Of a DNA stretch of 64,000 nt, positions 1 to 64,000 are shown in pieces (the stretch's first letter is position 1; each line of letters begins with the position of its first letter). This DNA comes from Hydrogenophaga sp. GTDB lineage: Bacteria > Pseudomonadota > Gammaproteobacteria > Burkholderiales > Burkholderiaceae_C. The notes below the pieces were generated by a model. It ran no database searches and had not been told where the DNA came from. It saw nothing but the letters and a program-made list of their open reading frames with translations. The position numbers were made by a program, and so were the translations under genes. The DNA lies in assembly GCA_030653975.1 (NCBI GenBank), contig JAURYH010000058.1, forward strand, positions 1-64,000, in the 5' to 3' direction.

Positions 1-297
1 ACGCCTCACGTCGATACCGGTGACTACATCGTCATCATCAACGCGGCCAAAATCCGCGTGACGGGCACCAAAGCCCTCGACAAGATTTACTACCGCCACT
101 CGGGTTACCCCGGTGGTATTTACGCCACCAACTTCCGCGACATGCAGGCCAAGCACCCCGGCCGCGCGATCGAGAAGGCCGTCAAGGGCATGCTGCCCAA
201 GGGTCCTCTGGGCTACGCCATGATCAAGAAGCTCAAGGTGTACGGCGGTGCCGAGCATCCCCACACCGCCCAACAGCCGCAAGTGCTGGACATCTAA
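1..297 (+). CDS. rplM: 50S ribosomal protein L13 (5' truncated)
   Basis: L13 is an early-assembling protein of the large ribosomal subunit that binds 23S rRNA. The reading frame is open from the first base and ends in TAA at 295-297, giving 98 C-terminal residues. L13 is normally about 142 residues, so roughly 44 N-terminal residues lie outside the window. Visible family motifs are [27 protein letters not shown] and the [12 protein letters not shown] segment. rpsI follows after 12 bases, the usual L13-S9 operon. The identification is secure; only the start is missing. Confidence 0.97.
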
Positions 298-309
298 AGG
301 AGCCTCAAG

Positions 310-702
310 ATGATTGGTGAATGGAACAATGGCACCGGCCGTCGCAAATCCAGCGTCGCCCGTGTGTTTCTGAAAAAAGGCTCCGGTCAGATCGTGGTCA
401 ACGGCAAGGACATCCAGTCCTATTTCGGCCGTGAAACCTCGATCATGATCGCCAAGCAGCCGCTGATGCTGACCAACCACGCCGAAACCTTCGACGTGAT
501 GGTCAACGTGCACGGTGGCGGCGAGTCCGGCCAGGCCGGTGCGGTGCGCCACGGCATCACCCGCGCCCTGATCGACTACGACGCAACGCTCAAGCCGAGC
601 CTGTCGCAAGCCGGCTTCGTCACGCGCGATGCCCGTGAAGTCGAACGCAAGAAGGTCGGTCTGCGTTCCGCACGCCGCGCCAAGCAGTTCAGCAAGCGCT
701 AA
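310..702 (+). CDS. rpsI: 30S ribosomal protein S9
   Basis: S9 is a small-subunit protein whose C-terminal tail reaches the P-site tRNA. The 130-residue length is normal for the family. The start ATG has AAAGGAG about 8 bases upstream. Recognisable blocks are [14 protein letters not shown] near the N-terminus, [17 protein letters not shown] in the middle, and the basic tail [17 protein letters not shown] that ends in the conserved SKR. It is co-transcribed with rplM and followed by an intrinsic terminator. Confidence 0.98.
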
Positions 703-721
703 AGCGCCTGGCTCCTGCCGC

Positions 722-757
722 AAAAGCCGCCTGCAAGCTTGTCTTGGGGCGGTTTTT
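722..757 (+). terminator. Intrinsic terminator of rplM-rpsI
   Basis: An A-rich arm 722-731 pairs with 748-757 (core CCGCC/GGCGG extended by A-U pairs and one G-U), loop 732-747, and the 3' arm ends in five T residues. It begins 20 bases after the rpsI stop. Confidence 0.75.
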
Positions 758-811
758 GCATTTGGGGGTCGGGTGGTGTGGATGCCCACGTTCCCTTCGA
801 AAGGTGACTGA

Positions 812-1519
812 ATGAGGTTGCGCCTCCTGAGACGAAGGCTCACGGTCAGCGCGCCCCGGGTGTCGGTGCGCAGCGCCATGCCCTGGCCGTTCCGCTGGCT
901 GCTGGGTGCCGTGGTGCTCGGCTTTTCGGGCGCACTGGCGCTCTGGGCTTTCGAGGTGGGCAAAGACATCGCCGGGCTGGACCGCAATGCCAAACAGGAG
1001 CTGGAGCGCCTGCGCAACGAGGTGCAGGATCTGCGTGCCGAACTGGGCCGGGCGCAGTTCATCGCCAACACCTCGGAAAGCCTGCTGACGGCGGAGAAGG
1101 CGGCCCAGGAGCAACTGGTGCAGCAGATTCGCCAACTGGAGGCGGACAACCAGGTGCTGCGCAGCGACCTGGGATTCTTCGAGCGCCTGATCCCGGGATC
1201 GGGGAGCGGCGCACTGAACATTCGCGGCCTGCAGGTCGATCGCCTGGCGCAGAACCAGCTCAAGTGGCAGGTGCTGTTGATCCAGGCCACCAAGAACGCT
1301 CCCGAGGTCAGGGGCATCCTGGAGGTGACTTTTGCCGGCACGCTGGAAGGCAAACCCTGGTCGGCCGTTCAGGCGCCGTCGCCGCAACCGGTGCTGATCA
1401 AGGGCTACCTGCGCCAGGAAGGGCTGGTGAACGTTCCCGAACAGGCCGTGGTAAAAACCGTGACTGCAAAAATCCTGCAGGACGGCGCGGTGTTGGCCCT
1501 GCACACCATCAAGCTGTAA
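812..1519 (+). CDS. DUF6776-like single-pass membrane protein with coiled coil
   Basis: The protein has 235 residues and no known function. It has a basic N-terminus, one hydrophobic helix at about residues 28-48 (FRWLLGAVVLGFSGALALWAF), and then a long heptad-rich region at about 55-120 (LERLRNEVQDLRAELGRAQ, ending in QQIRQLEADNQVLRSDLGFFE), which should form a coiled coil. A beta-rich C-terminal part follows. The topology suggests a cytoplasmic anchor with a periplasmic coiled coil. It lies 24 bases upstream of the bactofilin gene, so the two are probably co-transcribed and may act together in cell-envelope organisation, which is inference. I recall this family as DUF6776; the assignment is from memory. 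Confidence 0.7.
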   Translation: MRLRLLRRRLTVSAPRVSVRSAMPWPFRWLLGAVVLGFSGALALWAFEVGKDIAGLDRNAKQELERLRNEVQDLRAELGRAQFIANTSESLLTAEKAAQEQLVQQIRQLEADNQVLRSDLGFFERLIPGSGSGALNIRGLQVDRLAQNQLKWQVLLIQATKNAPEVRGILEVTFAGTLEGKPWSAVQAPSPQPVLIKGYLRQEGLVNVPEQAVVKTVTAKILQDGAVLALHTIKL

Positions 1520-1543
1520 TCAACTGTCGTTTCGGAGAACTCC

Positions 1544-1942
1544 ATGTTTGGCAAGAAGAAGCAACCCCCCATCAAAAGCCTGATCGCCCATGGAACGCGC
1601 ATCGAAGGCCATGTGTTGTTCCACGACGGACTGCGGGTGGATGGTGAAGTGGTGGGCGACATCCGTGCCAGCGATGAACAGTCCAGCATCCTGGTGATCA
1701 GCGAATCGGCCAGCGTGACCGGCCAGATCCATGCCGACCACGTCATCATCAACGGCAGTGTCAAGGGCCCCGTGTTTGCGTTTGACCTGCTGGAACTGCA
1801 GCCCAAGGCCCGGATCGAGGGCGACGTGTCCTACAAGGCCCTGGAGATGCACCAGGGCGCAACGATCTCGGGTCAGCTCAAACCCATGGCCGCTGGCCTG
1901 GAAGACAAACCCACATTGAAACTGGCGGCAAACAACGGGTGA
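1544..1942 (+). CDS. Bactofilin (polymer-forming cytoskeletal protein)
   Basis: Bactofilins polymerise without nucleotide into filaments that position cell-wall and envelope proteins. The protein is 132 residues. The core at about residues 15-112 shows the short repeating beta-helix pattern ([67 protein letters not shown]), with disordered termini as usual. GGAGAA sits just upstream of the ATG. It is the second gene of a pair with the coiled-coil membrane protein. Confidence 0.92.
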
Positions 1943-1960
1943 GCGCAAACCCGAGCGATT

Positions 1961-2026
1961 TGCTATAGCATTCCATCAGACGTGGACGAATGGCGTCCAC
2001 CAGCCGTGTTCCGGGAGCACCCGGAA
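1961..2026 (+). promoter_or_regulatory. erpA promoter with two hairpins in the leader
   Basis: TGCTATAGC at 1961-1969 fits an extended -10 element; no good -35 is visible. Downstream are two perfect inverted repeats: GTGGACG/CGTCCAC (1982-2000, 5-base loop) and TTCCGGG/CCCGGAA (2009-2026, 4-base loop). They would fold in the 5' leader of erpA, or act as protein sites. I do not recognise an IscR-type site here. Confidence 0.5.
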
Positions 2027-2054
2027 GCGGCTCAGCCCTATGTCAGGACACCCC

Positions 2055-2420
2055 ATGAGCGCAGTTGCAGAAAACATCCAGACCGACATGCCAGCACCGC
2101 TGGTCTTCACCGACAGCGCCGCGGCCAAAGTGGCCGAGCTGGTGGCCGAAGAGGGCAACCCGGAACTCAAGCTGCGCGTGTTTGTGCAGGGCGGTGGCTG
2201 CTCGGGTTTCCAGTACGGCTTCACCTTCGATGAGGTGGTCAACGAAGACGACACCACCATGACGAAAAACGGTGTGTCGCTCTTGATCGATGCCATGAGC
2301 TACCAGTACCTGGTCGGCGCCGAGATCGACTACAAGGAAGACTTGGAAGGTGCCCAGTTCGTCATCAAGAACCCCAATGCCTCGACCACCTGTGGTTGTG
2401 GCTCCAGCTTCAGCGTCTGA
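2055..2420 (+). CDS. erpA: Iron-sulfur cluster insertion protein ErpA
   Basis: ErpA is an A-type carrier that hands Fe-S clusters to apo-enzymes, including those of isoprenoid synthesis and respiration. The start at 2055 is preferred over the in-frame ATG at 2040 because AGGA ends 7 bases before it; this gives 121 residues. The three cluster-binding cysteines are present: one in [14 protein letters not shown] and two in the C-terminal TTCGCGSSF. The gene stands alone between the bactofilin gene and a convergent gene, and its leader contains two hairpins. No isc or suf operon is in the window. Confidence 0.95.
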
Positions 2421-2458
2421 TCGGGCGCAGTCGCAGCGCCCGGCGCTGCCCGGCCAAC

Positions 2459-2490
2459 AAAAAGCCCCGTCCATTTGACGGGGCTTTTTT
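2459..2490. terminator. Bidirectional intrinsic terminator
   Basis: Arms 2459-2471 and 2477-2489 (AAAAAGCCCCGTC/GACGGGGCTTTTT) form a 13-bp stem with a 5-base loop. Six T residues follow on the plus strand and A residues precede it for the opposite strand. It separates erpA from the convergent gene ending at 2509. Confidence 0.9.
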
Positions 2491-2508
2491 GTGGGTGTGA
2501 CCCGGACT

Positions 2509-3153
2509 TCAGCGCCAGTTGCGGTCCCATTGTTCGTTGTCACGATCCCGGCGGTGACCGCGGTACACCTCCGGATACTGGCGCGTGCCGCCGATGTAAA
2601 CCACCTCGGGTGCCGCCGGGGGAGCCGGGCGGTATTGCATTTGCTGGCGCGGCGCGGGCGCGGTGATGACGGGTTGCACGTTCACATGGAAGTAGCGCCC
2701 CGGTTCTTCGGGCATCTGCACGTTGTAGCGACGGCCGGCGTACTCGTACACCACGTCGTAAGCCACGGTCTGGTTCTCATAGAAGGTCTGGGTGCTGCAC
2801 TGCTGCACGGTCTGCGTGCGGGGCTGTCCGCCGCCTTCGATGTGGTTGCCGAGCACGGCACCGCCGAACAGGCCGATGGCCGTGGCCACCGCGCGGCCGC
2901 TGCCACCGCCGATGGCGTTGCCCATGGCACCGCCGGCGATGCCACCGATCAGCGCTCCGGCGCCCGACTTGTGGCCGGGCACGGTCACCGTCTGGTTCTG
3001 GCACACCTCGCGCGGTGTGGCCACCTGCTGGATGATGGGTTGGCTGCTGAGCACACGGGCGCGTTCATCCTGGGCCTGGACGGCACCGGCGCCTGCGAGG
3101 GCGATCACACCGGTGAGGACGGGAAGGAGGACGGAACGGTCAGGGGATTTCAT
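2509..3153 (-). CDS. Glycine zipper 2TM domain envelope protein
   Basis: The protein has 214 residues. The start at 3153 has AGGAGC a few bases upstream and gives a clear signal peptide (VLLPVLTGVIALAGAGAVQA, cleavage before QDE). At about residues 63-105 lies a glycine-zipper segment (GALIGGIAGGAMGNAIGGG, AVATAIGLFGGAVLG) as in Rickettsia 17 kDa-type and YmgG-like proteins, which insert into or associate with the outer membrane. A pair of cysteines (VCQNQTV and QQCSTQTFYENQ) follows, and the C-terminus is Pro- and Arg-rich. There is no lipobox, so it is probably not a lipoprotein. The physiological role is unknown. Confidence 0.8.
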   Translation of the reverse strand: MKSPDRSVLLPVLTGVIALAGAGAVQAQDERARVLSSQPIIQQVATPREVCQNQTVTVPGHKSGAGALIGGIAGGAMGNAIGGGSGRAVATAIGLFGGAVLGNHIEGGGQPRTQTVQQCSTQTFYENQTVAYDVVYEYAGRRYNVQMPEEPGRYFHVNVQPVITAPAPRQQMQYRPAPPAAPEVVYIGGTRQYPEVYRGHRRDRDNEQWDRNWR

Positions 3154-3257
3154 GGAAAGCTCCTTGGTTGAAGAGCCTCCATCGTGCGGGGTTTGTGTCA
3201 AGCCGACTTGGCGCCTGTGTAAAGCCGCCGCCAGACCTGTAACGACTGGTATCGCCT

Positions 3258-5090
3258 TCACCCTTCCGCGGGTATCCCGAGCAGATCGCGCGCCAGCGCT
3301 TCGGCCACCTTGATGCCGTCCACGCCGGCGGAGAGGATGCCGCCGGCATAGCCCGCACCCTCGCCCGCCGGGTACAGGCCCCGGGTGTTCAGGCTCTGAC
3401 AGTCCGTCCCGCGCGTGATGCGCAACGGCGACGAGGTGCGCGTTTCCACGCCGGTGAGCACGGCATCGGCCATGTCGTAGCCCTTGATCTTGCGGCCAAA
3501 CACGGGGATGGCTTCGCGCATGGCCTCGATGGCGTAGGCGGGCAGGGCAGGCGAGAGGTCGCCCAGCTTCACACCCGGCTTGTACGAAGGATCCACCGTG
3601 CCCAGCGCCGTGGACGGATTCTGTGACACGAAATCGCCCACCAGCTGACCGGGTGCTTCGTAAGTGCCGCCGCCGAGCTCGTAAGCCCGGGCTTCCAGCT
3701 GGCGTTGCAGCACGATGCCGGCCAGCGGGTGGGTCTGGCCTGACGCGGCCATGGCCTGGGCCTGTGTGGCGTAGCGCGTGCCATCGGTCTCGCCGAAGGC
3801 AGCGGTCCACAGCGGTGTGTCCTGCGGGAACACCTGGGGGAAATCGGCCACGTCGATGCCCACCACCAGGCCGGCGTTGGCGTTGCGCTCGTTGCGCGAA
3901 TATTGGCTCATGCCATTGGTGACCACACGGCCCGGCTCGCTGGTGGCGGCCACCACGGTGCCGCCCGGGCACATGCAGAAGCTGTAGACCGCGCGCCCGT
4001 TCTTCGCGTGGTGCACGAGCTTGTAGTCGGCCGCACCCAGCAGCGGGTGGCCGGCGTGGCGGCCCCAGCGCGCGCGGTCGATCACGCTTTGCGGGTGTTC
4101 GATGCGGAAGCCCACCGAGAACGGCTTGGCTTCGAGGAACACGCCGGCATCGTGCAGCAGCGCGAAAGTGTCGCGCGAGCTGTGGCCCAGCGCGAGCACG
4201 GCGCGGCGCGCCGGCAGTTCGGTGGTTTCGCCGCTGTCCAGATGCAACACGCGCAGGCCGGTGAACTGCTGGCCTGCACCCGCAGGCGCCAGCATGAGCC
4301 CGATCACCTGCTGCTGAAAGCGGATTTCGCCACCCAGCGCGATGATCTTTTCGCGTATCGCCTCGACCACCTTCACCAGCTTGAAGGTGCCGATGTGCGG
4401 ATGCGCCTGGTACAGGATCTCGGGCGGTGCACCCGCGTCCACGAACGCCTGCATCACCTTGCGGCCGAGGAAACGCGGGTCCTTGATCTGGCTGTAGAGC
4501 TTGCCGTCGGAGAACAGGCCGGCGCCGCCCTCGCCGTACTGCACGTTGCTTTGCGGGTTGAGCACCTTCTTGCGCCACAGGCCCCAGGTGTCCTTGGTGC
4601 GCTCGCGCACCGGTTTGCCCCGCTCCAGCACGATGGGCTTCAGGCCCATCTGCGCCAGCGCCAGCGCGGTGAACAGGCCACAGGGACCGAGGCCGACCAC
4701 CACCGGGCGATCGGCCTCATCCGCGGGCCAGCCGGGGGGCGCATGACCCGGTTCGTGCCAGGTCATGTCGGGTGTGGGCTGGATGTGCGGGTTCTTCTCG
4801 TGTTGCGCCAGCAGGCCGGGTTCCAGCGCCGGATCGGCCAGCGTCACGTCCACGATGTACACGGCCAGCAGTTCGGCCTTGCGGGCGTCGAAGCTGCGTT
4901 TGAAGACGTGCAGGTGGGTGATGGCTGCGGAGTCCACGCCGAGGGCCTGGGCCGACAGCCGGGTCAGCGCCACAACGGGGTGCGGCGGCGGGGTGCGGTC
5001 TTCGTCGGTTTCGGCCGGAGCGTCGGCGGCGCGGCGGTGTTCGGCAGGCACCTCGGACAGGGGGAGTTTGAGTTCGGAGAGTCGGATCAT
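3258..5090 (-). CDS. FAD-dependent oxidoreductase (COG2509-like)
   Basis: The protein is a 610-residue flavoprotein. Residues 1-125 form a small N-terminal domain containing the ITHLHVFKRSFDARK segment seen in this family. The dinucleotide-binding fold starts at about 130 (VVVGLGPCGLFTALALAQMG) followed by LERGKPV. A further family block is GEGGAGLFSDGKLYSQIKDP, and the C-terminal TSSPLRITRGTDCQSLNTRGLYPAGEGAGYAGGI is the typical FAD-closing segment. The family is widespread, cytoplasmic and of undefined substrate. It is transcribed toward the glycine-zipper gene, 104 bases away. The family is certain; the reaction is not known. Confidence 0.88.
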   Translation of the reverse strand: MIRLSELKLPLSEVPAEHRRAADAPAETDEDRTPPPHPVVALTRLSAQALGVDSAAITHLHVFKRSFDARKAELLAVYIVDVTLADPALEPGLLAQHEKNPHIQPTPDMTWHEPGHAPPGWPADEADRPVVVGLGPCGLFTALALAQMGLKPIVLERGKPVRERTKDTWGLWRKKVLNPQSNVQYGEGGAGLFSDGKLYSQIKDPRFLGRKVMQAFVDAGAPPEILYQAHPHIGTFKLVKVVEAIREKIIALGGEIRFQQQVIGLMLAPAGAGQQFTGLRVLHLDSGETTELPARRAVLALGHSSRDTFALLHDAGVFLEAKPFSVGFRIEHPQSVIDRARWGRHAGHPLLGAADYKLVHHAKNGRAVYSFCMCPGGTVVAATSEPGRVVTNGMSQYSRNERNANAGLVVGIDVADFPQVFPQDTPLWTAAFGETDGTRYATQAQAMAASGQTHPLAGIVLQRQLEARAYELGGGTYEAPGQLVGDFVSQNPSTALGTVDPSYKPGVKLGDLSPALPAYAIEAMREAIPVFGRKIKGYDMADAVLTGVETRTSSPLRITRGTDCQSLNTRGLYPAGEGAGYAGGILSAGVDGIKVAEALARDLLGIPAEG

Positions 5091-5190
5091 GGTGAAGAGG
5101 GCTTGTGTTTATCAAGCAAGGGGCCCCTATTGTCGTCAAAGCCGGTCACGGCTTTGTGGTGCGCGCGGCCTCGGGCAGGCTGATGTAAAT

Positions 5191-5227
5191 AAACCCGGGT
5201 AAAATAATAAAACCCGTATAAAATAAA
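5191..5227 (+). promoter_or_regulatory. A/T-rich tandem repeat in the DUF2239 gene promoter
   Basis: Two 18-base copies (5191-5208 and 5210-5227) share AAACCCG-xxT-AAAATAA with 15 of 18 identities and a 19-base period. They contain -10-like TAAAAT (5200-5205) and TATAAA (5217-5222), and they abut the start codon at 5232, which has no Shine-Dalgarno sequence. The 19-base spacing is close to two helical turns, so they may be regulator sites as well as promoter elements. Confidence 0.45.
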
Positions 5228-5231
5228 AACC

Positions 5232-5837
5232 ATGAACACCCTCACCGTCGCCACATGCACCGCTTTTCTGGGTCACCGCCGCGTTGCCAGCGGCCCCTAC
5301 GCCGAGGTGGACCAAGCCTTGCGTGCGCTGGACCTGAGTGCCGGAAGCCTGCTGGTGTTTGACGACGCCAGTGGTGCCCTGGTGGACCACCCCTGGCCAG
5401 CCGGCTATGCACCCCCACAGGCCGCCGGCGCTCCACCGGACGAGGCCGAAGCGGCGACCGCTACACAGGGCGTGGGCCGCCCGCGTCTGGGTGTGGTGGC
5501 GCGCGAAGTCACGCTGCTGCCGCGCCACTGGGCGTGGCTCGCACAGCAGCGCGGTGGCGCGTCGGCCGCCCTGCGCCGGCTGGTCGAAGAAGCGCGACGC
5601 AGCCAGGGCGACCAGGAGGCGCAACGCCTGGCCAAGGAGCGGGTCTACCGCTGCATGAGCGCCATCGGCGGTGGTCTGCCCGGCTTCGAGGAGGCTTCGC
5701 GGGCGCTGTTTGCGCAGGATGCCAAGGCCTTCGCCCACCGCACCGCCCACTGGCCCGCCGATGTGCGGAACCACCTCGCCTGGCTGGCACGTGACGCCTT
5801 TTCCGCCACCCCGCTCCCGGCCATCAGCGCCGACTGA
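5232..5837 (+). CDS. DUF2239 family protein
   Basis: The protein is soluble, 201 residues long and of unknown function. Family features are the N-terminal TAFLGHRRVASGPYAEV, a central LLVFDDASGALVD, and the conserved GRPRLGVVAREVTLLPRHWAWLAQQRGGASAALRRLVEEARR block at about 77-125, followed by a helical region. The conserved block resembles a small DNA-binding-like region, but I cannot assign a function. It has its own AT-rich promoter and lies 44 bases upstream of the MATE gene, which it may share a transcript with. Confidence 0.85.
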   Translation: MNTLTVATCTAFLGHRRVASGPYAEVDQALRALDLSAGSLLVFDDASGALVDHPWPAGYAPPQAAGAPPDEAEAATATQGVGRPRLGVVAREVTLLPRHWAWLAQQRGGASAALRRLVEEARRSQGDQEAQRLAKERVYRCMSAIGGGLPGFEEASRALFAQDAKAFAHRTAHWPADVRNHLAWLARDAFSATPLPAISAD

Positions 5838-5881
5838 GCGCCACCGATCCAACCATCCCCCCGTTTTCAGCGTTCCGATCC

Positions 5882-7246
5882 ATGCCACCCCATTCTTCCG
5901 GCCCGTCAAAACCCCTCTGGCGCATCTACCTGGTGTTTCTCGCGCCCATGGTGCTGTCCAACTTCCTGCAGAGCCTCTCGGGCACGCTCAACGGCATCTT
6001 CATCGGCCAGATGCTCGGTACGCACGCGCTGGCGGCGGTGTCGGGCATGTTCCCGATCTTCTTTTTCTTCATCTCCCTGGTGATCGGCCTGGGCGCGGGC
6101 GCGTCGGTGCTGATCGGTCAGGCCTGGGGCGCGCGCGAACCCGAGAAGGTCAAGGCCATCGCGGGTTCGGCGCTGGCGCTGGGAGCGCTGATCGGCATCG
6201 TGGCGGCGCTGCTGGGCAGCGTGTTTGCGCGCGAAGGCATGCAACTGCTGGGCACGCCGGCCGACGTGATCGACGATGCCACGGCTTACGCGCGGGTGAT
6301 GATGTTGCTGATGCCGCTGCTGCTGGTGGTCATTCTCTACACGCAGCTGCTGCGCGGCGTGAGCGACACCGTGACGCCGCTGCTGGCCTTGCTGCTGTCC
6401 ACCGGGGTGGGCCTGGTGCTGACACCGGCCTTGATCAAAGGCTGGCTGGGACTGCCGCCCATGGGCATCCAGAGCGCGGCGCTGGCCGGCTTGGTGTCAC
6501 AGGCGGCGTCGCTGGGCTTCCTGGTCTGGCGCCTGCGACGCAAGCGCAGCGTGCTCGCGCCCGACCGGTTGTTGCTCAAGTCCCTGCGGCTGGACGGCAA
6601 GATCCTGGTCCAGGTGATGCGCATCGGTCTGCCCACGGGGCTGCAGATGGTGGTGATCTCGATCTCCGAGCTGGTGATCCTGTCGCTGGTCAACGGCCAT
6701 GGCTCGCAAGCCACGGCGGCCTACGGCGCGGTGACGCAGATCGTCAACTACGTGCAGTTCCCCGCGCTGTCCATTGCCATCACCGCGTCCATCCTCGGCG
6801 CGCAGGCCATCGGCGCGGGCCGGGTGGAGCGCCTGGGCGCCATCCTGCGCACAGGGCTGTGGATGAACGTGTGCGTGACCGGCTCGCTGGTGCTGCTGGG
6901 CTACGCGCTTTCAAACTGGTTGCTGGGCCTGTTCATCACGCAGCCCGAAGTGCTGGCGCAGGCCGAGCACCTGCTGCACATCATGTTGTGGAGCATGCTG
7001 CTGTTCGGCTTCCAGTCGGTGGTGGGCGGCATCATGCGCGCCAGCGGCGTGGTGCTGGTGCCGGTGGCGATCTCCATCGCCTGCATCCTGGTGGTGCAGC
7101 TGCCGGTGGCCTACGGGCTGAACCAGCGCTTCGGGCTGGAGGGCGTGTGGATGGCGTTCCCGGTGACCTACGCGGCCATGCTGGCGCTGCAGACCGGCTA
7201 CCACCAGCTGGTGTGGCGCTTCAAGAAGATCGAGCGTCTCGTTTGA
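5882..7246 (+). CDS. MATE family efflux transporter
   Basis: The protein is an inner-membrane multidrug/toxin extrusion transporter, 454 residues, normal for the family, with about 12 hydrophobic segments in two similar halves. Family markers are the N-terminal PMVLSNFLQSLSGTLNGIFIGQMLG, the GLGAGASVLIGQAWGA loop after helix 2, and the matching second-half GLPTGLQMVVISISELVILSLVNGHGSQATAAYGAV. It would use a proton or sodium gradient to expel cationic compounds; the substrate cannot be told from sequence. The start has no strong ribosome-binding site. It is followed by rnpB on the same strand. Confidence 0.93.
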   Translation: MPPHSSGPSKPLWRIYLVFLAPMVLSNFLQSLSGTLNGIFIGQMLGTHALAAVSGMFPIFFFFISLVIGLGAGASVLIGQAWGAREPEKVKAIAGSALALGALIGIVAALLGSVFAREGMQLLGTPADVIDDATAYARVMMLLMPLLLVVILYTQLLRGVSDTVTPLLALLLSTGVGLVLTPALIKGWLGLPPMGIQSAALAGLVSQAASLGFLVWRLRRKRSVLAPDRLLLKSLRLDGKILVQVMRIGLPTGLQMVVISISELVILSLVNGHGSQATAAYGAVTQIVNYVQFPALSIAITASILGAQAIGAGRVERLGAILRTGLWMNVCVTGSLVLLGYALSNWLLGLFITQPEVLAQAEHLLHIMLWSMLLFGFQSVVGGIMRASGVVLVPVAISIACILVVQLPVAYGLNQRFGLEGVWMAFPVTYAAMLALQTGYHQLVWRFKKIERLV

Positions 7247-7323
7247 TGCCGCTTGTAAGGTGAAAAGGATTCGCCGCCGGGCCGCCCAAGGCGGGAACCC
7301 GCTTGGGGGTGGATAATCGAGGC

Positions 7324-7702
7324 GTGAAGCGCGCTAGGCCGTCGCTGGCACAGCCCGCAAGGGAACCCGAAAGGGAGTGCTGGAGGAACGTCCGGACTGC
7401 ACAGGACAGCGTAGGAGGTAACACCTCTCCACCGACAAGCCGCAAGGCCCTAAGGTGAGGATCAGAGCAACAGAGACGAGCCGCTTCAGTGCGGGTGAAA
7501 CGGGCAATCTCTACGCGCAGCAATACCAAATAGGCCAGCCTGAGGCGACACGGTTCGCCGTGTTGTTGATCCTCGTGGTTCCGCGAGGAGAGCTGGCGGG
7601 TAGGTAGCACCGAGCCGGGTGGGTGACCCCCGGCCCAGATGAATGACGGTCACGTTCAGGGCAACCTGGGCGCACAAAATCCGGCGTATCGGCGCGCTTC
7701 AC
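7324..7702 (+). ncRNA. rnpB: RNase P RNA, bacterial type A
   Basis: This is the catalytic RNA that trims tRNA 5' leaders. The ends pair as helix P1: GTGAAGCGCG at 7324-7333 with CGCGCTTCAC at 7693-7702. The conserved core is present: GAGGAACGTCCGGACTGC at 7383-7400, AGAGCAACAGAGACGAGCCG in the J11/12 region, CAATACCAAATAGG, and GATGAATGACGGTCACG near 7640 on the 3' side of P4. Compared with the usual GGAAAGTCC, base 7389 is C, and its partner in P4 at 7648 is G instead of T, so the pair is kept by covariation. A -10-like GATAAT at 7312-7317 places transcription start near 7324. Ends are accurate to a few bases. Confidence 0.96.
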
Positions 7703-7723
7703 ACTATTTTCGGATCCGGCGGT

Positions 7724-8044
7724 TCAACGGCCGCCGTCCACCAGCCAGCGCACAAAGCGCTCGGCCTCCTCGGCGCTCAGGCGCTCATGGGCCGGCACAC
7801 CGCCAAACAGGTGGTGTTCGCGCAGATGTCCGATCTTTCCGGCAATCTGATCTTCCTGTCCTTTGAGTGGCACGTAGCGGTCGGCCAGCTGTGCGATGGT
7901 CGGCGCCTTGCCACGCGGCGGGGTGCCGTGGCAGGACAGGCAGCCCTTGTCGAGGGCCAGGTTCATGCTGGCCCGCGCAGGCAGGGTTGTCAGCGCAAGG
8001 GCCAGTGCGATCCCCGTCGCGAGGAGGCCTGTGGCGTTTTTCAT
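7724..8044 (-). CDS. Small periplasmic c-type cytochrome
   Basis: The protein has 106 residues with a Sec signal peptide (about 1-26, LLATGIALALALTTLPARA) and one haem-binding CLSCH motif just after the mature N-terminus. A downstream Met in HERLSAEEAERFVRWLV could be out of range, so the sixth haem ligand is not certain. It would carry one haem c in the periplasm as an electron carrier. The start at 8044 is preferred over the ATG at 8059 because GGGAG lies 5 bases upstream. It is 29 bases downstream of the NUDIX-MBL gene on the same strand, with rnpB converging on its 3' end 22 bases away. Confidence 0.85.
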   Translation of the reverse strand: MKNATGLLATGIALALALTTLPARASMNLALDKGCLSCHGTPPRGKAPTIAQLADRYVPLKGQEDQIAGKIGHLREHHLFGGVPAHERLSAEEAERFVRWLVDGGR

Positions 8045-8073
8045 GCGTACTCCCTGCATGGGTGCCACTGCGG

Positions 8074-9762
8074 CTACAGGTTGAAGCCGCCCAGGCTCTG
8101 GATGCGCTCCACGTGGGCCAGCAGCGAGCGCTTGGCCACCGGCCACAGGCGCTCGGGCACGTCGTCGTAGGCGATCTTCACCCAGTCGTCCATCGTGCCT
8201 TGGGGTTGGCTCTGCATGGCGCGCGCCACCTTGGCTTCGCGCGCCAGGCGGTGGGCTTTCAGGTGGGCGATGGCCGCGCGGGCGCCGCCATGCCCGGGCG
8301 CGCTCGGGTTGTCGGGTGTTTGCTTCAGGTCGCCCAGCACGTAGCCATGGGCCGGCAGGATGAAATCGACGCCATGTAGCTCGCAGAGTCGGTCCAGCTT
8401 GTCCAGCGATTCGAGGTAGGCGCCCATGTGGCCGTCGGGCGGGTCGATCACGGTGGTGCTGCCGTTGAGGATGTGGTCGCCGCTGAACAGCAGGCCGTCT
8501 TCTTCCAGCAGCAGGCAGAGGTGGTTGGCTGCGTGGCCGGGGGTGTGGACCACCTGCAGCGTGTGGGTGGCGCCATCCTGACCTTGCAAGACGAGGCGTT
8601 CGCCGTCGGCCAGCGCGCGCTCGGGCGTGAAGCGGCTGTTCTCGCGCGATGTGGGTGCGCTGGGCAGACCGAGGATGGGGGGCTTCTCGGCACACAGGGC
8701 TTGCAGCCGCGCGGCGCCCGGTGAATGGTCGGGGTGTGAATGGGTGCAGACGATGGCTCGGATGTCACCGCCCGCGGCGCGCCACAGGCGATCGATGTGT
8801 TCTGGAATGTCCGGTCCCGGGTCGATGGCGATGTGACCGCCCACCGGGTCGCCCACCAGGTAGCTGTTGGTGCCCGGGCCGGTCATGAAGCCGGGGTTGG
8901 GCGCCGTGAGCCGTTGCACATTTTTCAGCAGCGGCACCGGGCGCTGTGTCTGCCACGCGAGTTCATGAACAATCTGGCCGTCCGGACTGACGAGCGCGAG
9001 TTCGCCAAACGGTGGCTCGTGCTCCATGTGGCGCGACTCGTGGCCGTTCATCAGCCCGGCACGCGGGCAACTGGTGAACAGCGGTTCGTCGTTCACCGCA
9101 CAGGCATTCAGCACCGCCTGCACGCTGGGGTAGGCCTGCAGCCGTTCCAGCGTGCGGATGGTCGGGAAGATGATGAAGAAGTCGCCCGCGTCATGGCGCG
9201 CCAGCGCGTCGGCCGGACGCACCCACACGGGTTCGAACTGCTCGGCCTCGTCGGCCACGGGTTGCTGTCCGGCGGGCATGCGCGCGACGAGAAAGGGCAC
9301 GTCGAAGCGGCGCGGCAGGTCGCGGTCGGTGATCCAGTGGGCGAGCACGAACACTTCGTCGCCCGACAGCGTGAGGCACTGTGCCGTGCACTGGGCGGCA
9401 AACGGTGTCTGGCGGTCCAGCGCAGCAATCTCGTCGGTTCCGAGGTGAGAGCCGTCGGTCCGCCGGGCCAGCAGCACGCCCAGTTCCTCGAAGCTCTCGC
9501 GGATGGCGGCGATGGCCTGCGTCAGGTGCAAGTCGCTCTGCGTGGCGCGACGGGTGGACTGGTTGTGCGCCAACGAGTCGGCGGCGTCGATGCCGCCGCC
9601 CGGGAACACGTAGGCGCCGGGCGCGAACGAGGCCGTCATCGAGCGGCGCGTCATGAGCACTTCGACGCCGTCGGCGCCGTCGCGCAGCAGCAGCACGGTG
9701 GCGGCAGGGCGCACGGCGGCGGGCGTGCGGGCGGGGTGAAGCAGTTGGGTGGGGCGGACCAT
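8074..9762 (-). CDS. NUDIX hydrolase fused to metallo-beta-lactamase-fold hydrolase
   Basis: The protein is a 562-residue two-domain enzyme. Residues about 15-230 are a NUDIX domain: the Nudix box runs from GGGIDAAD (53-60) to AIRESFEELGVLL, keeping the REx2EE core with an insertion between its two halves. Residues about 255-560 are an MBL fold with the zinc motif THSHPDHSPGA, an upstream IDPGPD, the later SGDHI aspartate/histidine and a C-terminal LPAHG. The MBL part resembles the LACTB2/CPSF-like group. Domain fusion of a nucleoside-diphosphate hydrolase and a metal hydrolase suggests two steps on a shared (perhaps CoA- or nucleotide-linked) substrate; this is inference. Confidence 0.88.
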   Translation of the reverse strand: MVRPTQLLHPARTPAAVRPAATVLLLRDGADGVEVLMTRRSMTASFAPGAYVFPGGGIDAADSLAHNQSTRRATQSDLHLTQAIAAIRESFEELGVLLARRTDGSHLGTDEIAALDRQTPFAAQCTAQCLTLSGDEVFVLAHWITDRDLPRRFDVPFLVARMPAGQQPVADEAEQFEPVWVRPADALARHDAGDFFIIFPTIRTLERLQAYPSVQAVLNACAVNDEPLFTSCPRAGLMNGHESRHMEHEPPFGELALVSPDGQIVHELAWQTQRPVPLLKNVQRLTAPNPGFMTGPGTNSYLVGDPVGGHIAIDPGPDIPEHIDRLWRAAGGDIRAIVCTHSHPDHSPGAARLQALCAEKPPILGLPSAPTSRENSRFTPERALADGERLVLQGQDGATHTLQVVHTPGHAANHLCLLLEEDGLLFSGDHILNGSTTVIDPPDGHMGAYLESLDKLDRLCELHGVDFILPAHGYVLGDLKQTPDNPSAPGHGGARAAIAHLKAHRLAREAKVARAMQSQPQGTMDDWVKIAYDDVPERLWPVAKRSLLAHVERIQSLGGFNL

Positions 9763-9815
9763 CCGGACATTGTGCCGTCAGCTGGTGTGGCCCGGCTGTC
9801 ACCTCCCGGGCAGGT

Positions 9816-10562
9816 TCAGGCCGCCTGGGTTGGCGCAAGCGCGCACATCTCGGGCGACAGCCCCTGCCAGGCGATGTCAAAACCCGGGGTGCCGCGCGCG
9901 GGTGGCAGCGGCGGCGTGCGCAGCGCCCAGTGGGTGCCGGCGGTGACGCTGTCGATCACCGGCACCGGCACATCGCTCTGGATGGCCGCGGCCATGCCGG
10001 CCAGACCGGCGCCCCCGAGGATCACGGCCTGCACGCCCAACTGGTGGGCCGCATCGCGGCAGGCCTGGGCCAGCAGGCGGTGGGCGGCGGCCGGGTCGGC
10101 GGCGAGCTGGGCGCCCGTGGGCACCACGGTGTGGATGCCCGCGAGCTGCTGGGCCTGGCCGAGCGCTTGCGCGAGACGCTGCAGCATCGGCCCCCAGCGC
10201 TCACCGCCGGTGACGATGGCATAACGGCCGTGGCGCGCGGCTTCGATGAAGGCCGCCTCGGCCAGGCCGGTGACCGGTGCCGGGCTGGATTCGCGCAGCG
10301 CCATCAGGCCCGGGTCGCCGAAGCAGCCGATCAGCACCGCGTCGGGCCGGGGTTCGGGGCTGGCCAGCGCAGCGGCCCAGGTGTCGAGCGCGGCGTGGGC
10401 GGCCACGGCGTAGCTGGCTTCGTCGGCGATGTAAGGCGCGCCGAAGCGCGCGGTCACGGTGCGGACCTGTACATGCAGACCGGCGGCGGCCTGCACGTGG
10501 GTTTGCAGCAGCGCGCTCACGCGCGCCGAGGTGTTGGGGTTGATGACCAGCAAGCGTTTCAT
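9816..10562 (-). CDS. Asp/Glu/hydantoin racemase-family protein
   Basis: The protein has 248 residues and starts MKRLLVINPNTS, the signature N-terminus of the HyuE/allantoin racemase family. These cytoplasmic enzymes use two cysteines to move a proton at a carbon centre. The first is present (Cys80 in LIGCFGDPG). At the second site the sequence is ILGGAGLAGM, with Gly184 where a cysteine is usual, so racemase activity is doubtful. The start at 10562 was chosen because it begins the family domain. It is the last gene of a run that also includes the GntR regulator and a polyamine-type importer, with repeat DNA lying between it and the GntR gene. Confidence 0.82.
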   Translation of the reverse strand: MKRLLVINPNTSARVSALLQTHVQAAAGLHVQVRTVTARFGAPYIADEASYAVAAHAALDTWAAALASPEPRPDAVLIGCFGDPGLMALRESSPAPVTGLAEAAFIEAARHGRYAIVTGGERWGPMLQRLAQALGQAQQLAGIHTVVPTGAQLAADPAAAHRLLAQACRDAAHQLGVQAVILGGAGLAGMAAAIQSDVPVPVIDSVTAGTHWALRTPPLPPARGTPGFDIAWQGLSPEMCALAPTQAA

Positions 10563-10590
10563 GGCGAAGACGCTCCGTCCGGGGCACACC

Positions 10591-10662
10591 GCGGAACTGG
10601 CTTGGCCAGGCCGCAGGTGGGGTCTCCCCTCCGGGGGGAAGACGCGAAGCGGCGCAGGGGGG
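10591..10662. repeat. Dispersed GC-rich palindromic repeat, copy 1
   Basis: The copy fills the 103-base gap between the GntR and racemase genes. It holds the GGAACTGGCTTGGCCAGGCC module (variant of the GGAACCGGCTTTGCCGGGCC module elsewhere) and a CCCCTCCGGGG hairpin followed by GCGAAGCGGCGC. Confidence 0.7.
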
Positions 10663-10665
10663 CTT

Positions 10666-11463
10666 TCATATTCCTGCGAAGAGCTGCATCAGGTCCGGCG
10701 CGCCGTCGCGCGTGGGCGCGAAGCTCAGCTGCGACTCCAGCCGCTCCAGGTGCTCGCGCATCAGGCGTGCCGCTTCGCGTGCATCGCGCAGCTTGATGGC
10801 CGAGAGCAGGGCGCGGTGTTCCTGGCAGCCGCAGGCCGTGGCGTCTTCGCGCGCCTGGCTGTGCGGCGCGCTGTAGGTCATGAGGATGAGCGAGGTGCGC
10901 GAGACCAGTTCGCGCAGGATGCGGCCCAGCGTGCCGTGGCCGGCGTGGTCGGCGATGTGCAGGTGGAAGTCGCCCGAGAGCCGGATCGCGCGCCGCATGT
11001 CGCCCGCGGCGCGCGCCGCCTCTTCGTCGCGGATGCAGCGGGTGAGGGTCTGGATGTCGGCCGTGGTGGCCGAGGCGATGAAGCGCTCCACCAGCGTGGG
11101 CTCGATCAAACGCCGCACCTCGAACACCTCGCGCGCTTCCTGTTCACTGGGCTGGGCGATGGACGCGCCGCGGTTGGGCGTGAGCGTCACCACCTGTTCG
11201 TTGGCCAGCCGCACCAGCACCGGCCGGATGCGCGTGCGCGAGACACCGAAGGCCTCGGCCAGCCGGTCCTCCACCAGCTTGGTGCCGGGCGGCAGCCGGT
11301 GGTCGAGGATGGCCGAGACCATGCGCTCGTAGATGTCGTTGTCCGACAGCGGCGCCGGCACCTCGTCGGCGGTCTTGCGGACGCGGGTGGCGCTCACTGG
11401 AGTACCTTCGCCCTGCGGGCTGCGGTGCGAGCTGGCTTGGGAGCGGCCCGGCGCGGCGCTCAT
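10666..11463 (-). CDS. GntR-family transcriptional regulator (FadR/FCD subfamily)
   Basis: The protein has 265 residues. After a variable N-terminus (about 1-40) comes a winged helix-turn-helix, about 45-110: IYERMVSAILDHRLPPGTKLVEDRLAEAFGVSRTRIRPVLVRL. The FCD ligand-binding domain (about 120-245) has the usual EVFEVRRLIEP start, the DFHLHIADHAGH block and the C-terminal EHRALLSAIKLRDAREAARLMREHLE with potential metal-binding histidines. Its ATG overlaps the permease stop by four bases, so it is translated with the importer. It probably controls the same operon through the palindromic sites at 15823-15885. Confidence 0.9.
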   Translation of the reverse strand: MSAAPGRSQASSHRSPQGEGTPVSATRVRKTADEVPAPLSDNDIYERMVSAILDHRLPPGTKLVEDRLAEAFGVSRTRIRPVLVRLANEQVVTLTPNRGASIAQPSEQEAREVFEVRRLIEPTLVERFIASATTADIQTLTRCIRDEEAARAAGDMRRAIRLSGDFHLHIADHAGHGTLGRILRELVSRTSLILMTYSAPHSQAREDATACGCQEHRALLSAIKLRDAREAARLMREHLERLESQLSFAPTRDGAPDLMQLFAGI

Positions 11464-12350
11464 CCGGCATGCCCCTTCTGGCGCCGGCTCCATAGCGTGG
11501 CCACGCCCACCGTGACGCCAATCACCGCAAACGACACCACGGTGGTCACGGTGCCGAGCGCGTAGATGGCCGGCGTGGTGACGGTGGCCGTGAGGCCCTG
11601 CAGTTCCAGCGGCAGGGTGTTGACGTCGCCGATGGCCTGCGAGGTGCGGGCGATCTCGTCCCAACTGAGCGTGAAGCCGAACATGCCAATGCCCACCACC
11701 GAGGGGCCGATCAGCGGCAGCACCACGTGGCGGAAGGTCTGCCAGGGCGTGGCACCGAGGTCGCGCGCCGCTTCTTCGTAGGCCGGGTTGAAGCGGTTGA
11801 ACACCGCGAACATGATCAACAGACCGAAGGGCAGGGTCCAGGTGAGGTGCGCGCCCAGCGCCGAGGTGAACAGGCCCAGCGCCGTGCCGTACTCCTCCAG
11901 CGTGGTGGTCGCGCCCACGGCTTCGAGCAACCACTTGAGTCCACCGTCGAGCAGTCGGAACTGCAGGCCGATGCCCAGCGAGACGATGATGGACGGCATG
12001 ATCAGGCTGGCCACGGTCACGTAGAACAGCGCGTTGCCGCCGCTCAGCTTCTTGCGGAACGCCAGCCCCGCCAGCACCGAGAGCAGCACGGTGAGCAGCA
12101 TCACCACGCCGCCCAGCAGCAGCGAGCGCAGGAACGCCGAGCCGATGTCCACCGTGCCCAGCCCTTCGGCGAGCTGGCGGAACCAGTGCAGCGACAGACC
12201 CCGCAGCGGGAAGGTGAGGCCGCCTTCCAGCCCTTGGAACGAGAGCACGAAGATGACGAACATCGGGCCGTACATGAACAGCACGAAGAGGGCGAAGACA
12301 ACCGCCAGCGGCCAGAAACCCGGCGCGCGCGATTCGGTGGTGTGGGACAT
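11460..12350 (-). CDS. ABC transporter permease, PotC/PotI type
   Basis: The protein is an inner-membrane permease subunit, 296 residues, with about six transmembrane helices. The coupling helix that contacts the ATPase is the EEAARDLGATPWQTFRHVVLPL segment at about 205-226 (EAA motif). N-terminal text WPLAVVFALFVLFMYGPMFVIFVLSF is typical of PotC-like permeases. Its start lies 2 bases after the stop of the partner permease, and its stop overlaps the GntR start. Together with the genes upstream it should import a polyamine-like or other small cationic substrate; the substrate is inferred from family only. Confidence 0.9.
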   Translation of the reverse strand: MSHTTESRAPGFWPLAVVFALFVLFMYGPMFVIFVLSFQGLEGGLTFPLRGLSLHWFRQLAEGLGTVDIGSAFLRSLLLGGVVMLLTVLLSVLAGLAFRKKLSGGNALFYVTVASLIMPSIIVSLGIGLQFRLLDGGLKWLLEAVGATTTLEEYGTALGLFTSALGAHLTWTLPFGLLIMFAVFNRFNPAYEEAARDLGATPWQTFRHVVLPLIGPSVVGIGMFGFTLSWDEIARTSQAIGDVNTLPLELQGLTATVTTPAIYALGTVTTVVSFAVIGVTVGVATLWSRRQKGHAG

Positions 12351-12352
12351 GG

Positions 12353-13276
12353 TCACAGTTCCTTCCGGATGTCCACGAGCCGTGTCAGGCCCCAGATGAT
12401 CATGAGAACGACGGCCAGCAGGATCACCGCGTTGGCCGCCGCCAGCGGGAACTGCAGGTAGCTGGTCTGCACCTGGATGATCTTGCCGACCGAGGCGATC
12501 TGCTGGCCACCCATGACGCCGATGGTCACGAAGTCGCCCATGACGATGGTGATGACGAAGATCGAGCCGATGATGATGCCGGTCTTGCACAGCGGCACGA
12601 TCACGTTCCACAGCGTCTGCCAGCCGCTGGCACCCGCGTCGTTGGCGGCTTCGAGCAGACTGCGGTCGATGCGCATCATGCTGTTGAAGATGGGCACGAT
12701 CATGAACATGGTGTAGAGGTGCACGAAGGCGAGCACCACCGAAAAGTCGGAAAACAGCAGCCATTCGATGGGCGTCTCGATCAGGCCCAGGCCCTGTAGC
12801 GACTGGTTCACCAGACCGTTGCGCCCCAGCAGCGGCACCCAGGAGATCATGCGGATCACATTCGAGGTCCAGAACGGCACGGTGCACAGAATGAACAGCG
12901 CCGTCTGCATGCCCGACGAGCGAACATGAAACGCCAGGAAATACGCCACCGCAAAACCCAGCACCAGGGTGATGCCCCAGACCAGCAGGCTGAACTTCAG
13001 CGTGGACAGATACGTGGAGAGCGAGACGCAGAAGTCACCGTGTTCGGTGAGCGTGGAACAGCCTTCAAAAATGGCGAAATAGTTGCGCAGCGTGAACGCC
13101 GGCAGCAGCTCGTACTCGTTGAAATCCCAGAAACTGACCATCACGATCAGCCCCAGCGGAATCAGGAAGAACAGCACAAACACCAATGTGAACGGCGCCG
13201 CCTGCCACCAGGCGTGCAGCGTGCGGTTCGGGCTGTCGGCGACAGGACCGGCGGTGGCTGTGGATGTGCTGCTCAT
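12353..13276 (-). CDS. ABC transporter permease, PotB/PotH type
   Basis: The protein is 307 residues with about six transmembrane helices. The first is FTLVFVLFFLIPLGLIVMVSFWDF, followed by a long periplasmic loop, as usual for the first permease of polyamine importers. The coupling EAA segment is LLEAANDAGASGWQTLWNVIVPLCKTG at about 215-240. It pairs with the following permease to form the channel. A palindromic repeat occupies the 148-base gap to the upstream binding-protein gene, so this gap may process or stabilise the polycistronic mRNA. Confidence 0.9.
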   Translation of the reverse strand: MSSTSTATAGPVADSPNRTLHAWWQAAPFTLVFVLFFLIPLGLIVMVSFWDFNEYELLPAFTLRNYFAIFEGCSTLTEHGDFCVSLSTYLSTLKFSLLVWGITLVLGFAVAYFLAFHVRSSGMQTALFILCTVPFWTSNVIRMISWVPLLGRNGLVNQSLQGLGLIETPIEWLLFSDFSVVLAFVHLYTMFMIVPIFNSMMRIDRSLLEAANDAGASGWQTLWNVIVPLCKTGIIIGSIFVITIVMGDFVTIGVMGGQQIASVGKIIQVQTSYLQFPLAAANAVILLAVVLMIIWGLTRLVDIRKEL

Positions 13277-13340
13277 GGAAAGACCCGTCAGAGGAAAGAG
13301 CCGAAAACCTTTCCGGCGTGAAATGCCTTAACCCAGAACA

Positions 13341-13420
13341 CGGCGGAACCGGCTTTGCCGGGCCGCTCGTGTTGCCCCCCTCAGGGGGGGTGACGCGCCG
13401 CAGGCGCGGCGCGGGGGGAG
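13341..13420. repeat. Dispersed GC-rich palindromic repeat, copy 2
   Basis: The copy lies between the binding-protein gene and the first permease gene. Modules in order are GGAACCGGCTTTGCCGGGCC (13345-13364), CCCCCCTCAGGGGGG, then CGCGCCGCAGGCGCGGCGCG. It may form strong hairpins inside the polycistronic mRNA. Confidence 0.75.
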
Positions 13421-13424
13421 GCCG

Positions 13425-14714
13425 TCAGGCCGCGACGAATTCATTCCACTTCCTGACCATGTACTCGTTCTCGTCCATCACGGCGTTCCAGCAGGCGATG
13501 CCGCCCATGCGCGCTTCGTAGCTGCCGCCGTCGCGCACCGCGCCGGCCTTGGCCAGCACATCGCCGTTCGGGCTCTTGATGTCTTGGGCGGCGGGCTTGC
13601 CTTCCATCCAGTAGGCCCACTCGTAGGCTTCCATCTTGGCCTTGGCGGTGTCGAGCACGGCGCTGTAATAGCCCTGGCGGTTCAGGTAGGCACCGGCCCA
13701 GCCGTCGAGAAACCAGTTGATGAACTCGTAGGCGCCGTCGAGCTTGCGGCCGCTGAGTGTGGCCGGCAGGCCGAAGCCGGCGGCCCAGGCTCGGTATCCC
13801 TCTTTCAGCGGCTGGAAGTTGCAGGCGATGCCCTTGGTGCGCACGGCGGTCACGGCCGGGCTCCACATCGACTGGATCACCACCTCGCCCGAGGCCATCA
13901 GGTTCACCGACTCGTTGAAGTCTTTCCACAGCGCGCGGAACTGGCCGGCCTTCTTGGCTTCGATCAGGGTCTTGATCGTGAGGTCGATCTCGGCCTTGGT
14001 CATGTTGCCCTTGTCGGGGTACTTGTAGAGGCCCATGGCTTCGACCACCATGGCGGCGTCCATGATGCCGATGGAGGGGATGTTCAGGATCGCGGTCTTG
14101 CCCTTGAACTCGGGGTTCAGCAGCTCGGCCCAGGAGTTGATGGGGCGTTTGATCAGGTCGGGGCGGATGCCCAGCGTGTCGGCGTTGTAGACCGTGGGGA
14201 TCAGGCTCATGAACTGGGTCGGGCTCTTGGCGAAGACCTTGCTCTTTTCGCCTTCGAGGAAGATCACCTTCTTGGGCGCGGTGCCCTGGTCACCCACGGC
14301 CTTGCCGGCCACGCTGCCGGTGGTGAACAGCGGCGTGATCTTGTCGGCGTTCTTGATCTTCCTGACGTCGATGCCCTTGAGGTTGCCGGTGGGCACGATC
14401 TTCTTGAGCGAGAAGTACTCGGTGTCGATCAGGTCGAAGCTGTTGGGCGCGGTGACGGCGCGCTTGGTCACGTCGTCGGTGGTCACGGCCACGTACTGGA
14501 TCTTGATGCCGGTGTCCTTCTCGAATTTCTCGGCAATCGTCTTGTCCTGGTTCACCGCGGTGCCCAGGTAGCGCAGGGTGATCTTCTCCTGCGCGATGGC
14601 CGGCGACAGGCCGCTGGCCAGGATGCCGGCCATGCCGGCGGTGCCCTGCAGCAGGCTGCGGCGCGAGAGGCCGGTGGCGGGCGTGGCGGAAATGGGGTCG
14701 ATCGGATCGGACAT
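13425..14714 (-). CDS. ABC transporter periplasmic solute-binding protein (polyamine type, Tat signal)
   Basis: The protein has 429 residues. The N-terminus carries a twin-arginine motif SRRSLLQG at about 17-24, then a hydrophobic stretch ending AIA, so export through the Tat route in a folded state is likely. The mature part has the two-lobed fold of PotD/PotF-like proteins: an early ITLRYLGTAVNQDKTIAEKFEKDTGIK, the NSWAELLNPEFKGKTAI hinge region and a late DGAYEFINWFLDGWAG. A strong AGGAG precedes the ATG. It delivers the substrate to the two permeases downstream. The ligand cannot be read from sequence. Confidence 0.9.
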   Translation of the reverse strand: MSDPIDPISATPATGLSRRSLLQGTAGMAGILASGLSPAIAQEKITLRYLGTAVNQDKTIAEKFEKDTGIKIQYVAVTTDDVTKRAVTAPNSFDLIDTEYFSLKKIVPTGNLKGIDVRKIKNADKITPLFTTGSVAGKAVGDQGTAPKKVIFLEGEKSKVFAKSPTQFMSLIPTVYNADTLGIRPDLIKRPINSWAELLNPEFKGKTAILNIPSIGIMDAAMVVEAMGLYKYPDKGNMTKAEIDLTIKTLIEAKKAGQFRALWKDFNESVNLMASGEVVIQSMWSPAVTAVRTKGIACNFQPLKEGYRAWAAGFGLPATLSGRKLDGAYEFINWFLDGWAGAYLNRQGYYSAVLDTAKAKMEAYEWAYWMEGKPAAQDIKSPNGDVLAKAGAVRDGGSYEARMGGIACWNAVMDENEYMVRKWNEFVAA

Positions 14715-14783
14715 GGTGAAGCTCCTGTGGCTGGGGTTGGAACGGGGAAGGGATGTGTGAACGTAGGGATGGGAGAGTGGCCG

Positions 14784-15794
<1,011 letters not shown>

Positions 15795-15822
15795 GACCGG
15801 CGGTAGTGCATCAACCGTGCCA

Positions 15823-15885
15823 GCTGTTTTGTACGCAATGTGCACCGGATTGCATACAAAACAGCACAGATTTTGTGCGCAAAAA
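15823..15885. promoter_or_regulatory. Operator cluster of the ABC importer operon (probable GntR sites)
   Basis: A 17-base inverted repeat, GCTGTTTTGTACGCAAT (15823-15839) and ATTGCATACAAAACAGC (15849-15865), matches with one mismatch across a 9-base spacer. A third related copy, TTTTGTGCGCAAAA, is at 15871-15884. The shared unit TTTTGTryGCAA resembles the TTGTATACAA-like sites bound by GntR-family regulators. The cluster lies between the divergent ABC operon (start 15794) and dapF (start 15999), so it may affect both. Confidence 0.75.
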
Positions 15886-15998
15886 GGGCTGCGCGCGGGA
15901 CGAGAGGCCACCGCGGTGCGGGCGCACCGGAGTGAGGCGCACCACGCTGCGGCGACGCCACCCACCGGTGCGCACCGCTCTGGACGGATAATCCGCCC

Positions 15999-16874
15999 AT
16001 GCACATCCGGTTCACCAAAATGCAGGGCGCGGGCAACGATTTTGTCGTGCTCGACGAGACGCGCGGGCGCCTGGGGCTCAGCCACGCGCAATACCGCTGG
16101 CTGGCCGACCGGCATTTCGGCGTTGGCGCCGACCAGATCCTGAGCGTGCGGCCCTCGCCGGGCCCGGGGCTGGACTTCGAGTACGTGATCCACAACGCCG
16201 ACGGTGGCGAGGTGGAGCATTGCGGCAACGGCGCGCGATGCTTCGTGCGCTATGTGCGCGACAAGGGTCTGACCACCGCCAACCCGGTGCGCGTGAAAGT
16301 GAAGCAGGGCGAGATCAGCCTGGCGCTGAATGACGACGGCCGCGTCACGGTGGACATGGGCGCGCCCGTGTTTGCGCTGGACCGGGTGCCGTTCGATGCG
16401 AGGGGGCTGGTGTCGACCCCGATGGGCGGCTTCGAGCGCTGGCCGCTGGCGTTGCACGACGGTGGTGAGGCGCTGGTGTCGGTGCTGTCCATGGGCAACC
16501 CGCACGCGGTGCAGCTGGTGGACAACGTCGACACCGCGCCGGTGCTGAGCCAGGGGCCTCAAGTTGAATTGCACGCGCGCTTCCCGGCCCGCGTCAACGC
16601 CGGTTTCCTGCAGATCGTCAACCGTGGTCAGGTGCGCCTGCGCGTCTACGAGCGCGGCGCTGGCGAGACGCTGGCCTGCGGCACCGGCGCCTGCGCCGCT
16701 GTCGTGGCCGGCATCCGCCTGGGGCTGCTGGATTCGAAAGTCGACGTGCAGACACAAGGCGGCGTGCTCACCATCGAGTGGCAGGACACCCCGGCGCACG
16801 ACGCCCCGGTGTTCATGACCGGCCCGGCCACCACCGTTTTCGAGGGCGATATCAATGTGCCCGATCTGGCCTGA
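15999..16874 (+). CDS. dapF: Diaminopimelate epimerase
   Basis: DapF converts LL- to meso-diaminopimelate for lysine and for peptidoglycan, the substrate later used by MurE in this window. The protein is 291 residues. It starts [20 protein letters not shown]. The two catalytic cysteines lie in HCGNGARCF (about residue 73) and ACGTGACA (about 227). Both half-domains are intact. It is followed after 21 bases by the DUF484 gene, then xerC, a gene order shared with gammaproteobacteria. Confidence 0.97.
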
Positions 16875-16895
16875 ACCTCACCGAACCGAACCACC

Positions 16896-17597
16896 ATGAC
16901 CCACCAGAGCATTCCCCCGATCACCGAAGACGACATCGCCAACTACCTGGCCAACACTCCCGACTTCTTCGAGCGTCACGCAGATGTGCTGGGGACCGTG
17001 CAGCTCACCAGTCCGCACGGCAAGCGTGCCGTCAGCCTCCAGGAACGGCAGGCCGAGATGCTGCGCGAAAAGATCAAGGGGCTTGAACTCAAGGCCGCTG
17101 AAATGATCCGCCACGGGCAGGACAACACGACCATCGCCGACAAGCTGCAGCGCTGGACGCGCGAGCTGCTGCTCACGCGCCTGGCCAAGGACCTGCCCGC
17201 CGTGGCGGCGCGTGGCATTGCCGACCAGTTCCTGGTGCCGCAGGTGGCCATCAAGGTCTGGGGCGTGTCGCCCGAATTCGCTGCCGAACCCTACGCCCAG
17301 GGCGCCAGCGAAGACGTGGTGGCGTTCGCCTCGTCGCTCACGCTCCCCTATTGCGGTGCCAACCCGGGGCTGGAGGCCGCGCAATGGCTGGCCGACCCGG
17401 CTGCAGCGGCCTCGCTGGCCCTGATTCCGCTGCGCGTCGGCATCGCGCCCCAGGCCTTCGGTCTGCTGGTACTGGCGTCGCCGGATGCCCAGCGTTTCGC
17501 GGCCGACATGGGCACCGATTTCCTGGTGCGCATCGGCGAACTCACCAGCGCAGCGCTCTCGCGCCTGCGACCGGTGATCCCGGCCGCCACGGTCTGA
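16896..17597 (+). CDS. DUF484 family protein
   Basis: The protein has 233 residues, is soluble and GAF-like, and its function is unknown. Family features are the N-terminal ITEDDIANYLANTPDFFERHADVL and SPHGKRAVSLQERQAEMLREKIKGLE, then a helical linker and a C-terminal GAF-type domain (about 85-225) with SLALIPLRVG and AFGLLVLASPDAQRF. It sits between dapF and xerC as in many proteobacteria, but no role has been fixed. The downstream gap to xerC contains a palindromic repeat. Confidence 0.88.
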   Translation: MTHQSIPPITEDDIANYLANTPDFFERHADVLGTVQLTSPHGKRAVSLQERQAEMLREKIKGLELKAAEMIRHGQDNTTIADKLQRWTRELLLTRLAKDLPAVAARGIADQFLVPQVAIKVWGVSPEFAAEPYAQGASEDVVAFASSLTLPYCGANPGLEAAQWLADPAAAASLALIPLRVGIAPQAFGLLVLASPDAQRFAADMGTDFLVRIGELTSAALSRLRPVIPAATV

Positions 17598-17613
17598 GGA
17601 CATGACCCCCACG

Positions 17614-17682
17614 CTGGGCACTTCGTGTCGTGCGCTGCCCCCCGAGGGGGCTGGCCTGCCTTGGGGCGGCCCGGCGGCAGTC
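17614..17682. repeat. Dispersed GC-rich palindromic repeat, copy 3
   Basis: The copy lies between the DUF484 gene and xerC. It has the GGGCACTTCGTGTCGTGCGC lead also seen near 19355, then the CCCCCCGAGGGGG hairpin, then CTTGGGGCGGCCCGGCGG. The xerC start is 12 bases after its end. Confidence 0.7.
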
Positions 17683-17693
17683 CGGTCGCACGC

Positions 17694-18701
17694 ATGAACG
17701 TCACCACCAGCGACGACGACGCCCTGGTGCGGGCCTACCTGACCCATGTGCGGGTGGAGAAACGCCTTGCCGATCGCACGGTGGCGCTTTACACCCTCGA
17801 CCTTGAAAAGCTGGTGCAGCAGGCGCAGGCCGCCGGTGTGGCGCTGCGTCGCGTGCAGAACGCCCACATCCGCCGCTGGGTGGCGCAGATGCACAGCGGC
17901 GGGCGCAGTGCGCGCGGCATCGCACTCATTCTCTCGGGCTGGCGGGGTCTTTATGTCTGGCTCGGCCGCCAGGGGCTGATGGATCACAACCCGGTGCAGG
18001 ACGTGCGCGCGCCCAAGGCCGGCAAGCCGCTGCCCAAGGCGCTGGGTGTGGACGAATCGGTGCAGTTGGCTTCACATGTCGAAGAGGCCGACGACCCGCG
18101 GCTCGAAGCGCGCGACCGCTGCATCACCGAACTGCTCTACGGTTGCGGCCTGCGCATCGGCGAACTGGTGGGGCTGGACGCGGTGGCGAGTGGCAGCGCG
18201 CGCGGCTGGATCGACGCCCAGGCCGGCGAGGCGCACGTGCTGGGCAAAGGCTCCAAGCGCCGCAGCGTGCCCGTGGGCCGTGCCGCACTGGCCGCGCTGG
18301 AGCAGTGGATGGCGGTGCGCGGCGATTGGGCGAAGCACGATCCGGCGCTGTTCATCGGCAGCCGCGGCCAGCGCCTGACGCCGCAACACATCCGTGTGCG
18401 CCTGAAGCGGCGTTCGCTGCTGGCGGGCTTGTCCACGCCGGTGCACCCGCACATGCTGCGCCATTCGTTTGCCAGCCACGTGCTGCAGTCCAGCGGCGAC
18501 CTGCGCGCGGTGCAGGAGCTGCTCGGCCACGCCAGCATCAGCACCACGCAGGTCTACACCCGGCTCGATTTCCAGCACCTGGCGCAGGTGTACGACGCGG
18601 CGCACCCACGGGCACAGGCGCGTGCCGGGGATGCGGGCGGCGATGGCCCAGCCAGCCCGCCCGCCGTGGGGGCACCACCGGTGCGCAAGCCCGGGGGCTG
18701 A
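17694..18701 (+). CDS. xerC: Tyrosine recombinase XerC
   Basis: XerC, with XerD, resolves chromosome dimers at dif during division. The protein is 335 residues from the start at 17694; an in-frame ATG at 17625 would translate the upstream repeat and is rejected. The N-terminal SAM-like core-binding domain is at about 8-100 and the catalytic domain at about 115-305. All six catalytic residues are visible: Arg154 (GLRIGEL), Lys185 (GKGSK), His253 and Arg256 (HMLRH), His279 (LGHAS) and the nucleophile Tyr288 (VYTR). A Pro/Gly-rich tail of about 35 residues extends beyond the usual length. Confidence 0.95.
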   Translation: MNVTTSDDDALVRAYLTHVRVEKRLADRTVALYTLDLEKLVQQAQAAGVALRRVQNAHIRRWVAQMHSGGRSARGIALILSGWRGLYVWLGRQGLMDHNPVQDVRAPKAGKPLPKALGVDESVQLASHVEEADDPRLEARDRCITELLYGCGLRIGELVGLDAVASGSARGWIDAQAGEAHVLGKGSKRRSVPVGRAALAALEQWMAVRGDWAKHDPALFIGSRGQRLTPQHIRVRLKRRSLLAGLSTPVHPHMLRHSFASHVLQSSGDLRAVQELLGHASISTTQVYTRLDFQHLAQVYDAAHPRAQARAGDAGGDGPASPPAVGAPPVRKPGG

Positions 18702-18730
18702 CCGGCCCGGAACGCCCGACCCGGATGGGT

Positions 18731-18769
18731 GGGCGGTAGGGCGGGTTATCCCTGTAGGATTTACCGCCC
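18731..18769. terminator. Possible hairpin terminator after xerC
   Basis: GGGCGGTA (18731-18738) pairs with TACCGCCC (18762-18769), and a second stem ATCC/GGAT sits in the loop. There is no T-run, so it could be Rho-dependent or merely structural. Confidence 0.35.
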
Positions 18770-18774
18770 CAGCC

Positions 18775-18796
18775 TTGACAATTGCTTCATAAGCAA
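18775..18796 (+). promoter_or_regulatory. Promoter -35 with overlapping palindromic operator (DsrE-like gene)
   Basis: TTGACA (18775-18780) is a perfect -35. It is followed at once by the perfect inverted repeat TTGCTT-CAT-AAGCAA (18782-18796), which fills the -35/-10 spacer; the -10 would lie in the T/A-rich stretch near 18799-18806. Such a position suggests repression by a dimeric regulator that I cannot name. Confidence 0.6.
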
Positions 18797-18826
18797 CTGC
18801 TTTATTTTCGATATCAGGAGACCACC

Positions 18827-19264
18827 ATGTTCAAGTTCCTCATTGCCTTCAAGTCGTTGCTGCTCGCGGCGGTCATGGCCACCTCGCTGTCGGCGCAGGC
18901 GGCCGATGACGTCATCAAGACCGTCTATCACATGAGCGAGGGCATTCCCCAGGCTTCGCGCGCCATCAACAATATCCGCAACCACCTGGCGGCCGACCCC
19001 AAGGCCAAGATCGTGGTCGTGACCCATGGCCTGGGCATCGACTTCCTGCTCGACGGTGCCACCAACCAGATGGAGCAGCCCTTTGCGGGTTCCATCGGCG
19101 AACTGGCTGCCAAGGGCGTGGAGTTCCGCGTCTGCAACAACACCCTGGTCTCGCGCAAGATCGACGCCGCCAAGGTGGCCATGGAAGCCAAGATCGTGCC
19201 CTCGGGCGTGGCCGAGGTCGCCCGGTTGCAGGCGCGTGAAGGCTTTGTCTACCTGCGGCCCTGA
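18827..19264 (+). CDS. Periplasmic DsrE-like protein
   Basis: The protein has 145 residues. CAGGAG precedes the ATG at 18827. Residues 1-25 form a signal peptide ending SAQA, so the mature protein is periplasmic, unlike the cytoplasmic sulfur-relay DsrE/TusD proteins. The body has the DsrE-type fold pattern (a repeat of AAINNIRNHLAADPKAKIVVVTHGLGIDFLL and FRVCNNTLVSRK, plus VPSGVAEVARLQAREGFVYLRP). One cysteine (VCNNTL) corresponds to the common active position of the family. The role is unknown; sulfur handling is possible. The promoter has a palindromic operator. Confidence 0.8.
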   Translation: MFKFLIAFKSLLLAAVMATSLSAQAADDVIKTVYHMSEGIPQASRAINNIRNHLAADPKAKIVVVTHGLGIDFLLDGATNQMEQPFAGSIGELAAKGVEFRVCNNTLVSRKIDAAKVAMEAKIVPSGVAEVARLQAREGFVYLRP

Positions 19265-19272
19265 ATAGGAAC

Positions 19273-19584
19273 ACCCCCGCGCCGCCTGCGGCGTCACCCC
19301 CTTAAGGGGGCGATGCGAGTGGCCCGGCGGAGCCGGTTCCACCGCATCCTGGGTTCGGGCACTTCGCGCCGGAAGGGGGCGTCACCCCCTCAAGGGGTCA
19401 ACGCGAGCGGCCCGGCGGAGCCGGTTCCGCCACATCCTGGGTTTGTGCATTTCGCTCCGGAAAGGGGCCACTTCCCCGCGCAGAGGGGGAGCCCTCCAAG
19501 GGCACCGCCGGGCCGGCTTTGCCGGACGGCCAGTGCCGCCCCTTGGGGGGTGACGCTGCAAGCGGCGCGGGGGGGGGGACAATA
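19273..19584. repeat. Cluster of dispersed GC-rich palindromic repeats, copy 4 (about 3-4 units)
   Basis: The whole 326-base gap between the DsrE-like gene and rlmI is repeat DNA. Unit modules recur in tandem: CACCCCCTTAAGGGGGCG and CACCCCCTCAAGGGGTCA hairpins, GGCCCGGCGGAGCCGGTTCC (twice), CCACATCCTGGGTT-like spacers (twice), and a final inverted-orientation GGGCCGGCTTTGCCGGACGGCC. A run of at least nine G ends just upstream of rlmI. It holds no gene. Confidence 0.85.
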
Positions 19585-19590
19585 CCCTTC

Positions 19591-20775
19591 ATGAAAACCA
19601 TTCGACTGAGAACCGGTAAAGAGCGTTCGCTGCTGCGCCGCCACCCCTGGGTGTTTGACGGCGCCGTCGCCAGAGGCGGCGGGGACGCGGGCGAAACCGT
19701 GCGTGTCGAAAGCGACGAGGGCCGGTTCCTGGCCTGGGGTGCGTTCTCGCCGAGCTCGCGCATCCGCGTGCGGGCCTGGACCTTTGACGAGGCGCAGCGC
19801 ATCGACGCCGCCTTTTTCCGCGACACGCTGGCGCGCGCCATCGCCCTGCGCGATCGCCTGGGCATCGAAAGCAACGGTATTCGTCTCGTGCACGGCGAGT
19901 CCGACGGTCTGCCGGGCCTGATCGTGGACCGCTACGGCGACACGCTGGTGGCCCAGTTCACCGCCTGCGGCGTGGAGCGCTGGAAAGCGCAGATTGCCGA
20001 CGCGCTGGTTGAACTCACCGGATGCCCGCGCCTGTACGAACGCTCCGACACCAGCAGCCGCAAGCTCGAAGGCCTGCCCGATGCCACCGGCTGGCTGCGC
20101 GGCAGCGGCGAGACGTCGCTGGAACTGCTGGAGCACGGCTGGCGCCTGGGGCTGGACATCGCGCACGGCCACAAGACCGGTTATTACCTGGACCAGCGCG
20201 ACAGCCGCCTGGCCCTGTACCAATACACGAAGCGCCTGGGTTTTGCCCAGGTGCTCAACTGTTTCAGCTACACCGGCGGCTTCAGCGTGGCCGCGCTGGC
20301 CGGCGGGGCGGGGCACGTGACCAGCATCGACTCGTCCGGCCCGGCGCTGGAGCAGGCGCGCGCCAACCTGCTGCTCAACGGACTGGACCCGGCGCAGGCC
20401 AGCTTCATGGACGCCGACGTCAACACCTCGCTGCGCCAGTTCGTGACCGAGGGCCGCAGCTTCGACGCCATCGTGCTCGATCCGCCCAAATTTGCGCCCA
20501 CGGCGGCCCACGCGGAGCGCGCGGCCCGGGCCTACAAAGACCTGAACCGCCAGGCCTTCAAGCTGCTCACGCCTGGTGGTGTGCTGTTCACCTTTTCCTG
20601 CTCGGGTGGCATCGGGGTGGAGCTGTTCCACAAGATCGTGGCCTCGGCCGGGCTGGACGCCGGCGTGGACGGCGCCATCCTGCAGCGCCTGGGCGGCGCC
20701 TGCGACCACCCGATGACGATCAACTTCCCCGAAGGCGAATACCTCAAGGGCCTGGTGGTGATGAAAAAGGCGTAG
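19591..20775 (+). CDS. rlmI: 23S rRNA m5C1962 methyltransferase (RlmI/YccW family)
   Basis: The protein is a 394-residue SAM-dependent rRNA methyltransferase. The N-terminal PUA RNA-binding domain is at about 1-75 (KERSLLRRHPWVFDGAV). The central region has an EEHE-like extension, and the Rossmann methyltransferase domain at about 215-390 shows NCFSYTGGFSVAALAGGA (SAM motif I) and the DPPKFAP motif, with the catalytic CysSer in FSCSGGIG. An in-frame upstream extension to 19519 would read through the repeat and is rejected. The start has no clear ribosome-binding site because it abuts repeat DNA. Confidence 0.93.
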   Translation: MKTIRLRTGKERSLLRRHPWVFDGAVARGGGDAGETVRVESDEGRFLAWGAFSPSSRIRVRAWTFDEAQRIDAAFFRDTLARAIALRDRLGIESNGIRLVHGESDGLPGLIVDRYGDTLVAQFTACGVERWKAQIADALVELTGCPRLYERSDTSSRKLEGLPDATGWLRGSGETSLELLEHGWRLGLDIAHGHKTGYYLDQRDSRLALYQYTKRLGFAQVLNCFSYTGGFSVAALAGGAGHVTSIDSSGPALEQARANLLLNGLDPAQASFMDADVNTSLRQFVTEGRSFDAIVLDPPKFAPTAAHAERAARAYKDLNRQAFKLLTPGGVLFTFSCSGGIGVELFHKIVASAGLDAGVDGAILQRLGGACDHPMTINFPEGEYLKGLVVMKKA

Positions 20776-20844
20776 AACCAGCAGGTCGCATACACTCCCC
20801 CGCTGTCGCGTTCCCGTTCCCCCGTTGCAGGAGTTTTTCCCGCC

Positions 20845-21906
20845 ATGTCCCTGATCCCCGCCACCATCCTCACCGGCTTCCTCGGCTCGGGCAAGACCAC
20901 GCTGCTCAAACGCGTGCTGACCGAGGCGCACGGCCAGAAGATCGCGGTGATCGAGAACGAGTTCGGCGAGGAGAACATCGACAACGAAATCCTGGTCGCC
21001 GACACGCAGGAAAACATCATCCAGATGAGCAACGGCTGCATCTGCTGCACCATCCGCGACGACCTGCGCGCCACGCTGCACGATCTGGCCGAGAAAAAGC
21101 GCAAGGGTGAACTCGACTTCGAGCGCGTGGTGATCGAAACCACCGGCCTCGCCGATCCCGGTCCGGTGGCACAGACCTTCTTCATGGATGACGAGGTCGC
21201 CGAGCAGTATTTGCTGGACTCCATCCTGACCCTGGTGGACGCCAAACACGCGGCCGACCAGCTCAACGACCGACAGGAGGCGCGCCGCCAGGTGGGCTTT
21301 GCCGACCAGATCTTCATCAGCAAGGCCGACCTGGTTAGCCAGGACGAGCTCGACGCGCTGATCCACCGCCTGAAACACATGAACCCGCGCGCGCCCATGC
21401 GCCCGGTGCATTTCGGCGAAGTGGCGCTCAGCGAGGTGTTCGATCTGCGCGGTTTCAACCTCAACGCCAAGCTCGACATCGACCCGGATTTCCTCAAGGC
21501 CGAGGACGAGCATGATCACGACCACCATGATCACGAGCACGGTGAAGCCTGCAATCACCCCTCGCACCAGCACGGCCACGAAGGGCATGGCCACCACCAC
21601 CATCACGACGACGATGTGAAGAGCTTCGTCTACCGCGCCACCCGACCCTTCAACCCGGCCAAGCTGGAAGACTTCCTGGGTGCCATCGTGCAGGTGTACG
21701 GTCCGCGCATGCTGCGCTACAAGGGCGTGCTGGACATGCAGGGCACCGACCGCAAGGTGATCTTCCAGGGCGTGCACCAGCTCATGGGCAGCGACCTGGG
21801 TCCGGCCTGGGCCGAGGGTGAGCCGCGTGTGAGCAAGATGGTGTTCATCGGGCTGGAATTGCCCCAGGACATCCTGGTCCAGGGCCTCGACCAGTCGCTG
21901 GTGTGA
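20845..21906 (+). CDS. CobW/COG0523 family GTP-binding metallochaperone
   Basis: The protein is a 353-residue G3E GTPase. The P-loop is TGFLGSGKTTLLKR at about 9-22, then EFGEENIDNEIL and the metal-binding CICC motif (GCICCTIRDDL, about 69-73), Walker B/switch GLADPGPV, and the NKAD-like ISKADL. At about 214-257 there is a histidine/aspartate-rich stretch (many HD and HH pairs), typical of members that handle zinc, nickel or cobalt. The CobW C-terminal domain follows. It is preceded by rlmI, without an obvious functional link. The metal it serves cannot be decided from sequence; zinc is most common. Confidence 0.88.
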   Translation: MSLIPATILTGFLGSGKTTLLKRVLTEAHGQKIAVIENEFGEENIDNEILVADTQENIIQMSNGCICCTIRDDLRATLHDLAEKKRKGELDFERVVIETTGLADPGPVAQTFFMDDEVAEQYLLDSILTLVDAKHAADQLNDRQEARRQVGFADQIFISKADLVSQDELDALIHRLKHMNPRAPMRPVHFGEVALSEVFDLRGFNLNAKLDIDPDFLKAEDEHDHDHHDHEHGEACNHPSHQHGHEGHGHHHHHDDDVKSFVYRATRPFNPAKLEDFLGAIVQVYGPRMLRYKGVLDMQGTDRKVIFQGVHQLMGSDLGPAWAEGEPRVSKMVFIGLELPQDILVQGLDQSLV

Positions 21907-22233
21907 GCCGGTGGCCGCCAGTTTCCATACCCCGAACCCGACCTGAACGTGCTGTTTGTCGCGCTTCTCCAACGCCTGGGCTTTCGATCAGATGCTGTGT
22001 CAGTGCCCACTCCGCCGTCATCGTTACAATCGCCCCCCAAGTCGGGCGCCCAGCGTCCGGCCAGGCCTGCTTCAAGTCTGCGGGCCGCGCGCAGTCCGGA
22101 GGCGGACAGCAAACGGGGTATAACAACAAAACAGCCGGCACCGCCGGTGGATGGTGACGCGCCACGGACACCGGTTCGCGGCAGCGCACAACCCCAAGAC
22201 CAGGCATTGACAGGCACTGAGAGGAGACACCTT

Positions 22234-23382
22234 GTGAAAGCCCCGGCTACCAGGACAGCGAAAACCACCCCAACCGCGACCAAGGCGGCCAAGGGGCGGG
22301 TATCGCCGGTGTCGACCCAGAAAAAGCCAGCCGTGCCCTCAAAATCCGTGCCCAAAGCGCCTGCCAAGGCCGTGACAAAAACCACCACCAAACCCGCTGC
22401 GAAGCCAGGGAACGCGTCTTCGGTGGTCAGCAAGCCGGTCGCGAAAAAGGCTGCGCCGGTCAAGAAGACTTCTGCCGCCAAAGCGGTGACCGCGGCATCC
22501 AACAGCCGCTCGGCGACCCAGACAAAATCTGGCACCAAGGCCGTGGACACCCGGGCGGGCGCAGCGAAGCCTGCAGCCAAAACACCGGCGCCAGCGAAAG
22601 CCCTGGCCAAGGTGGCGCCGGCTGTGAAAGTCCGGTCAGAATCCAAGACGGGCGCTGCTCACGCGGCAACCGTCCCATCCAGCAAGCCCGCCCGGCCCGT
22701 CGCCACGGTGGCGTCGGCGCCTGTTGCCAAGCGCCCCCCTCCCGCTCCCGCACCCGTTGTGGTCGAATCGACGCCACGCCCTCTGGGCAAGCGCGCGGCC
22801 AAGAAGGTGATGATGGAGCAGATGACGCAGGCCGCGGTGGTCCCCACCCATGCACCCGATGCCGTCAAGGCGACCTTCTCCACCATGAACGAACGCGTAA
22901 TGACCCCTCCCGTGCCATCCTCCATCCAGAAAGATCCCAAGCGGGTCAACAACTGGAAGAACCTGCCGGTTGAGCAGCTGACCGACCCGGACGTGCAGGC
23001 CATGCCCGACGACGAGTACATGAACGAAGTGCAGCTGGCTTTCTTCCGCCGCAAGCTGTCCTTGCTCAAGGCCGACATGCTGGCCAATGCCGGTGAAACC
23101 ACCGAGCACCTGCGTGAAGACACCGTGGTCGTGCCCGATCCCGCCGACCGCGCGACGATTGAAGAAGAACACGCGCTGGAACTCCGGACCCGCGATCGCG
23201 AACGCAAGCTGCTCAAGAAGATCGAACAGGCGATTGCCCGCATCGACTCGGGCGACTATGGTTATTGCGAAGAAACGGGTGAAGCCATCGGCGTGGCGCG
23301 CCTGATGGCCCGCCCGACCGCCAGTCTGTCGCTTGAAGCGCAGCAGCGGCGCGAACTCAAGCAGAAGATGTTCGGGGATTGA
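22234..23382 (+). CDS. dksA: DksA-type RNA polymerase-binding regulator with long Lys/Ala-rich N-terminus
   Basis: The protein has 382 residues from the GTG at 22234, which has GAGGAG 8 bases upstream. Residues 1-240 are low-complexity, rich in Lys, Ala, Pro and Thr (KAPAKAVTKTTTKPAAKPG-like), resembling histone H1/AlgP tails and possibly binding nucleic acid. Residues 245-382 are the DksA core: coiled-coil with the tip DPADRAT, then NRDRERKLL-like TRDRERKLLKKIEQAI, and a zinc-finger region. Only the first of the four finger cysteines remains (Cys345); the others are Thr348, Ser366 and Ala369. It would modulate rRNA and amino-acid promoters with ppGpp. Confidence 0.9.
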   Translation: MKAPATRTAKTTPTATKAAKGRVSPVSTQKKPAVPSKSVPKAPAKAVTKTTTKPAAKPGNASSVVSKPVAKKAAPVKKTSAAKAVTAASNSRSATQTKSGTKAVDTRAGAAKPAAKTPAPAKALAKVAPAVKVRSESKTGAAHAATVPSSKPARPVATVASAPVAKRPPPAPAPVVVESTPRPLGKRAAKKVMMEQMTQAAVVPTHAPDAVKATFSTMNERVMTPPVPSSIQKDPKRVNNWKNLPVEQLTDPDVQAMPDDEYMNEVQLAFFRRKLSLLKADMLANAGETTEHLREDTVVVPDPADRATIEEEHALELRTRDRERKLLKKIEQAIARIDSGDYGYCEETGEAIGVARLMARPTASLSLEAQQRRELKQKMFGD

Positions 23383-23434
23383 TCACCGGTCCGGAAACAC
23401 GCCTTCACCAGCAACCCCTCTGCGCTGAGCTTTC

Positions 23435-25282
23435 ATGTCCAAGGACGACTCCAACGGCGGCTTCCTGTCCAAGGTGGTGAAGTTCGTTCGTCATCCGACC
23501 ACGAGCTGGTGGGATCTGGACACCCGCATTGTGGATCGCGAGAGCGAGTACAGCAAAGCGGCCTTGAAGGAAATGATCGAGCGCAAACGGCGCAACGACT
23601 TCGTGCGCAAGCGCGAGTTCGACATGCTGCGCAAGATCCGGAGCCGCGAAGGCCCCAGTGAAGGCTGGCAGGGGGTTCGGCCCTCGTTCTTCCAGAGCAG
23701 CCTGCCGTCCAAGCCGGACGACAGGGCGATGACGCTCAAGAAGATCGACGAGATCGAGGCCCAGATGTCGATGCAATGGTGGAAGACCAAGGGGGCTGAC
23801 TCCCAGACCACCGGCTCCACCCTGAATTCGGGGGCCCACAGCACCGGGGGCACACCGCTGGATCGCAAGGGTGCTTCCACCAATACCGGTGTTTTGGCCG
23901 ATCCCCTGACCAGTCGTCGCGCTGTGCAGTACAACGAAACGGAGGCATCGCCCCTGGTCGATCCGGCCTCGACTTTGCCGGCCCCACCACCATCCACACC
24001 CGGTGCGGGCTCTGGCGGGATGGCCGCCACGCGCTCCGGAAGCCGATCAGACAGCGTGCCAGCGGCGAACGCGCCAACGCCAGCGCCTGCCCCTGCCGCC
24101 GCGCGCATCGGCCTGATGGCGCCAACACTGCGTGGCGAGTCGAGCGGATCGGGTCCGGCCTTTTCGGCGTCGCACTTCTTTGCGCTGGACGTTCATGAAA
24201 TTGCCCAGGACCCGGAGGTGGAAGAAGCCGCCATCCGCTTCGCCAACGGCGACGATGCCGGGGCTGAACAAGGCTTGCTGGACACCCTGGGTGAGGCGCA
24301 GAGTGGCGTCGACAACTGGCTGGCCCTGTTCGACCTGTACCGGGCCACGGGCCAACTCGCTCCGTTTGAGAGCCAGGCGCTGGATTTTGTGAACCGTTTT
24401 GGCCGTTCGGCACCGCAGTGGGAGGACATGCTCGGGGCGGTGTCGGCCATGACCGGCAAGGCCTACAAACCGTCGGTGACCAATGGTCGCGCGGTCTGGG
24501 TGTGCGAGCCCGAACTCGATGCGCACGCCGTGGGAACCCTGCAGAAAGTGCTGTTGCGGGCCAACCAGCCCTGGGTGCTGGATTGGGAACCGCTGGAGGC
24601 CGTTGATGTCAAGGCCGCTCGTGCACTGTTGGGCATCTTCACTCTTTGGGGTGATCAGGACGTGGAGTTGTGTTTCATCGGGTCGAACAAGCTGCTCGAT
24701 CTGCTCAAGTCCCTGACGCCCTCCGGCCGGCGCGACGTGGAGCAGCTCTGGTGGGAGCTGCGCATGGCCGTGCTGCGGGTCATGAACCACCCGGACGAAT
24801 TCGAGTTGGCCGCGCTGGACTTCTGCGTCACCTACGAGGTGTCACCGCCGGGGTGGGAAAAGCCACGTTGCCATTTCCGTGCCTTGTCGGGCGAATCTTC
24901 GGAGAGTGGCTCGTCCGTGCTGGGCGAAGTGGTCCTGGAACAGATGTCTTCGGTTTTCCCGGGAGACTCTGTGATGGAGAGTCACAGCTCAGGGCTCAAT
25001 CAGCTCGGTCTGGTGGAGCTGTCGGGCGAAATCCGGGGCGATCCCCAGGCCACACTGGAAACCCTGGAAAAGCGGTTGCAAGGTGCCGATGTGCTCATCA
25101 TTTCCTGTCGCAACCTGATCCGCGTGGATTTTTCCGCGGCGGGAACCCTGCTCAACTGGGTCTCGGGCCACCATGCCGAAGGCCGAATGATCCAGTTCGT
25201 GGATGCTCACCGCCTGGTGTCCGCTTTTTTCCACGTCATCGGCATCACCGAATACGCCAAAGTGGTGGTGAGGAACGACTGA
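23435..25282 (+). CDS. STAS domain protein (Comamonadaceae type)
   Basis: The protein is soluble and 615 residues long. Residues 1-100 are basic and helical (TSWWDLDTRIVDRESEYSKAALKEMIERKRRNDFVRKREFDMLRKI). Residues 105-240 are low-complexity and disordered (PGAGSG, many Ala/Pro). Two alpha/beta regions follow; the last 110 residues end in an STAS-like fold (RLQGADVLIISCRNLIRVDFSAAGTLLNWV, HRLVSAFFHVIGITEYAKVVVRND). STAS domains often act as anti-sigma antagonists or in stress signalling; no kinase partner is in the window. It directly precedes hslVU, which I recall as a recurring neighbourhood in this family, though I cannot verify that here. Confidence 0.75.
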   Translation: MSKDDSNGGFLSKVVKFVRHPTTSWWDLDTRIVDRESEYSKAALKEMIERKRRNDFVRKREFDMLRKIRSREGPSEGWQGVRPSFFQSSLPSKPDDRAMTLKKIDEIEAQMSMQWWKTKGADSQTTGSTLNSGAHSTGGTPLDRKGASTNTGVLADPLTSRRAVQYNETEASPLVDPASTLPAPPPSTPGAGSGGMAATRSGSRSDSVPAANAPTPAPAPAAARIGLMAPTLRGESSGSGPAFSASHFFALDVHEIAQDPEVEEAAIRFANGDDAGAEQGLLDTLGEAQSGVDNWLALFDLYRATGQLAPFESQALDFVNRFGRSAPQWEDMLGAVSAMTGKAYKPSVTNGRAVWVCEPELDAHAVGTLQKVLLRANQPWVLDWEPLEAVDVKAARALLGIFTLWGDQDVELCFIGSNKLLDLLKSLTPSGRRDVEQLWWELRMAVLRVMNHPDEFELAALDFCVTYEVSPPGWEKPRCHFRALSGESSESGSSVLGEVVLEQMSSVFPGDSVMESHSSGLNQLGLVELSGEIRGDPQATLETLEKRLQGADVLIISCRNLIRVDFSAAGTLLNWVSGHHAEGRMIQFVDAHRLVSAFFHVIGITEYAKVVVRND

Positions 25283-25297
25283 CCCCCTAGGTCTGAC

Positions 25298-25375
25298 CCA
25301 CCCCCGCCGCGCTGCGCGCGACCCCCTCAAGGGGGCGGCACTGGCGGCCCGGCGGAGCCGGTTCCGCGGTGCCCT
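25298..25375. repeat. Dispersed GC-rich palindromic repeat, copy 5
   Basis: The copy lies between the STAS gene and hslV. Modules in order are CGCCGCGCTGCGCGCG, then CCCCCTCAAGGGGG and GGCCCGGCGGAGCCGGTTCC. It is probably a transcription barrier or mRNA-end structure ahead of the hslV promoter. Confidence 0.8.
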
Positions 25376-25402
25376 TGCTGGGGTCCATCGGCTTCTGATG
25401 GA

Positions 25403-25430
25403 CTTGAGATCGATCCGATCATCCCAATCT
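25403..25430 (+). promoter_or_regulatory. Heat-shock (sigma-32-like) promoter of hslVU
   Basis: CTTGAG (25403-25408), 13-base spacer, then TCCCAATCT (25422-25430) resemble the sigma-32 consensus CTTGAA N13-15 CCCCATNT. Transcription would start only about 4-6 bases before the hslV ATG at 25441, giving a nearly leaderless mRNA, consistent with the absence of a Shine-Dalgarno sequence. Confidence 0.45.
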
Positions 25431-25440
25431 GTTATCCCCT

Positions 25441-25989
25441 ATGGAATCATTTCACGGAACCACCATCGTCTGCGTGCGGCGCGAGACGCCCGAAGGTGTG
25501 CAAGTCGCCATCGGTGGTGATGGTCAGGTCACCCTGGGCCACATCGTGGTCAAGGGCACGGCGCGCAAGGTGCGCAAGCTCTACCACGACAAGGTGCTGG
25601 CTGGATTTGCCGGCGCCACCGCGGACGCGTTCACCCTGTTTGAACGCTTTGAGGCCAAGCTCGAAAAACACCAGGGCCACCTGGTGCGCGCGGCCATTGA
25701 ACTGACGCGCGACTGGCGCACCGACCGCGTGTTGCGCCGGCTTGAAGCCATGCTGGCTGTGGCGGATCACAGCGCTGCGTTGATCATCACCGGCAATGGC
25801 GATGTGCTGGAGCCCGAACACGGCGTCGTGGCCATCGGTTCGGGTGGCGCCTATGCCCAGGCTGCCGCGCGAGCCCTGACCCAGCACACAGCGCTGAGCG
25901 CCGAAGAGGTGGTGCGGCAATCGCTCGCCATCGCGGGTGAGATCTGCATCTACACCAACATGAACCACACCATCGAAACCCTGGACTGA
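25441..25989 (+). CDS. hslV: HslUV protease catalytic subunit HslV
   Basis: HslV is the proteasome-like N-terminal threonine peptidase of the ATP-dependent HslUV protease, forming a double hexameric ring. The protein is 182 residues. The propeptide MESFHG is removed before Thr7 (TTIVCVRR), the nucleophile. The family blocks [33 protein letters not shown] and [16 protein letters not shown] are intact. The start has no Shine-Dalgarno sequence and may be read as a near-leaderless transcript from the heat-shock-like promoter. hslU follows after 8 bases. Confidence 0.97.
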
Positions 25990-25997
25990 GCGTTCAC

Positions 25998-27326
25998 ATG
26001 TCCTCCATGACTCCCCAGGAAATTGTTTCCGAACTCGATCGTTTCATCATTGGCCAGAAAGGCGCCAAGCGCGCTGTGGCCATTGCGCTGCGCAACCGCT
26101 GGCGTCGCCAGCAGGTCGACGACAAGCTTCGGCCCGAAATCACGCCCAAGAACATCCTGATGATCGGTCCCACCGGCGTCGGCAAGACGGAGATCGCGCG
26201 CCGGCTGGCCCGGCTGGCCGATGCCCCGTTCATCAAGGTCGAGGCCACCAAGTTCACCGAGGTGGGCTACGTCGGCAAGGACGTGGACGCCATCATCCGG
26301 GATCTGGCCGAGATCGCCGTCAAGCAGACCCGCGAAGTCGAGATGCGCAGCCAGCGTGTGCGCGCCGAAGACGCGGCCGAGGAGCGCATCCTTGATGCGC
26401 TGCTGCCGCCTCCACGCAGCACCGGCGCCGAGCCGGTGGCCATCCCCGAAAGCACCGCGCGGCAGAGCTTTCGCAAGAAGCTGCGTGAAGGTCAGCTCGA
26501 TGACCGGGAGATCGAGATTGAACTGGCGGAGCCTCGGCCCTCAATGGAGATCATGGGTCCTGCCGGCATGGAGGACATGGCCGAGCAGTTGCGCGGCATG
26601 TTCAGCCAGATGGGCCAGGACAAGCGCCGCTCGCGCAAACTCAAGATCGCCGAAGCGATGAAGATCCTGGTGGACGAAGAAGCGGGCAAGCTGGTCAACG
26701 AAGAAGAAATCAAGACGCGCGCCCTGCACAACGCCGAACAGAACGGCATCGTTTTCATCGACGAGATCGACAAGGTGACCTCGCGCAGCGATGCGGGTGG
26801 TGCCGAGGTGTCGCGCCAGGGCGTGCAGCGCGACCTGTTGCCGCTGGTGGAGGGCACCACCGTGTCCACCAAATACGGCATGGTCAAGACCGATCACATC
26901 CTGTTCATCGCCAGCGGGGCGTTCCACCTGTCCAAACCGAGCGACCTGATTCCCGAGCTGCAGGGGCGTTTTCCGATCCGGGTCGAACTGCAGTCGCTCA
27001 CCGTGGACGACTTCGAGGCCATCCTGACGCAGACGCACGCGTCGCTGGTGCGCCAGTACCAGGCGCTGCTGGCCACCGAAGGTGTGACGCTGGCATTCAC
27101 ACCCGAAGGCATCCGCCGCCTGGCGCAGATCGCCTGCGACGTGAACGAACGCACCGAAAACATCGGTGCGCGCCGCCTGGCCACGGTCATGGAGCACCTG
27201 CTGGACGAAGTGAGTTTTGGCGCCACCGGGTTGCAGGGACAGACGGTGCAGGTGGATGCGGCCTATGTGGACGGTCGCCTGGGCGAGCTCAGCCGCAACG
27301 AGGACTTGTCCCGATACATCCTCTGA
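25998..27326 (+). CDS. hslU: HslUV protease ATPase subunit HslU
   Basis: HslU is the AAA+ unfoldase that feeds substrates to HslV. The protein is 442 residues, normal length. Features are the N-terminal [25 protein letters not shown], Walker [10 protein letters not shown] at about 57-65, the pore loop with VGYVGKDVD, the inserted I domain at about 110-235, Walker B VFIDEIDK at about 252-259, and the C-terminal LSRYIL that docks into HslV. It is the second gene of the heat-shock operon, followed by an inverted-repeat element and an intrinsic terminator. Confidence 0.97.
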
Positions 27327-27328
27327 TG

Positions 27329-27425
27329 CGGTTTCGCCTTCAAACGCATAACTGCGTTGGTTCGCCTTGGCCGTTACAGCACTGTCTGCGGCTCCCGCCT
27401 TGTTCTGCGCTTGAATACAAAACCG
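27329..27425. repeat. Long imperfect inverted-repeat element
   Basis: The element starts CGGTTT(N4)TTCAA and ends TTGAA(N4)AAACCG (27329-27343 and 27411-27425). Blocks inside the arms match in reverse complement (CGCA, AAC, GCC), and the centre is the near-palindrome ACAGCACTGT at 27376-27385. It sits between hslU and the terminator. Its even ends suggest a small mobile or REP-like unit different from the GGCCCGGCGG family. Confidence 0.6.
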
Positions 27426-27447
27426 TATGAGGTCCACGGACCCCTCG

Positions 27448-27484
27448 AAACCGCGTTCGCCCGCCCGGCGACCGCGGTTTTTTT
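27448..27484 (+). terminator. Intrinsic terminator of hslVU
   Basis: AAACCGCG (27448-27455) pairs with CGCGGTTT (27473-27480), 17-base loop, followed by a T-run to 27484. It lies about 120 bases after the hslU stop. Confidence 0.75.
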
Positions 27485-27716
27485 GTGAACGATGAGCGTC
27501 CGACCCGAGCTGCCAGGCCCGCCTCACGCCACCCATTCCGTCCGTCGGGAATCCCTGGGTGTAACAGGGCTTTCAAGCATCACATGCAGAGGCGCTCGTA
27601 AGTGCTTGCTTTTGCTGCATTTTTGAGCAATAAATGCTTCAAAATGTGTTCTAAGTGCTTGATTTTATTGGAGAAATTTTTCAGCCGCCAGCTTGCATGC
27701 ACTGGATTTCCTGATA
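27485..27716 (+). promoter_or_regulatory. A/T-rich upstream region of the dcw cluster
   Basis: From 27555 to 27716 the base composition drops well below that of the neighbours. It carries two copies of AAGTGCTTG (27600-27608 and 27653-27661) and a hairpin formed by TTTTGAGCA and TGCTTCAAAA near 27620-27645. A TGATAA at 27712-27717 could be the -10 of the mraZ promoter, although no good -35 is placed 17 bases before it. No gene is present in 27327-27771. Confidence 0.5.
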
Positions 27717-27752
27717 AAGTGGAAAAAAGTGCAATTAAGTGGTGAAAAGTGT
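27717..27752 (+). promoter_or_regulatory. MraZ box: four direct repeats with 10-base period
   Basis: AAGTGG, AAGTGC, AAGTGG and AAGTGT start at 27717, 27727, 27737 and 27747, exactly one helical turn apart. MraZ of E. coli is known to bind short TGGG-type repeats with the same 10-base period in front of its own gene. The array ends 20 bases before the mraZ start. Confidence 0.85.
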
Positions 27753-27771
27753 TTTCCAAAGGCTGATCACG

Positions 27772-28197
27772 GTGTTCCAGGGTGCTTCCTCTCTCAGTCT
27801 CGATGCCAAGGGTCGGCTCTCCATGCCGACCCGGCACCGTGACGCCCTGGGCACGGCCGCCGGTCAACTCACGATCACCAAGCACCCGCACGGCTGCCTG
27901 ATGGTATTCCCTCGCGACGAGTGGGAAAAGTTCCGGGCCCGCATCGCTGCCCTGCCCATGGATGCGCAGTGGTGGCGGCGCATTTTCCTCGGCAACGCCA
28001 TGGACGTCGAGATGGACGCGTCGGGCCGTGTGCTGGTGTCGCCGGAACTGCGTGCCGCCGCCGGCATTGCCAAGGACGCCGTGTTGCTGGGCATGGGCTC
28101 TTACCTGGAGCTGTGGGATGCCCCGACCTACGCGGCCAAGGAAGCCGAAGCGATGCAGGCCGAGATGCCCGATGTGCTCAAGGATTTCTCGTTCTGA
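27772..28197 (+). CDS. mraZ: Transcriptional regulator MraZ
   Basis: MraZ is a ring-forming AbrB-type DNA-binding protein and autorepressor of the division/cell-wall cluster. The GTG at 27772 is chosen as start because the protein then begins [24 protein letters not shown], the usual family N-terminus, and AAAGG lies 9 bases upstream; the upstream in-frame GTG at 27739 lies inside the MraZ boxes. This gives 141 residues. Both SpoVT-AbrB motifs are present ([14 protein letters not shown] and [13 protein letters not shown]). First gene of the dcw cluster. Confidence 0.95.
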
Positions 28198-28203
28198 GGC
28201 CCC

Positions 28204-29130
28204 ATGGAGCAAGGCGCCTGGAATCACCAAACCGTTCTGCTGGACGAGGCTGTCGAGGCCTTGGGCATCCAGCCGGACGGTCATTATGTCGACGCCACCT
28301 TCGGGCGCGGTGGGCACTCGCGCCTGATCCTGGAGAAGCTGTCAGCGAGCGGGCGCCTCACGGCGTTCGACAAGGACCCGCAGGCCGTGGCGGCTGCGCA
28401 GGAACTGGCGGCCAGCGATGGCCGCTTTTCCATCCGGCACCAGGGTTTTTGCCATCTGGGCGATCTGGGGGCGCACACGGCGGACGGGGTGCTGATGGAT
28501 CTGGGCGTGAGTTCGCCCCAGATCGACGACCCCGAAAGGGGTTTTTCTTTTCGTCACGATGGACCTCTGGACATGCGCATGGACACCACGCGCGGCCAGA
28601 GCGTGGCGCAGTGGCTGGAAACGGCCGAAGTCTCCACCCTCGCGGAGGTGATACGTGAATATGGCGAAGAACGGTTTGCTCAACAGGTTGCAAAGGCGAT
28701 TGATCGTCGCCGACAGGAACGGGGCCCTCTTCGAACCACCCGCGAGCTGGCCGAAGTCGTGGCTGGCGCGGTCAAAACCCGCGAGCCGGGCAAGGACCCT
28801 GCAACGCGCACATTTCAGGCTTTTCGGATTTTCATCAACGCCGAGCTTGAAGAGCTGCAACAAGCGCTAGAGGCCAGTCTGCATGTCCTGCGTCCCGGAG
28901 GTCAACTGGTGGTGATCAGCTTCCATTCGCTGGAAGACCGCATGGTCAAGCAGTTCATGGCGCGCCATTCGCGCGCCGTGGTGGACCGCCGCGTGCCGTT
29001 TGCCGAGCCGGCCGAGATGCAACTGGTCCGGGTGCGCCGGGTGATGCCTTCTGCGGCCGAGGTGCAGGGCAATCCGCGTTCGCGCAGCGCCGTGATGCGC
29101 GTGGCCGAGCGCACGGAGGCGCCGGTATGA
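28204..29130 (+). CDS. rsmH: 16S rRNA m4C1402 methyltransferase RsmH
   Basis: RsmH is a SAM-dependent enzyme that methylates N4 of C1402 in the decoding centre of 16S rRNA. The protein is 308 residues. Motifs are [13 protein letters not shown] at the start, SAM motif [13 protein letters not shown] at about 29-41, [19 protein letters not shown] at about 98-117, and the C-terminal [15 protein letters not shown]. The start lies 6 bases after the mraZ stop, and ftsL begins 16 bases after its own stop. Confidence 0.97.
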
Positions 29131-29146
29131 ACGTGAGGTACCGTTC

Positions 29147-29449
29147 ATGATCCGCCTGAACCTGATGCTGCTGGCCGCGGTGATGGTGAGCGCCTTTTAT
29201 CTGGTGCACACCCAGTACGAGTTTCGCCGGCTCTACACCGCGGTGGACCGCGCCCAGTCGCAGTCGCGACGGCTCGAAGCCGACCACGAACAGCTGCGTG
29301 TGCAGAAGCAGGCGCAGGCCACGTCGGCGCGCGTGCAGCAGATCGCCACACGGCAGCTGAAGATGCGGCCGGTCAATCCCGGCATCACGGAGTATGTGAC
29401 GGTGCACGCTGCACCAGTGGCAGCGGCCACCGAGGAGGGTCGGCCATGA
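29147..29449 (+). CDS. ftsL: Cell division protein FtsL
   Basis: FtsL is a small bitopic divisome protein that forms the FtsQLB complex and helps activate FtsWI. The protein is 100 residues: one transmembrane helix at about 3-21 (RLNLMLLAAVMVSAFYLVH) with a very short cytoplasmic end, then a periplasmic leucine-zipper-like coiled coil at about 25-70. The sequence is poorly conserved as usual, so identification rests on topology and its place between rsmH and ftsI. Its last four bases overlap the ftsI start (ATGA). Confidence 0.93.
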   Translation: MIRLNLMLLAAVMVSAFYLVHTQYEFRRLYTAVDRAQSQSRRLEADHEQLRVQKQAQATSARVQQIATRQLKMRPVNPGITEYVTVHAAPVAAATEEGRP

Positions 29450-31191
29450 GCCCGCGCGGCAGCCGCAGCATCAACTACAGCGCCAGTCCCCTGCTGGCGA
29501 GCAAGACGCCGGTCTGGCGCAGCAAGTTCATCGTCGCCGCACTGGCGCTGGCGTTTGCTGGCCTGGGCGCTCGGGCCGCGTATGTGCAGGTCTTTGGCAA
29601 CGACTTTTTCCAGCGCCAGGGCGAGGTGCGGTTTGCGCGCACGCTGGAACTGCCGGCCAACCGCGGTCGCGTGCTGGACCGCAACGGGCTGATCCTGGCC
29701 ACCAGCGTCGTGGCGCAAAGCATCTGGGCCATTCCCGAAGACGTGGACAAGGCCGATCCGAAGCTCCGGTCGCTGGCCCAGTTGCTGGGCCAGCCCCTGT
29801 CCGAGCTGAAGAAAAAACTGGCCAACGAGGACAAGACCTTCGTCTGGGTGCAGCGCCAGGTGGACGAGCCGGTGGCGAAGGAAATCGCTGCGCTGGGCAT
29901 CAAGGGCATCTACCAGACCCGTGAATACAAGCGCCAGTACCCCGAAGGTGAGGCCGCTGCGCACGTGGTGGGCTTCACCAACGTGGAAGACCGGGGGCAG
30001 GAGGGCGTGGAGCTGGCCTTCAATCAGCAGCTGTCGGGCCGCAACGGTTCGCGCCGGGTGATCAAGGACCGCCTGGGCCGCGTGGTCGAAGACGTGCGCG
30101 ATGTCGTGCCGCCGGTGGACGGCCCCGACCTGCAGCTCTCCATTGACAGCAAGGTGCAGTACTTCGCTTACCAGAAGCTGCGTGAGGCGGTGTTGACGCA
30201 CAAGGCCAAGGCCGGCAGCGTGGTGGTGTTTGACACCCAGACGGGCGAGGTGCTGGCGCTGGCCAACTACCCGAGCTACGACCCCAACCGACGGGGCAAG
30301 CTCAGCGGTGAACAGTTGCGCAACCGCGTGCTGACCGACAGTTTCGAGCCCGGCTCCACGATGAAGCCTTTCATCGCTGCGTTGGCACTCGACAAGGGCC
30401 TGGTCAGGCCGGAGACGCAGATACAGACCGCACCGGGCCGCATCATGATCGGTGGCTCCAGCATTGGCGATGCCCACCCGCATGGCATCCTGACGGTCAA
30501 TCAGATCATTCAGAAATCGAGCAACGTGGGCACGGTCAAGATGGCCATGCAGATGCATCCACGCGAGATGTGGGAAATCTTTGCCCAGGCGGGTTTTGGC
30601 CAGAAGCCGCAGGTGCCATTCCCTGGCGCGGTGAGTGGGCGCCTGCGCCCTTACAAGACCTGGCGTCCGATCGAGCAGGCGACCATGAGCTACGGCTACG
30701 GGCTCTCCACCTCGCTGTTCCAGCTGGCGCAGGCTTATACCATCTTCGCGCGCGACGGTGAGTTGATTCCGGTCACGCTGCTCAAGGCCGAGACGCCGGC
30801 CACCGGGGTGCGCGTCTTCAGCGAGAAGAACGCGATCGCGGTGCGCAAGATGCTGGGCATGGCCACCAGTCCCGGCGGTACGGCCACGCAGGCGCAGACC
30901 ATGGGCTATTCGGTGGGTGGCAAGACTGGCACCGCGCGCAAGCAGGAAGGCAAGGGCTATGCGGCCAGGAAGTACCGCAGCTTCTTTGTCGGCCTGGCGC
31001 CGGTGGAAGCCCCGCGCATCGTGGTGGCGGTGATGGTGGACGAGCCGAGCAATGGGCAGTATTACGGCGGCCTGGTGGCTGCGCCGGTTTTCAGCGAAAC
31101 CGTGCAGCAGACCCTGCGGATTCTTGGTGTACAGCCCGACATGAACGTGAAGCCACAGATCGTGACCGAGATCGTGGAGGAGTCGTTCTGA
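29446..31191 (+). CDS. ftsI: Peptidoglycan D,D-transpeptidase FtsI (PBP3)
   Basis: FtsI is the septal transpeptidase that cross-links peptidoglycan with FtsW. The protein is 581 residues. One transmembrane helix lies at about 24-44 (IVAALALAFAGLGARAAYVQV), followed by the pedestal domain with the RGRVLDRNG-type block, then the transpeptidase domain. Active-site motifs are S304-T-M-K307, S358-S-N360 and K493-T-G-T. It overlaps ftsL by 4 bases, and its stop overlaps the murE start by 1, so translation is coupled. Confidence 0.97.
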   Translation: MSPRGSRSINYSASPLLASKTPVWRSKFIVAALALAFAGLGARAAYVQVFGNDFFQRQGEVRFARTLELPANRGRVLDRNGLILATSVVAQSIWAIPEDVDKADPKLRSLAQLLGQPLSELKKKLANEDKTFVWVQRQVDEPVAKEIAALGIKGIYQTREYKRQYPEGEAAAHVVGFTNVEDRGQEGVELAFNQQLSGRNGSRRVIKDRLGRVVEDVRDVVPPVDGPDLQLSIDSKVQYFAYQKLREAVLTHKAKAGSVVVFDTQTGEVLALANYPSYDPNRRGKLSGEQLRNRVLTDSFEPGSTMKPFIAALALDKGLVRPETQIQTAPGRIMIGGSSIGDAHPHGILTVNQIIQKSSNVGTVKMAMQMHPREMWEIFAQAGFGQKPQVPFPGAVSGRLRPYKTWRPIEQATMSYGYGLSTSLFQLAQAYTIFARDGELIPVTLLKAETPATGVRVFSEKNAIAVRKMLGMATSPGGTATQAQTMGYSVGGKTGTARKQEGKGYAARKYRSFFVGLAPVEAPRIVVAVMVDEPSNGQYYGGLVAAPVFSETVQQTLRILGVQPDMNVKPQIVTEIVEESF

Positions 31192-32735
31192 TGCAGACGA
31201 TCCAGCATCCCCAGGCCGTGGCAGGTTGGCTGCGCGAGCGCGTGCGTGGTCATCTGCATTGCGACAGCCGCGTTGTGCAGGCAGGCGATGGTTTCGTGGC
31301 CTGGCCCGGAGCCGCCACGGATGGGCGCCGCTACGTGGCGGGTGCGCTGCAGGCGGGGGCGACGGCGGTGCTGGTCGAGCGCGACGGTGTGGAAGCCTTC
31401 GATTTCGACGACGAACGTGTGGCTGCCGTGCCCGGACTCAAAGCTCAGGCGGGTCCGATTGCCAGTGCGTTTTATGCCGAGCCCAGCGCGGTGCTCGACG
31501 TGGTGGCCTTCACCGGCACCAACGGCAAGACCTCGAGCGCCTGGTGGATGGCCCAGCTGCTGTCGGCGGCGGGCCGGCCCTGCGCGGTGGTGGGCACCCT
31601 GGGCATTGGCCAGCCCCCGCTGTCGGGCGACGAGGGCCACACCCTGGTGTCCACCGGCCTGACCACGCCCGACCCGGTGCTGCTGCAGGCGCGCCTGCGG
31701 GGCATGGTGGACGCAGGGCTGAAAGCCTGCGCCATCGAAGCTTCGTCCATCGGCCTGATCGAGGGCCGTCTCAACGCCACCCAGATCCGCGTCGCGGTCT
31801 TCACCAATTTCACGCAAGACCATCTGGACTTCCACGGCAGCATGGCCAACTACTGGTCCGCCAAGGCGGCCCTGTTCGAATGGCCGGGCCTGGCCCATGC
31901 GGTGGTGAACCTCAACGATCCGCAGGGTGCGTTGCTGGCGTCCTTGCTGGGCGGCAAGGGGCTCGACCTCTGGACCGTGGGCATCGAGGCCGCGGGCGTT
32001 TCAAGCACTCCGCGGGTTTTCGCGCGCGGCATCGGCTTCACCGACCATGGCATGCAGTTCACCGTGGGAGAGCGTGACGCCGCGGGTGATGTGGTCGAGT
32101 CCCACGGATTGAGCCTGCCGCTGGTCGGCCTGTACAACGTGTCCAACCTGCTGGGCGTGCTGGCCTCGGCCCGCGCTCTCGGTGTGTCGATGGCCGATGC
32201 GGTGAGCGCCTGCTACGCGCTGACGCCGGTGCCTGGCCGCATGGAACAGGTGGCGGCCGCAGCGGGCCAGCCGCTGGTGCTGGTGGACTATGCCCACACG
32301 CCGGATGCACTGGAAAAGGCCTTGCAAGCCTTGCAGCCGCTGGCGCAGCAGCGTGGGGGTGCCCTCTGGGCGGTGGCGGGTTGTGGTGGTGACCGCGATG
32401 CCGGCAAGCGGCCGCTCATGGCCGCGGTGGCCGAACGCGAGGCGCAGCATGTGGTGCTGACCAGCGACAACCCCCGCACCGAAGACCCGCTGGCGATCCT
32501 GAAACAGATGGTGGCCGGTCTGAGCGATCCGGCCCAGGCGCTGGTTGAGGCCGACCGGGCAGCGGCCATCGCCCTGGCCGTGCGGCACGCGAAGGCGGGC
32601 GATGTGGTGCTGATCGCGGGCAAGGGGCACGAGGACTACCAGGACGTGATGGGCGTGAAAAAGCCGTTCTCCGATCTGGTGCAGGCGCGCGAGGCGCTCG
32701 CGCAGCGCGCCGCGGCGCCGGGAGCTGCCGCATGA
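31191..32735 (+). CDS. murE: UDP-MurNAc-tripeptide synthetase MurE (meso-DAP adding)
   Basis: MurE adds the third amino acid to UDP-MurNAc-L-Ala-D-Glu. The protein is 514 residues. The ATP loop TGTNGKTSSAWW is at about 107-118, and the DNPRTEDP motif near residue 425 is the DNPR signature of enzymes that use meso-diaminopimelate, which fits dapF in this window and mpl downstream. Domain order is UDP-binding, central ATPase, C-terminal Rossmann-like. Its start overlaps the ftsI stop by one base and its end overlaps murF by four. Confidence 0.97.
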   Translation: MQTIQHPQAVAGWLRERVRGHLHCDSRVVQAGDGFVAWPGAATDGRRYVAGALQAGATAVLVERDGVEAFDFDDERVAAVPGLKAQAGPIASAFYAEPSAVLDVVAFTGTNGKTSSAWWMAQLLSAAGRPCAVVGTLGIGQPPLSGDEGHTLVSTGLTTPDPVLLQARLRGMVDAGLKACAIEASSIGLIEGRLNATQIRVAVFTNFTQDHLDFHGSMANYWSAKAALFEWPGLAHAVVNLNDPQGALLASLLGGKGLDLWTVGIEAAGVSSTPRVFARGIGFTDHGMQFTVGERDAAGDVVESHGLSLPLVGLYNVSNLLGVLASARALGVSMADAVSACYALTPVPGRMEQVAAAAGQPLVLVDYAHTPDALEKALQALQPLAQQRGGALWAVAGCGGDRDAGKRPLMAAVAEREAQHVVLTSDNPRTEDPLAILKQMVAGLSDPAQALVEADRAAAIALAVRHAKAGDVVLIAGKGHEDYQDVMGVKKPFSDLVQAREALAQRAAAPGAAA

Positions 32736-34168
32736 AGGCCCTGAACCAGCTGATGATGCAACTCGGTGGCGCCCGCGCCGTGGGAACGCCCGCAGCAGTC
32801 ATCCAGCGCGTGCACACCGACACCCGCAGCCTGCAGCCGGGCGACCTGTTTGTGGCCCTCAAGGGTGAGCACTTCGATGCGCACGACTTCCTGTCGCAGG
32901 CGCGCGCAGCGGGCGCCGTGGCCGCCATCGCACACGGGGGACTGGCTGCAGCAGGTCTGCCGGGTGTGGAAGTGCCCGATACGCGCCTGGCGCTGGGCGA
33001 GCTGGCGCGCCTGTGGCGCGAACAGTTCAGCCTGCCGCTGATCGCCGTGACCGGCAGCAACGGCAAGACCACGGTGACGCAGATGATCGCGGCCATCCTG
33101 CGCGCCGCGGCCGGTGACGCCGCCCTCGCCACGCAGGGCAACCTGAACAACGACATCGGCGTGCCGCTCACGCTGCTGCGCCTGCGCGAGACGCACCAGC
33201 TGGCGGTGATCGAACTGGGCATGAACCACCCGGGTGAAATCGGCTACCTGGCCGCGCTGACCCAGCCCACGGTGGCGCTGGTCAACAACGCCCAGCGCGA
33301 ACACCAGGAATTCATGGGCACGGTCGAGGCCGTGGCGCGCGAAAACGGGCAGGTGATCACGGCCCTGCGCAATGGCGGCGTGGCCGTCTTCCCCAGCGAC
33401 GACGAATACACCCGGGTCTGGCGCGAACTGGCCACGGGCCAGCGCGTGCTGAGCTTCAGCGACAGCGATGCGGCGGCCGATGTGCACGCGCTCAGCGCCG
33501 ACTGGTTGGACGGTGCCTGGGCACTGCGCTTCACCACGCCGTCGGGCGAACAGGCCTGCCGCCTGCGCATCGCCGGTCGGCACAACGTGCGCAACGCCCT
33601 GGCGGCGGCGGCCTGTGCGCTGGCGGCGGGCGTGTCGCTGGCGGATATTGGCCGCGGACTGGATGCCTTCGAACCCGTGGGCGGCCGCTCGCGCGCGCTC
33701 TCGCTGACGCTGCCGGACCGCCAGGTCACCCTGATCGACGACACCTACAACGCCAACCCCGACTCCGTGGTCGCGGCCATCCACGTGCTGGCCGAACTGC
33801 CCGGCCCGCGCCTGCTGGTGCTGGGTGACATGGGCGAGGTCGGTGAGCAGGGGCTCGCCTTTCATCTGGAGGTGTTGCGCCTGGCGCAGGCCAGTGGCAT
33901 CGAGGCCGTGCACTGCGCGGGCGACTGGATGCTGCAGGCCGTCACCGCCCTGAACGCCGCCGGCGACAACGCACCCATCCACTGGAGCGACGTGCCCGCG
34001 CTGGCCGTGCATGCGAGCGTCCTGGTCGCGGCCACGCCAGCGCCCGCGGTGCGCAGCGTGCTGGTGAAGGGCTCACGATTCATGCGCATGGAGCGTGTGG
34101 TGCAGGGCCTGTTGGCCCTGACCGCGCCCACGCTACAAGAACAAAAGGATTCCACCCATGCTGCTTAG
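32732..34168 (+). CDS. murF: UDP-MurNAc-tripeptide-D-alanyl-D-alanine ligase MurF
   Basis: MurF joins D-Ala-D-Ala, made by Ddl downstream, to the UDP-MurNAc tripeptide. The protein is 478 residues. The N-terminal domain (about 1-100) contains [24 protein letters not shown]; the ATP loop is [12 protein letters not shown] at about 107-118; the [10 protein letters not shown] and [11 protein letters not shown] blocks are diagnostic. It overlaps murE by 4 bases and mraY by 11 bases. Confidence 0.97.
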
Positions 34169-35336
34169 CCTGACCCAGTGGCTGCAGAGTCTCGGACCCG
34201 AGTACGGGTTCCTGCGGGTTTTTCAGTACCTCACCTTCCGTGCCGTGATGGCCGCGCTGACCGCGCTCATCGTCGGCCTGGTGGCGGGACCGTTTTTCAT
34301 CCGCCGCCTCGCCGCGCTGAAGATCGGCCAGCCGATCCGCGAGTACGCGATGCAGAGCCACATCAGCAAGGGCGGCACGCCGACCATGGGCGGCGTGCTG
34401 ATCCTGTTCGCCATCGCACTGTCCACACTGCTGTGGTTCGACTGGTCCAACCGCTTCACCTGGATCGTGCTGCTGGTGACGCTGGGCTTTGGCGCCATCG
34501 GCTGGGTGGACGACTGGCGCAAGGTGGTCAACAAGGACCCCGAGGGCATGCGCTCGCGCGAGAAGTATTTCTGGCAATCGGTGATCGGTCTGGTGGCGGC
34601 CTTCTACCTGGCCTTCAGCGTGGCCGAGACCAGCAACCTGCGTGTGCTGCAGCTGTTCTTCAACTGGGTGGCCTCGGGCTTCACGCTCGAACTGCCGCCG
34701 CGCGCCGGCCTGATGGTGCCCTTCTTCAAGGAAGTGGCCTATCCGCTGGGTGTGTTCGGTTTCGTGGTCATGACCTACCTGGTGATCGTGGGGTCGAGCA
34801 ATGCGGTGAACCTCACCGACGGGCTCGATGGTCTGGCGATCATGCCGGTGGTGATGGTGGGTTCGGCGCTCGGCGTGTTCGCCTACGTGACCGGCAGCGC
34901 CGTGTTTTCCCGTTACCTCCTGCTGCCGCACATCCCGGGTGCCGGCGAACTGCTGATCTTCTGCGCCGCCATGGCCGGCGCCGGTCTGGCCTTCCTGTGG
35001 TTCAACACCCACCCCGCGCAGGTCTTCATGGGTGACGTGGGCGCGCTGGCGCTGGGTGGCGCCCTGGGCACCATCGCCGTCATCGTGCGGCAGGAAATCG
35101 TGCTCGCCATCATGGGCGGCATCTTCGTGGTGGAGGCCTTGTCGGTGATGCTGCAGGTCTCGTACTTCAAGTACACCAAGCGCCGTTTCGGACAGGGTCG
35201 CCGCCTGTTCCAGATGGCGCCGCTGCACCACCATTTCGAGAAAAAGGGCTGGAAGGAGACGCAGGTGGTCGTGCGTTTCTGGATCATCACCATGCTGCTG
35301 TGCCTGGTGGGTCTCTCGACCCTGAAATTGCGATGA
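34158..35336 (+). CDS. mraY: Phospho-MurNAc-pentapeptide transferase MraY
   Basis: MraY transfers phospho-MurNAc-pentapeptide to undecaprenyl phosphate to form lipid I at the inner membrane. The protein is 392 residues with about ten transmembrane helices. Conserved residues are visible in [13 protein letters not shown], the DDxxK segment [13 protein letters not shown], the [13 protein letters not shown] aspartate-rich loop, the [14 protein letters not shown] loop, and the late [12 protein letters not shown] with the HHH motif. Its start lies within the end of murF and its last bases overlap the murD start. Confidence 0.98.
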
Positions 35337-37132
35337 ACCACTTGAAGGACCAACACGTTCTGATCCTGGGCCTGGGCATCTCCGGCCTGGCGATGGCGCG
35401 CTGGTGCGTGCGCTGTGGCGCGCAGGTGACCGTGGCCGATACCCGCGACAACCCGCCCCACCTCGCTGCGCTGCGCGCCGAGTGTCCGCAGGTGGACTTT
35501 GTGGCCGGTCCGCTGGATGGCTCGCTGATCGCCCGTGGCGCCTGGACGCTGATCGCCCGCAGCCCCGGTCTGGCGCCCGCGCAACTGGTCGAATTGAGCC
35601 AGTGGGCGTTGGCCCGGGCGGTGCCCTTTGTGGGCGAACTGGATCTGTTTGCCCAGGCGCTGAACGAGCTTTCGGTGCGCGAGCGCCTGCCCTACAAGCC
35701 CCGGGTGCTGGCGATCACCGGCACCAACGGCAAGACCACCGTGACCTCGCTCACAGGTCTGCTGCTGCAGCGCTGTGGCCTGAACGTGGCGGTGGCCGGC
35801 AACATCGGCCCGGCGCTGCTGGATGTGCTGGCCGCGGCACTGGATGCCGAAGCCGTGGCCGAACAGGCCGATGCGGAGCGCGAAGCCGAAGCAGCCGCCG
35901 AGCTTCGGGTGGCGCCTGCTCCTGAAGCCCTGCCGGTGGCCGCTGCCGATGCCGCGGATGCAGCCGAGCTGGAGCCGCAAGATGGTGTGGGACCGGAAGA
36001 CGATGACAGCGTCCCGGCACCCGTCGAAGACGACGACGCGCCGCTCATGCTGGTGCCTCCGCCGCTGGTGCCGCCGCAGCCGCCGCACCTGCCCGCCGTG
36101 TGGGTGCTGGAACTCTCCAGCTTCCAGCTCGACGGCGCGGCCGGTGGCGCCTGGGATGGCGTGCCCACCGCGGCCACCGTGCTCAACATCACCGAAGACC
36201 ACCTGGACTGGCATGGTTCGCTGGCCGCCTATGCGCAGGCCAAGGCCGCGGTGCATGGCACGCAGGCGCTGATGCTGCTCAACCGGGACGATGCACAGGT
36301 CATGGCCATGAAGCCGGGCAACGTGACCGTGAAGATTGGTGGTCGCAACCGCCAGCAGCCGGCCCGGCCTTACGCTACTTTTGGTCTGGATGCACCCACA
36401 CGCCCCGGCGACTGGGGCGTCGAATCGGTCAACGGCATGACCTGGCTGGTGCGTGCGCTGGCGCTGGACGAAACCCGCAAGCGGGGCCGTGCAACTGACG
36501 AGGAAGAGGAAATCTACTTCCAGCGCCTGATGCCGGTGGATGCGCTGCGCATCCGTGGGCGCCACAACGCGGCCAACGCGCTGGCCGCGCTCGCGCTCGC
36601 CACGTCCACCGGCGCGCCGCTGGGCCCGATGCTGCACGGTCTGCGCGAGTACCGCGGTGAACCCCACCGCGTGGAGCCGGTGGCCATCATCAACGGGGTC
36701 GAGTACTTCGACGACAGCAAGGGCACCAACGTGGGCGCGACGCTGGCCGCCATCAACGGCCTGGGCGCTGACCGGCGCCTGGTCGTCATCCTGGGGGGTG
36801 ACGGCAAGGGCCAGGATTTCGCGCCCCTGGGCCAGCCCCTGGCCCGCCACGCACGCGCCGTTCTGCTGATCGGCCGCGACGCGGCCGCCATCCGCGCCCA
36901 GGTGGCGCACGCCGCCGAAGACGCCGGCATTCCCCTGCTGGACGCCAGCAGCCTGCCCGAAGCCGTCGCGCTGGCGGCGCAGCAGGCGCAGTCGGGCGAT
37001 GCCGTGCTGCTGTCACCTGCCTGTGCCAGCCTGGACATGTTCAAGGACTACAAGCACCGCGCCGCGGTGTTCGTCGAGGCGGTCGCCGCGTTGGCGCATG
37101 AACAGGGCGTGGAACTGGAGGGTGGGCTGTGA
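35333..37132 (+). CDS. murD: UDP-MurNAc-L-alanine-D-glutamate ligase MurD with long insertion
   Basis: MurD adds D-Glu to UDP-MurNAc-L-Ala. The protein is 599 residues, whereas the family is usually about 440-500. The start at 35333 overlaps the mraY stop (ATGA). The Rossmann-like N-terminal domain has [16 protein letters not shown]; the ATP loop [12 protein letters not shown] is at about 126-137. After GNIGPALLD, residues about 169-252 (35838-36090) are an Ala/Glu/Asp/Pro-rich low-complexity insertion ending in [12 protein letters not shown]; then the normal [12 protein letters not shown] resumes. All later motifs, including the [11 protein letters not shown] block, are intact, so the enzyme should be active. 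Confidence 0.96.
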
Positions 37133-38418
37133 GCAACCGCCTGAGCGCCGCCCTGAACAGCCTGCGCGCCGCGCTGGGCGGGCTGCTGCCGCGCCTGGTG
37201 GGCCTTGGCCCGGCCGGCGGTGACGGCTTGCCGGTGCGACTGTCCAACCGCACCTACGCGGGCATGCGCCAGGGCCAGGTTCGTGAACTCGGGTTCGATC
37301 AGCCCTTGCTCTGGGTCGCCGTGGCGCTGATGGCCTGGGGTCTGGTGATGGTGTACTCGGCCTCGATCGCCTTGCCCGACAACCCGCGCTTCGCCAACTA
37401 CTCGCACACGCATTTTGTGGTGCGCCACGGCATCTCCATCATCATCGGCCTCGTGGCCGCGCTGATGGCGTTCCAGTTCCCGTTGCGCACCTGGGAAAAG
37501 CTCGCGCCCTGGCTGTTTGCGGGGGCGTTGCTGTTGCTGGTGCTGGTGTTGATTCCCGGCATCGGCAAAGGTGTGAACGGCGCCCGGCGCTGGATCTCGC
37601 TGGGCATCATGAACTTCCAGCCCTCGGAGCTGGGCAAGCTCGCTGTGCTGCTCTACGCGGCCGACTACATGGTGCGCAAGATGGAAGTGAAGGAGCGCTT
37701 CTTCCGCGCCGTGGCGCCGATGGCCGTGGCCCTCGCTGTGGTGGGCATGTTGTTGCTGGCTGAACCCGACATGGGCGCCTTCATGGTGATCGTGGTCATC
37801 GCCATGGGCATCCTGTTCCTGGGGGGTGTCAACGCCCGCATGTTTTTCCTGATCGCCCTGGTGGTGGTGGGTGCCTTTGCGCTCATGGTCATGGCCAGCG
37901 AATGGCGGCGGGCGCGCATTTTTGCCTACCTCGACCCCTGGAGCGCCGAACACGCGCTGGGCAAGGGTTACCAGCTCTCGCACTCGCTGATCGCCTTTGG
38001 TCGTGGCGAGATCTTTGGCGTCGGCCTGGGGGGCAGTGTCGAAAAACTGCACTGGCTGCCCGAGGCCCATACCGACTTCCTGCTCGCGGTGATCGGCGAA
38101 GAATTCGGACTGGTGGGGGTGTTGATCGTGATCGCCCTGTTCCTCTGGCTCACGCGCCGCATCATGCACATCGGCCGCCAGGCCATCGCGCTCGACCAGG
38201 TGTTTGCCGGTCTGGTGGCGCAGGGTGTGGGTGTGTGGATGGGCTTTCAGGCCTTCATCAACATTGGCGTGAACCTGGGTGCCTTGCCCACCAAGGGCCT
38301 GACCTTGCCACTGATGAGCTACGGGGGGTCGGCCATCCTGCTGGAACTGGTCGCACTCGCGATCGTGCTGCGGGTGGATTATGAAAACCGCCAGCTCATG
38401 AAAGGTGGGCGGTCATGA
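37129..38418 (+). CDS. ftsW: Probable peptidoglycan glycosyltransferase FtsW
   Basis: FtsW is the SEDS-family septal glycan polymerase acting with FtsI. The GTG start at 37129 overlaps the murD stop by 4 bases; the protein is 429 residues with about ten transmembrane helices after a roughly 55-residue cytoplasmic tail. SEDS landmarks are [25 protein letters not shown], the loop Asp in [11 protein letters not shown], the [18 protein letters not shown] loop and the late [16 protein letters not shown]. The paralogue RodA is at 54380. Confidence 0.97.
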
Positions 38419-39494
38419 GCAAGACGCCTTGCGCCCTGATCATGGCCGGCGGCACCGGTGGCCACATCTTCCCGGGTCTGGCCGTGGCCGAGGCCCTGCG
38501 AGAGCGCGGCTGGCGCGTGCACTGGTTGGGCGCGCCCGGCAGCATGGAGAGCCGCCTGGTGCCACCGCGCGGCTTCCCGCTGGAGCTGATCGATTTCGGC
38601 GGCGTGCGTGGCAAGGGGCTCAAGACGCTGTTCCTGCTGCCGCTGCGCCTGTTGCGCGCTTTCTGGCAGGCGCTGCAGGTGGTGCGCCGGGTCAAGCCCG
38701 ACGTGCTGGTCGGTCTGGGCGGCTACATCACCTTCCCCGGCGGGATGATGGGCACGCTGCTGGGCAAACCGCTGGTGCTGCACGAACAGAACTCTGTGGC
38801 CGGCATGGCCAACAAGGTGCTGGCCGGCATCGCCGACCGTGTGTTCACCGCCTTCCCTGGCGTGTTCAAGAAGGCCGAGTGGGTGGGCAATCCGCTTCGC
38901 TCCGGCTTCCTGCGCCAGCCGGCGCCCGAAGTCCGCTTCGCCGGTCGCAGCGGCCCCTTGCGCCTGCTGGTGGTGGGCGGCAGCCTGGGTGCCAGGGCGC
39001 TCAACGACACCGTGCCGCTCGCGCTGGCATTGATCCCCTCGGCGCAGCGCCCGCAGGTGACTCACCAGAGCGGCGAAAAGCAGATCGAGGCGCTGCGCGC
39101 CAACTACACGGCCGCCGGTGTGCTGGCCGAACTCACGCCCTTTATCGATGACACGGCACAGGCTTTTGCCGACGCCGACCTGATCGTCTGCCGGGCTGGT
39201 GCCAGCACCGTCACCGAGATCGCTGCCGTGGGCGCGGCGGCGCTGTTCGTGCCGTTCCCGCACGCGGTGGACGACCACCAGACCACCAACGCTCGCTTCC
39301 TGTCCGACAGTGGCTGCGCCTGGCTGGTGCCACAGACCGAACTCACGCCGGCCTCGCTGGCGCAAAAGCTGCAGACCCTGCAGCGCGAACAATTGATGGA
39401 GATGGCCGGCAAGGCCAAGCAGATGGAAAAGACAAACGCCGTGGCGGCCGTGGTGTCCGCTTGCGAGCAGCTCGCGAAGGTGAACCCGGCATGA
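38415..39494 (+). CDS. murG: UDP-GlcNAc-lipid I GlcNAc transferase MurG
   Basis: MurG converts lipid I to lipid II on the cytoplasmic face of the membrane. The protein is 359 residues. Conserved blocks are the N-terminal glycine-rich [47 protein letters not shown], the second glycine loop [13 protein letters not shown], and the C-terminal [15 protein letters not shown] that grips the UDP. It overlaps ftsW by 4 bases and murC by 4 bases. Confidence 0.98.
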
Positions 39495-40900
39495 AACACG
39501 CCATTCGCCACATCCACTTTGTCGGCATCGGCGGCAGCGGCATGAGCGGCATCGCCGAAGTGCTGCTCAACCAGGGCTACCGCATCTCCGGCAGCGACCT
39601 GAGCGAGAACGCCGCCACGCGGCGCCTCGTGTCCATGGGGGCCGAGGTGTTTGCCGGTCACGATGCGAAGCACATCGAAGGCGCCGACGCCATCGTCACC
39701 TCCACCGCGGTGAAGGAGGACAACCCCGAGGTGGTCGCCGCACACGCCAGGCTGGTGCCGGTGGTGCCGCGCGCCGTGATGCTGGCCGAGCTGATGCGCA
39801 TGAAAAAGGGCGTGGCGATTGCCGGTACGCACGGCAAGACCACCACGACCAGCCTGGTGGCCTCCGTTCTGGCCGCGGCGAACCTGGACCCGACCTTCGT
39901 GATCGGCGGCCGCCTCAACAGCGCGGGCGCCAACGCCCAGCTCGGCTCCGGCGAGTACATCGTGGTCGAAGCCGACGAGTCGGACGCTTCGTTCCTGAAC
40001 CTGCAGCCGGTGTTGTCGGTCGTCACCAACATCGACGCCGACCACATGGACACCTATGGCCACGACTTCGGCCGGCTCAAGGCTGCGTTCATCGAGTTCC
40101 TGCACAAGATGCCGTTCTACGGCGCCGCCGTGGTGTGCGTGGACGATCCGTCGATCCGCGAGATCCTGCCGCTGATCGCGCGCCCCATCACCAGCTACGG
40201 TTTTTCGGAAGACGCCCAGGTGCGCGCGGTGAACGTGCGCCCCGTCGGTGGCCAGATGCACTTCACGGTGCAGCGCAAGAACGGCATCCAGTTGCCCGAC
40301 CTGGACGTGGTGCTGAACCTGCCGGGCAACCACAACGTGCTCAACGCGCTGGCCGCGATCGGCATCGCGGTGGAGCTGGGGGTGGATGACGCGGCGGTGC
40401 AGCAGGCACTGGCCGAGTTCAAGGGCGTGGGCCGGCGTTTCCAGCGCTACGGCGAAGCGGCCCTGCCATCGGGTGGCCAGGCAACCATCGTCGACGACTA
40501 CGGCCACCACCCGGTGGAAATGGCGGCCACGCTGTCGGCCGCGCGCGGCGCCTTTCCGGACCGCCGCCTGGTGCTGGCCTTCCAGCCGCACCGCTACAGC
40601 CGCACGCGCGACTGTTTTGAAGATTTCGTGAAGGTGATCGGCAACGCCGACGCCGTGCTGCTGGCCGAGGTGTACGCCGCCGGCGAGGCACCCATTGTCG
40701 CGGCCGATGGCCGTTCGCTGGCGCGCGCGCTGCGCGTGGCGGGCAAGCTGGAGCCGGTGTTTGTGGACGACATCGGCGCCATGCCGCAGGCCATCCTGGA
40801 CAACGCGCGCGATGGTGACGTGGTGCTCTGCATGGGCGCGGGTTCCATTGGAGCGGTGGCCGGGCAGGTGGTTGAGCTGGCGCAGAAGGACAGGACATGA
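39491..40900 (+). CDS. murC: UDP-MurNAc-L-alanine ligase MurC
   Basis: MurC is the first Mur ligase, joining L-Ala to UDP-MurNAc. The start at 39491 (ATGA overlap with murG) is preferred to an in-frame ATG at 39461. The protein is 469 residues: N-terminal [25 protein letters not shown] loop [12 protein letters not shown] at about 114-125, [10 protein letters not shown], and the late [10 protein letters not shown] and FQPHRYSRT blocks shared with Mpl. The order murG-murC-ddl-ftsQ is the classical one. Confidence 0.98.
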
Positions 40901-41877
40901 ACGCAGGGGTGAAGACCGTGAACATCGACGTCAAGGCACTGGGCCATGTGGCCGTGCTCATGGGGGGGCGCTCGGCCGAGCGCGAGGTGTCGCTCATGTC
41001 GGGCACAGGCGTGCTGGCCGCGCTGCGCTCCAAAGGGGTGGACGCCCACGCATTTGATCCGGCCGAGCGCGATCTGGGTGACTTGAAGCGTGAAGGCTTC
41101 GCGCGCTGCTTCATCGCGCTGCATGGCCGCTTCGGCGAAGACGGCACCGTGCAGGGCGCGCTGGAGCTGCTGGGCATTCCCTACACCGGCCCCGGCGTGA
41201 TGGCGTCGGCGGTGGCCATGGACAAGCTCATGACCAAACGCATCTGGCTGGCTGAAGGGCTGTCCACCCCGGCCTGGCGCCAGGTGCACAGTGCCGAAGA
41301 AACCCGCGCCGCGTTCGCCGCCCTGGGTTCGCCCATGATCGTGAAGCCGGTGCGCGAGGGGTCCACCATCGGCTTGAGCAAGGTCCTGACGCTGGAAGCC
41401 TGCGACGCCGCCTACGCGCTCGCGGCGGGCCAGGATCCGATGGTGATGTGCGAACAGTTCATCGCCGGCGACGAGGTCACCTGCCCGGTACTGGGCACGG
41501 GTCCGACAGCCCGCGCGCTGCCGGTGATCCGCATCGTGGCGCCCGACGGCAACTACGACTACCAGCACAAGTACTTCACCGACGACACGAAATACCTCGT
41601 GCCCGCCGGTCTGCCCGACGGCGAAGAAGCCGCCATCCAGGCGCTGGTGCTCAAGGCTTATCTCACGCTGGATTGCCGTGGCTGGGCACGCGCCGACGTG
41701 ATGATCGACGCCAGGACGCGCAAGCCGTACCTGCTGGAAATCAACACCTCGCCCGGCATGACCGGGCATTCGCTGGTGCCGATGTCGGCGCGCGCCACCG
41801 GGCTGTCCTACGAAGACCTGTGCCTGAGCGTGCTGGCCGGCGCCTCGCTGGACAACCCGGCACAAGGCCCCGGCTGA
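40897..41877 (+). CDS. ddl: D-alanine-D-alanine ligase
   Basis: Ddl is an ATP-grasp enzyme that makes the D-Ala-D-Ala dipeptide used by MurF. The protein is 326 residues. Motifs are [19 protein letters not shown] at the start (catalytic Glu), [31 protein letters not shown], the ATP-grasp [10 protein letters not shown], and C-terminal [16 protein letters not shown] with the metal-binding Asn. It is of the DdlB type by position in the dcw cluster, overlapping murC by 4 bases. Confidence 0.97.
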
Positions 41878-41887
41878 AAGTACCGCC

Positions 41888-42682
41888 ATGACCCAGCCCG
41901 ACCTGCCCCTGGACGTCAAGCTCATGACCATGGTGACCCACGCCCTGGTGATGGTGTTTGTCGTGCTGTGCCTGGGCGCGTTGGCCAACTGGGTGCTGCG
42001 CCACCCGGTCTGGGCGGTGCGGGCGATCGCGGTGCACGGCGAGGTGGACCACCAGAACGCGGTGGGTTTGCGTGCCCAGCTCGCGTCCCAGATGAGGAGC
42101 CGGCTGTCCGGTGGCCTGCTGGCCATGGACCTGCAACCGGTGCGGCAGATGTTCGAGGCCGTGCCCTGGGTGCGCCATGCGCTGGTGCAGCGCGAGTTTC
42201 CGAACCGGTTGCGCGTCACGCTGGAAGAACACCGGGCGGTGGCCTGGTGGGGGCAGGCCGGTGCGGGGCAACTCGTCAACCACCTGGGTGAGATCTTTGA
42301 TGCCAGCCCGGACGACGGCGACGGCCTGCCCGAACTGGACGGCCCCTCCGAGCGGGTGGCCGAAGTCTGGTCCCTGTACCAGTTGCTCAGCGCCGAGCTC
42401 AAGCGACTGGACCTCGGTATCGAGCGGCTGGAGCTCAGCGAACGCGGCAGCTGGCGCGCGACGCTGGACAACGGCGCACGCATGGAACTGGGGCGGGGCA
42501 CATCCGAGGAACTGCTGGAGCGTGCGCGACGCTTCACCGCCACCGTGAGCCAGCTCGCCGAACGCTACCCCGGCGCGGTGCAGTCCGTCGACCTGCGCTA
42601 CCCCAACGGTTACGCCCTGCGCATGCGCGGCGTCACCACCGTGAACGAAGCAGACGCGAAACCCGCGAACAACACCCGGTAA
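41888..42682 (+). CDS. ftsQ: Cell division protein FtsQ
   Basis: FtsQ is a bitopic divisome protein that gathers FtsL and FtsB and controls FtsWI. The protein is 264 residues: a short cytoplasmic tail, one helix at about 16-37 (VTHALVMVFVVLCLGALANWVL), then a periplasmic POTRA domain (VRAIAVHGEVDHQNAVGLRAQLAS) and the beta domain with PNRLRVTLEEHRAVAWWG, NHLGEIFDA and VDLRYPNGYALR, the last two being typical of FtsQ. It starts 10 bases after ddl. Confidence 0.95.
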   Translation: MTQPDLPLDVKLMTMVTHALVMVFVVLCLGALANWVLRHPVWAVRAIAVHGEVDHQNAVGLRAQLASQMRSRLSGGLLAMDLQPVRQMFEAVPWVRHALVQREFPNRLRVTLEEHRAVAWWGQAGAGQLVNHLGEIFDASPDDGDGLPELDGPSERVAEVWSLYQLLSAELKRLDLGIERLELSERGSWRATLDNGARMELGRGTSEELLERARRFTATVSQLAERYPGAVQSVDLRYPNGYALRMRGVTTVNEADAKPANNTR

Positions 42683-42695
42683 TCAAGAAAGCATC

Positions 42696-43925
42696 ATGGC
42701 CAAGGAATACAAAGATCTGGTGGTTGGACTCGACATCGGCACCGCCAAAATCATGGTGGTGGTGGCCGAAGTGCAGGCCAACGGCGAACTCAAGCTCGCG
42801 GGCCTGGGGGTGTCGGCCAGCCACGGCCTGAAGCGCGGCGTGGTGGTCAACATCGACGCCACGGTGCAGAGCATCCAGGCGGCCCTGAAAGAGGCCGAGC
42901 TGATGGCCGACTGCCGCATCGCCCGCGTCTACACCGGCATCACCGGCAGCCACATCCGCGGCATCAACTCCAGCGGCATGGTGGCCATCAAGGACCGCGA
43001 GGTCACGCCGGCCGACGTGGCGCGCGTGATCGAGACCGCCAAGGCGATCAACATCTCGACCGACCAGCGCCTGCTGCTGGTGGAGCCGCAGGAGTTCGTG
43101 ATCGACGGCCAGGAAGTGAAAGAGCCGATCGGCATGAGCGGCATCCGCCTCGAAGCCAAGGTGCACATCGTCACTGGCGCGCAGAGCGCGGCTGAAAACA
43201 TCATCAAGTGCGTGCGCCGCTGCGGGCTTGAGGTGGACCAGCTCATGCTCAACCCGCTGGCGTCGAGCCAGGCGGTGCTGACCGACGACGAGAAGGAACT
43301 CGGTGTGGCCCTGGTCGACATCGGCGCCGGAACCACCGATGTGGCCATCTTCGCCGGCGGTGCGATCCGCCACACGGCGGTGATCCCGATCGCGGGTGAC
43401 CTGATCACCAGCGACATCGCCATGGCGCTGCGCACGCCGACAAAAGACGCCGAAGACATCAAGGTCGAATACGGCTGCGCCAAGCAGCTGCTGGCCGATC
43501 CCGACACCCAGGTGGAAGTGCCGGGTCTGGGGGACCGGGGGCCGCGCCTGCTCGGTCGCCAGGCGCTGGCCGGGGTGATCGAGCCGCGGGTGGAAGAAAT
43601 TTTTGCGCTGGTGCAGCAGGTGGTGCGCGACTCCGGCTTCGAGGAAGTCCTGTCTTCGGGCATCGTGCTCACGGGCGGCAGTGCCGTCATGCACGGCATG
43701 GTCGAGCTGGGCGAAGACATCTTCCTGAAACCGGTGCGCCGCGGCATGCCGCACTACGCGAGCGCCCTCTCCGACATGGTCGCCCAGCCGCGGGCGGCCA
43801 CGGTGATGGGCCTGCTGGAAGAAGCCCGCCTGGCCCGCGTCCGAGGCCACAAGGTTGCGCAGAAGGCGGGCTCCATGCAGAGCGCGCTGGAACGCATGAA
43901 AAACTGGTTTGTGGGGACTTTCTGA
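42696..43925 (+). CDS. ftsA: Cell division protein FtsA
   Basis: FtsA is the actin-like protein that tethers FtsZ filaments to the membrane and signals to late divisome proteins. The protein is 409 residues. The phosphate-1 motif VVGLDIGTAKIMVVVAEV is at about 8-25, with phosphate-2 DIGAGTTDVAIF and the adenosine motif LTGGSAVMHGM. The 1C subdomain replaces the actin 1B as usual. The last 15 residues, SALERMKNWFVGTF, form the amphipathic membrane-targeting helix. Its stop is 223 bases before ftsZ, an unusually long and structured gap. Confidence 0.97.
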   Translation: MAKEYKDLVVGLDIGTAKIMVVVAEVQANGELKLAGLGVSASHGLKRGVVVNIDATVQSIQAALKEAELMADCRIARVYTGITGSHIRGINSSGMVAIKDREVTPADVARVIETAKAINISTDQRLLLVEPQEFVIDGQEVKEPIGMSGIRLEAKVHIVTGAQSAAENIIKCVRRCGLEVDQLMLNPLASSQAVLTDDEKELGVALVDIGAGTTDVAIFAGGAIRHTAVIPIAGDLITSDIAMALRTPTKDAEDIKVEYGCAKQLLADPDTQVEVPGLGDRGPRLLGRQALAGVIEPRVEEIFALVQQVVRDSGFEEVLSSGIVLTGGSAVMHGMVELGEDIFLKPVRRGMPHYASALSDMVAQPRAATVMGLLEEARLARVRGHKVAQKAGSMQSALERMKNWFVGTF

Positions 43926-44148
43926 TCATGAATCACACACACACGATGAGCGGTTTGTTCGGGTCCCCAGTCCGCCCCGCGCGCCATGGCGCGGCGGGCC
44001 ACTACCCGGTGCACCGATGTACGGTATGCACCGGGCCGCCTGGGTGATGCCGGGGCCGCGCTGCGGCCAACCCTCTGATCCATGCAACGAATTTTTATTG
44101 AAACAATGCCCGGCACCTCTGGTTCAAGGGCAACAACAGGAGAGAAAA
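43926..44148 (+). promoter_or_regulatory. Structured ftsA-ftsZ intergenic leader
   Basis: The gap has three strong potential hairpins: the perfect 14-base palindrome CGCGCCATGGCGCG (43980-43993); CCCGGTGCA/TGCACCGGG with an inner CCG/CGG stem (44005-44035); and GGCCGC-GCT-GCGGCC (44054-44068). A (CA)n tract occurs near 43934-43943. An A/T-rich stretch at 44088-44103 may hold an ftsZ promoter. AGGAGA precedes the ftsZ ATG. Confidence 0.6.
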
Positions 44149-45357
44149 ATGAGCATCGAAATGATTGAAGTGGAAGCGTTCAATCTGGGTACCCAGATCA
44201 AGGTCATCGGCGTGGGTGGTGGCGGCGGCAACGCCGTGGAACACATGATCTCCCGCGGCGTGCAAGGGGTTGAGTTCATCTGTGCCAACACCGACGCGCA
44301 GGCCCTGGCGCGCAGCGCCACCAGCCGCACCATCCAGCTCGGTACCAGCGGTCTGGGCGCTGGCAGCAAGCCGGAAAAAGGCCGTGATGCGGCCGAACTG
44401 GCGATCGACGAAATCCGTGCCGCCATCGACGGTGCCCACATGCTGTTCATCACCGCCGGCATGGGCGGCGGCACCGGCACCGGCGCGGCGCCCGTGATCG
44501 CGCGCGTGGCCAAGGAAATGGGCATCCTCACCGTGGGCGTGGTCACCAAGCCCTTCGACTGGGAAGGTGGCCGCCGCATGACCAACGCCGACAGCGGCCT
44601 GGCTGAGCTGGAAGCCAATGTGGATTCGCTGATCGTGATCCTGAACGAGAAGCTGCTCGAAGTGCTGGGCGATGACGTGACACAGGACGAAGCCTTTGCC
44701 CACGCCAACGACGTGCTGAAAAACGCCGTCGGCGGCATCGCCGAGATCATCAACGAGTACGGCAACGTGAACGTCGACTTCGAAGACGTGCGCACCGTGA
44801 TGGGCGAACCCGGCAAGGCCATGATGGGCACCGCGGTGGCCGCTGGCCCGGACCGCGCCCGCATCGCTGCCGAGGAGGCCGTGGCCTGCCCGCTGCTCGA
44901 AGGCATCGACCTGTCGGGCGCCAAAGGTGTGCTGGTGCTGGTCACGGCGGCCAAGGGTTCGCTCAAGCTGTCCGAGTCCAAGCTGGCGATGAACACCATC
45001 CGCGCCTACGCTTCGCCCGATGCACACGTCATCTACGGCGCGGCCTACGACGACAGCCTGGGCGACGAGATGCGTGTCACCGTCGTGGCCACGGGCCTGT
45101 CCCGCCAGGGCGCCCGCCGCACCGCGCCGCCGCTGCAGGTGCTGCGCACTGGTACTGACAACGTGGCGTTCAACATCCCGACGGTGAATTCCGCGGTGGG
45201 TGGCCCGGGTGCTGGGCAGCCCGACTACAACTCCATGGCGGTGCCCAGTGTCTGGCGCACCAACCGCACCCAGGCCGCGGCCAAGGTGGATGCGCTGGCG
45301 TCCGGTGGCATGGACGATTTCGAGATTCCGGCTTTTCTGCGCAAACAGGCTGATTGA
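44149..45357 (+). CDS. ftsZ: Cell division protein FtsZ
   Basis: FtsZ is the tubulin-like GTPase that forms the Z-ring. The protein is 402 residues. The start at 44149 has AGGAGA upstream; extension to 43909 would cross the hairpin region and is rejected. Motifs are [18 protein letters not shown], the nucleotide signature [13 protein letters not shown] at about 103-115, and the T7 loop [12 protein letters not shown] flexible linker (about 318-385) ends in [14 protein letters not shown], the C-terminal peptide that binds FtsA and ZipA. Confidence 0.98.
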
Positions 45358-45359
45358 TA

Positions 45360-45575
45360 GTCTCCCCCTGCGCGGCTCCGCCGCTTCACCCTGAGGGGGG
45401 CAACGCCTGTGGCCCGGCAAAGCCGGTTCCACGGCGTTCCCGGTGTGGTCCTTGTCGCTCCAGCAGCATGTCCGGAGCGGAGGGTTGCTTGCCAGGGGTG
45501 CCGACGATCCTGCTTTGCCGGTCAAGGGGCACCGTCCCCCGCAGGGGGAAGCGGCAAAGCCGCGCAGGGGGGAAT
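45360..45575. repeat. Dispersed GC-rich palindromic repeats, copy 6 (two divergent units)
   Basis: The copies fill the gap between ftsZ and lpxC. The first unit has CCCCCTGCGCGGCTCCGCCG, a degenerate CACCCTGAGGGGGG hairpin and GGCCCGGCAAAGCCGGTTCC. A second, inverted unit carries CTGCTTTGCCGGTCAAGG, CCCCCGCAGGGGGA and GCGGCAAAGCCGCGCAGGGG. It ends 12 bases before the lpxC start and may dampen read-through from ftsZ. Confidence 0.75.
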
Positions 45576-45587
45576 AAAATCTATTGG

Positions 45588-46511
45588 ATGCTTGCTCAAC
45601 GAACCCTGAAATCCCTCACCAAGGCGGTGGGCGTCGGCCTGCACAGCGGTCAGCGGGTGGAGCTGACGCTGCGCCCGGCCGCGCCGGACACCGGCATCGT
45701 GTTCCGCCGCGTGGATCTGCCCGAGCCGGTGGAGATTCCGGTGAATGCCGATGCCGTGTCCGATACGCGCTTGGCCTCGACCATCGCCAATGGCGGGGCC
45801 AAGGTGCACACCATCGAGCACCTGATGAGCGCCGCCGCCGGCCTCGGGCTGGACAACCTGTATGTGGACATCACGGCCGAAGAGGTGCCGATCCTGGACG
45901 GTTCTTCTGCCTCGTTCGTCTACTTGCTGCAGAGCGCGGGCATCGTGACGCAGAAAGCGCCCAAGCGATTCATTCGCGTCACCAAGCCGGTGGAAGTGCG
46001 CGAAGGCGAGGGCAGCAACCTCAAGTGGGCGCGGCTGGACCCGTACCACGGCTACAAGCTGAGCTTCGAGATCGAGTTCAACCACCCGGCGGTGAATTCC
46101 AGCGGCCAGCGCGTTGAGTTCGACATGGGCAGTGGCCGCTACGCGCGCGAAATCGCCCGGGCCCGCACCTTCGGCTTCACGCGCGACGTGGAGATGATGC
46201 GTTCCCATGGCCTGGCGCTGGGCGGTGGGCTGGACAACGCCATCGTCATGGACGATGTGAAGGTGCTCAACGCCGACGGTCTGCGCTACCAGGACGAGTT
46301 CGTCAAGCACAAGATCCTCGACGCGATCGGGGACCTCTACATCATCGGCAAGCCGCTGCTGGCCGCCTACAGCGCTTTCCGCTCGGGCCATGCCATGAAC
46401 AACCAGTTGCTGCGTGCGTTGCTGGCCCGGCCCGATGCTTACGAGATCGTGAGCTTCGAGCAGGAGCGTGAAGCGCCCACGGGCTTCGCGCAACTCGCTC
46501 CCGCCTGGTAA
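45588..46511 (+). CDS. lpxC: UDP-3-O-acyl-N-acetylglucosamine deacetylase LpxC
   Basis: LpxC carries out the committed zinc-dependent step of lipid A synthesis. The protein is 307 residues from [21 protein letters not shown]. Zinc-binding residues are in HTIEHLMSA (about residue 77) and in [14 protein letters not shown] (His and Asp near 237-241). The catalytic Glu is the one in HTIEH, and the SGHAMNN histidine near 265 is the general acid. It is the last classical gene of the dcw cluster, separated from ftsZ by palindromic repeats. Confidence 0.97.
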
Positions 46512-46550
46512 GCGCCAGCGCGCGCCCGGGGCTTTACCGACAAACGAGCC

Positions 46551-46727
46551 ATGCTGCTGTTTCGCTGGACCCTCTTCATGCTCCTGCTGGCGGCCGGCGT
46601 GTCGTTCGCCTTCTACATCGGCACCGGTCAGGTGCGGTTTCGCCAGTACGGGATCGTGATCCTGAAGTGGACGGTCATCGCGGCGCTGGGCTTTTTTGGT
46701 GTGCTGGTGCTGGAGCGTCTTCTCTGA
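46551..46727 (+). CDS. Two-helix membrane mini-protein
   Basis: A 58-residue reading frame from ATG at 46551 to TGA at 46725-46727. The protein begins MLLFRWTLFMLLLAAGVSFA and has two hydrophobic helices (about 4-23 and 36-54) joined by a short polar GQVRFRQYG turn. The start lies 39 bases after lpxC, and it precedes a strong bidirectional terminator. I do not recognise the family; the clean length and position suggest a real gene co-transcribed with lpxC. No ribosome-binding site is obvious. Confidence 0.6.
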   Translation: MLLFRWTLFMLLLAAGVSFAFYIGTGQVRFRQYGIVILKWTVIAALGFFGVLVLERLL

Positions 46728-46735
46728 AGCGCTGA

Positions 46736-46773
46736 AAAGCCAGAGGCCATCCCGAAGGATGGCCTCTGGCTTT
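46736..46773. terminator. Bidirectional terminator with CGAA/UUCG loop
   Basis: A perfect 17-bp stem, 46736-46752 with 46757-46773, encloses CGAA. On the minus strand the loop reads C(UUCG)G, an especially stable tetraloop. It ends transcripts from the lpxC side and from the convergent gene ending at 46791. Confidence 0.9.
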
Positions 46774-46790
46774 CAGGTGTTGAGCCGGAT

Positions 46791-47408
46791 TCAGTGGGCA
46801 CCGACGAAGCGGGTGCCTTCGAACGAGCGGGACTCGCCGCTGGTGCGGTACCGCGCCCAGGCCACCATCAGCATCAGCGCGGCAAAACCACCGGCGATCA
46901 GCACCGGGTAGGCAGCGAGGATCTGGCTCAGGGGGTATTTCCAGTTCAGCGGACGGCCAACGCCCAGCATCGCGGCGTACAACCACGACACCGCCGACAC
47001 CGAGCCCGCAAACACGGCAAAGCTGCGCTGGGAGAACGACATGTTCAGCAGGGTGCCGGCCTTCTTCATCAGTGGCAGGACGCGGTGGTGCAGCAGGATG
47101 CCATTGAGCGTCAGCAGGGCGACGACGGTGATCTTGGCCTGCAGCTTGGGATTGGCGAAGTACTCCCAGCCCTTGACCGACGCGTCCAGCGCGATGATGC
47201 CCGCGCCGGTGGCCCAGAGTGCGGTAAGGGCCAGGGCCACGGTGTTCTGCCGATCCTGCAGGTGTTTCGGGTCCATGCGCTCATGGGGGTCGCCTGATAT
47301 GAGCTGTTTGACCATGGCGATGTCGCTCATGAGGATCAACGCGATGGCTGCGCAGCAGGCGATCAGGTGGGCATGGACGAGGGCCATTCGTGAAAATTCA
47401 AGTTCCAT
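46791..47408 (-). CDS. Five-helix inner-membrane protein, unknown function
   Basis: The protein has 205 residues with five hydrophobic segments (about 8-28, 57-76, 88-107, 128-147, 165-185). Histidines near helix boundaries (VHAHL and LHHRVL) could bind haem or metal. It resembles DUF2214-type membrane proteins, but I am not sure of the family. It lies alone on the minus strand, ends 18 bases from a strong bidirectional terminator, and a perfect FNR/Anr-type box sits about 150 bases upstream of its start, which hints at control by oxygen. Confidence 0.72.
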   Translation of the reverse strand: MELEFSRMALVHAHLIACCAAIALILMSDIAMVKQLISGDPHERMDPKHLQDRQNTVALALTALWATGAGIIALDASVKGWEYFANPKLQAKITVVALLTLNGILLHHRVLPLMKKAGTLLNMSFSQRSFAVFAGSVSAVSWLYAAMLGVGRPLNWKYPLSQILAAYPVLIAGGFAALMLMVAWARYRTSGESRSFEGTRFVGAH

Positions 47409-47731
47409 TTGAGGTATCCGGGTGAAGGGTCAAGGACTGTCCCGACAGAAACGGGCTCCGGGGCTCGTCGGATGGTTGCATCGAAGCCCTGGCCGCTAAT
47501 GTGCTTACCGATCTCGTGGTCCTCTGTGCGCAGTTGCATCGGCTCGTCCCGAGGCCATTGATATTTATCAATTGGTACAAAAGGGGTTTTCAGGGGGAAA
47601 CACCCAGTGAAGCTGTTGTTTTCATCCCTCAAATGGGCGATGCCATGGGGAGTTCACGCACTGTTGTCACGTCCATGTACGGTTCATAACAACCGCGCAC
47701 CATCGGCCCGCTGACGGCCTGTCCACCGTTT
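47409..47731. other. Gene-free region between membrane protein gene and ruvC
   Basis: The 323 bases lie upstream of the minus-strand membrane-protein gene and downstream of ruvC. The composition is less GC-rich than the flanks. Open frames across it (47363-47632 minus, 47501-47689 plus) lack good starts and recognisable domains. The only clear element is the FNR-type box. Confidence 0.6.
47558..47571. promoter_or_regulatory. FNR/Anr-type box
   Basis: TTGATATTTATCAA is an exact match to the FNR/Anr/CRP-family consensus TTGAT-N4-ATCAA, and the dyad extends to ATTGATA/TATCAAT. It probably activates the minus-strand membrane-protein gene at 47408 under low oxygen; a -10 in the right place is not obvious. 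Confidence 0.7.
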
Positions 47732-48280
47732 TCAGTAGTTCCGGCTGCCTTTGTAGGCCGCATGGGTACGCGCCTGCAGGGGCGATACCTTGTTGATGGC
47801 CTGCATCGTGCGGTTGACCTGAGCGTGGGTGATGGCCAGGCCCAGGGCATCGGCCGCGTCCTTGCCGGGCAGGCCCGGCAACTGCAGCAGGCGTTTGACC
47901 ATTTCCTGCATCTGCGCCTTGTCGGCGCGGCCGTAGCCGACGACCGCTTTTTTCAGTTGCAGGGCGGTGTATTCGGCCACCGGCAGGCCGTTGGCCACCA
48001 GCGCCGTGAGGCAGCAGCCACGCGCCTGGCCCAGCAGCAGCGTGGCCTGCGGGTTGACGTTGACGAACACGATCTCGCAGGCCGAGACCTCGGGCTGGTA
48101 GCGCTTGACCACCTCGCTGATGCCATCAAACAGGATCTTCAGCCGTTCGGGCAGCAAGGCACCGTTTTTCGGGCTGGTCTGGATGGTGCCGCTGGCCACG
48201 TAGTGCAGCGCAGCGCCCTCGGCGTCGATGACGCCAAATCCGGTGCACTGCAGGCCGGGGTCGATGCCGAGGATGCGCAT
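47732..48280 (-). CDS. ruvC: Holliday junction resolvase RuvC
   Basis: RuvC cuts Holliday junctions symmetrically during recombinational repair. The protein is 182 residues. Catalytic acidic residues are present: Asp7 in ILGIDPGLQ, the Glu in [12 protein letters not shown], and the pair in [30 protein letters not shown] is the DNA-contact helix. No ruvA or ruvB is in the window. It is followed 22 bases upstream in the genome by the CdsA-like gene on the same strand, so it may be the last gene of that transcript. Confidence 0.97.
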
Positions 48281-48302
48281 GGGTGGTGTGCCGTTTCAGC
48301 GT

Positions 48303-49292
48303 TCAGAGGTTGAAGGTCCAGCGCACCGAGTGGAAAAACACCGGGGCGGCAAAACACAGGGCGTCCACGCGGTCGAGCAGGCCGCTGGCCCCGGTGACCG
48401 AGCGGCCGGCCGAACCCCAGTGGGTCACACCGCGGTCGCGTTTGATGGCTTTCATGACCAGGTGGCCGAACGAACCGGCCACGCAGGCCACCAGCGCCAT
48501 GGCCAGGGCAGGCAGTGGCTTGAAGGGCGTGAACCCGGCCAGGGCGACGCCCAGCAGGCCACCGGCGGCCAGGCCCGCCAACCAGCTGCGCCAGTGGAAA
48601 CTGGCGCTGATCGCCGGTGCCACCGGGTTGCTCAACCGACGGGCTACCAGATGCTGGATCAGCATGCAGGTCTGCACCACCAGCACCAGGAACACCACGA
48701 GGAATGCGGTCTTGCCGGCGAAGCGCGGGAAGTTGAGCCACAGCAGCGCCGGCACATGGCTCATGCCGTAGACGCAGACCATGATGCCCCACTGCAGCTT
48801 GGCGTTGCGCTCCAGAAAGCGTTGCGGGTCGTTGCCCAGCGCGCTCACCACGGGGATGGCAAGGAACACATAGACCGGGATGAACACCGTGAACAGGTTG
48901 AAGTGCTGGTTCCAGACCAGGGCGTATTGCAGCGGCAGCACGATGAAAAACGCCAGCACGAGGCTGCGGTGGTCACCGCGCCGGGTGGGCGAGAGGCTGA
49001 TGAATTCGCGCAGGATGAAAAACGAGACCAGGCCGAACAGCACGATGGCCACGCTCTCGCCGGCCGCCCAGGCGACCCAGAACACCAGCGTCATCAGCCA
49101 CGAGTTGCGCAGCAGGGCCTGGTAGTCGTGCAGCCGCTGGGCGCGATCACCCGTGTCATCGTCGGCTTGCCGGCGTTCGCGCAGCGAGAGCAGCACGCCC
49201 ACGCCGCTGGCGATCAGCAGCAGGCCGAACAGCAGCACAAACATCAGGCTGACCTGCTGCTCGGGGGTAAGGCTGCGCAGGAAGGAACCCAT
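48303..49292 (-). CDS. CDP-diglyceride synthetase-like protein (CdsA paralogue)
   Basis: The protein is an integral membrane protein, 329 residues, with about eight hydrophobic helices. The C-terminal region AIKRDRGVTHWGSAGRSVTGASGLLDRVD corresponds to the CdsA signature, in which the usual KD and HGG are replaced by TH and ASG while LDRVD is kept. It should process phosphatidic acid to CDP-diacylglycerol, but the altered signature makes this less sure. Its ATG overlaps by one base the stop of the adjacent acyltransferase, so the two act in the same lipid step. Confidence 0.8.
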   Translation of the reverse strand: MGSFLRSLTPEQQVSLMFVLLFGLLLIASGVGVLLSLRERRQADDDTGDRAQRLHDYQALLRNSWLMTLVFWVAWAAGESVAIVLFGLVSFFILREFISLSPTRRGDHRSLVLAFFIVLPLQYALVWNQHFNLFTVFIPVYVFLAIPVVSALGNDPQRFLERNAKLQWGIMVCVYGMSHVPALLWLNFPRFAGKTAFLVVFLVLVVQTCMLIQHLVARRLSNPVAPAISASFHWRSWLAGLAAGGLLGVALAGFTPFKPLPALAMALVACVAGSFGHLVMKAIKRDRGVTHWGSAGRSVTGASGLLDRVDALCFAAPVFFHSVRWTFNL

Positions 49293-49909
49293 CAGACCTC
49301 CCGCAGGGCCATGACGGCGGCGCGTGCGCGGTTCAGGAAATCGGTGCGCGCTTCATCGGCGCCCAGGGCCAGTGGCTCACCGAACGTGACCGGACACAGC
49401 ACCGGCACCGGGATCACCTCACCCTTGGGCATCACCCGTTGTACGTTGTGGATCCACGCGGGCACCAGCACCACCTGGGGAAAGCGTCGGGCCAGGTTGT
49501 AGATACCCGACCTGAAAGCCTGCGGATCTTCCGCATGACCGCGCGTGCCTTCGGGAAAGAGGATCAGCGAATCGCCGCTCTCCAGGGCGTCGATGAGGGG
49601 CTGCAACGGGTCTTCGTCGCCCTTCTTTTCGCGCTCGACATAGACCGCGTTGAACACCTCGGTGGTGATCCAGCGCTTGAAGTTCGATGCCGTCCAGTAG
49701 TCGCGCGCAGCGATCGGGCGGGTGATGCTGCGCAGCTCCTGGGGCAGGGCCGCCCAGATCAGCACCAGGTCGGCGTGGCTCTGGTGGTTGGCGAAATAGA
49801 TGCGCTGCTCGGCCTTGGGCGGGCAGCCGTACCAGCGGGCCTGGGCGCCGGTGAGCAGGCGCACCAGGCCAAGCAGGAAGGTGCTCATGGCCTGGGCACG
49901 CCAGTTCAT
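49292..49909 (-). CDS. Lysophosphatidic acid acyltransferase, PlsC family
   Basis: The protein is a 205-residue membrane-associated acyltransferase that makes phosphatidic acid from lysophosphatidic acid. The HX4D catalytic motif is NHQSHAD at about 43-49 and the glycerol-phosphate-binding FPEGTRGH follows at about 120-127. It lacks a second long domain. Coupled translation with the CdsA-like gene indicates that the phosphatidic acid is passed to CDP-diacylglycerol synthesis, an inference from gene order. Confidence 0.88.
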   Translation of the reverse strand: MNWRAQAMSTFLLGLVRLLTGAQARWYGCPPKAEQRIYFANHQSHADLVLIWAALPQELRSITRPIAARDYWTASNFKRWITTEVFNAVYVEREKKGDEDPLQPLIDALESGDSLILFPEGTRGHAEDPQAFRSGIYNLARRFPQVVLVPAWIHNVQRVMPKGEVIPVPVLCPVTFGEPLALGADEARTDFLNRARAAVMALREV

Positions 49910-49919
49910 GAGCGTGTCC

Positions 49920-50705
49920 TCACGGCGCCTGCACTGCGCCCATGCGCGCCACGATGGTGCTCGTGCGGCGGGCGAGGTAGGCCGAATCCTGCCGGGTTTC
50001 GAAGAACTTGGGGCTGGGCAGCATCACGGCCAGGCGGGCCGCCTCGTAAGCACTCAGCTTGGCGGCGGGTTTCTTGAAATAGCGCTGGGCCGCGGCTTCG
50101 GCGCCGAAGACGCCTTCACCCCACTCCACGCTGTTGAGGTAGATCTCCAGAATGCGCTGCTTGCTGAGCAGCGCGTCCAGCGTGAGCGCGAGCACCAACT
50201 CCTGGCCCTTGCGCAGCAGGTTGCGTTCACCCGAGAGCAGCAGGTTCTTGGCCAGTTGCTGGGTGATGGTGGAGCCACCGATGACCTTGGGCGGCTTGAT
50301 CGCCTTGATGGCCGCTTCGGCCGCTTCGGGCTTCTTGGCGAGCTTGCGTTCCAGTTGCGCGGTCCGTTTCTCGACCTGCTCCAGGCGTTTTTCGTTCTTG
50401 ACCCAGGCCGCTTCGATCGCGCTCCAGTCCACGCCACCGTGTTCCGCAAAGCCCGCGTCCTCGGACGCCATCACGGCCCGTTTGAGGTGCGGGCTGATCT
50501 GGTCATAGTCCACCCATTGGGCCGACCAGCGCCAGTCCTTGTCGGACCTGAAGCTCTGGCCAGCGATCCGCCAGGCCTCCGAGCGCATGAAGGCGGTGCT
50601 TTGCGGATCGATCACCACCATCAGCGCGACACGCAAGACAAAAAACAGCTGCAGCGCCAAGCCGGCCAGCACCACCCACAACAGCCAGCGACCGATCGAT
50701 TTCAT
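49920..50705 (-). CDS. mtgA: Monofunctional peptidoglycan transglycosylase MtgA
   Basis: MtgA is a GT51-family enzyme that polymerises lipid II glycan strands. The protein is 261 residues from the ATG at 50705 (a GTG at 50708 is in frame one codon earlier). One transmembrane helix lies at about 4-30 (IGRWLLWVVLAGLALQLFFVL). Motifs are VMASEDAGFAEHGGVDW (catalytic Glu), GGSTITQQLAKNLLLSGERNLLRKGQE and LEIYLNSVEWGEGVFGAEAAAQRYF, all hallmark GT51 blocks. A charged insertion (NEKRLEQVEKRTAQLERKL) follows the first motif. Its start overlaps the tonB-like stop by one base. Confidence 0.96.
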   Translation of the reverse strand: MKSIGRWLLWVVLAGLALQLFFVLRVALMVVIDPQSTAFMRSEAWRIAGQSFRSDKDWRWSAQWVDYDQISPHLKRAVMASEDAGFAEHGGVDWSAIEAAWVKNEKRLEQVEKRTAQLERKLAKKPEAAEAAIKAIKPPKVIGGSTITQQLAKNLLLSGERNLLRKGQELVLALTLDALLSKQRILEIYLNSVEWGEGVFGAEAAAQRYFKKPAAKLSAYEAARLAVMLPSPKFFETRQDSAYLARRTSTIVARMGAVQAP

Positions 50706-51571
50706 CACTGGCTGGACATTTGTGTCTGCAAGGTGGCGTCGCGCGTGAAACGGAAGCGCGACACCACCACGATCTGGTCGGCCCGCTGGCGCATGGCTTC
50801 ATTGAAGCGGCCAAAGCCGAGGCCGCGCACGATCGCCTGGGCACGCCGGTCCAGCGTGGTGTTGCCCGAGGTCTGCACCACCTCGGTGTCCAGCACGGTG
50901 CCGGTGTGGTTCACCGTGATGACCATGGTGAGCTCGCCATAGAGTTTGCGACCGGCGGCTTCGGGGAAGTTGGTGGTCCCCCGGTCTTCGATCTTGCGGC
51001 GCAGTTCGTCGTAGTAGATCGCGTAGACCTCTTCGCGCGTGGCCGGGCTGATGTAGCGCTTGCGCGGCCGGGCGTTTTCTTCATTGATGCGCTTTTCGAT
51101 CTCGGCCAGCACCTTCACCAGCGCCCGTCGCTTGTGTTCGCGCTCAATGGTTTCCTGGCTGGGGTTGACGGCCTGCAGGTCCGCCGGTGGCATGTTGGCC
51201 AGCTGCTTGCGAACCTGGGCGAGGATCTGCTTCTGCTGCTCCTTGAGCGCTTCGATCATGCGCTCGTCTTCTTCGGGCGTGTCGCCAATGCGGACCGTGG
51301 GGTTGGGTGGCAGGGGCGAGGTGGCACGCCCTTTTTCCCTGTCGCCGCCACCGGCCAGTGAGGCTTGCGCAATGGCCTTGGCCTTTTCGGGCTTCTCGTC
51401 GCTCTTGGCGTTGACCAGAATGACTTCCAGCGGCGTGTCCTGAAACACCCGGTTGAAACCCTCGGGGTCGACAAAACGCACCGTCAGCAGCGCGGCGTGC
51501 ACGGCGACCGATATTCCCAGCGCGAGTTGCAGGGTGCTCAGTTGTTTGAGAAAGGCCAGGACCGGTTTCAC
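50705..51571 (-). CDS. TonB-like energy-transducing protein
   Basis: The protein is 288 residues with one N-terminal helix (about 12-32, LSTLQLALGISVAVHAALLTV), a charged, partly coiled middle (about 70-185, with EALKEQQKQILAQVRKQL and EREHKRRALVKVLAEIEKRI), and a C-terminal TonB domain (about 195-275) that includes FPEAAGRKLYGELTMVITVNHTGTVLDTEVVQTSGNTTLDRRA. It would couple ExbBD to outer-membrane transport or to the cell wall. No exbB or exbD lies in the window. It is the gene before mtgA on the same transcript. Confidence 0.87.
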   Translation of the reverse strand: MKPVLAFLKQLSTLQLALGISVAVHAALLTVRFVDPEGFNRVFQDTPLEVILVNAKSDEKPEKAKAIAQASLAGGGDREKGRATSPLPPNPTVRIGDTPEEDERMIEALKEQQKQILAQVRKQLANMPPADLQAVNPSQETIEREHKRRALVKVLAEIEKRINEENARPRKRYISPATREEVYAIYYDELRRKIEDRGTTNFPEAAGRKLYGELTMVITVNHTGTVLDTEVVQTSGNTTLDRRAQAIVRGLGFGRFNEAMRQRADQIVVVSRFRFTRDATLQTQMSSQ

Positions 51572-51595
51572 GCGAGCATTATCCGTGCTGGTGGC

Positions 51596-53680
51596 TCATG
51601 CCCCGGGCGCCTCGGCTGGGGTTTCGGTGCCAGTTTCCGGGCCATCGACCGGCGTTTCGTCGACGTCAATGGCCAGCGCCAGCGGTGCGGCCAGCCCGTC
51701 GTCTTCGCCGTCCTCGGATTCGCTGCTGTCATCCGAGCTGTCGACCGGCAGGTCGAGCCGCTCAATGACGGTGCCGTGCACGTCCAGCGTGATGTGATCG
51801 ATGGCGCCCAGCCGCACCCGCACGTGCGCACCGCGCGGCAGGCCTTCGGCACCCATGACCGGCAAGACCAGCGGCAGGCTGTCGGCTCGCACCAGGTTGT
51901 CCTTGAACAGCGTGGCGGTGAGTTCGGAGATGCCGGCCTGGCCCAGGTGCTTGAGTGTCCAGTAACGTTCCATGCCGTTCTGGAAACCGTTGTAGGCGGT
52001 GTAGGCGGCGTCGAAGCTGCTGATGATGGCAAACAGGTTGGCGTCCTTGGGCTTGAACGGCGCGGCGAGCGCTGCGGTCTTGCCATGGCGCGCGCAGGCG
52101 ATGATCTGCCACTGGTTGACCATGTCCACGTAACGGCGCAGGGGCGAGGTGCTCCAGGCGTAGCTCTTGACGCCAATGCCCGCGTGCGGCTGCGCCTTGG
52201 TGCCCATGCGCACCTTCACGCCGGGCGCCAGGCTGGCCTGGCTGCGGTAGATGCCGGGCACGCCGCAGTCGGCGAGCCAGTTGCCCCAGCTGCTGTTGGC
52301 CAGGATCATGGCCTCGGCCACCATCAGGTCGAGCGGCGCACCGCGCTGGCGCGTGCCGATCACCACGGTTTCGTCGCCCGCAGGCTCGCTGCCCACCATG
52401 CCTTCGAGGCGGAAGGTGTAGTCCGGCCGGCTGAAGTTTTCCGGCTTGCCGCGCACCACCTCGCGCTGCGCCTTGAGGTGGCACGCCAGGCGGAAGATGA
52501 AGGCCAGTTGCGGCTGCAGCTCTTCAATATGGGCCTCGGTGATCGCTGCGCTGGCCGGCGCCTGGCCCGTCAGCCAGTCTTCGGTGATCACCGTGTCGAG
52601 CTGGTCGTGGCGCAGGTTGTGCACGATCGGCACCCGTTCCAGCTCGGTACGGCTGTCCTTGATCTCCAGCGTGGCCTCGTCGAAGCTGACGTAGAGCGAC
52701 ACCGCGGGGCAGTTCCGCCCGGCCATCAGGGTGTAGGCCTGCACCACCTCGTCGGGCAGCATGGTGATCTTGTGCCCCGGCATGTAGACCGTGGACAGGC
52801 GGTGGCGCGCCACCTGGTCGATGGCGCTGTCGGGCAGCACGGCCAGGCCGGGCGCCGCGATGTGGATGCCGAGCGTGACGGTGCCACTGCCCAGGCCCTG
52901 CAGCGAGAGCGCATCGTCGATTTCGGTGGTGTGCGAATCGTCGATGGAGAAGGCCTGCACCGCGGCCAGCGGCAGCTCGTCGGCGATGACGGGGGCCTGC
53001 AGTGCCGGGAAACCGGTGCCCTTGGGGAACTGGTCGAACAGGAAGCGCTGCCAGTGGAACTGGTAGGCGCTGGCGATGGCGCCGGCGTTCTGCAGCAGGG
53101 TGAGCGGTGCGGTGTGGCTGTTGCGCGCCGCTTCCACCACGGCCTTGTATTCGGGCGCGTTCTTGTCCGGCTTGAACAAAATCTTGTAGAGCTGCTGGCG
53201 CACCGGCTCGGGGCATTGCCCGCTGGCCAGCTCGGCGGCCCAGGCTTCGATCTGCGCCTGCACCTGTTTCTTCTTCTCGATGCCGGCCAGCGCCTGCGCC
53301 AGGATCTCGGGCGGCGCCTTCTTGTAGCGGCCCTTGCCGGCGCGCCGGAAGTAGTGCGGCGCACCCTGCAGGCAGAGCAGGGCCGCTACCTGTTGCTCGG
53401 TGCCGGCGCTGGCGCTGAAATATTCCTGGGCCAGTTCGGCAAAACCGAACTCGCCTTCGGGGGCGAACTCGTAGGCCAGTTCCAGCTCCATGGTTCCGGC
53501 CAGGGTGGTGGCCGCGGGCATCAGCTGGGCGGGGGCGGGCTTGTCAAAGCGCAGCAGCGCGTTGGCGGACTTGACCTTGACCCGTTTGCCCGAATCCAGC
53601 TCCACCTGCAGGGAACTTTCGGCTTCGGACAGGAGGCGGCCGGTCATCAGTTTGCCGGCGTCGTCGAACAGAATGTGCAT
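51596..53680 (-). CDS. RNB-domain ribonuclease (RNase II family)
   Basis: The protein is a 694-residue 3'-5' exoribonuclease. A winged-helix/cold-shock-like N-terminal part (about 1-210) lacks the repeated CSD pattern of E. coli RNase II but keeps a similar overall length. The RNB catalytic domain runs about 265-570: IDDSHTTEIDDALSLQGLGSGTVTLGIHIAAPG contains the metal-binding aspartates, then TVYMPGHKITMLPDEVV and VAEAMILANSSWGNWLAD; the S1 domain is short at the end. The last 35 residues are acidic (DSSDDSSESEDGEDDG). It is 24 bases downstream of the tonB gene on the minus strand. Confidence 0.9.
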   Translation of the reverse strand: MHILFDDAGKLMTGRLLSEAESSLQVELDSGKRVKVKSANALLRFDKPAPAQLMPAATTLAGTMELELAYEFAPEGEFGFAELAQEYFSASAGTEQQVAALLCLQGAPHYFRRAGKGRYKKAPPEILAQALAGIEKKKQVQAQIEAWAAELASGQCPEPVRQQLYKILFKPDKNAPEYKAVVEAARNSHTAPLTLLQNAGAIASAYQFHWQRFLFDQFPKGTGFPALQAPVIADELPLAAVQAFSIDDSHTTEIDDALSLQGLGSGTVTLGIHIAAPGLAVLPDSAIDQVARHRLSTVYMPGHKITMLPDEVVQAYTLMAGRNCPAVSLYVSFDEATLEIKDSRTELERVPIVHNLRHDQLDTVITEDWLTGQAPASAAITEAHIEELQPQLAFIFRLACHLKAQREVVRGKPENFSRPDYTFRLEGMVGSEPAGDETVVIGTRQRGAPLDLMVAEAMILANSSWGNWLADCGVPGIYRSQASLAPGVKVRMGTKAQPHAGIGVKSYAWSTSPLRRYVDMVNQWQIIACARHGKTAALAAPFKPKDANLFAIISSFDAAYTAYNGFQNGMERYWTLKHLGQAGISELTATLFKDNLVRADSLPLVLPVMGAEGLPRGAHVRVRLGAIDHITLDVHGTVIERLDLPVDSSDDSSESEDGEDDGLAAPLALAIDVDETPVDGPETGTETPAEAPGA

Positions 53681-53724
53681 GGGCGGGATTGTCCCATGCG
53701 GGCGATGGACGCTTCCCCGGCGAC

Positions 53725-54357
53725 TCAGTCCATCAGCCGGAGAAACTTGAACACGGCCTCAATGTGGTCGTCAAAGTCGCTGATGGCGTGGTCGCTGCCG
53801 GGCAGCAGGCGCAGCGCACCGCCGGTACAGAAAGCCTGCATCTCCCGCCAGTCCAGCACCTCGTCACCCTGCGCCACGATGGCGAACTGGCGCTGCGGCG
53901 TGGCCGGGTTCTGCGGTGCCAGGCGCTGGATGTCGGTCTCCAGCGCGCGCAGCTCGTCCACGAAGGCGGGTTCAAAAAAGAAGCGCTCCTGCTGATCGTG
54001 CCAGGCCGTCTGTTCACCGATGTATTGCGCCAGATCGCGCGACGGGTGCACGGCCGGATTGAGCAGCACCGCGCGGCAGCCGGTCTGCAGTGCCAGCCAG
54101 CGGGCGTAGAAGCCACCGAGTGACGAGCCCACCACGGCCATCTGCCCGCGCGGCCAGGCGGCGGTGCCTTCCCGGATCAGGCAGGTGGCAGCCGCAGGCG
54201 AGGGCGGCAGTTGCGGGCACCACCAGGTGACGCGCGGATGTTGCGTGTGCACCCGCTTGGCCACCTTCTGCGCTTTCACCGATTGGGGCGACGAGCGGAA
54301 GCCGTGCAGGTAGAGCAGGTGGGTGGTTTCTGGTGAAGGGGGGGTGGCGGGGTTCAT
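53725..54357 (-). CDS. YqiA/YcfP-like alpha/beta hydrolase (esterase)
   Basis: The protein has 210 residues from the ATG at 54357. The oxyanion loop is LLYLHGFRSSPQS at about 14-27 and the nucleophile elbow is GSSLGGFYA with the catalytic serine. The C-terminal part contains VAQGDEVLDWREM and LPGSDHAISDFDDH, supplying Asp and His of the triad. An earlier in-frame ATG at 54381 would overlap the divergent rodA start at 54380. Natural substrate unknown; homologues hydrolyse short acyl esters. Confidence 0.85.
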   Translation of the reverse strand: MNPATPPSPETTHLLYLHGFRSSPQSVKAQKVAKRVHTQHPRVTWWCPQLPPSPAAATCLIREGTAAWPRGQMAVVGSSLGGFYARWLALQTGCRAVLLNPAVHPSRDLAQYIGEQTAWHDQQERFFFEPAFVDELRALETDIQRLAPQNPATPQRQFAIVAQGDEVLDWREMQAFCTGGALRLLPGSDHAISDFDDHIEAVFKFLRLMD

Positions 54358-54379
54358 CGCCGAAGGATAATCGGTGCCC

Positions 54380-55534
54380 ATGGCCGTCGTCTTTGACAAA
54401 CCCACCCTGCTGCAGCGCGTCGCCCCGATCTTTCAGGGCTTTGACGGTCCGCTGGTCTTTGCCATCCTGCTGCTCGCGGGTGCGGGGCTGATGACCATGT
54501 ATTCGGTGGGTTTCGATCACGGTTCGCGCTTCGCCAGCCACGGCCGCAACATGATGCTCGCGGCCGGCGTGCTTTTTGTCGTGTCGCAGGTGCCGCCGCA
54601 GCGCCTGTTGGCGCTGGCGGTCCCGATGTACGTGGTCGGGGTGGCCTTGCTGCTGGCGGTGTTCCTGTTTGGCATCCAGAAAAAGGGGGCCCAGCGCTGG
54701 CTCAACGTGGGCGTCGTGATCCAGCCCAGCGAGCTCATGAAGGTAGCCATGCCATTGATGCTGGCCTGGTGGTTCCAGCGCCGCGAGGGCCAGCTCAAGC
54801 CGCTGGATTTTGCGGTGGCGGGCTTGTTGCTGGCGATACCGGCAGCGCTCATCCTCAAGCAGCCCGACCTGGGCACCACCCTGCTGGTGGTGGCCTCTGG
54901 CCTGGCGGTCATCTTCTTTGCCGGCCTGAGCTGGAAGCTGATCGTTCCACCGGTGCTGCTGGGGCTGGTGGGGGTGGCCACCCTGATCGCGATGGAGCCC
55001 GAGTGGTGCGCCCCCGATGTGGACTGGCGCATCCTGCACGAATACCAGCGACAGCGCGTGTGCACGTTGCTCGATCCGTTCAAGGACCCTTTGGGCAAGG
55101 GCTTCCACATCATCCAGGGCATGATCGCCATCGGTTCCGGCGGTGTCTGGGGCAAGGGCTTCATGCAGGGCACGCAGACCCACCTGGAGTTCATTCCCGA
55201 ACGTACCACCGACTTCATCTTCGCGGCGTTTTCCGAGGAATTCGGTCTGGTGGGCACGCTGGGGCTGATGGTGGCGTTCCTCTTCCTGCTGATCCGCGGA
55301 CTCATCATCGCGGTGGAAGCGCCAACCCTGTTTTCCCGCCTGGTGGCCGCCGCCATGACCGCCAATTTCTTCGTCTACGCCTTCGTCAACATGGGCATGG
55401 TGAGCGGCATCCTGCCGGTGGTGGGCGTGCCCCTGCCGTTCATCAGTTACGGCGGCACGGCGATGGTGACGCTGGGCGTCTGCCTGGGCATTCTGATGTC
55501 GGTGGCCAAGTCCAAACGCCTGATGCAGTCATGA
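54380..55534 (+). CDS. rodA: Rod-shape peptidoglycan polymerase RodA
   Basis: RodA is the SEDS-family glycan polymerase of the elongasome. The protein is 384 residues with about ten transmembrane helices. It starts at 54380 (an in-frame GTG at 54374 is less likely). Landmarks are GIQKKGAQRWLNVGVVIQPSELMKVAMPLML, the LKQPDLGTTLLVVA loop, the EFIPERTTDFIFAAFSEEFGLVG loop and the late VGVPLPFISYGGTAMVT. It is not beside mreBCD or mrdA in this window. It shares the overlapping ATGA with the next gene. Confidence 0.97.
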   Translation: MAVVFDKPTLLQRVAPIFQGFDGPLVFAILLLAGAGLMTMYSVGFDHGSRFASHGRNMMLAAGVLFVVSQVPPQRLLALAVPMYVVGVALLLAVFLFGIQKKGAQRWLNVGVVIQPSELMKVAMPLMLAWWFQRREGQLKPLDFAVAGLLLAIPAALILKQPDLGTTLLVVASGLAVIFFAGLSWKLIVPPVLLGLVGVATLIAMEPEWCAPDVDWRILHEYQRQRVCTLLDPFKDPLGKGFHIIQGMIAIGSGGVWGKGFMQGTQTHLEFIPERTTDFIFAAFSEEFGLVGTLGLMVAFLFLLIRGLIIAVEAPTLFSRLVAAAMTANFFVYAFVNMGMVSGILPVVGVPLPFISYGGTAMVTLGVCLGILMSVAKSKRLMQS

Positions 55535-56574
55535 ACTTGGGCCCCCATGCTCCGCCGCTGCGCGGGTCGCTGCCCCCCGAGGGGGCTGATCCGGCTTGGG
55601 GCGGCCCGGCGCCGGATCTTCAGGGCCCCCATGCGTCTTCCCCCCTGCGGGGTGAATCCGGGGCTCCGCCGCTGCGCGGGTCGCTGACGTCGGTTCGGGT
55701 CGCCGTGGTGGGCGCCGGGAACATGGGCGGTGCCATGGTCGCGCGCCTGTGTGAACTGGGCTGGTCGGTGGTGGTGTGTGACATCGATCCCGTGCGCCAG
55801 CAACAGGCGCTGGAAGCCGGCGCCTGCCTCGCTGACACGCCCGGGACGGCGGCCCGTGCGCTGGTGGCCGACGGCGTGCTGATTGTCTGCGTGGTGGATG
55901 CGACACAGTCGCATGAAGTGCTGTTCGGTACGGGCGGCGCCGCTGCTGCCCTGCACAGCGGACAGACCGTGATGCTGTGCCCGACCATCGCACCCCAAGA
56001 CACCGAAGCGCTGGCAGCGGCCCTGTCCTCGCAGGGGCTGGACTGCATCGATGCGCCCATGTCCGGCGGACCGGCGCGGGCCCGCGAGGGCAGCATGAGC
56101 CTGATGGTGGCCGCGCCCGATGGTTTGCTGGAGCGCCATGCGGCGCTGCTCGCTGCCCTGTCGTCCAAGGTGTTCCGCATCAGCGAGCGCGTGGGCGATG
56201 GCGCTCGCACCAAGCTGGTCAACAACCTGCTCGCCGGCATCAACCTGGTGGGGGCCGCCGAAGTGCTCGCGCTGGCCGAACGCCTGGGGCTGGACTTGTC
56301 GACGACGCTGGACGTGATCGAACAATCCAGTGGCCAGAGCTGGATCGGTTCGGACCGCATGCGCCGCGCCATTGCTGGCGATCTGGCGCCGCGCGCCCAT
56401 GTGACCCTGCTGGAAAAAGACACCCGGCTGGCGGTGCAAGCCGCGCGGGCAGCCGGTTTTGCCGGGCCGCTGGGCGAGGTTGCGGCCAGCGTGTTCGAGC
56501 AGGCGCATGCCGCCGGCATGGCCGATCTGGACGACGCGGCGCTGTTGCAGCTCTTGCGCGGCCCGCGACCTTGA
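55531..56574 (+). CDS. NAD-binding 3-hydroxyisobutyrate dehydrogenase-like oxidoreductase with repeat-encoded N-terminus
   Basis: The protein has 347 residues from the ATG at 55531, which overlaps the rodA stop (ATGA). The first about 52 residues (rich in Pro, Gly, Arg, Ser) are encoded by the palindromic repeat; the dehydrogenase proper starts at VRVAVVGAGNMGGAMVARL. No other ATG, GTG or TTG lies between codon 4 and this beta strand. Later features are DAPMSGGPARAREGSMSLMV, the catalytic-lysine region KLVNNLLAGINLVG and a C-terminal helical domain, as in beta-hydroxyacid dehydrogenases. Substrate unknown. Confidence 0.85.
   Translation: MNLGPHAPPLRGSLPPEGADPAWGGPAPDLQGPHASSPLRGESGAPPLRGSLTSVRVAVVGAGNMGGAMVARLCELGWSVVVCDIDPVRQQQALEAGACLADTPGTAARALVADGVLIVCVVDATQSHEVLFGTGGAAAALHSGQTVMLCPTIAPQDTEALAAALSSQGLDCIDAPMSGGPARAREGSMSLMVAAPDGLLERHAALLAALSSKVFRISERVGDGARTKLVNNLLAGINLVGAAEVLALAERLGLDLSTTLDVIEQSSGQSWIGSDRMRRAIAGDLAPRAHVTLLEKDTRLAVQAARAAGFAGPLGEVAASVFEQAHAAGMADLDDAALLQLLRGPRP
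55545..55685. repeat. Dispersed GC-rich palindromic repeats, copy 7 (read through in frame)
   Basis: Two units lie within the start of the dehydrogenase gene: CCGCCGCTGCGCGGGTCGCTG occurs at about 55554-55574 and again near 55665-55685, with CCCCCCGAGGGGGC and CTTGGGGCGGCCCGGCGCCGG between, and CCCCCCTGCGGGG in the second. The reading frame remains open through all 50 codons. Confidence 0.8.
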
Positions 56575-56639
56575 AGCGCGTTGCGCCCGGCAAGACCACG
56601 CCGCCAGCGCGCGAACGCGGTCCTTCTTACAATGGCACC

Positions 56640-58100
56640 ATGATTGCACGCGAACCCACCCTGGCCCGACTGTCCAGCGCCCAGAGCCTCCTGCTCGATC
56701 CTTTTGGTTTGACACCCTCCCATTTGCAGCGCGCGCTGGGCGAGATCATGTCGCGTGGCGCGGACGATGCCGACCTCTATTTCCAGACCACGCGCAGCGA
56801 GGGCTGGAGCCTGGAAGAGGGCATCGTCAAGACCGGCAGCTTCAGCATTGACCAGGGCGTGGGCGTGCGCGCCGTGAGCGGCGAAAAGACCGCTTTCGCG
56901 TATTCGGACGACCTCTCCTGGGCCTCGTTGCTGGACGCGGCGCACACCGTGCGAACGATCACGGCCCAGGGTCAGGACCGCAAGGTGCGCACGCCGGCCA
57001 CCAGGGTGGCGAAATCGCGTTCGCTCTACCCCGGCCTGGACCCGATCGGCACACTCGACAGCACCGCCAAGGTCGCGCTGCTGGAGAAGGTGGAAAAACT
57101 CGCCAAGGCCAAGGACCCGCGCGTGGTGCAGGTCATGGCGGGCCTGGCGGCCGAGCACGACGTGGTGCTGGTGGCGCGTGCCGACGGCACCATGGCGGCC
57201 GACGTGCGCCCGCTGATCCGCCTGTCGGTCACGGTGATCGCCGAACAGCAGGGCCGGCGCGAGGTCGGTTCTTCGGGTGGTGGCGGCCGTTTTGGCCTGG
57301 CGTATTTTGACGACGCCATGGTCCAGTCGTATGTGGACGAGGCCGTGGACGCGGCCCTCACCAACCTCGACGCGCGGCCCGCGCCCGCGGGTGAAATGAC
57401 CGTGGTGCTGGGGTCGGGCTGGCCGGGCGTGCTGCTGCACGAGGCGGTGGGCCACGGGCTCGAAGGCGACTTCAACCGCAAGGGCTCCAGCGCGTTTGCC
57501 GGGCGCATCGGCCAGCGCGTGGCCGCCAAGGGCGTGACCGTGCTCGACGACGGCACCATGGCCGACCGCCGCGGCTCGCTCAACGTGGACGACGAAGGTT
57601 GTCCGACGCAGAAGAACGTGCTGATCGAAGACGGCATCCTGCGCGGCTACATCCAGGACGCGATGAACGCGCGCCTGATGGGCCTGAAGCCCACCGGCAA
57701 CGGCCGGCGCGAGAGCTACGCCCACGTGCCCATGCCGCGCATGACCAACACCTACATGCTGGGTGGCGACAAGAGCCCCGAAGAAATCGTGGCCAGCATC
57801 AAGAAGGGCCTGTACGCCACCAACTTCGGCGGCGGGCAGGTCGACATCACCAGCGGCAAGTTCGTGTTCTCCGCCAGCCAGGCTTACTGGGTGGAAAACG
57901 GGAAGATCCAGTACCCCGTGAAAGGCGCCACGCTGGTGGGCAGCGGTCCGGAATCGCTCAAGAAGATCAGCATGATCGGCAACGACATGAAGCTGGACAG
58001 CGGCGTCGGCACCTGCGGCAAGGAGGGCCAGAGCGTGCCCGTGGGTGTGGGCCAACCCACGCTGCGCATTGATGGGTTGACGGTCGGCGGCACCGCTTGA
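56640..58100 (+). CDS. tldD: Metalloprotease TldD
   Basis: TldD forms a heterodimeric zinc protease with TldE/PmbA; the pair cleaves partly unfolded peptides, including modified peptide precursors. The protein is 486 residues. The start at 56640 is preferred because an upstream ATG at 56631 ends immediately in TGA. The metal-binding HEAVGHGLEGDFNRKGSSAF is at about 264-283, with the later GNGRRESYAHVPMPRMTNTYM and C-terminal CGKEGQSVPVGVGQPTLRID. TldE is not in the window. The gene lies 65 bases after the dehydrogenase. Confidence 0.95.
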   Translation: MIAREPTLARLSSAQSLLLDPFGLTPSHLQRALGEIMSRGADDADLYFQTTRSEGWSLEEGIVKTGSFSIDQGVGVRAVSGEKTAFAYSDDLSWASLLDAAHTVRTITAQGQDRKVRTPATRVAKSRSLYPGLDPIGTLDSTAKVALLEKVEKLAKAKDPRVVQVMAGLAAEHDVVLVARADGTMAADVRPLIRLSVTVIAEQQGRREVGSSGGGGRFGLAYFDDAMVQSYVDEAVDAALTNLDARPAPAGEMTVVLGSGWPGVLLHEAVGHGLEGDFNRKGSSAFAGRIGQRVAAKGVTVLDDGTMADRRGSLNVDDEGCPTQKNVLIEDGILRGYIQDAMNARLMGLKPTGNGRRESYAHVPMPRMTNTYMLGGDKSPEEIVASIKKGLYATNFGGGQVDITSGKFVFSASQAYWVENGKIQYPVKGATLVGSGPESLKKISMIGNDMKLDSGVGTCGKEGQSVPVGVGQPTLRIDGLTVGGTA

Positions 58101-58108
58101 ACATCGAC

Positions 58109-58185
58109 TCCCCCGCAGCGCTGCGCGCTGCCCCCTCCATGGGGCGCACCAGGCGACCCGGCCAAGCCGGCTCCACGGGTGCCCT
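58109..58185. repeat. Dispersed GC-rich palindromic repeat, copy 8
   Basis: The copy lies between tldD and the aroG leader. Modules: CCCCGCAGCGCTGCGCGCTG, a degenerate CCCCCTCCATGGGGCG hairpin, and GACCCGGCCAAGCCGGCTCC. Like other copies it marks an operon boundary. Confidence 0.75.
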
Positions 58186-58218
58186 GATGGGGCGTGCGCG
58201 GCGTTCTGGCTTTGCTGT

Positions 58219-58226
58219 GCTACATT
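58219..58226 (+). promoter_or_regulatory. Candidate extended -10 of the aroG leader
   Basis: TGCTACATT-type extended -10 (TGC at 58218-58220 and TACATT at 58221-58226), with no good -35. Transcription would begin near 58233, almost directly at the leader ATG at 58235, so the leader could be read as a leaderless message. Confidence 0.4.
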
Positions 58227-58234
58227 TCGATCCC

Positions 58235-58309
58235 ATGTGCTCGCGCTTTGCCTTCTTCGCCTTTTACTTTTGGTTCTCAGTCCCCGGCGGACGAGAGGCG
58301 AAGCTGTAA
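58235..58309 (+). CDS. Aromatic-amino-acid-rich leader peptide of aroG
   Basis: A 24-codon frame from ATG 58235 to TAA 58307-58309. Codons 5-14 read F-A-F-F-A-F-Y-F-W-F, that is six Phe, one Tyr and one Trp in ten codons; the remaining 14 codons are ordinary and end REAKL. No Shine-Dalgarno sequence precedes it. Its place, 111 bases before DAHP synthase and just upstream of a terminator, is that of an attenuator leader peptide that senses charged Phe, Tyr and Trp tRNAs, as in pheA and trp leaders of enteric bacteria. Confidence 0.88.
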   Translation: MCSRFAFFAFYFWFSVPGGREAKL

Positions 58310-58365
58310 GCGCATCACCGAATCTCGAAAAAACCGCCGGAGCCACAAGCCCGGCGGTTTTTTTT
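58284..58365 (+). terminator. Attenuator: antiterminator and Rho-independent terminator before aroG
   Basis: Terminator: AAACCGCCGG (58331-58340) pairs with CCGGCGGTTT (58351-58360), 10-base loop, run of eight T to 58365. The same 8-mer CCCGGCGG as the 3' arm (58350-58357) also occurs inside the leader gene at 58283-58290, and it can instead pair with 58334-58340; CGAGA (58292-58296) with TCTCG (58323-58327) extends that alternative helix. A ribosome stalled on the aromatic codons would leave 58283-58296 free to form the antiterminator. Confidence 0.85.
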
Positions 58366-58420
58366 GGTCTCTGTTTTTCTTCTTACGTTTTCTCCGCAAC
58401 CCCCACCGAGGAGCCCACCG

Positions 58421-59554
58421 ATGACCGCCAAAGCCACCCCCGCCAGAGCCGATGCCTGGCATTCGCGTCCCGCCGACAAGACCAGTCAGACCGACGACGA
58501 ACGCATCAAGGACATCACCGTGCTCCCGCCTCCCGAACACCTGATCCGCTTTTTCCCGATCGGCGGCACGCCGGTGGAGGCTCTCATCAGCCAGACGCGC
58601 AAGTCCATTCACAACATGCTGCACGGGCACGACGACCGCCTGCTGGTGGTGATTGGCCCGTGCTCCATCCACGATCCGGCCGCCGCGCTCGATTACGCGC
58701 GCCGCTTGAAGCCTCTGCGCGACAAATACGCCGATACGCTGGAGATCGTGATGCGCGTGTATTTCGAGAAGCCGCGAACCACGGTGGGCTGGAAGGGGCT
58801 GATCAACGACCCCTACCTGGATCAGAGCTTCCGCATTGACGAAGGCCTGCGCATCGCCCGCCAGCTGCTGATCGAGATCAACCGCCAGGGCCTGCCCGCA
58901 GGCAGCGAATTTCTGGACGTGATTTCACCGCAGTACATCGGTGACCTCATCAGCTGGGGTGCCATCGGCGCGCGCACCACCGAGAGCCAGGTGCACCGCG
59001 AACTGGCCTCGGGCCTGTCGGCACCGATCGGCTTCAAGAACGGCACCGACGGCAACATCCGCATCGCGACCGACGCCATCCAGGCCGCGGCGCGTGGCCA
59101 CCATTTCCTCTCGGTGCACAAGAACGGCCAGGTCGCGATCGTGCAGACCAATGGCAACAAGGACTGCCACGTGATCCTGCGCGGCGGCAAGTCCCCGAAC
59201 TACGACGCCGGCCACGTGGCCGCGGCGGTCAAGGAGCTCGAAGCCGCCAAGCTCGCCCCGCGCCTGATGGTGGACTGCAGCCACGCCAACAGCAGCAAAC
59301 AGCACGAAAAGCAGCTCGATGTGGCGCGCGATATCGCGGCACAGATCGCAGGCGGCTCGCGCAGCGTGTTCGGCGTGATGATCGAAAGCCATATTGAAGC
59401 GGGCGCACAGAAATTCACCCCCGGCAAAGACGACGTGAGCAAGCTGGCCTACGGTCAAAGCATCACCGACGCCTGCCTGGGCTGGTCCGATTCGCTGGAG
59501 GCGCTGGAGGTGCTCTCTGCGGCCGTGCAGGGCGCTCGCCAGTTGAAGTCTTGA
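58421..59554 (+). CDS. aroG: 3-deoxy-7-phosphoheptulonate (DAHP) synthase, class I
   Basis: DAHP synthase is the first enzyme of the shikimate pathway, joining PEP and erythrose 4-phosphate. The protein is 377 residues from ATG 58421, with GAGGAG upstream. It is of the AroFGH type I-alpha class: DDRLLVVIGPCSIHDP, EIVMRVYFEKPRTTVGWKGLINDP, GARTTESQVHRELASGLSAPIGFKNGTDGN, MVDCSHANSSK (metal-binding Cys and His) and VMIESHIEAG. Such enzymes are feedback-inhibited by aromatic amino acids; here transcription is also likely attenuated by the aromatic leader. Confidence 0.96.
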   Translation: MTAKATPARADAWHSRPADKTSQTDDERIKDITVLPPPEHLIRFFPIGGTPVEALISQTRKSIHNMLHGHDDRLLVVIGPCSIHDPAAALDYARRLKPLRDKYADTLEIVMRVYFEKPRTTVGWKGLINDPYLDQSFRIDEGLRIARQLLIEINRQGLPAGSEFLDVISPQYIGDLISWGAIGARTTESQVHRELASGLSAPIGFKNGTDGNIRIATDAIQAAARGHHFLSVHKNGQVAIVQTNGNKDCHVILRGGKSPNYDAGHVAAAVKELEAAKLAPRLMVDCSHANSSKQHEKQLDVARDIAAQIAGGSRSVFGVMIESHIEAGAQKFTPGKDDVSKLAYGQSITDACLGWSDSLEALEVLSAAVQGARQLKS

Positions 59555-59765
59555 TGCCGGGCTGGGGTGCCCTGGCGCATCCCGACGTTGGTCAAGTCCT
59601 GTGTCGAACTGGACAGACCTGTGCAGTTTGCACGCCACGGACCGTTGTCGGAATTCAAGGCCCTTGGTATTCTGGTCTCCGTGCCGATAGGAAAGTGGTG
59701 GAACCTTCTTGCGTCCGCGCGCACAGCGGACCGGGAGGCCAGGCCAGAGGTCATGGGGAGTTGGC

Positions 59766-60836
59766 GTGGAGCAACCGGTTTTGCGTCTGGGGCTGTTGGG
59801 ATTTGCCGAACCGGTGGGTCTGCGGCTGCAAGCCTGGGCAGCCCAGGTGCGCGAAGGCTGGCCGCAGTGGCGCAGTTGTGACCCCCATCTGGCCGACGCC
59901 TGGATGATCAATGGTGCGTCGGTCGACGTGCTGGGTCGGGACGAGGTGGTCATCCACCACCCGTTCGGCAGTAGCGAGCGCCTGACGCTTAACCGTGCCG
60001 AGGTGGATCGACCGCTCGCCTTTGCCACGCCCTTGCCCCAGGGTTTTGCCTCAGCCGAGTTTTTCGAGGCGGACGACGAACGGAGCGTGCGCCAGCGCCT
60101 GCAGCGTTTTGAAGCCTGGCTGCGGCCGCTGCGCAGCCAGTTTGCGCTCGGGGCCGAAGTGGTGAAGCGCAACGGTCTCTACAAAAACGGGGTGCACATC
60201 GTGCACGAAGGCCAACTGCTCGCGGTGATCGATTTCGAGCGCTGGCTGGCCGGTTTGCTGATCCCGGCCCGGCCGGTGGATCTGGCGGTGGCCGAGTGGG
60301 TGCAGCGGCCCGGGTTGTCGCGCGACATCCCGTCGTCCTTCATCCGGCTGCCGTTGCACCGGGTCATGTGGACCTACGCCGTGCGCACGCGCCTGGATGT
60401 GTTGCCGGAGCGCTACCGCGAGAAGATGGTCTATTTGCGCCGGGTACCGCACGTGCCGGCGCGCTGGTTTGACCAGGTGCACCTGCTCCTCATGCGCGAG
60501 CTGCTGGCGACGCCGGCCTGCTTTGACGTGCTGCGGGAGCGCACCGGCATCGAATCGGTCGAGCTGGCGCACCATCTGGCGGTGCTCTACCACGCAGGCG
60601 GTCTGACCACGGACGCTGACAGCGCGCGCCGGGCCGAGCCCGCTGCGCGGCGCGCGATGACGGCGCTGCAGTTCGACCAGAATGATCAGGAGAACGATCT
60701 GCGTTCGCGTGTGGGACTGACCGAGCAGATGCCGCCCTCCAGCATTCTGCGCGAGGCACCGCACTCGCCTTTGCGCGTCTCGACCGCGTCCGTTGCACCC
60801 GGAGATGCGTCGCCACCTTCACCGGTGCGCTCCTGA
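59766..60836 (+). CDS. Conserved hypothetical protein
   Basis: The protein has 356 residues from the GTG at 59766, with GGGGAG five bases upstream. I do not recognise a family. It is soluble, with no signal peptide or membrane helix. The middle (about 75-290) is rich in Arg and Trp and contains FFEADDERSVRQRLQRFEAWLRPLRS and RERTGIESVELAHHLAVLYHAGGLTTD, the latter resembling a helix-turn-helix-like segment. The last 60 residues are low-complexity. The 211 bases before it contain no other element that I can name. The next gene starts 86 bases downstream, so co-transcription is plausible. Confidence 0.7.
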   Translation: MEQPVLRLGLLGFAEPVGLRLQAWAAQVREGWPQWRSCDPHLADAWMINGASVDVLGRDEVVIHHPFGSSERLTLNRAEVDRPLAFATPLPQGFASAEFFEADDERSVRQRLQRFEAWLRPLRSQFALGAEVVKRNGLYKNGVHIVHEGQLLAVIDFERWLAGLLIPARPVDLAVAEWVQRPGLSRDIPSSFIRLPLHRVMWTYAVRTRLDVLPERYREKMVYLRRVPHVPARWFDQVHLLLMRELLATPACFDVLRERTGIESVELAHHLAVLYHAGGLTTDADSARRAEPAARRAMTALQFDQNDQENDLRSRVGLTEQMPPSSILREAPHSPLRVSTASVAPGDASPPSPVRS

Positions 60837-60922
60837 CAGGGGGGCTGCTGGTCAGTCTTGACGCGCCAAGGCACAATCAAGACCTGACCAAGACCCAAGA
60901 TCCACACCGAGGAGTTGTCCGT

Positions 60923-61243
60923 ATGCGCAGCCAAGTCACCGTGACCTGGGGTGAAACATCCACCTACCGTTTTGACCTAGAGGAGGTGCAGCCCATGCCG
61001 CACGACCAGGCCCGGTCCTGGCTTGATGAACAGTTCACCACGCTGGGGTGTGAGCCGATCCGCCTGACCGGCAAGGTGCTGACGGCCGACAAGGTGTTGT
61101 GTGTGGCGCAGGCCGCGGGTGAAGATCACTTTCGCGAAGCGGCCCACCGCGAATGGGCCATGACGTTCGCCCGTGCCACCAGCGCCGCCCTGGCCAAGCC
61201 GGTGGTGTCTGTGGATCTGGTGACACAGTCGCTCGGCTACTGA
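60923..61243 (+). CDS. Small hypothetical protein
   Basis: The protein has 106 residues with a GAGGAG ribosome-binding site 9 bases upstream of the ATG. It is soluble and acidic, begins MRSQVTVTWGETSTYRFDLEEV, and has no signal peptide or helix of membrane type. The central LTADKVLCVAQAAGEDHFREAAHREWAMTFARATSA may be a two-helix unit. I do not recognise the family. It lies between a hypothetical gene and the convergent mpl gene. Confidence 0.7.
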   Translation: MRSQVTVTWGETSTYRFDLEEVQPMPHDQARSWLDEQFTTLGCEPIRLTGKVLTADKVLCVAQAAGEDHFREAAHREWAMTFARATSAALAKPVVSVDLVTQSLGY

Positions 61244-61257
61244 AGCTCCACGCCGTT

Positions 61258-62739
61258 TCAGACCGTCCCGAGGGCTGACAGCAGGCGGGCGTGGATGCCG
61301 CCAAAGCCGCCATTGCTCATGCAGACCACGTGGTCACCGTCGCGTGCGGCGGCCACCACTTGAGCCACCAGTTCATCGATGGAGCGGGCCACATGGGCGC
61401 GCTCGCCCATGGGTTGAAGGGCTTCCGCGGCATCCCAGTCGAGACCACCGGTGTGGCAAAACGCCAGATCGGCCGCTTGCAGGCTCCAGGGCAGTTGGGA
61501 TTTCATGGTGCCCAGCTTCATGGTGTTGCTGCGCGGCTCGAACACCGCGAGGATGCGCCCACCGGGTGTGAGTTCTTGATCCAGGCGGCGCCTCAGGCCG
61601 TCCAGCGTGGTGTGGATGGCGGTCGGGTGGTGGGCAAAATCGTCGTACACCGTGATGGCGCCGCCCGGTCGAGCGGCGGTGCCGCGCACTTCCATGCGGC
61701 GGCGCACATTCTCGAAGCGGCCCAGTGCATGGGCTGCCGCGTCCGGCGCAACGCCCACATGTTGTGCGGCGGCGATGGCAGCGAGTGCATTGAGCTGGTT
61801 GTGCACGCCGGTGAGCGCCCACTCAACCCGGGCCACGGTTTGCCCGCGTTCCAGCACATCGAACGCGTGGGGCTCACCCACGGCGGTGAAGTCGCTGACC
61901 GCGGCGCCAAAGCTGCGCACCTCGCTCCACAGGCCCTGGTGCAGCACCCGGTCCAGGCTTTCTTCCAGACCATTGACCACCACCCGGCCCGAGCCCGGCA
62001 CGGTGCGCAGCAGGTGGTGGAACTGGCGCTCGATGGCCTTGAGGTCGTCGAAGATGTCCGCGTGGTCGAATTCGAGGTTGTTCAGGATGGCCGTGCGCGG
62101 GCGGTAGTGGACGAATTTGCTGCGTTTGTCGAAGAAAGCGGTGTCGTACTCGTCAGCTTCGATGACGAAGAGGGGGTGGCGGGGCGGCTGCGCGCTCTGC
62201 TCCGTGTCCCCCGCCCGCTGCGCGGGCGCCTCCTTGACCTGCGCAGAACGCACAGCATCCCCGCCACCCAGTCGAGCCGAGACACCAAAGTTCATGGGAA
62301 CACCGCCGACCAGAAAACCCGGGTTCAGGCCGTTGGCCTCCAGGATCCAGCTCAGCATGGCGGTGGTGGTGGTTTTTCCGTGGGTGCCGGCCACCGCCAG
62401 CACATGGCGACCTTGCAACACGTGTTCGGCCAGCCATTGCGGACCGCTGGTGTACGGGGCACCGGCGTCCAGAATGGCTTCCATCAGCGGGAACTTCGGG
62501 CTTCCATCCGGCAGGCGAGAGCGGCTCACCACGTTGCCGACCACGAACATATCGGGAGCCAGCGCCATCTGGTCAGCGTCAAAGCCTTCGATCAGCTCGA
62601 TGCCCAGCGCCTGGAGCTGGTCGCTCATGGGGGGGTAGACGCCGGCGTCACAACCCGTGACGCGGTGGCCGGCCTCGCGTGCGAGCGCCGCCAGGCCGCC
62701 CATGAAGGTGCCACAAATGCCCAGAATATGAATATGCAT
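61258..62739 (-). CDS. mpl: UDP-MurNAc:L-alanyl-gamma-D-glutamyl-meso-DAP ligase Mpl
   Basis: Mpl recycles murein tripeptide by ligating it to UDP-MurNAc, bypassing MurC, MurD and MurE. The protein is 493 residues. It starts MHIHILGICGTFMGGLAALAREAGHRVTGCD; the ATP loop [12 protein letters not shown] is at about 118-129; EADEYDTAFFDKRSKFVHYRP and the DDFAHHPTAI and FEPRSNTMKLG blocks are diagnostic. Between SARLG and FVIEADEYD there is a roughly 32-residue Ala/Gln/Gly-rich insertion (62172-62270) in which the DNA contains CCGCTGCGCGGG, similar to the dispersed repeat. It has no partner gene nearby. Confidence 0.95.
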   Translation of the reverse strand: MHIHILGICGTFMGGLAALAREAGHRVTGCDAGVYPPMSDQLQALGIELIEGFDADQMALAPDMFVVGNVVSRSRLPDGSPKFPLMEAILDAGAPYTSGPQWLAEHVLQGRHVLAVAGTHGKTTTTAMLSWILEANGLNPGFLVGGVPMNFGVSARLGGGDAVRSAQVKEAPAQRAGDTEQSAQPPRHPLFVIEADEYDTAFFDKRSKFVHYRPRTAILNNLEFDHADIFDDLKAIERQFHHLLRTVPGSGRVVVNGLEESLDRVLHQGLWSEVRSFGAAVSDFTAVGEPHAFDVLERGQTVARVEWALTGVHNQLNALAAIAAAQHVGVAPDAAAHALGRFENVRRRMEVRGTAARPGGAITVYDDFAHHPTAIHTTLDGLRRRLDQELTPGGRILAVFEPRSNTMKLGTMKSQLPWSLQAADLAFCHTGGLDWDAAEALQPMGERAHVARSIDELVAQVVAAARDGDHVVCMSNGGFGGIHARLLSALGTV

Positions 62740-62830
62740 CGGGTGATTTTAGGGGGGGCCAGCCCTGGTGGCTGACAGACCAAAGGCGCCCAAGGCTGCA
62801 TGGGTGTGGGCCAGCAGGCAAAATGCCCCG

Positions 62831-63448
62831 ATGCAAGCTGATCGATCTGGTCCCACCGCTGAAATGGCCGCCGTGGCTGCCCGCCTCGTGGTGGAAGAAG
62901 GGCTTGAATACGCCGCGGCCAAGCGCCAGGCTGGCAAGCAGCTCGGTTTGCCCTCGCGCGGGCTCTGGCCCGACAACGAGATGCTGGATGCGGCGGTGCG
63001 CGAGCACATCGCCATTTTTTGTGCCGACACCCAGGCGATCGAGCTGCAGGTGTTGCGGCGGTTGGCACTGGTCTGGCTGGACCGGCTGGCGAGTTTCAGG
63101 CCGCACCTGGGCGGCGCTGTCTGGCACGGCACCGCGACCCGGCACAGCGACATCCATATCCAGCTGTTCTGCGACGACCCCAAGGCGGCCGAATGGGCCT
63201 TGCTCGATCGCCGGGTGGACTACCACACGGGTACGGTCATGGGCTGGCGCGGCGAGCCGGTGGATGTGTTGTCCCTGCGCGTGCGCTGTGAGGAACTGGG
63301 GCAATGGGTGCTGATCCACCTGCTCGTGCACGACCTGGACGATTTGCGCGGGGCGCTCAAACCCGATGGACAAGGCCGCAAGCCGCGCGGCGACGCGCAG
63401 GCTTTGCGCGACTTGATGGCGCGGGGCACCGAGGAAAATACCGCATGA
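62831..63448 (+). CDS. Nucleotidyltransferase-like conserved protein
   Basis: The protein has 205 residues from ATG 62831; a GTG at 62768 gives a 226-residue alternative with an AGGGGGG ribosome-binding site, so the start is uncertain. The N-terminal helical part (AARLVVEEGLEYAAAKRQAGKQLGLP) resembles a DNA-binding-like segment. The later WHGTATRHSDIHIQLFCDDPKAAEWALLDRRVDY has a nucleotidyltransferase-fold flavour (SDIHIQLF). Proteins of this type occur in Burkholderiales without known function. Its stop overlaps by four bases the start of the TlpA-like gene. Confidence 0.68.
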   Translation: MQADRSGPTAEMAAVAARLVVEEGLEYAAAKRQAGKQLGLPSRGLWPDNEMLDAAVREHIAIFCADTQAIELQVLRRLALVWLDRLASFRPHLGGAVWHGTATRHSDIHIQLFCDDPKAAEWALLDRRVDYHTGTVMGWRGEPVDVLSLRVRCEELGQWVLIHLLVHDLDDLRGALKPDGQGRKPRGDAQALRDLMARGTEENTA

Positions 63449-63972
63449 ACATGAATCGACGGAGCGCCTGGATGCTGGGCGTGGCGGCTGCCGCAGGCGC
63501 GGCCGGGGTGGGGCTGGCGCTGTGGCGTCACCAGCCGCAGGCGGTGTTGTCCGACGCCGAGGCCGAGTTCTGGGCTTCGCGTTTTGAAGACCCCGACGGC
63601 CAGCCGCTGGTGCTGGAGCGCTTTCGCGGCCAGCCCTTGCTGGTGAATTTCTGGGCCACGTGGTGCCCACCCTGTGTCGAGGAGTTGCCACTGCTCAATG
63701 CGTTCTACCGTGAGCACCAGGCGCGGGGCTGGCAGGTGGTGGGACTGGCCGTTGACCAGGTGCCTGCGGTGCGCAGCTTTCTCCAGAAGTTGCCGCTGGC
63801 GTTTCCGGTGGGGATGGTCGGCTTTGCTGGCACCGAACTCAGCCGGATACTGGGCAATCCCGGTGGTGGCCTGCCCTACACCGTCGTGTTCGATCGGTCG
63901 GGCGTGGTGCAGCATCAAAAGGTGGGCAAAGTCAGCCAGGCCGATCTGGATTTGTGGGCACAGCTGGCTTGA
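63445..63972 (+). CDS. TlpA/ResA-type thioredoxin-like protein
   Basis: The protein is a 175-residue membrane-anchored thiol-disulfide oxidoreductase. A hydrophobic N-terminal segment (about 8-27, AWMLGVAAAAGAAGVGLALW) directs it to the periplasm. The thioredoxin fold follows: LLVNFWATWCPPCVEELPLL with the WCPPC active site at about 72-76, then GVVQHQKVGKVS near the end and a cis-Pro in GGGLPYTVVF. It likely reduces or oxidises disulfides, perhaps in cytochrome c maturation. Translation is coupled to the preceding gene. Confidence 0.93.
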   Translation: MNMNRRSAWMLGVAAAAGAAGVGLALWRHQPQAVLSDAEAEFWASRFEDPDGQPLVLERFRGQPLLVNFWATWCPPCVEELPLLNAFYREHQARGWQVVGLAVDQVPAVRSFLQKLPLAFPVGMVGFAGTELSRILGNPGGGLPYTVVFDRSGVVQHQKVGKVSQADLDLWAQLA

Positions 63973-64000
63973 CAGGTGATGCAGTATGGGGATACTTCCG

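Follow-up and report, generated by a model that had tools for sequence, protein, structure and literature searches.

The locus described here raises the question of whether a class I DAHP synthase gene, aroG, whose product determines the flux toward every aromatic amino acid, is preceded in Hydrogenophaga by a leader that would make its transcription answer to the supply of those same amino acids. The gene occupies 58421..59554 (+ strand) of the window, by which is meant the whole stretch of 64,000 nucleotides analyzed, and begins with ATG at 58421 behind a Shine-Dalgarno-like GAGGAG (58408..58413, + strand). Its 377-residue product matches TIGR00034 at 532.9 bits, above the cut-off, and PF00793 as well; the closest solved chains are those of the Phe-sensitive AroG of E. 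coli, and the named relatives nearest by AroG (91% identity) are mostly Hydrogenophaga contigs. From its layout and its conservation in related genomes, the aroG leader is very probably a ribosome-mediated transcription attenuator, one that most likely keeps the entry step of aromatic amino acid synthesis off until these products run low.

Layout and predicted folding of the leader

The leader peptide frame, MCSRFAFFAFYFWFSVPGGREAKL, comprises 24 codons and a stop (58235..58309, + strand, with the stop at 58307-58309), and an extended -10 promoter element, TGTGCTACATT (58216..58226, +), lies 8 nt upstream of its ATG. Codons 5-14 (58247..58276, +) read F A F F A F Y F W F. Inside the frame, directly after these aromatic codons, lies strand 2, the 5' side of the antiterminator (58284..58296, +), made up of CCGGCGG and CGAGA (58292-58296); 26 nt separate it from the strand 3 side (58323..58340, +), in which TCTCG (58323-58327) is followed by CCGCCGG (58334-58340). 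The latter heptamer is common to the antiterminator and to the intrinsic terminator (58331..58365, +), of which strand 4 spans 58351-58357 and eight T at 58358-58365, the U tract, form the end. A sequence-only reading of this DNA had put eight aromatic codons in ten (six Phe, one Tyr, one Trp) in a 24-codon leader ahead of a terminator at 58331-58365 and a DAHP synthase gene, and upon re-reading these elements prove exact to the base. It had further described a leader segment duplicating the 3' arm of the terminator, together with an extra CGAGA/TCTCG helix, and the letters bear out both, CCCGGCGG at 58283-58290 being identical to the arm at 58350-58357.

Within the window, eight aromatics in 11 codons are reached from four of the 2057 ATG, GTG or TTG codons that open frames of 12-60 aa on either strand, and all four belong to the single aroG leader frame; among stop-free 11-codon stretches in all six frames, two of 108,335 contain eight aromatics. 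A simple promoter and terminator scan of the window does not list the terminator of the leader, because its stem has a bulge, nor does it list a sigma-70 promoter; that of the leader would consist of an extended -10 lacking a good -35. NCBIfam, Pfam and PHROGs give no family match for the leader. Rfam gives none at its position at gathering score, and below that score the matches there are to unrelated families only. The one Rfam match at gathering score in the window is RNase P, a bacterial class A RNA at 7326-7704.

The terminator of the window folds at -19.9 kcal/mol (z -4.1) and the antiterminator stretch, 58281-58342, at -23.8 kcal/mol (z -3.2). Over 147 leaders (of 154 rows), the mean z is -2.9 for the 2:3 antiterminator and -4.31 for the 3:4 terminator. 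A conserved 1:2 (pause or protector) hairpin was expected and not found in these 147 leaders: the mean z from leader to strand 2 is -0.39, with values below -2 in 5% of them, and the leader of the window is itself able to form such a hairpin. The earlier claim that the full logic of attenuation is present thus holds for the 2:3 and 3:4 helices. Judged from these predicted folds, the aroG leader is a switch of three strands, and a 1:2 hairpin does not belong to its conserved parts.

In an alignment of 61 sequences, the terminator 3:4 pairing is kept in 96.9% of cells, the main helix of the 2:3 antiterminator in 88.0% and its second helix in 57.1%. The 2:3 covariation score is 0.119 vs 0.093 (sd 0.005) in shuffles and exceeds that of every slid version, in an alignment in which MAFFT sets strand 2 one base off in some rows. 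For the second helix the pairing excess is modest, 10.97 vs 10.20 (sd 0.17, max 10.7) with shuffled partners, across 140 leaders and uncorrected for relatedness. The variable base adjoining GGCGG in strands 2, 3 and 4 could be read in 154 of 179 sequences, the other 25 falling outside the count for want of an exact match to the GGCGG or CCGCC core. It reads C-G-C in 62 of the 154 and T-A-T in 33, and its pairing exceeds the shuffle maximum both for 2:3 (110 vs 103) and for 3:4 (146 vs 121). Covariation, which the sequence-only reading had suggested as a check on the alternative folds, speaks for both helices at this base but not at the next two positions beyond it, where pairing stays in the shuffle range (154 leaders). 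Upon mapping the variable position onto a tree of 148 AroG proteins, 10 changes are inferred for strand 3, 10 for strand 4 and 38 for strand 2; five branches show a joint change in strands 3 and 4 that preserves their pairing. Strand 2 is, on these counts, looser than strands 3 and 4, and antiterminator and terminator are, by the comparisons above, conserved and partly covarying.

Conservation and spread of the leader

The close set consists of 80 loci from named genomes, two of which (L016 and L046) begin at or just before aroG and carry no upstream sequence. The sequence-only reading had said that absence of the leader frame and of the terminator/antiterminator pair from close relatives would count against it; this comparison was made and left the reading unrefuted, an aromatic leader frame being present in 78 of the 78 relatives with upstream sequence and a T-tract terminator in 77. 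The one relative without it is a metagenome assembly (L041:2388-2500), in which the leader is present and the 3' half of the terminator is missing ahead of aroG. By script, 75 of the 78 have 5-8 aromatics in 11 codons, and the other three (L069-L071) have four each by eye. The usual pattern in close relatives is F-Y-F-x-Y-F-W-F-S, often followed by GGRE.

In the 67 alignable leaders (of 77), aromatic codons make up 455 of 737 core codons (62%) in frame, as opposed to 140/670 (21%) and 104/670 (16%) in the other two frames. A W stands at one fixed place in 57 of the 67, with Y two codons earlier in 51. The pN/pS of the leader frame is 0.31, by a simple count over 268 close pairs that are not independent. 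This indicates purifying selection on the peptide frame, and we infer from this codon selection that the frame is translated. In some relatives the peptide is cut short and the RNA kept: in Acidovorax-type leaders the peptide finishes with GGCGGATGA although GGCGGATGAGAGG is retained, the frame stopping at GGCGGA-TGA-GAGG with GGCGG...GAGAGG preserved, and in L049 the leader is shifted in frame with GGCGG...GAGAGG still preserved. (The sets overlap: L090 has the same leader as L049, and L099 repeats L054.) Leader length ranges from 17 to 28 aa, and F, Y, W and sometimes H interchange along the core. The 88 close leaders average 4.3 F, 1.5 Y and 1.0 W, and 82 of them contain all three; among 78 distant leaders, all three occur in 30, F and Y only in 37, and W in 34. 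A rule requiring an ATG and aromatic codons finds no leader in 9 of 87 distant sequences. Three of these nine, DAHP synthase leaders of one family (f44; L180, L187 and L189), are matched by the model described below yet look truly poor in aromatic codons.

The spacing of the promoter is nearly fixed. Of 89 close leaders, 86 have TGNTANNNT with its end at a distance of 6-9 nt from the ATG (6 nt in 16, 7 nt in 43, 8 nt in 26 and 9 nt in 1), the exceptions being L044, L069 (read in the wrong frame) and L097 (an inner ATG taken); a Shine-Dalgarno-like 4-mer precedes the leader ATG in none of the 89. Among distant leaders, TANNNT stands 5-9 nt before the ATG in 38 of 77, and 7 of 77 show a Shine-Dalgarno-like 4-mer, four of these being part of the -10 itself. 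Because the ATG follows an extended -10 at 6-9 nt, without a Shine-Dalgarno sequence, in 86 of 89 close leaders, the aroG leader mRNA is probably leaderless, as the sequence-only reading had suggested.

Two RNA models were used to follow the leader further, R1 built from 61 sequences and R2 from the 100 rows of alignment A2; A2 and R2 include one artefact row, the opposite strand of the terminator of the window. In the own genome, searched at E <= 10, no second aroG-type leader was found, and the four other matches (E 0.009 and up) were set aside as the opposite strand of the aroG terminator or terminator-like pieces. In 399 genomes of the order, R1 matches 119 at E <= 0.01 and leaves some 280 without a match. 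Leaving the own genome aside, a DAHP synthase follows all 29 of the top matches and 70 of 73 further places, so that 99 of 102 inspected matches stand before one, a count that excludes 28 partial matches beginning at model position 56 or beyond; with the own genome included, 99 of the 399 have the leader ahead of DAHP synthase. The three remaining places were rejected, two (L181, L185) as terminator-only matches and one (L186) as a leucine attenuator. In the own family R2 matches 146 of 150 genomes and 137 of 141 genera, with a best E of <= 1.1e-9 in each, this count being of model matches alone; the four genomes missed are 55-90% complete.

Upon widening the search to the class, 64 of 369 genomes match at E <= 0.01, and all four places outside the order with E < 1e-10 precede a DAHP synthase. 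The 23 weaker of the 27 loci beyond those known (L190-L216), at E >= 1.9e-5, do not, and since only the four strongest of the 27 precede the gene, weak model matches are mostly chance. Sampling 299 genomes across the phylum yields 33 places with E <= 1e-5, each ahead of a DAHP synthase, 17 of them already known and 16 newly found. For all 16 the enzyme is of class I; one of these places belongs to the gamma family met in the class search, and the other 15 are spread over three families from other classes. Leaders in other proteobacterial classes include MITVATSYFWYFSYDSLLAAGGSRSI. A weaker case is that of plasmid 1 of the alphaproteobacterium Paracoccus denitrificans PD1222, where MSHRMPCTISFYWFRCPQRSRV is the leader and the match scores 29.4 bits (E 4e-6 in 14,796 bases). 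In a tree of 101 AroG proteins, sampled by leader presence and rooted on the own AroG2, the non-beta copies group into a single clade (support 0.994) beside four copies of one beta family (0.972), nested in the beta diversity. As the non-beta clade falls inside beta diversity, the tree suggests, as a lead, that leader-bearing AroG has spread horizontally. That one leaderless Phe/Tyr/Trp attenuator is a main control of shikimate entry in much of the betaproteobacteria, and travels as a unit with the DAHP synthase gene into other classes, is a tentative proposal to which we give somewhat less than an even chance.

The leader is not attached to every DAHP synthase. The second DAHP synthase of the own genome, AroG2 (L002), has no such aromatic leader upstream, nor do two named DAHP synthase loci on large plasmids of Cupriavidus and Variovorax. 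At two loci (L100, L107) a second DAHP synthase frame stands behind the first one, downstream of the leader. In the GLS(A/C)P segment, AroG1 and AroG2 both retain the Ser that the Phe-sensitive AroG of E. coli has there, a residue that we take to mark Phe sensitivity of DAHP synthase.

Leaders of other kinds were met in the same genomes. Second matches of the aroG model in family relatives (L186, L217, L218 and L219) are leucine-codon leaders, such as MKQISLALLLSPHGRRR and MNTPSFALLLTPCGLRR, whose ATG closely follows an extended -10 like that of the aroG leader, at a distance of a few nt, and which show, by eye, a terminator-like element; the frames that follow are named 2-isopropylmalate synthase, of two types, by NCBIfam, and the four are probably leaderless leuA attenuators. 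A trpE leader frame ending in GAWPWRKPA (GAWLWRKPA in L242) was read at 12 of 12 loci of the genus (L226, at C58 of the own genome, and L234-L238 and L240-L245 in relatives), with an TTTGNTATANT-like element, such as TTTGCTACACT, shortly before the ATG. No clear U-tract terminator was seen in the own copy (L226). This trpE leader is probably a leaderless trp attenuator.

Proposed mechanism and rival explanations

In the mechanism proposed, transcription would start at, or one to two bases from, the leader ATG, and the ribosome would therefore load directly onto the 5' end. Under a shortage of tRNA charged with Phe, Tyr (and Trp), translation would stall in codons 5-13 and leave strand 2 free to pair with the emerging strand 3, allowing RNA polymerase to enter aroG; when charged tRNA is ample, the ribosome would cover strand 2, strand 3 would pair with strand 4, and termination would follow at the U tract. 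In a model with a 31-nt ribosome footprint, the antiterminator forms before strand 4 is made when the A site is at codons 1-13 and does not form when it is at codons 14-24, while a ribosome waiting on the stop codon again allows a weak partial antiterminator. Upon folding the whole leader at equilibrium, the terminator wins at every ribosome position, and the switch would therefore have to be kinetic. That read-through would change, and which of Phe, Tyr and Trp would count, we infer from this arrangement, the sensing of all three being read from codon content only.

It is on this last point that the main rival bears, namely that the attenuator is effectively a sensor of Phe, or of Phe and Tyr, to which the lone Trp codon contributes little, as may be true of Tyr too. 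The earlier claim that all three amino acids are sensed agrees with the joint presence of F, Y and W in 82 of 88 close leaders and agrees less well with the distant ones, in which only 30 of 78 have all three and W itself is found in only 34. Phe dominates even the close leaders, both AroG1 and AroG2 keep the Ser of the GLS(A/C)P segment, and the aroR leader of C. glutamicum carries F-Y-F, a Tyr codon included, while Tyr availability is without effect there, according to the sections available of that report (PMC11802643). Against this narrower sensor, the W (57/67) and Y (51/67) positions are conserved beyond what a Phe sensor would need, and we regard it as possible, at roughly one chance in three.

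The remaining rivals would alter the mechanism itself, and we consider them less likely than the attenuator proposed. A further role in trans for the terminated leader RNA and its peptide, such as rnTrpL and peTrpL have in Sinorhizobium meliloti, is unlikely: the probable leaderless layout is that of trpL, as described in the available parts of PMC7298713 and PMC10117765, and the GGRE part of the peptide is conserved in many close relatives, but strand-2 RNA accounts for GGRE, which is cut off or frameshifted in L013 and L049. A short conserved hydrophobic peptide ahead of a regulated gene might instead be a nascent-chain arrest peptide that senses free aromatic amino acid (cf. TnaC and Trp) rather than tRNA charging; the interchange of F, Y, W and H, and lengths of 17-28 aa, fit the counting of codons and not a specific arrest sequence, which makes this very improbable. 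Most improbable is that a mere terminator of the upstream gene sits beside a chance frame, or that the element is a peptide-independent riboswitch. The terminator does lie 230 nt beyond the point at which the upstream frame ends, with its stop at 58100, and its opposite strand weakly matches the model (E 0.009), but purifying selection on the frame, a conserved promoter between the upstream gene and the leader, the tie of 99 of 102 inspected order matches to DAHP synthase, and Rfam matches that are confined to unrelated families below gathering score all argue against these readings.

If correct, this attenuator would be a regulator missed by annotation, near universal in one large family, found in several classes and lacking an Rfam match, and would point to a step of control in Hydrogenophaga, Acidovorax, Variovorax, Comamonas and their relatives. 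It would also offer a natural test of one leader weighing three amino acids, and of attenuation on leaderless messages.

Comparison with known attenuators

In E. coli, pheL-pheA, pheST and trpL-trp are controlled by ribosome-mediated attenuation through aromatic codons, and the trp-type attenuator uses a 1:2 hairpin. The aroG leader resembles these systems in its aromatic-codon attenuation, as proposed, and differs from them in the genes controlled and, from the trp type, in that the 1:2 hairpin is not conserved. All three E. coli systems are named as attenuators in the available portion of PMC11802643, and attenuation of E. coli aroF had earlier been hypothesized, as mentioned in the accessible part of PMC8632094.

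Among the literature matches listed, no title or abstract opening names a betaproteobacterial aroG attenuator, and older papers may hold more; word searches of the main text, as far as available, of PMC5343134, PMC1262725, PMC2965389 and PMC4603805 find no aroG attenuator in this group. The present example thus seems undescribed. The kind is already known, from Corynebacterium and as proposed for Acholeplasma and E. coli; what is new, within the literature reached, is this member, its spread and the missing Rfam match.

The nearest described counterparts are likened here by their descriptions, each from a partial text. In C. glutamicum, a leader peptide with F-Y-F precedes the DAHP synthase operon aroR-aroF (PMC11802643, PMC4046766), and stalling raises transcription under Phe limitation, Tyr being without effect (PMC11802643). 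The likeness lies in an aromatic leader peptide ahead of DAHP synthase; the Corynebacterium system is actinobacterial, does not respond to Tyr and, in the sections available, comes with no mention of Trp. The Acholeplasma motif uORFC-13-1, ahead of aroF, is a predicted Phe-codon leader with a terminator (PMC8632094), alike in standing before a DAHP synthase and unlike in having a ribosome-binding site and, by that partial text, 24 representatives from one genus and environmental DNA. The leaderless start has its own precedent in S. meliloti, where the trpL mRNA begins at its AUG and serves as a Trp attenuator (PMC7298713, PMC10117765); as far as those sources were available, it is alike in the leaderless start, which is probable for aroG, and in the attenuation of an aromatic pathway gene, as proposed for aroG, and unlike in that trpL-rnTrpL is a Trp attenuator of trpE(G) with a different sequence.
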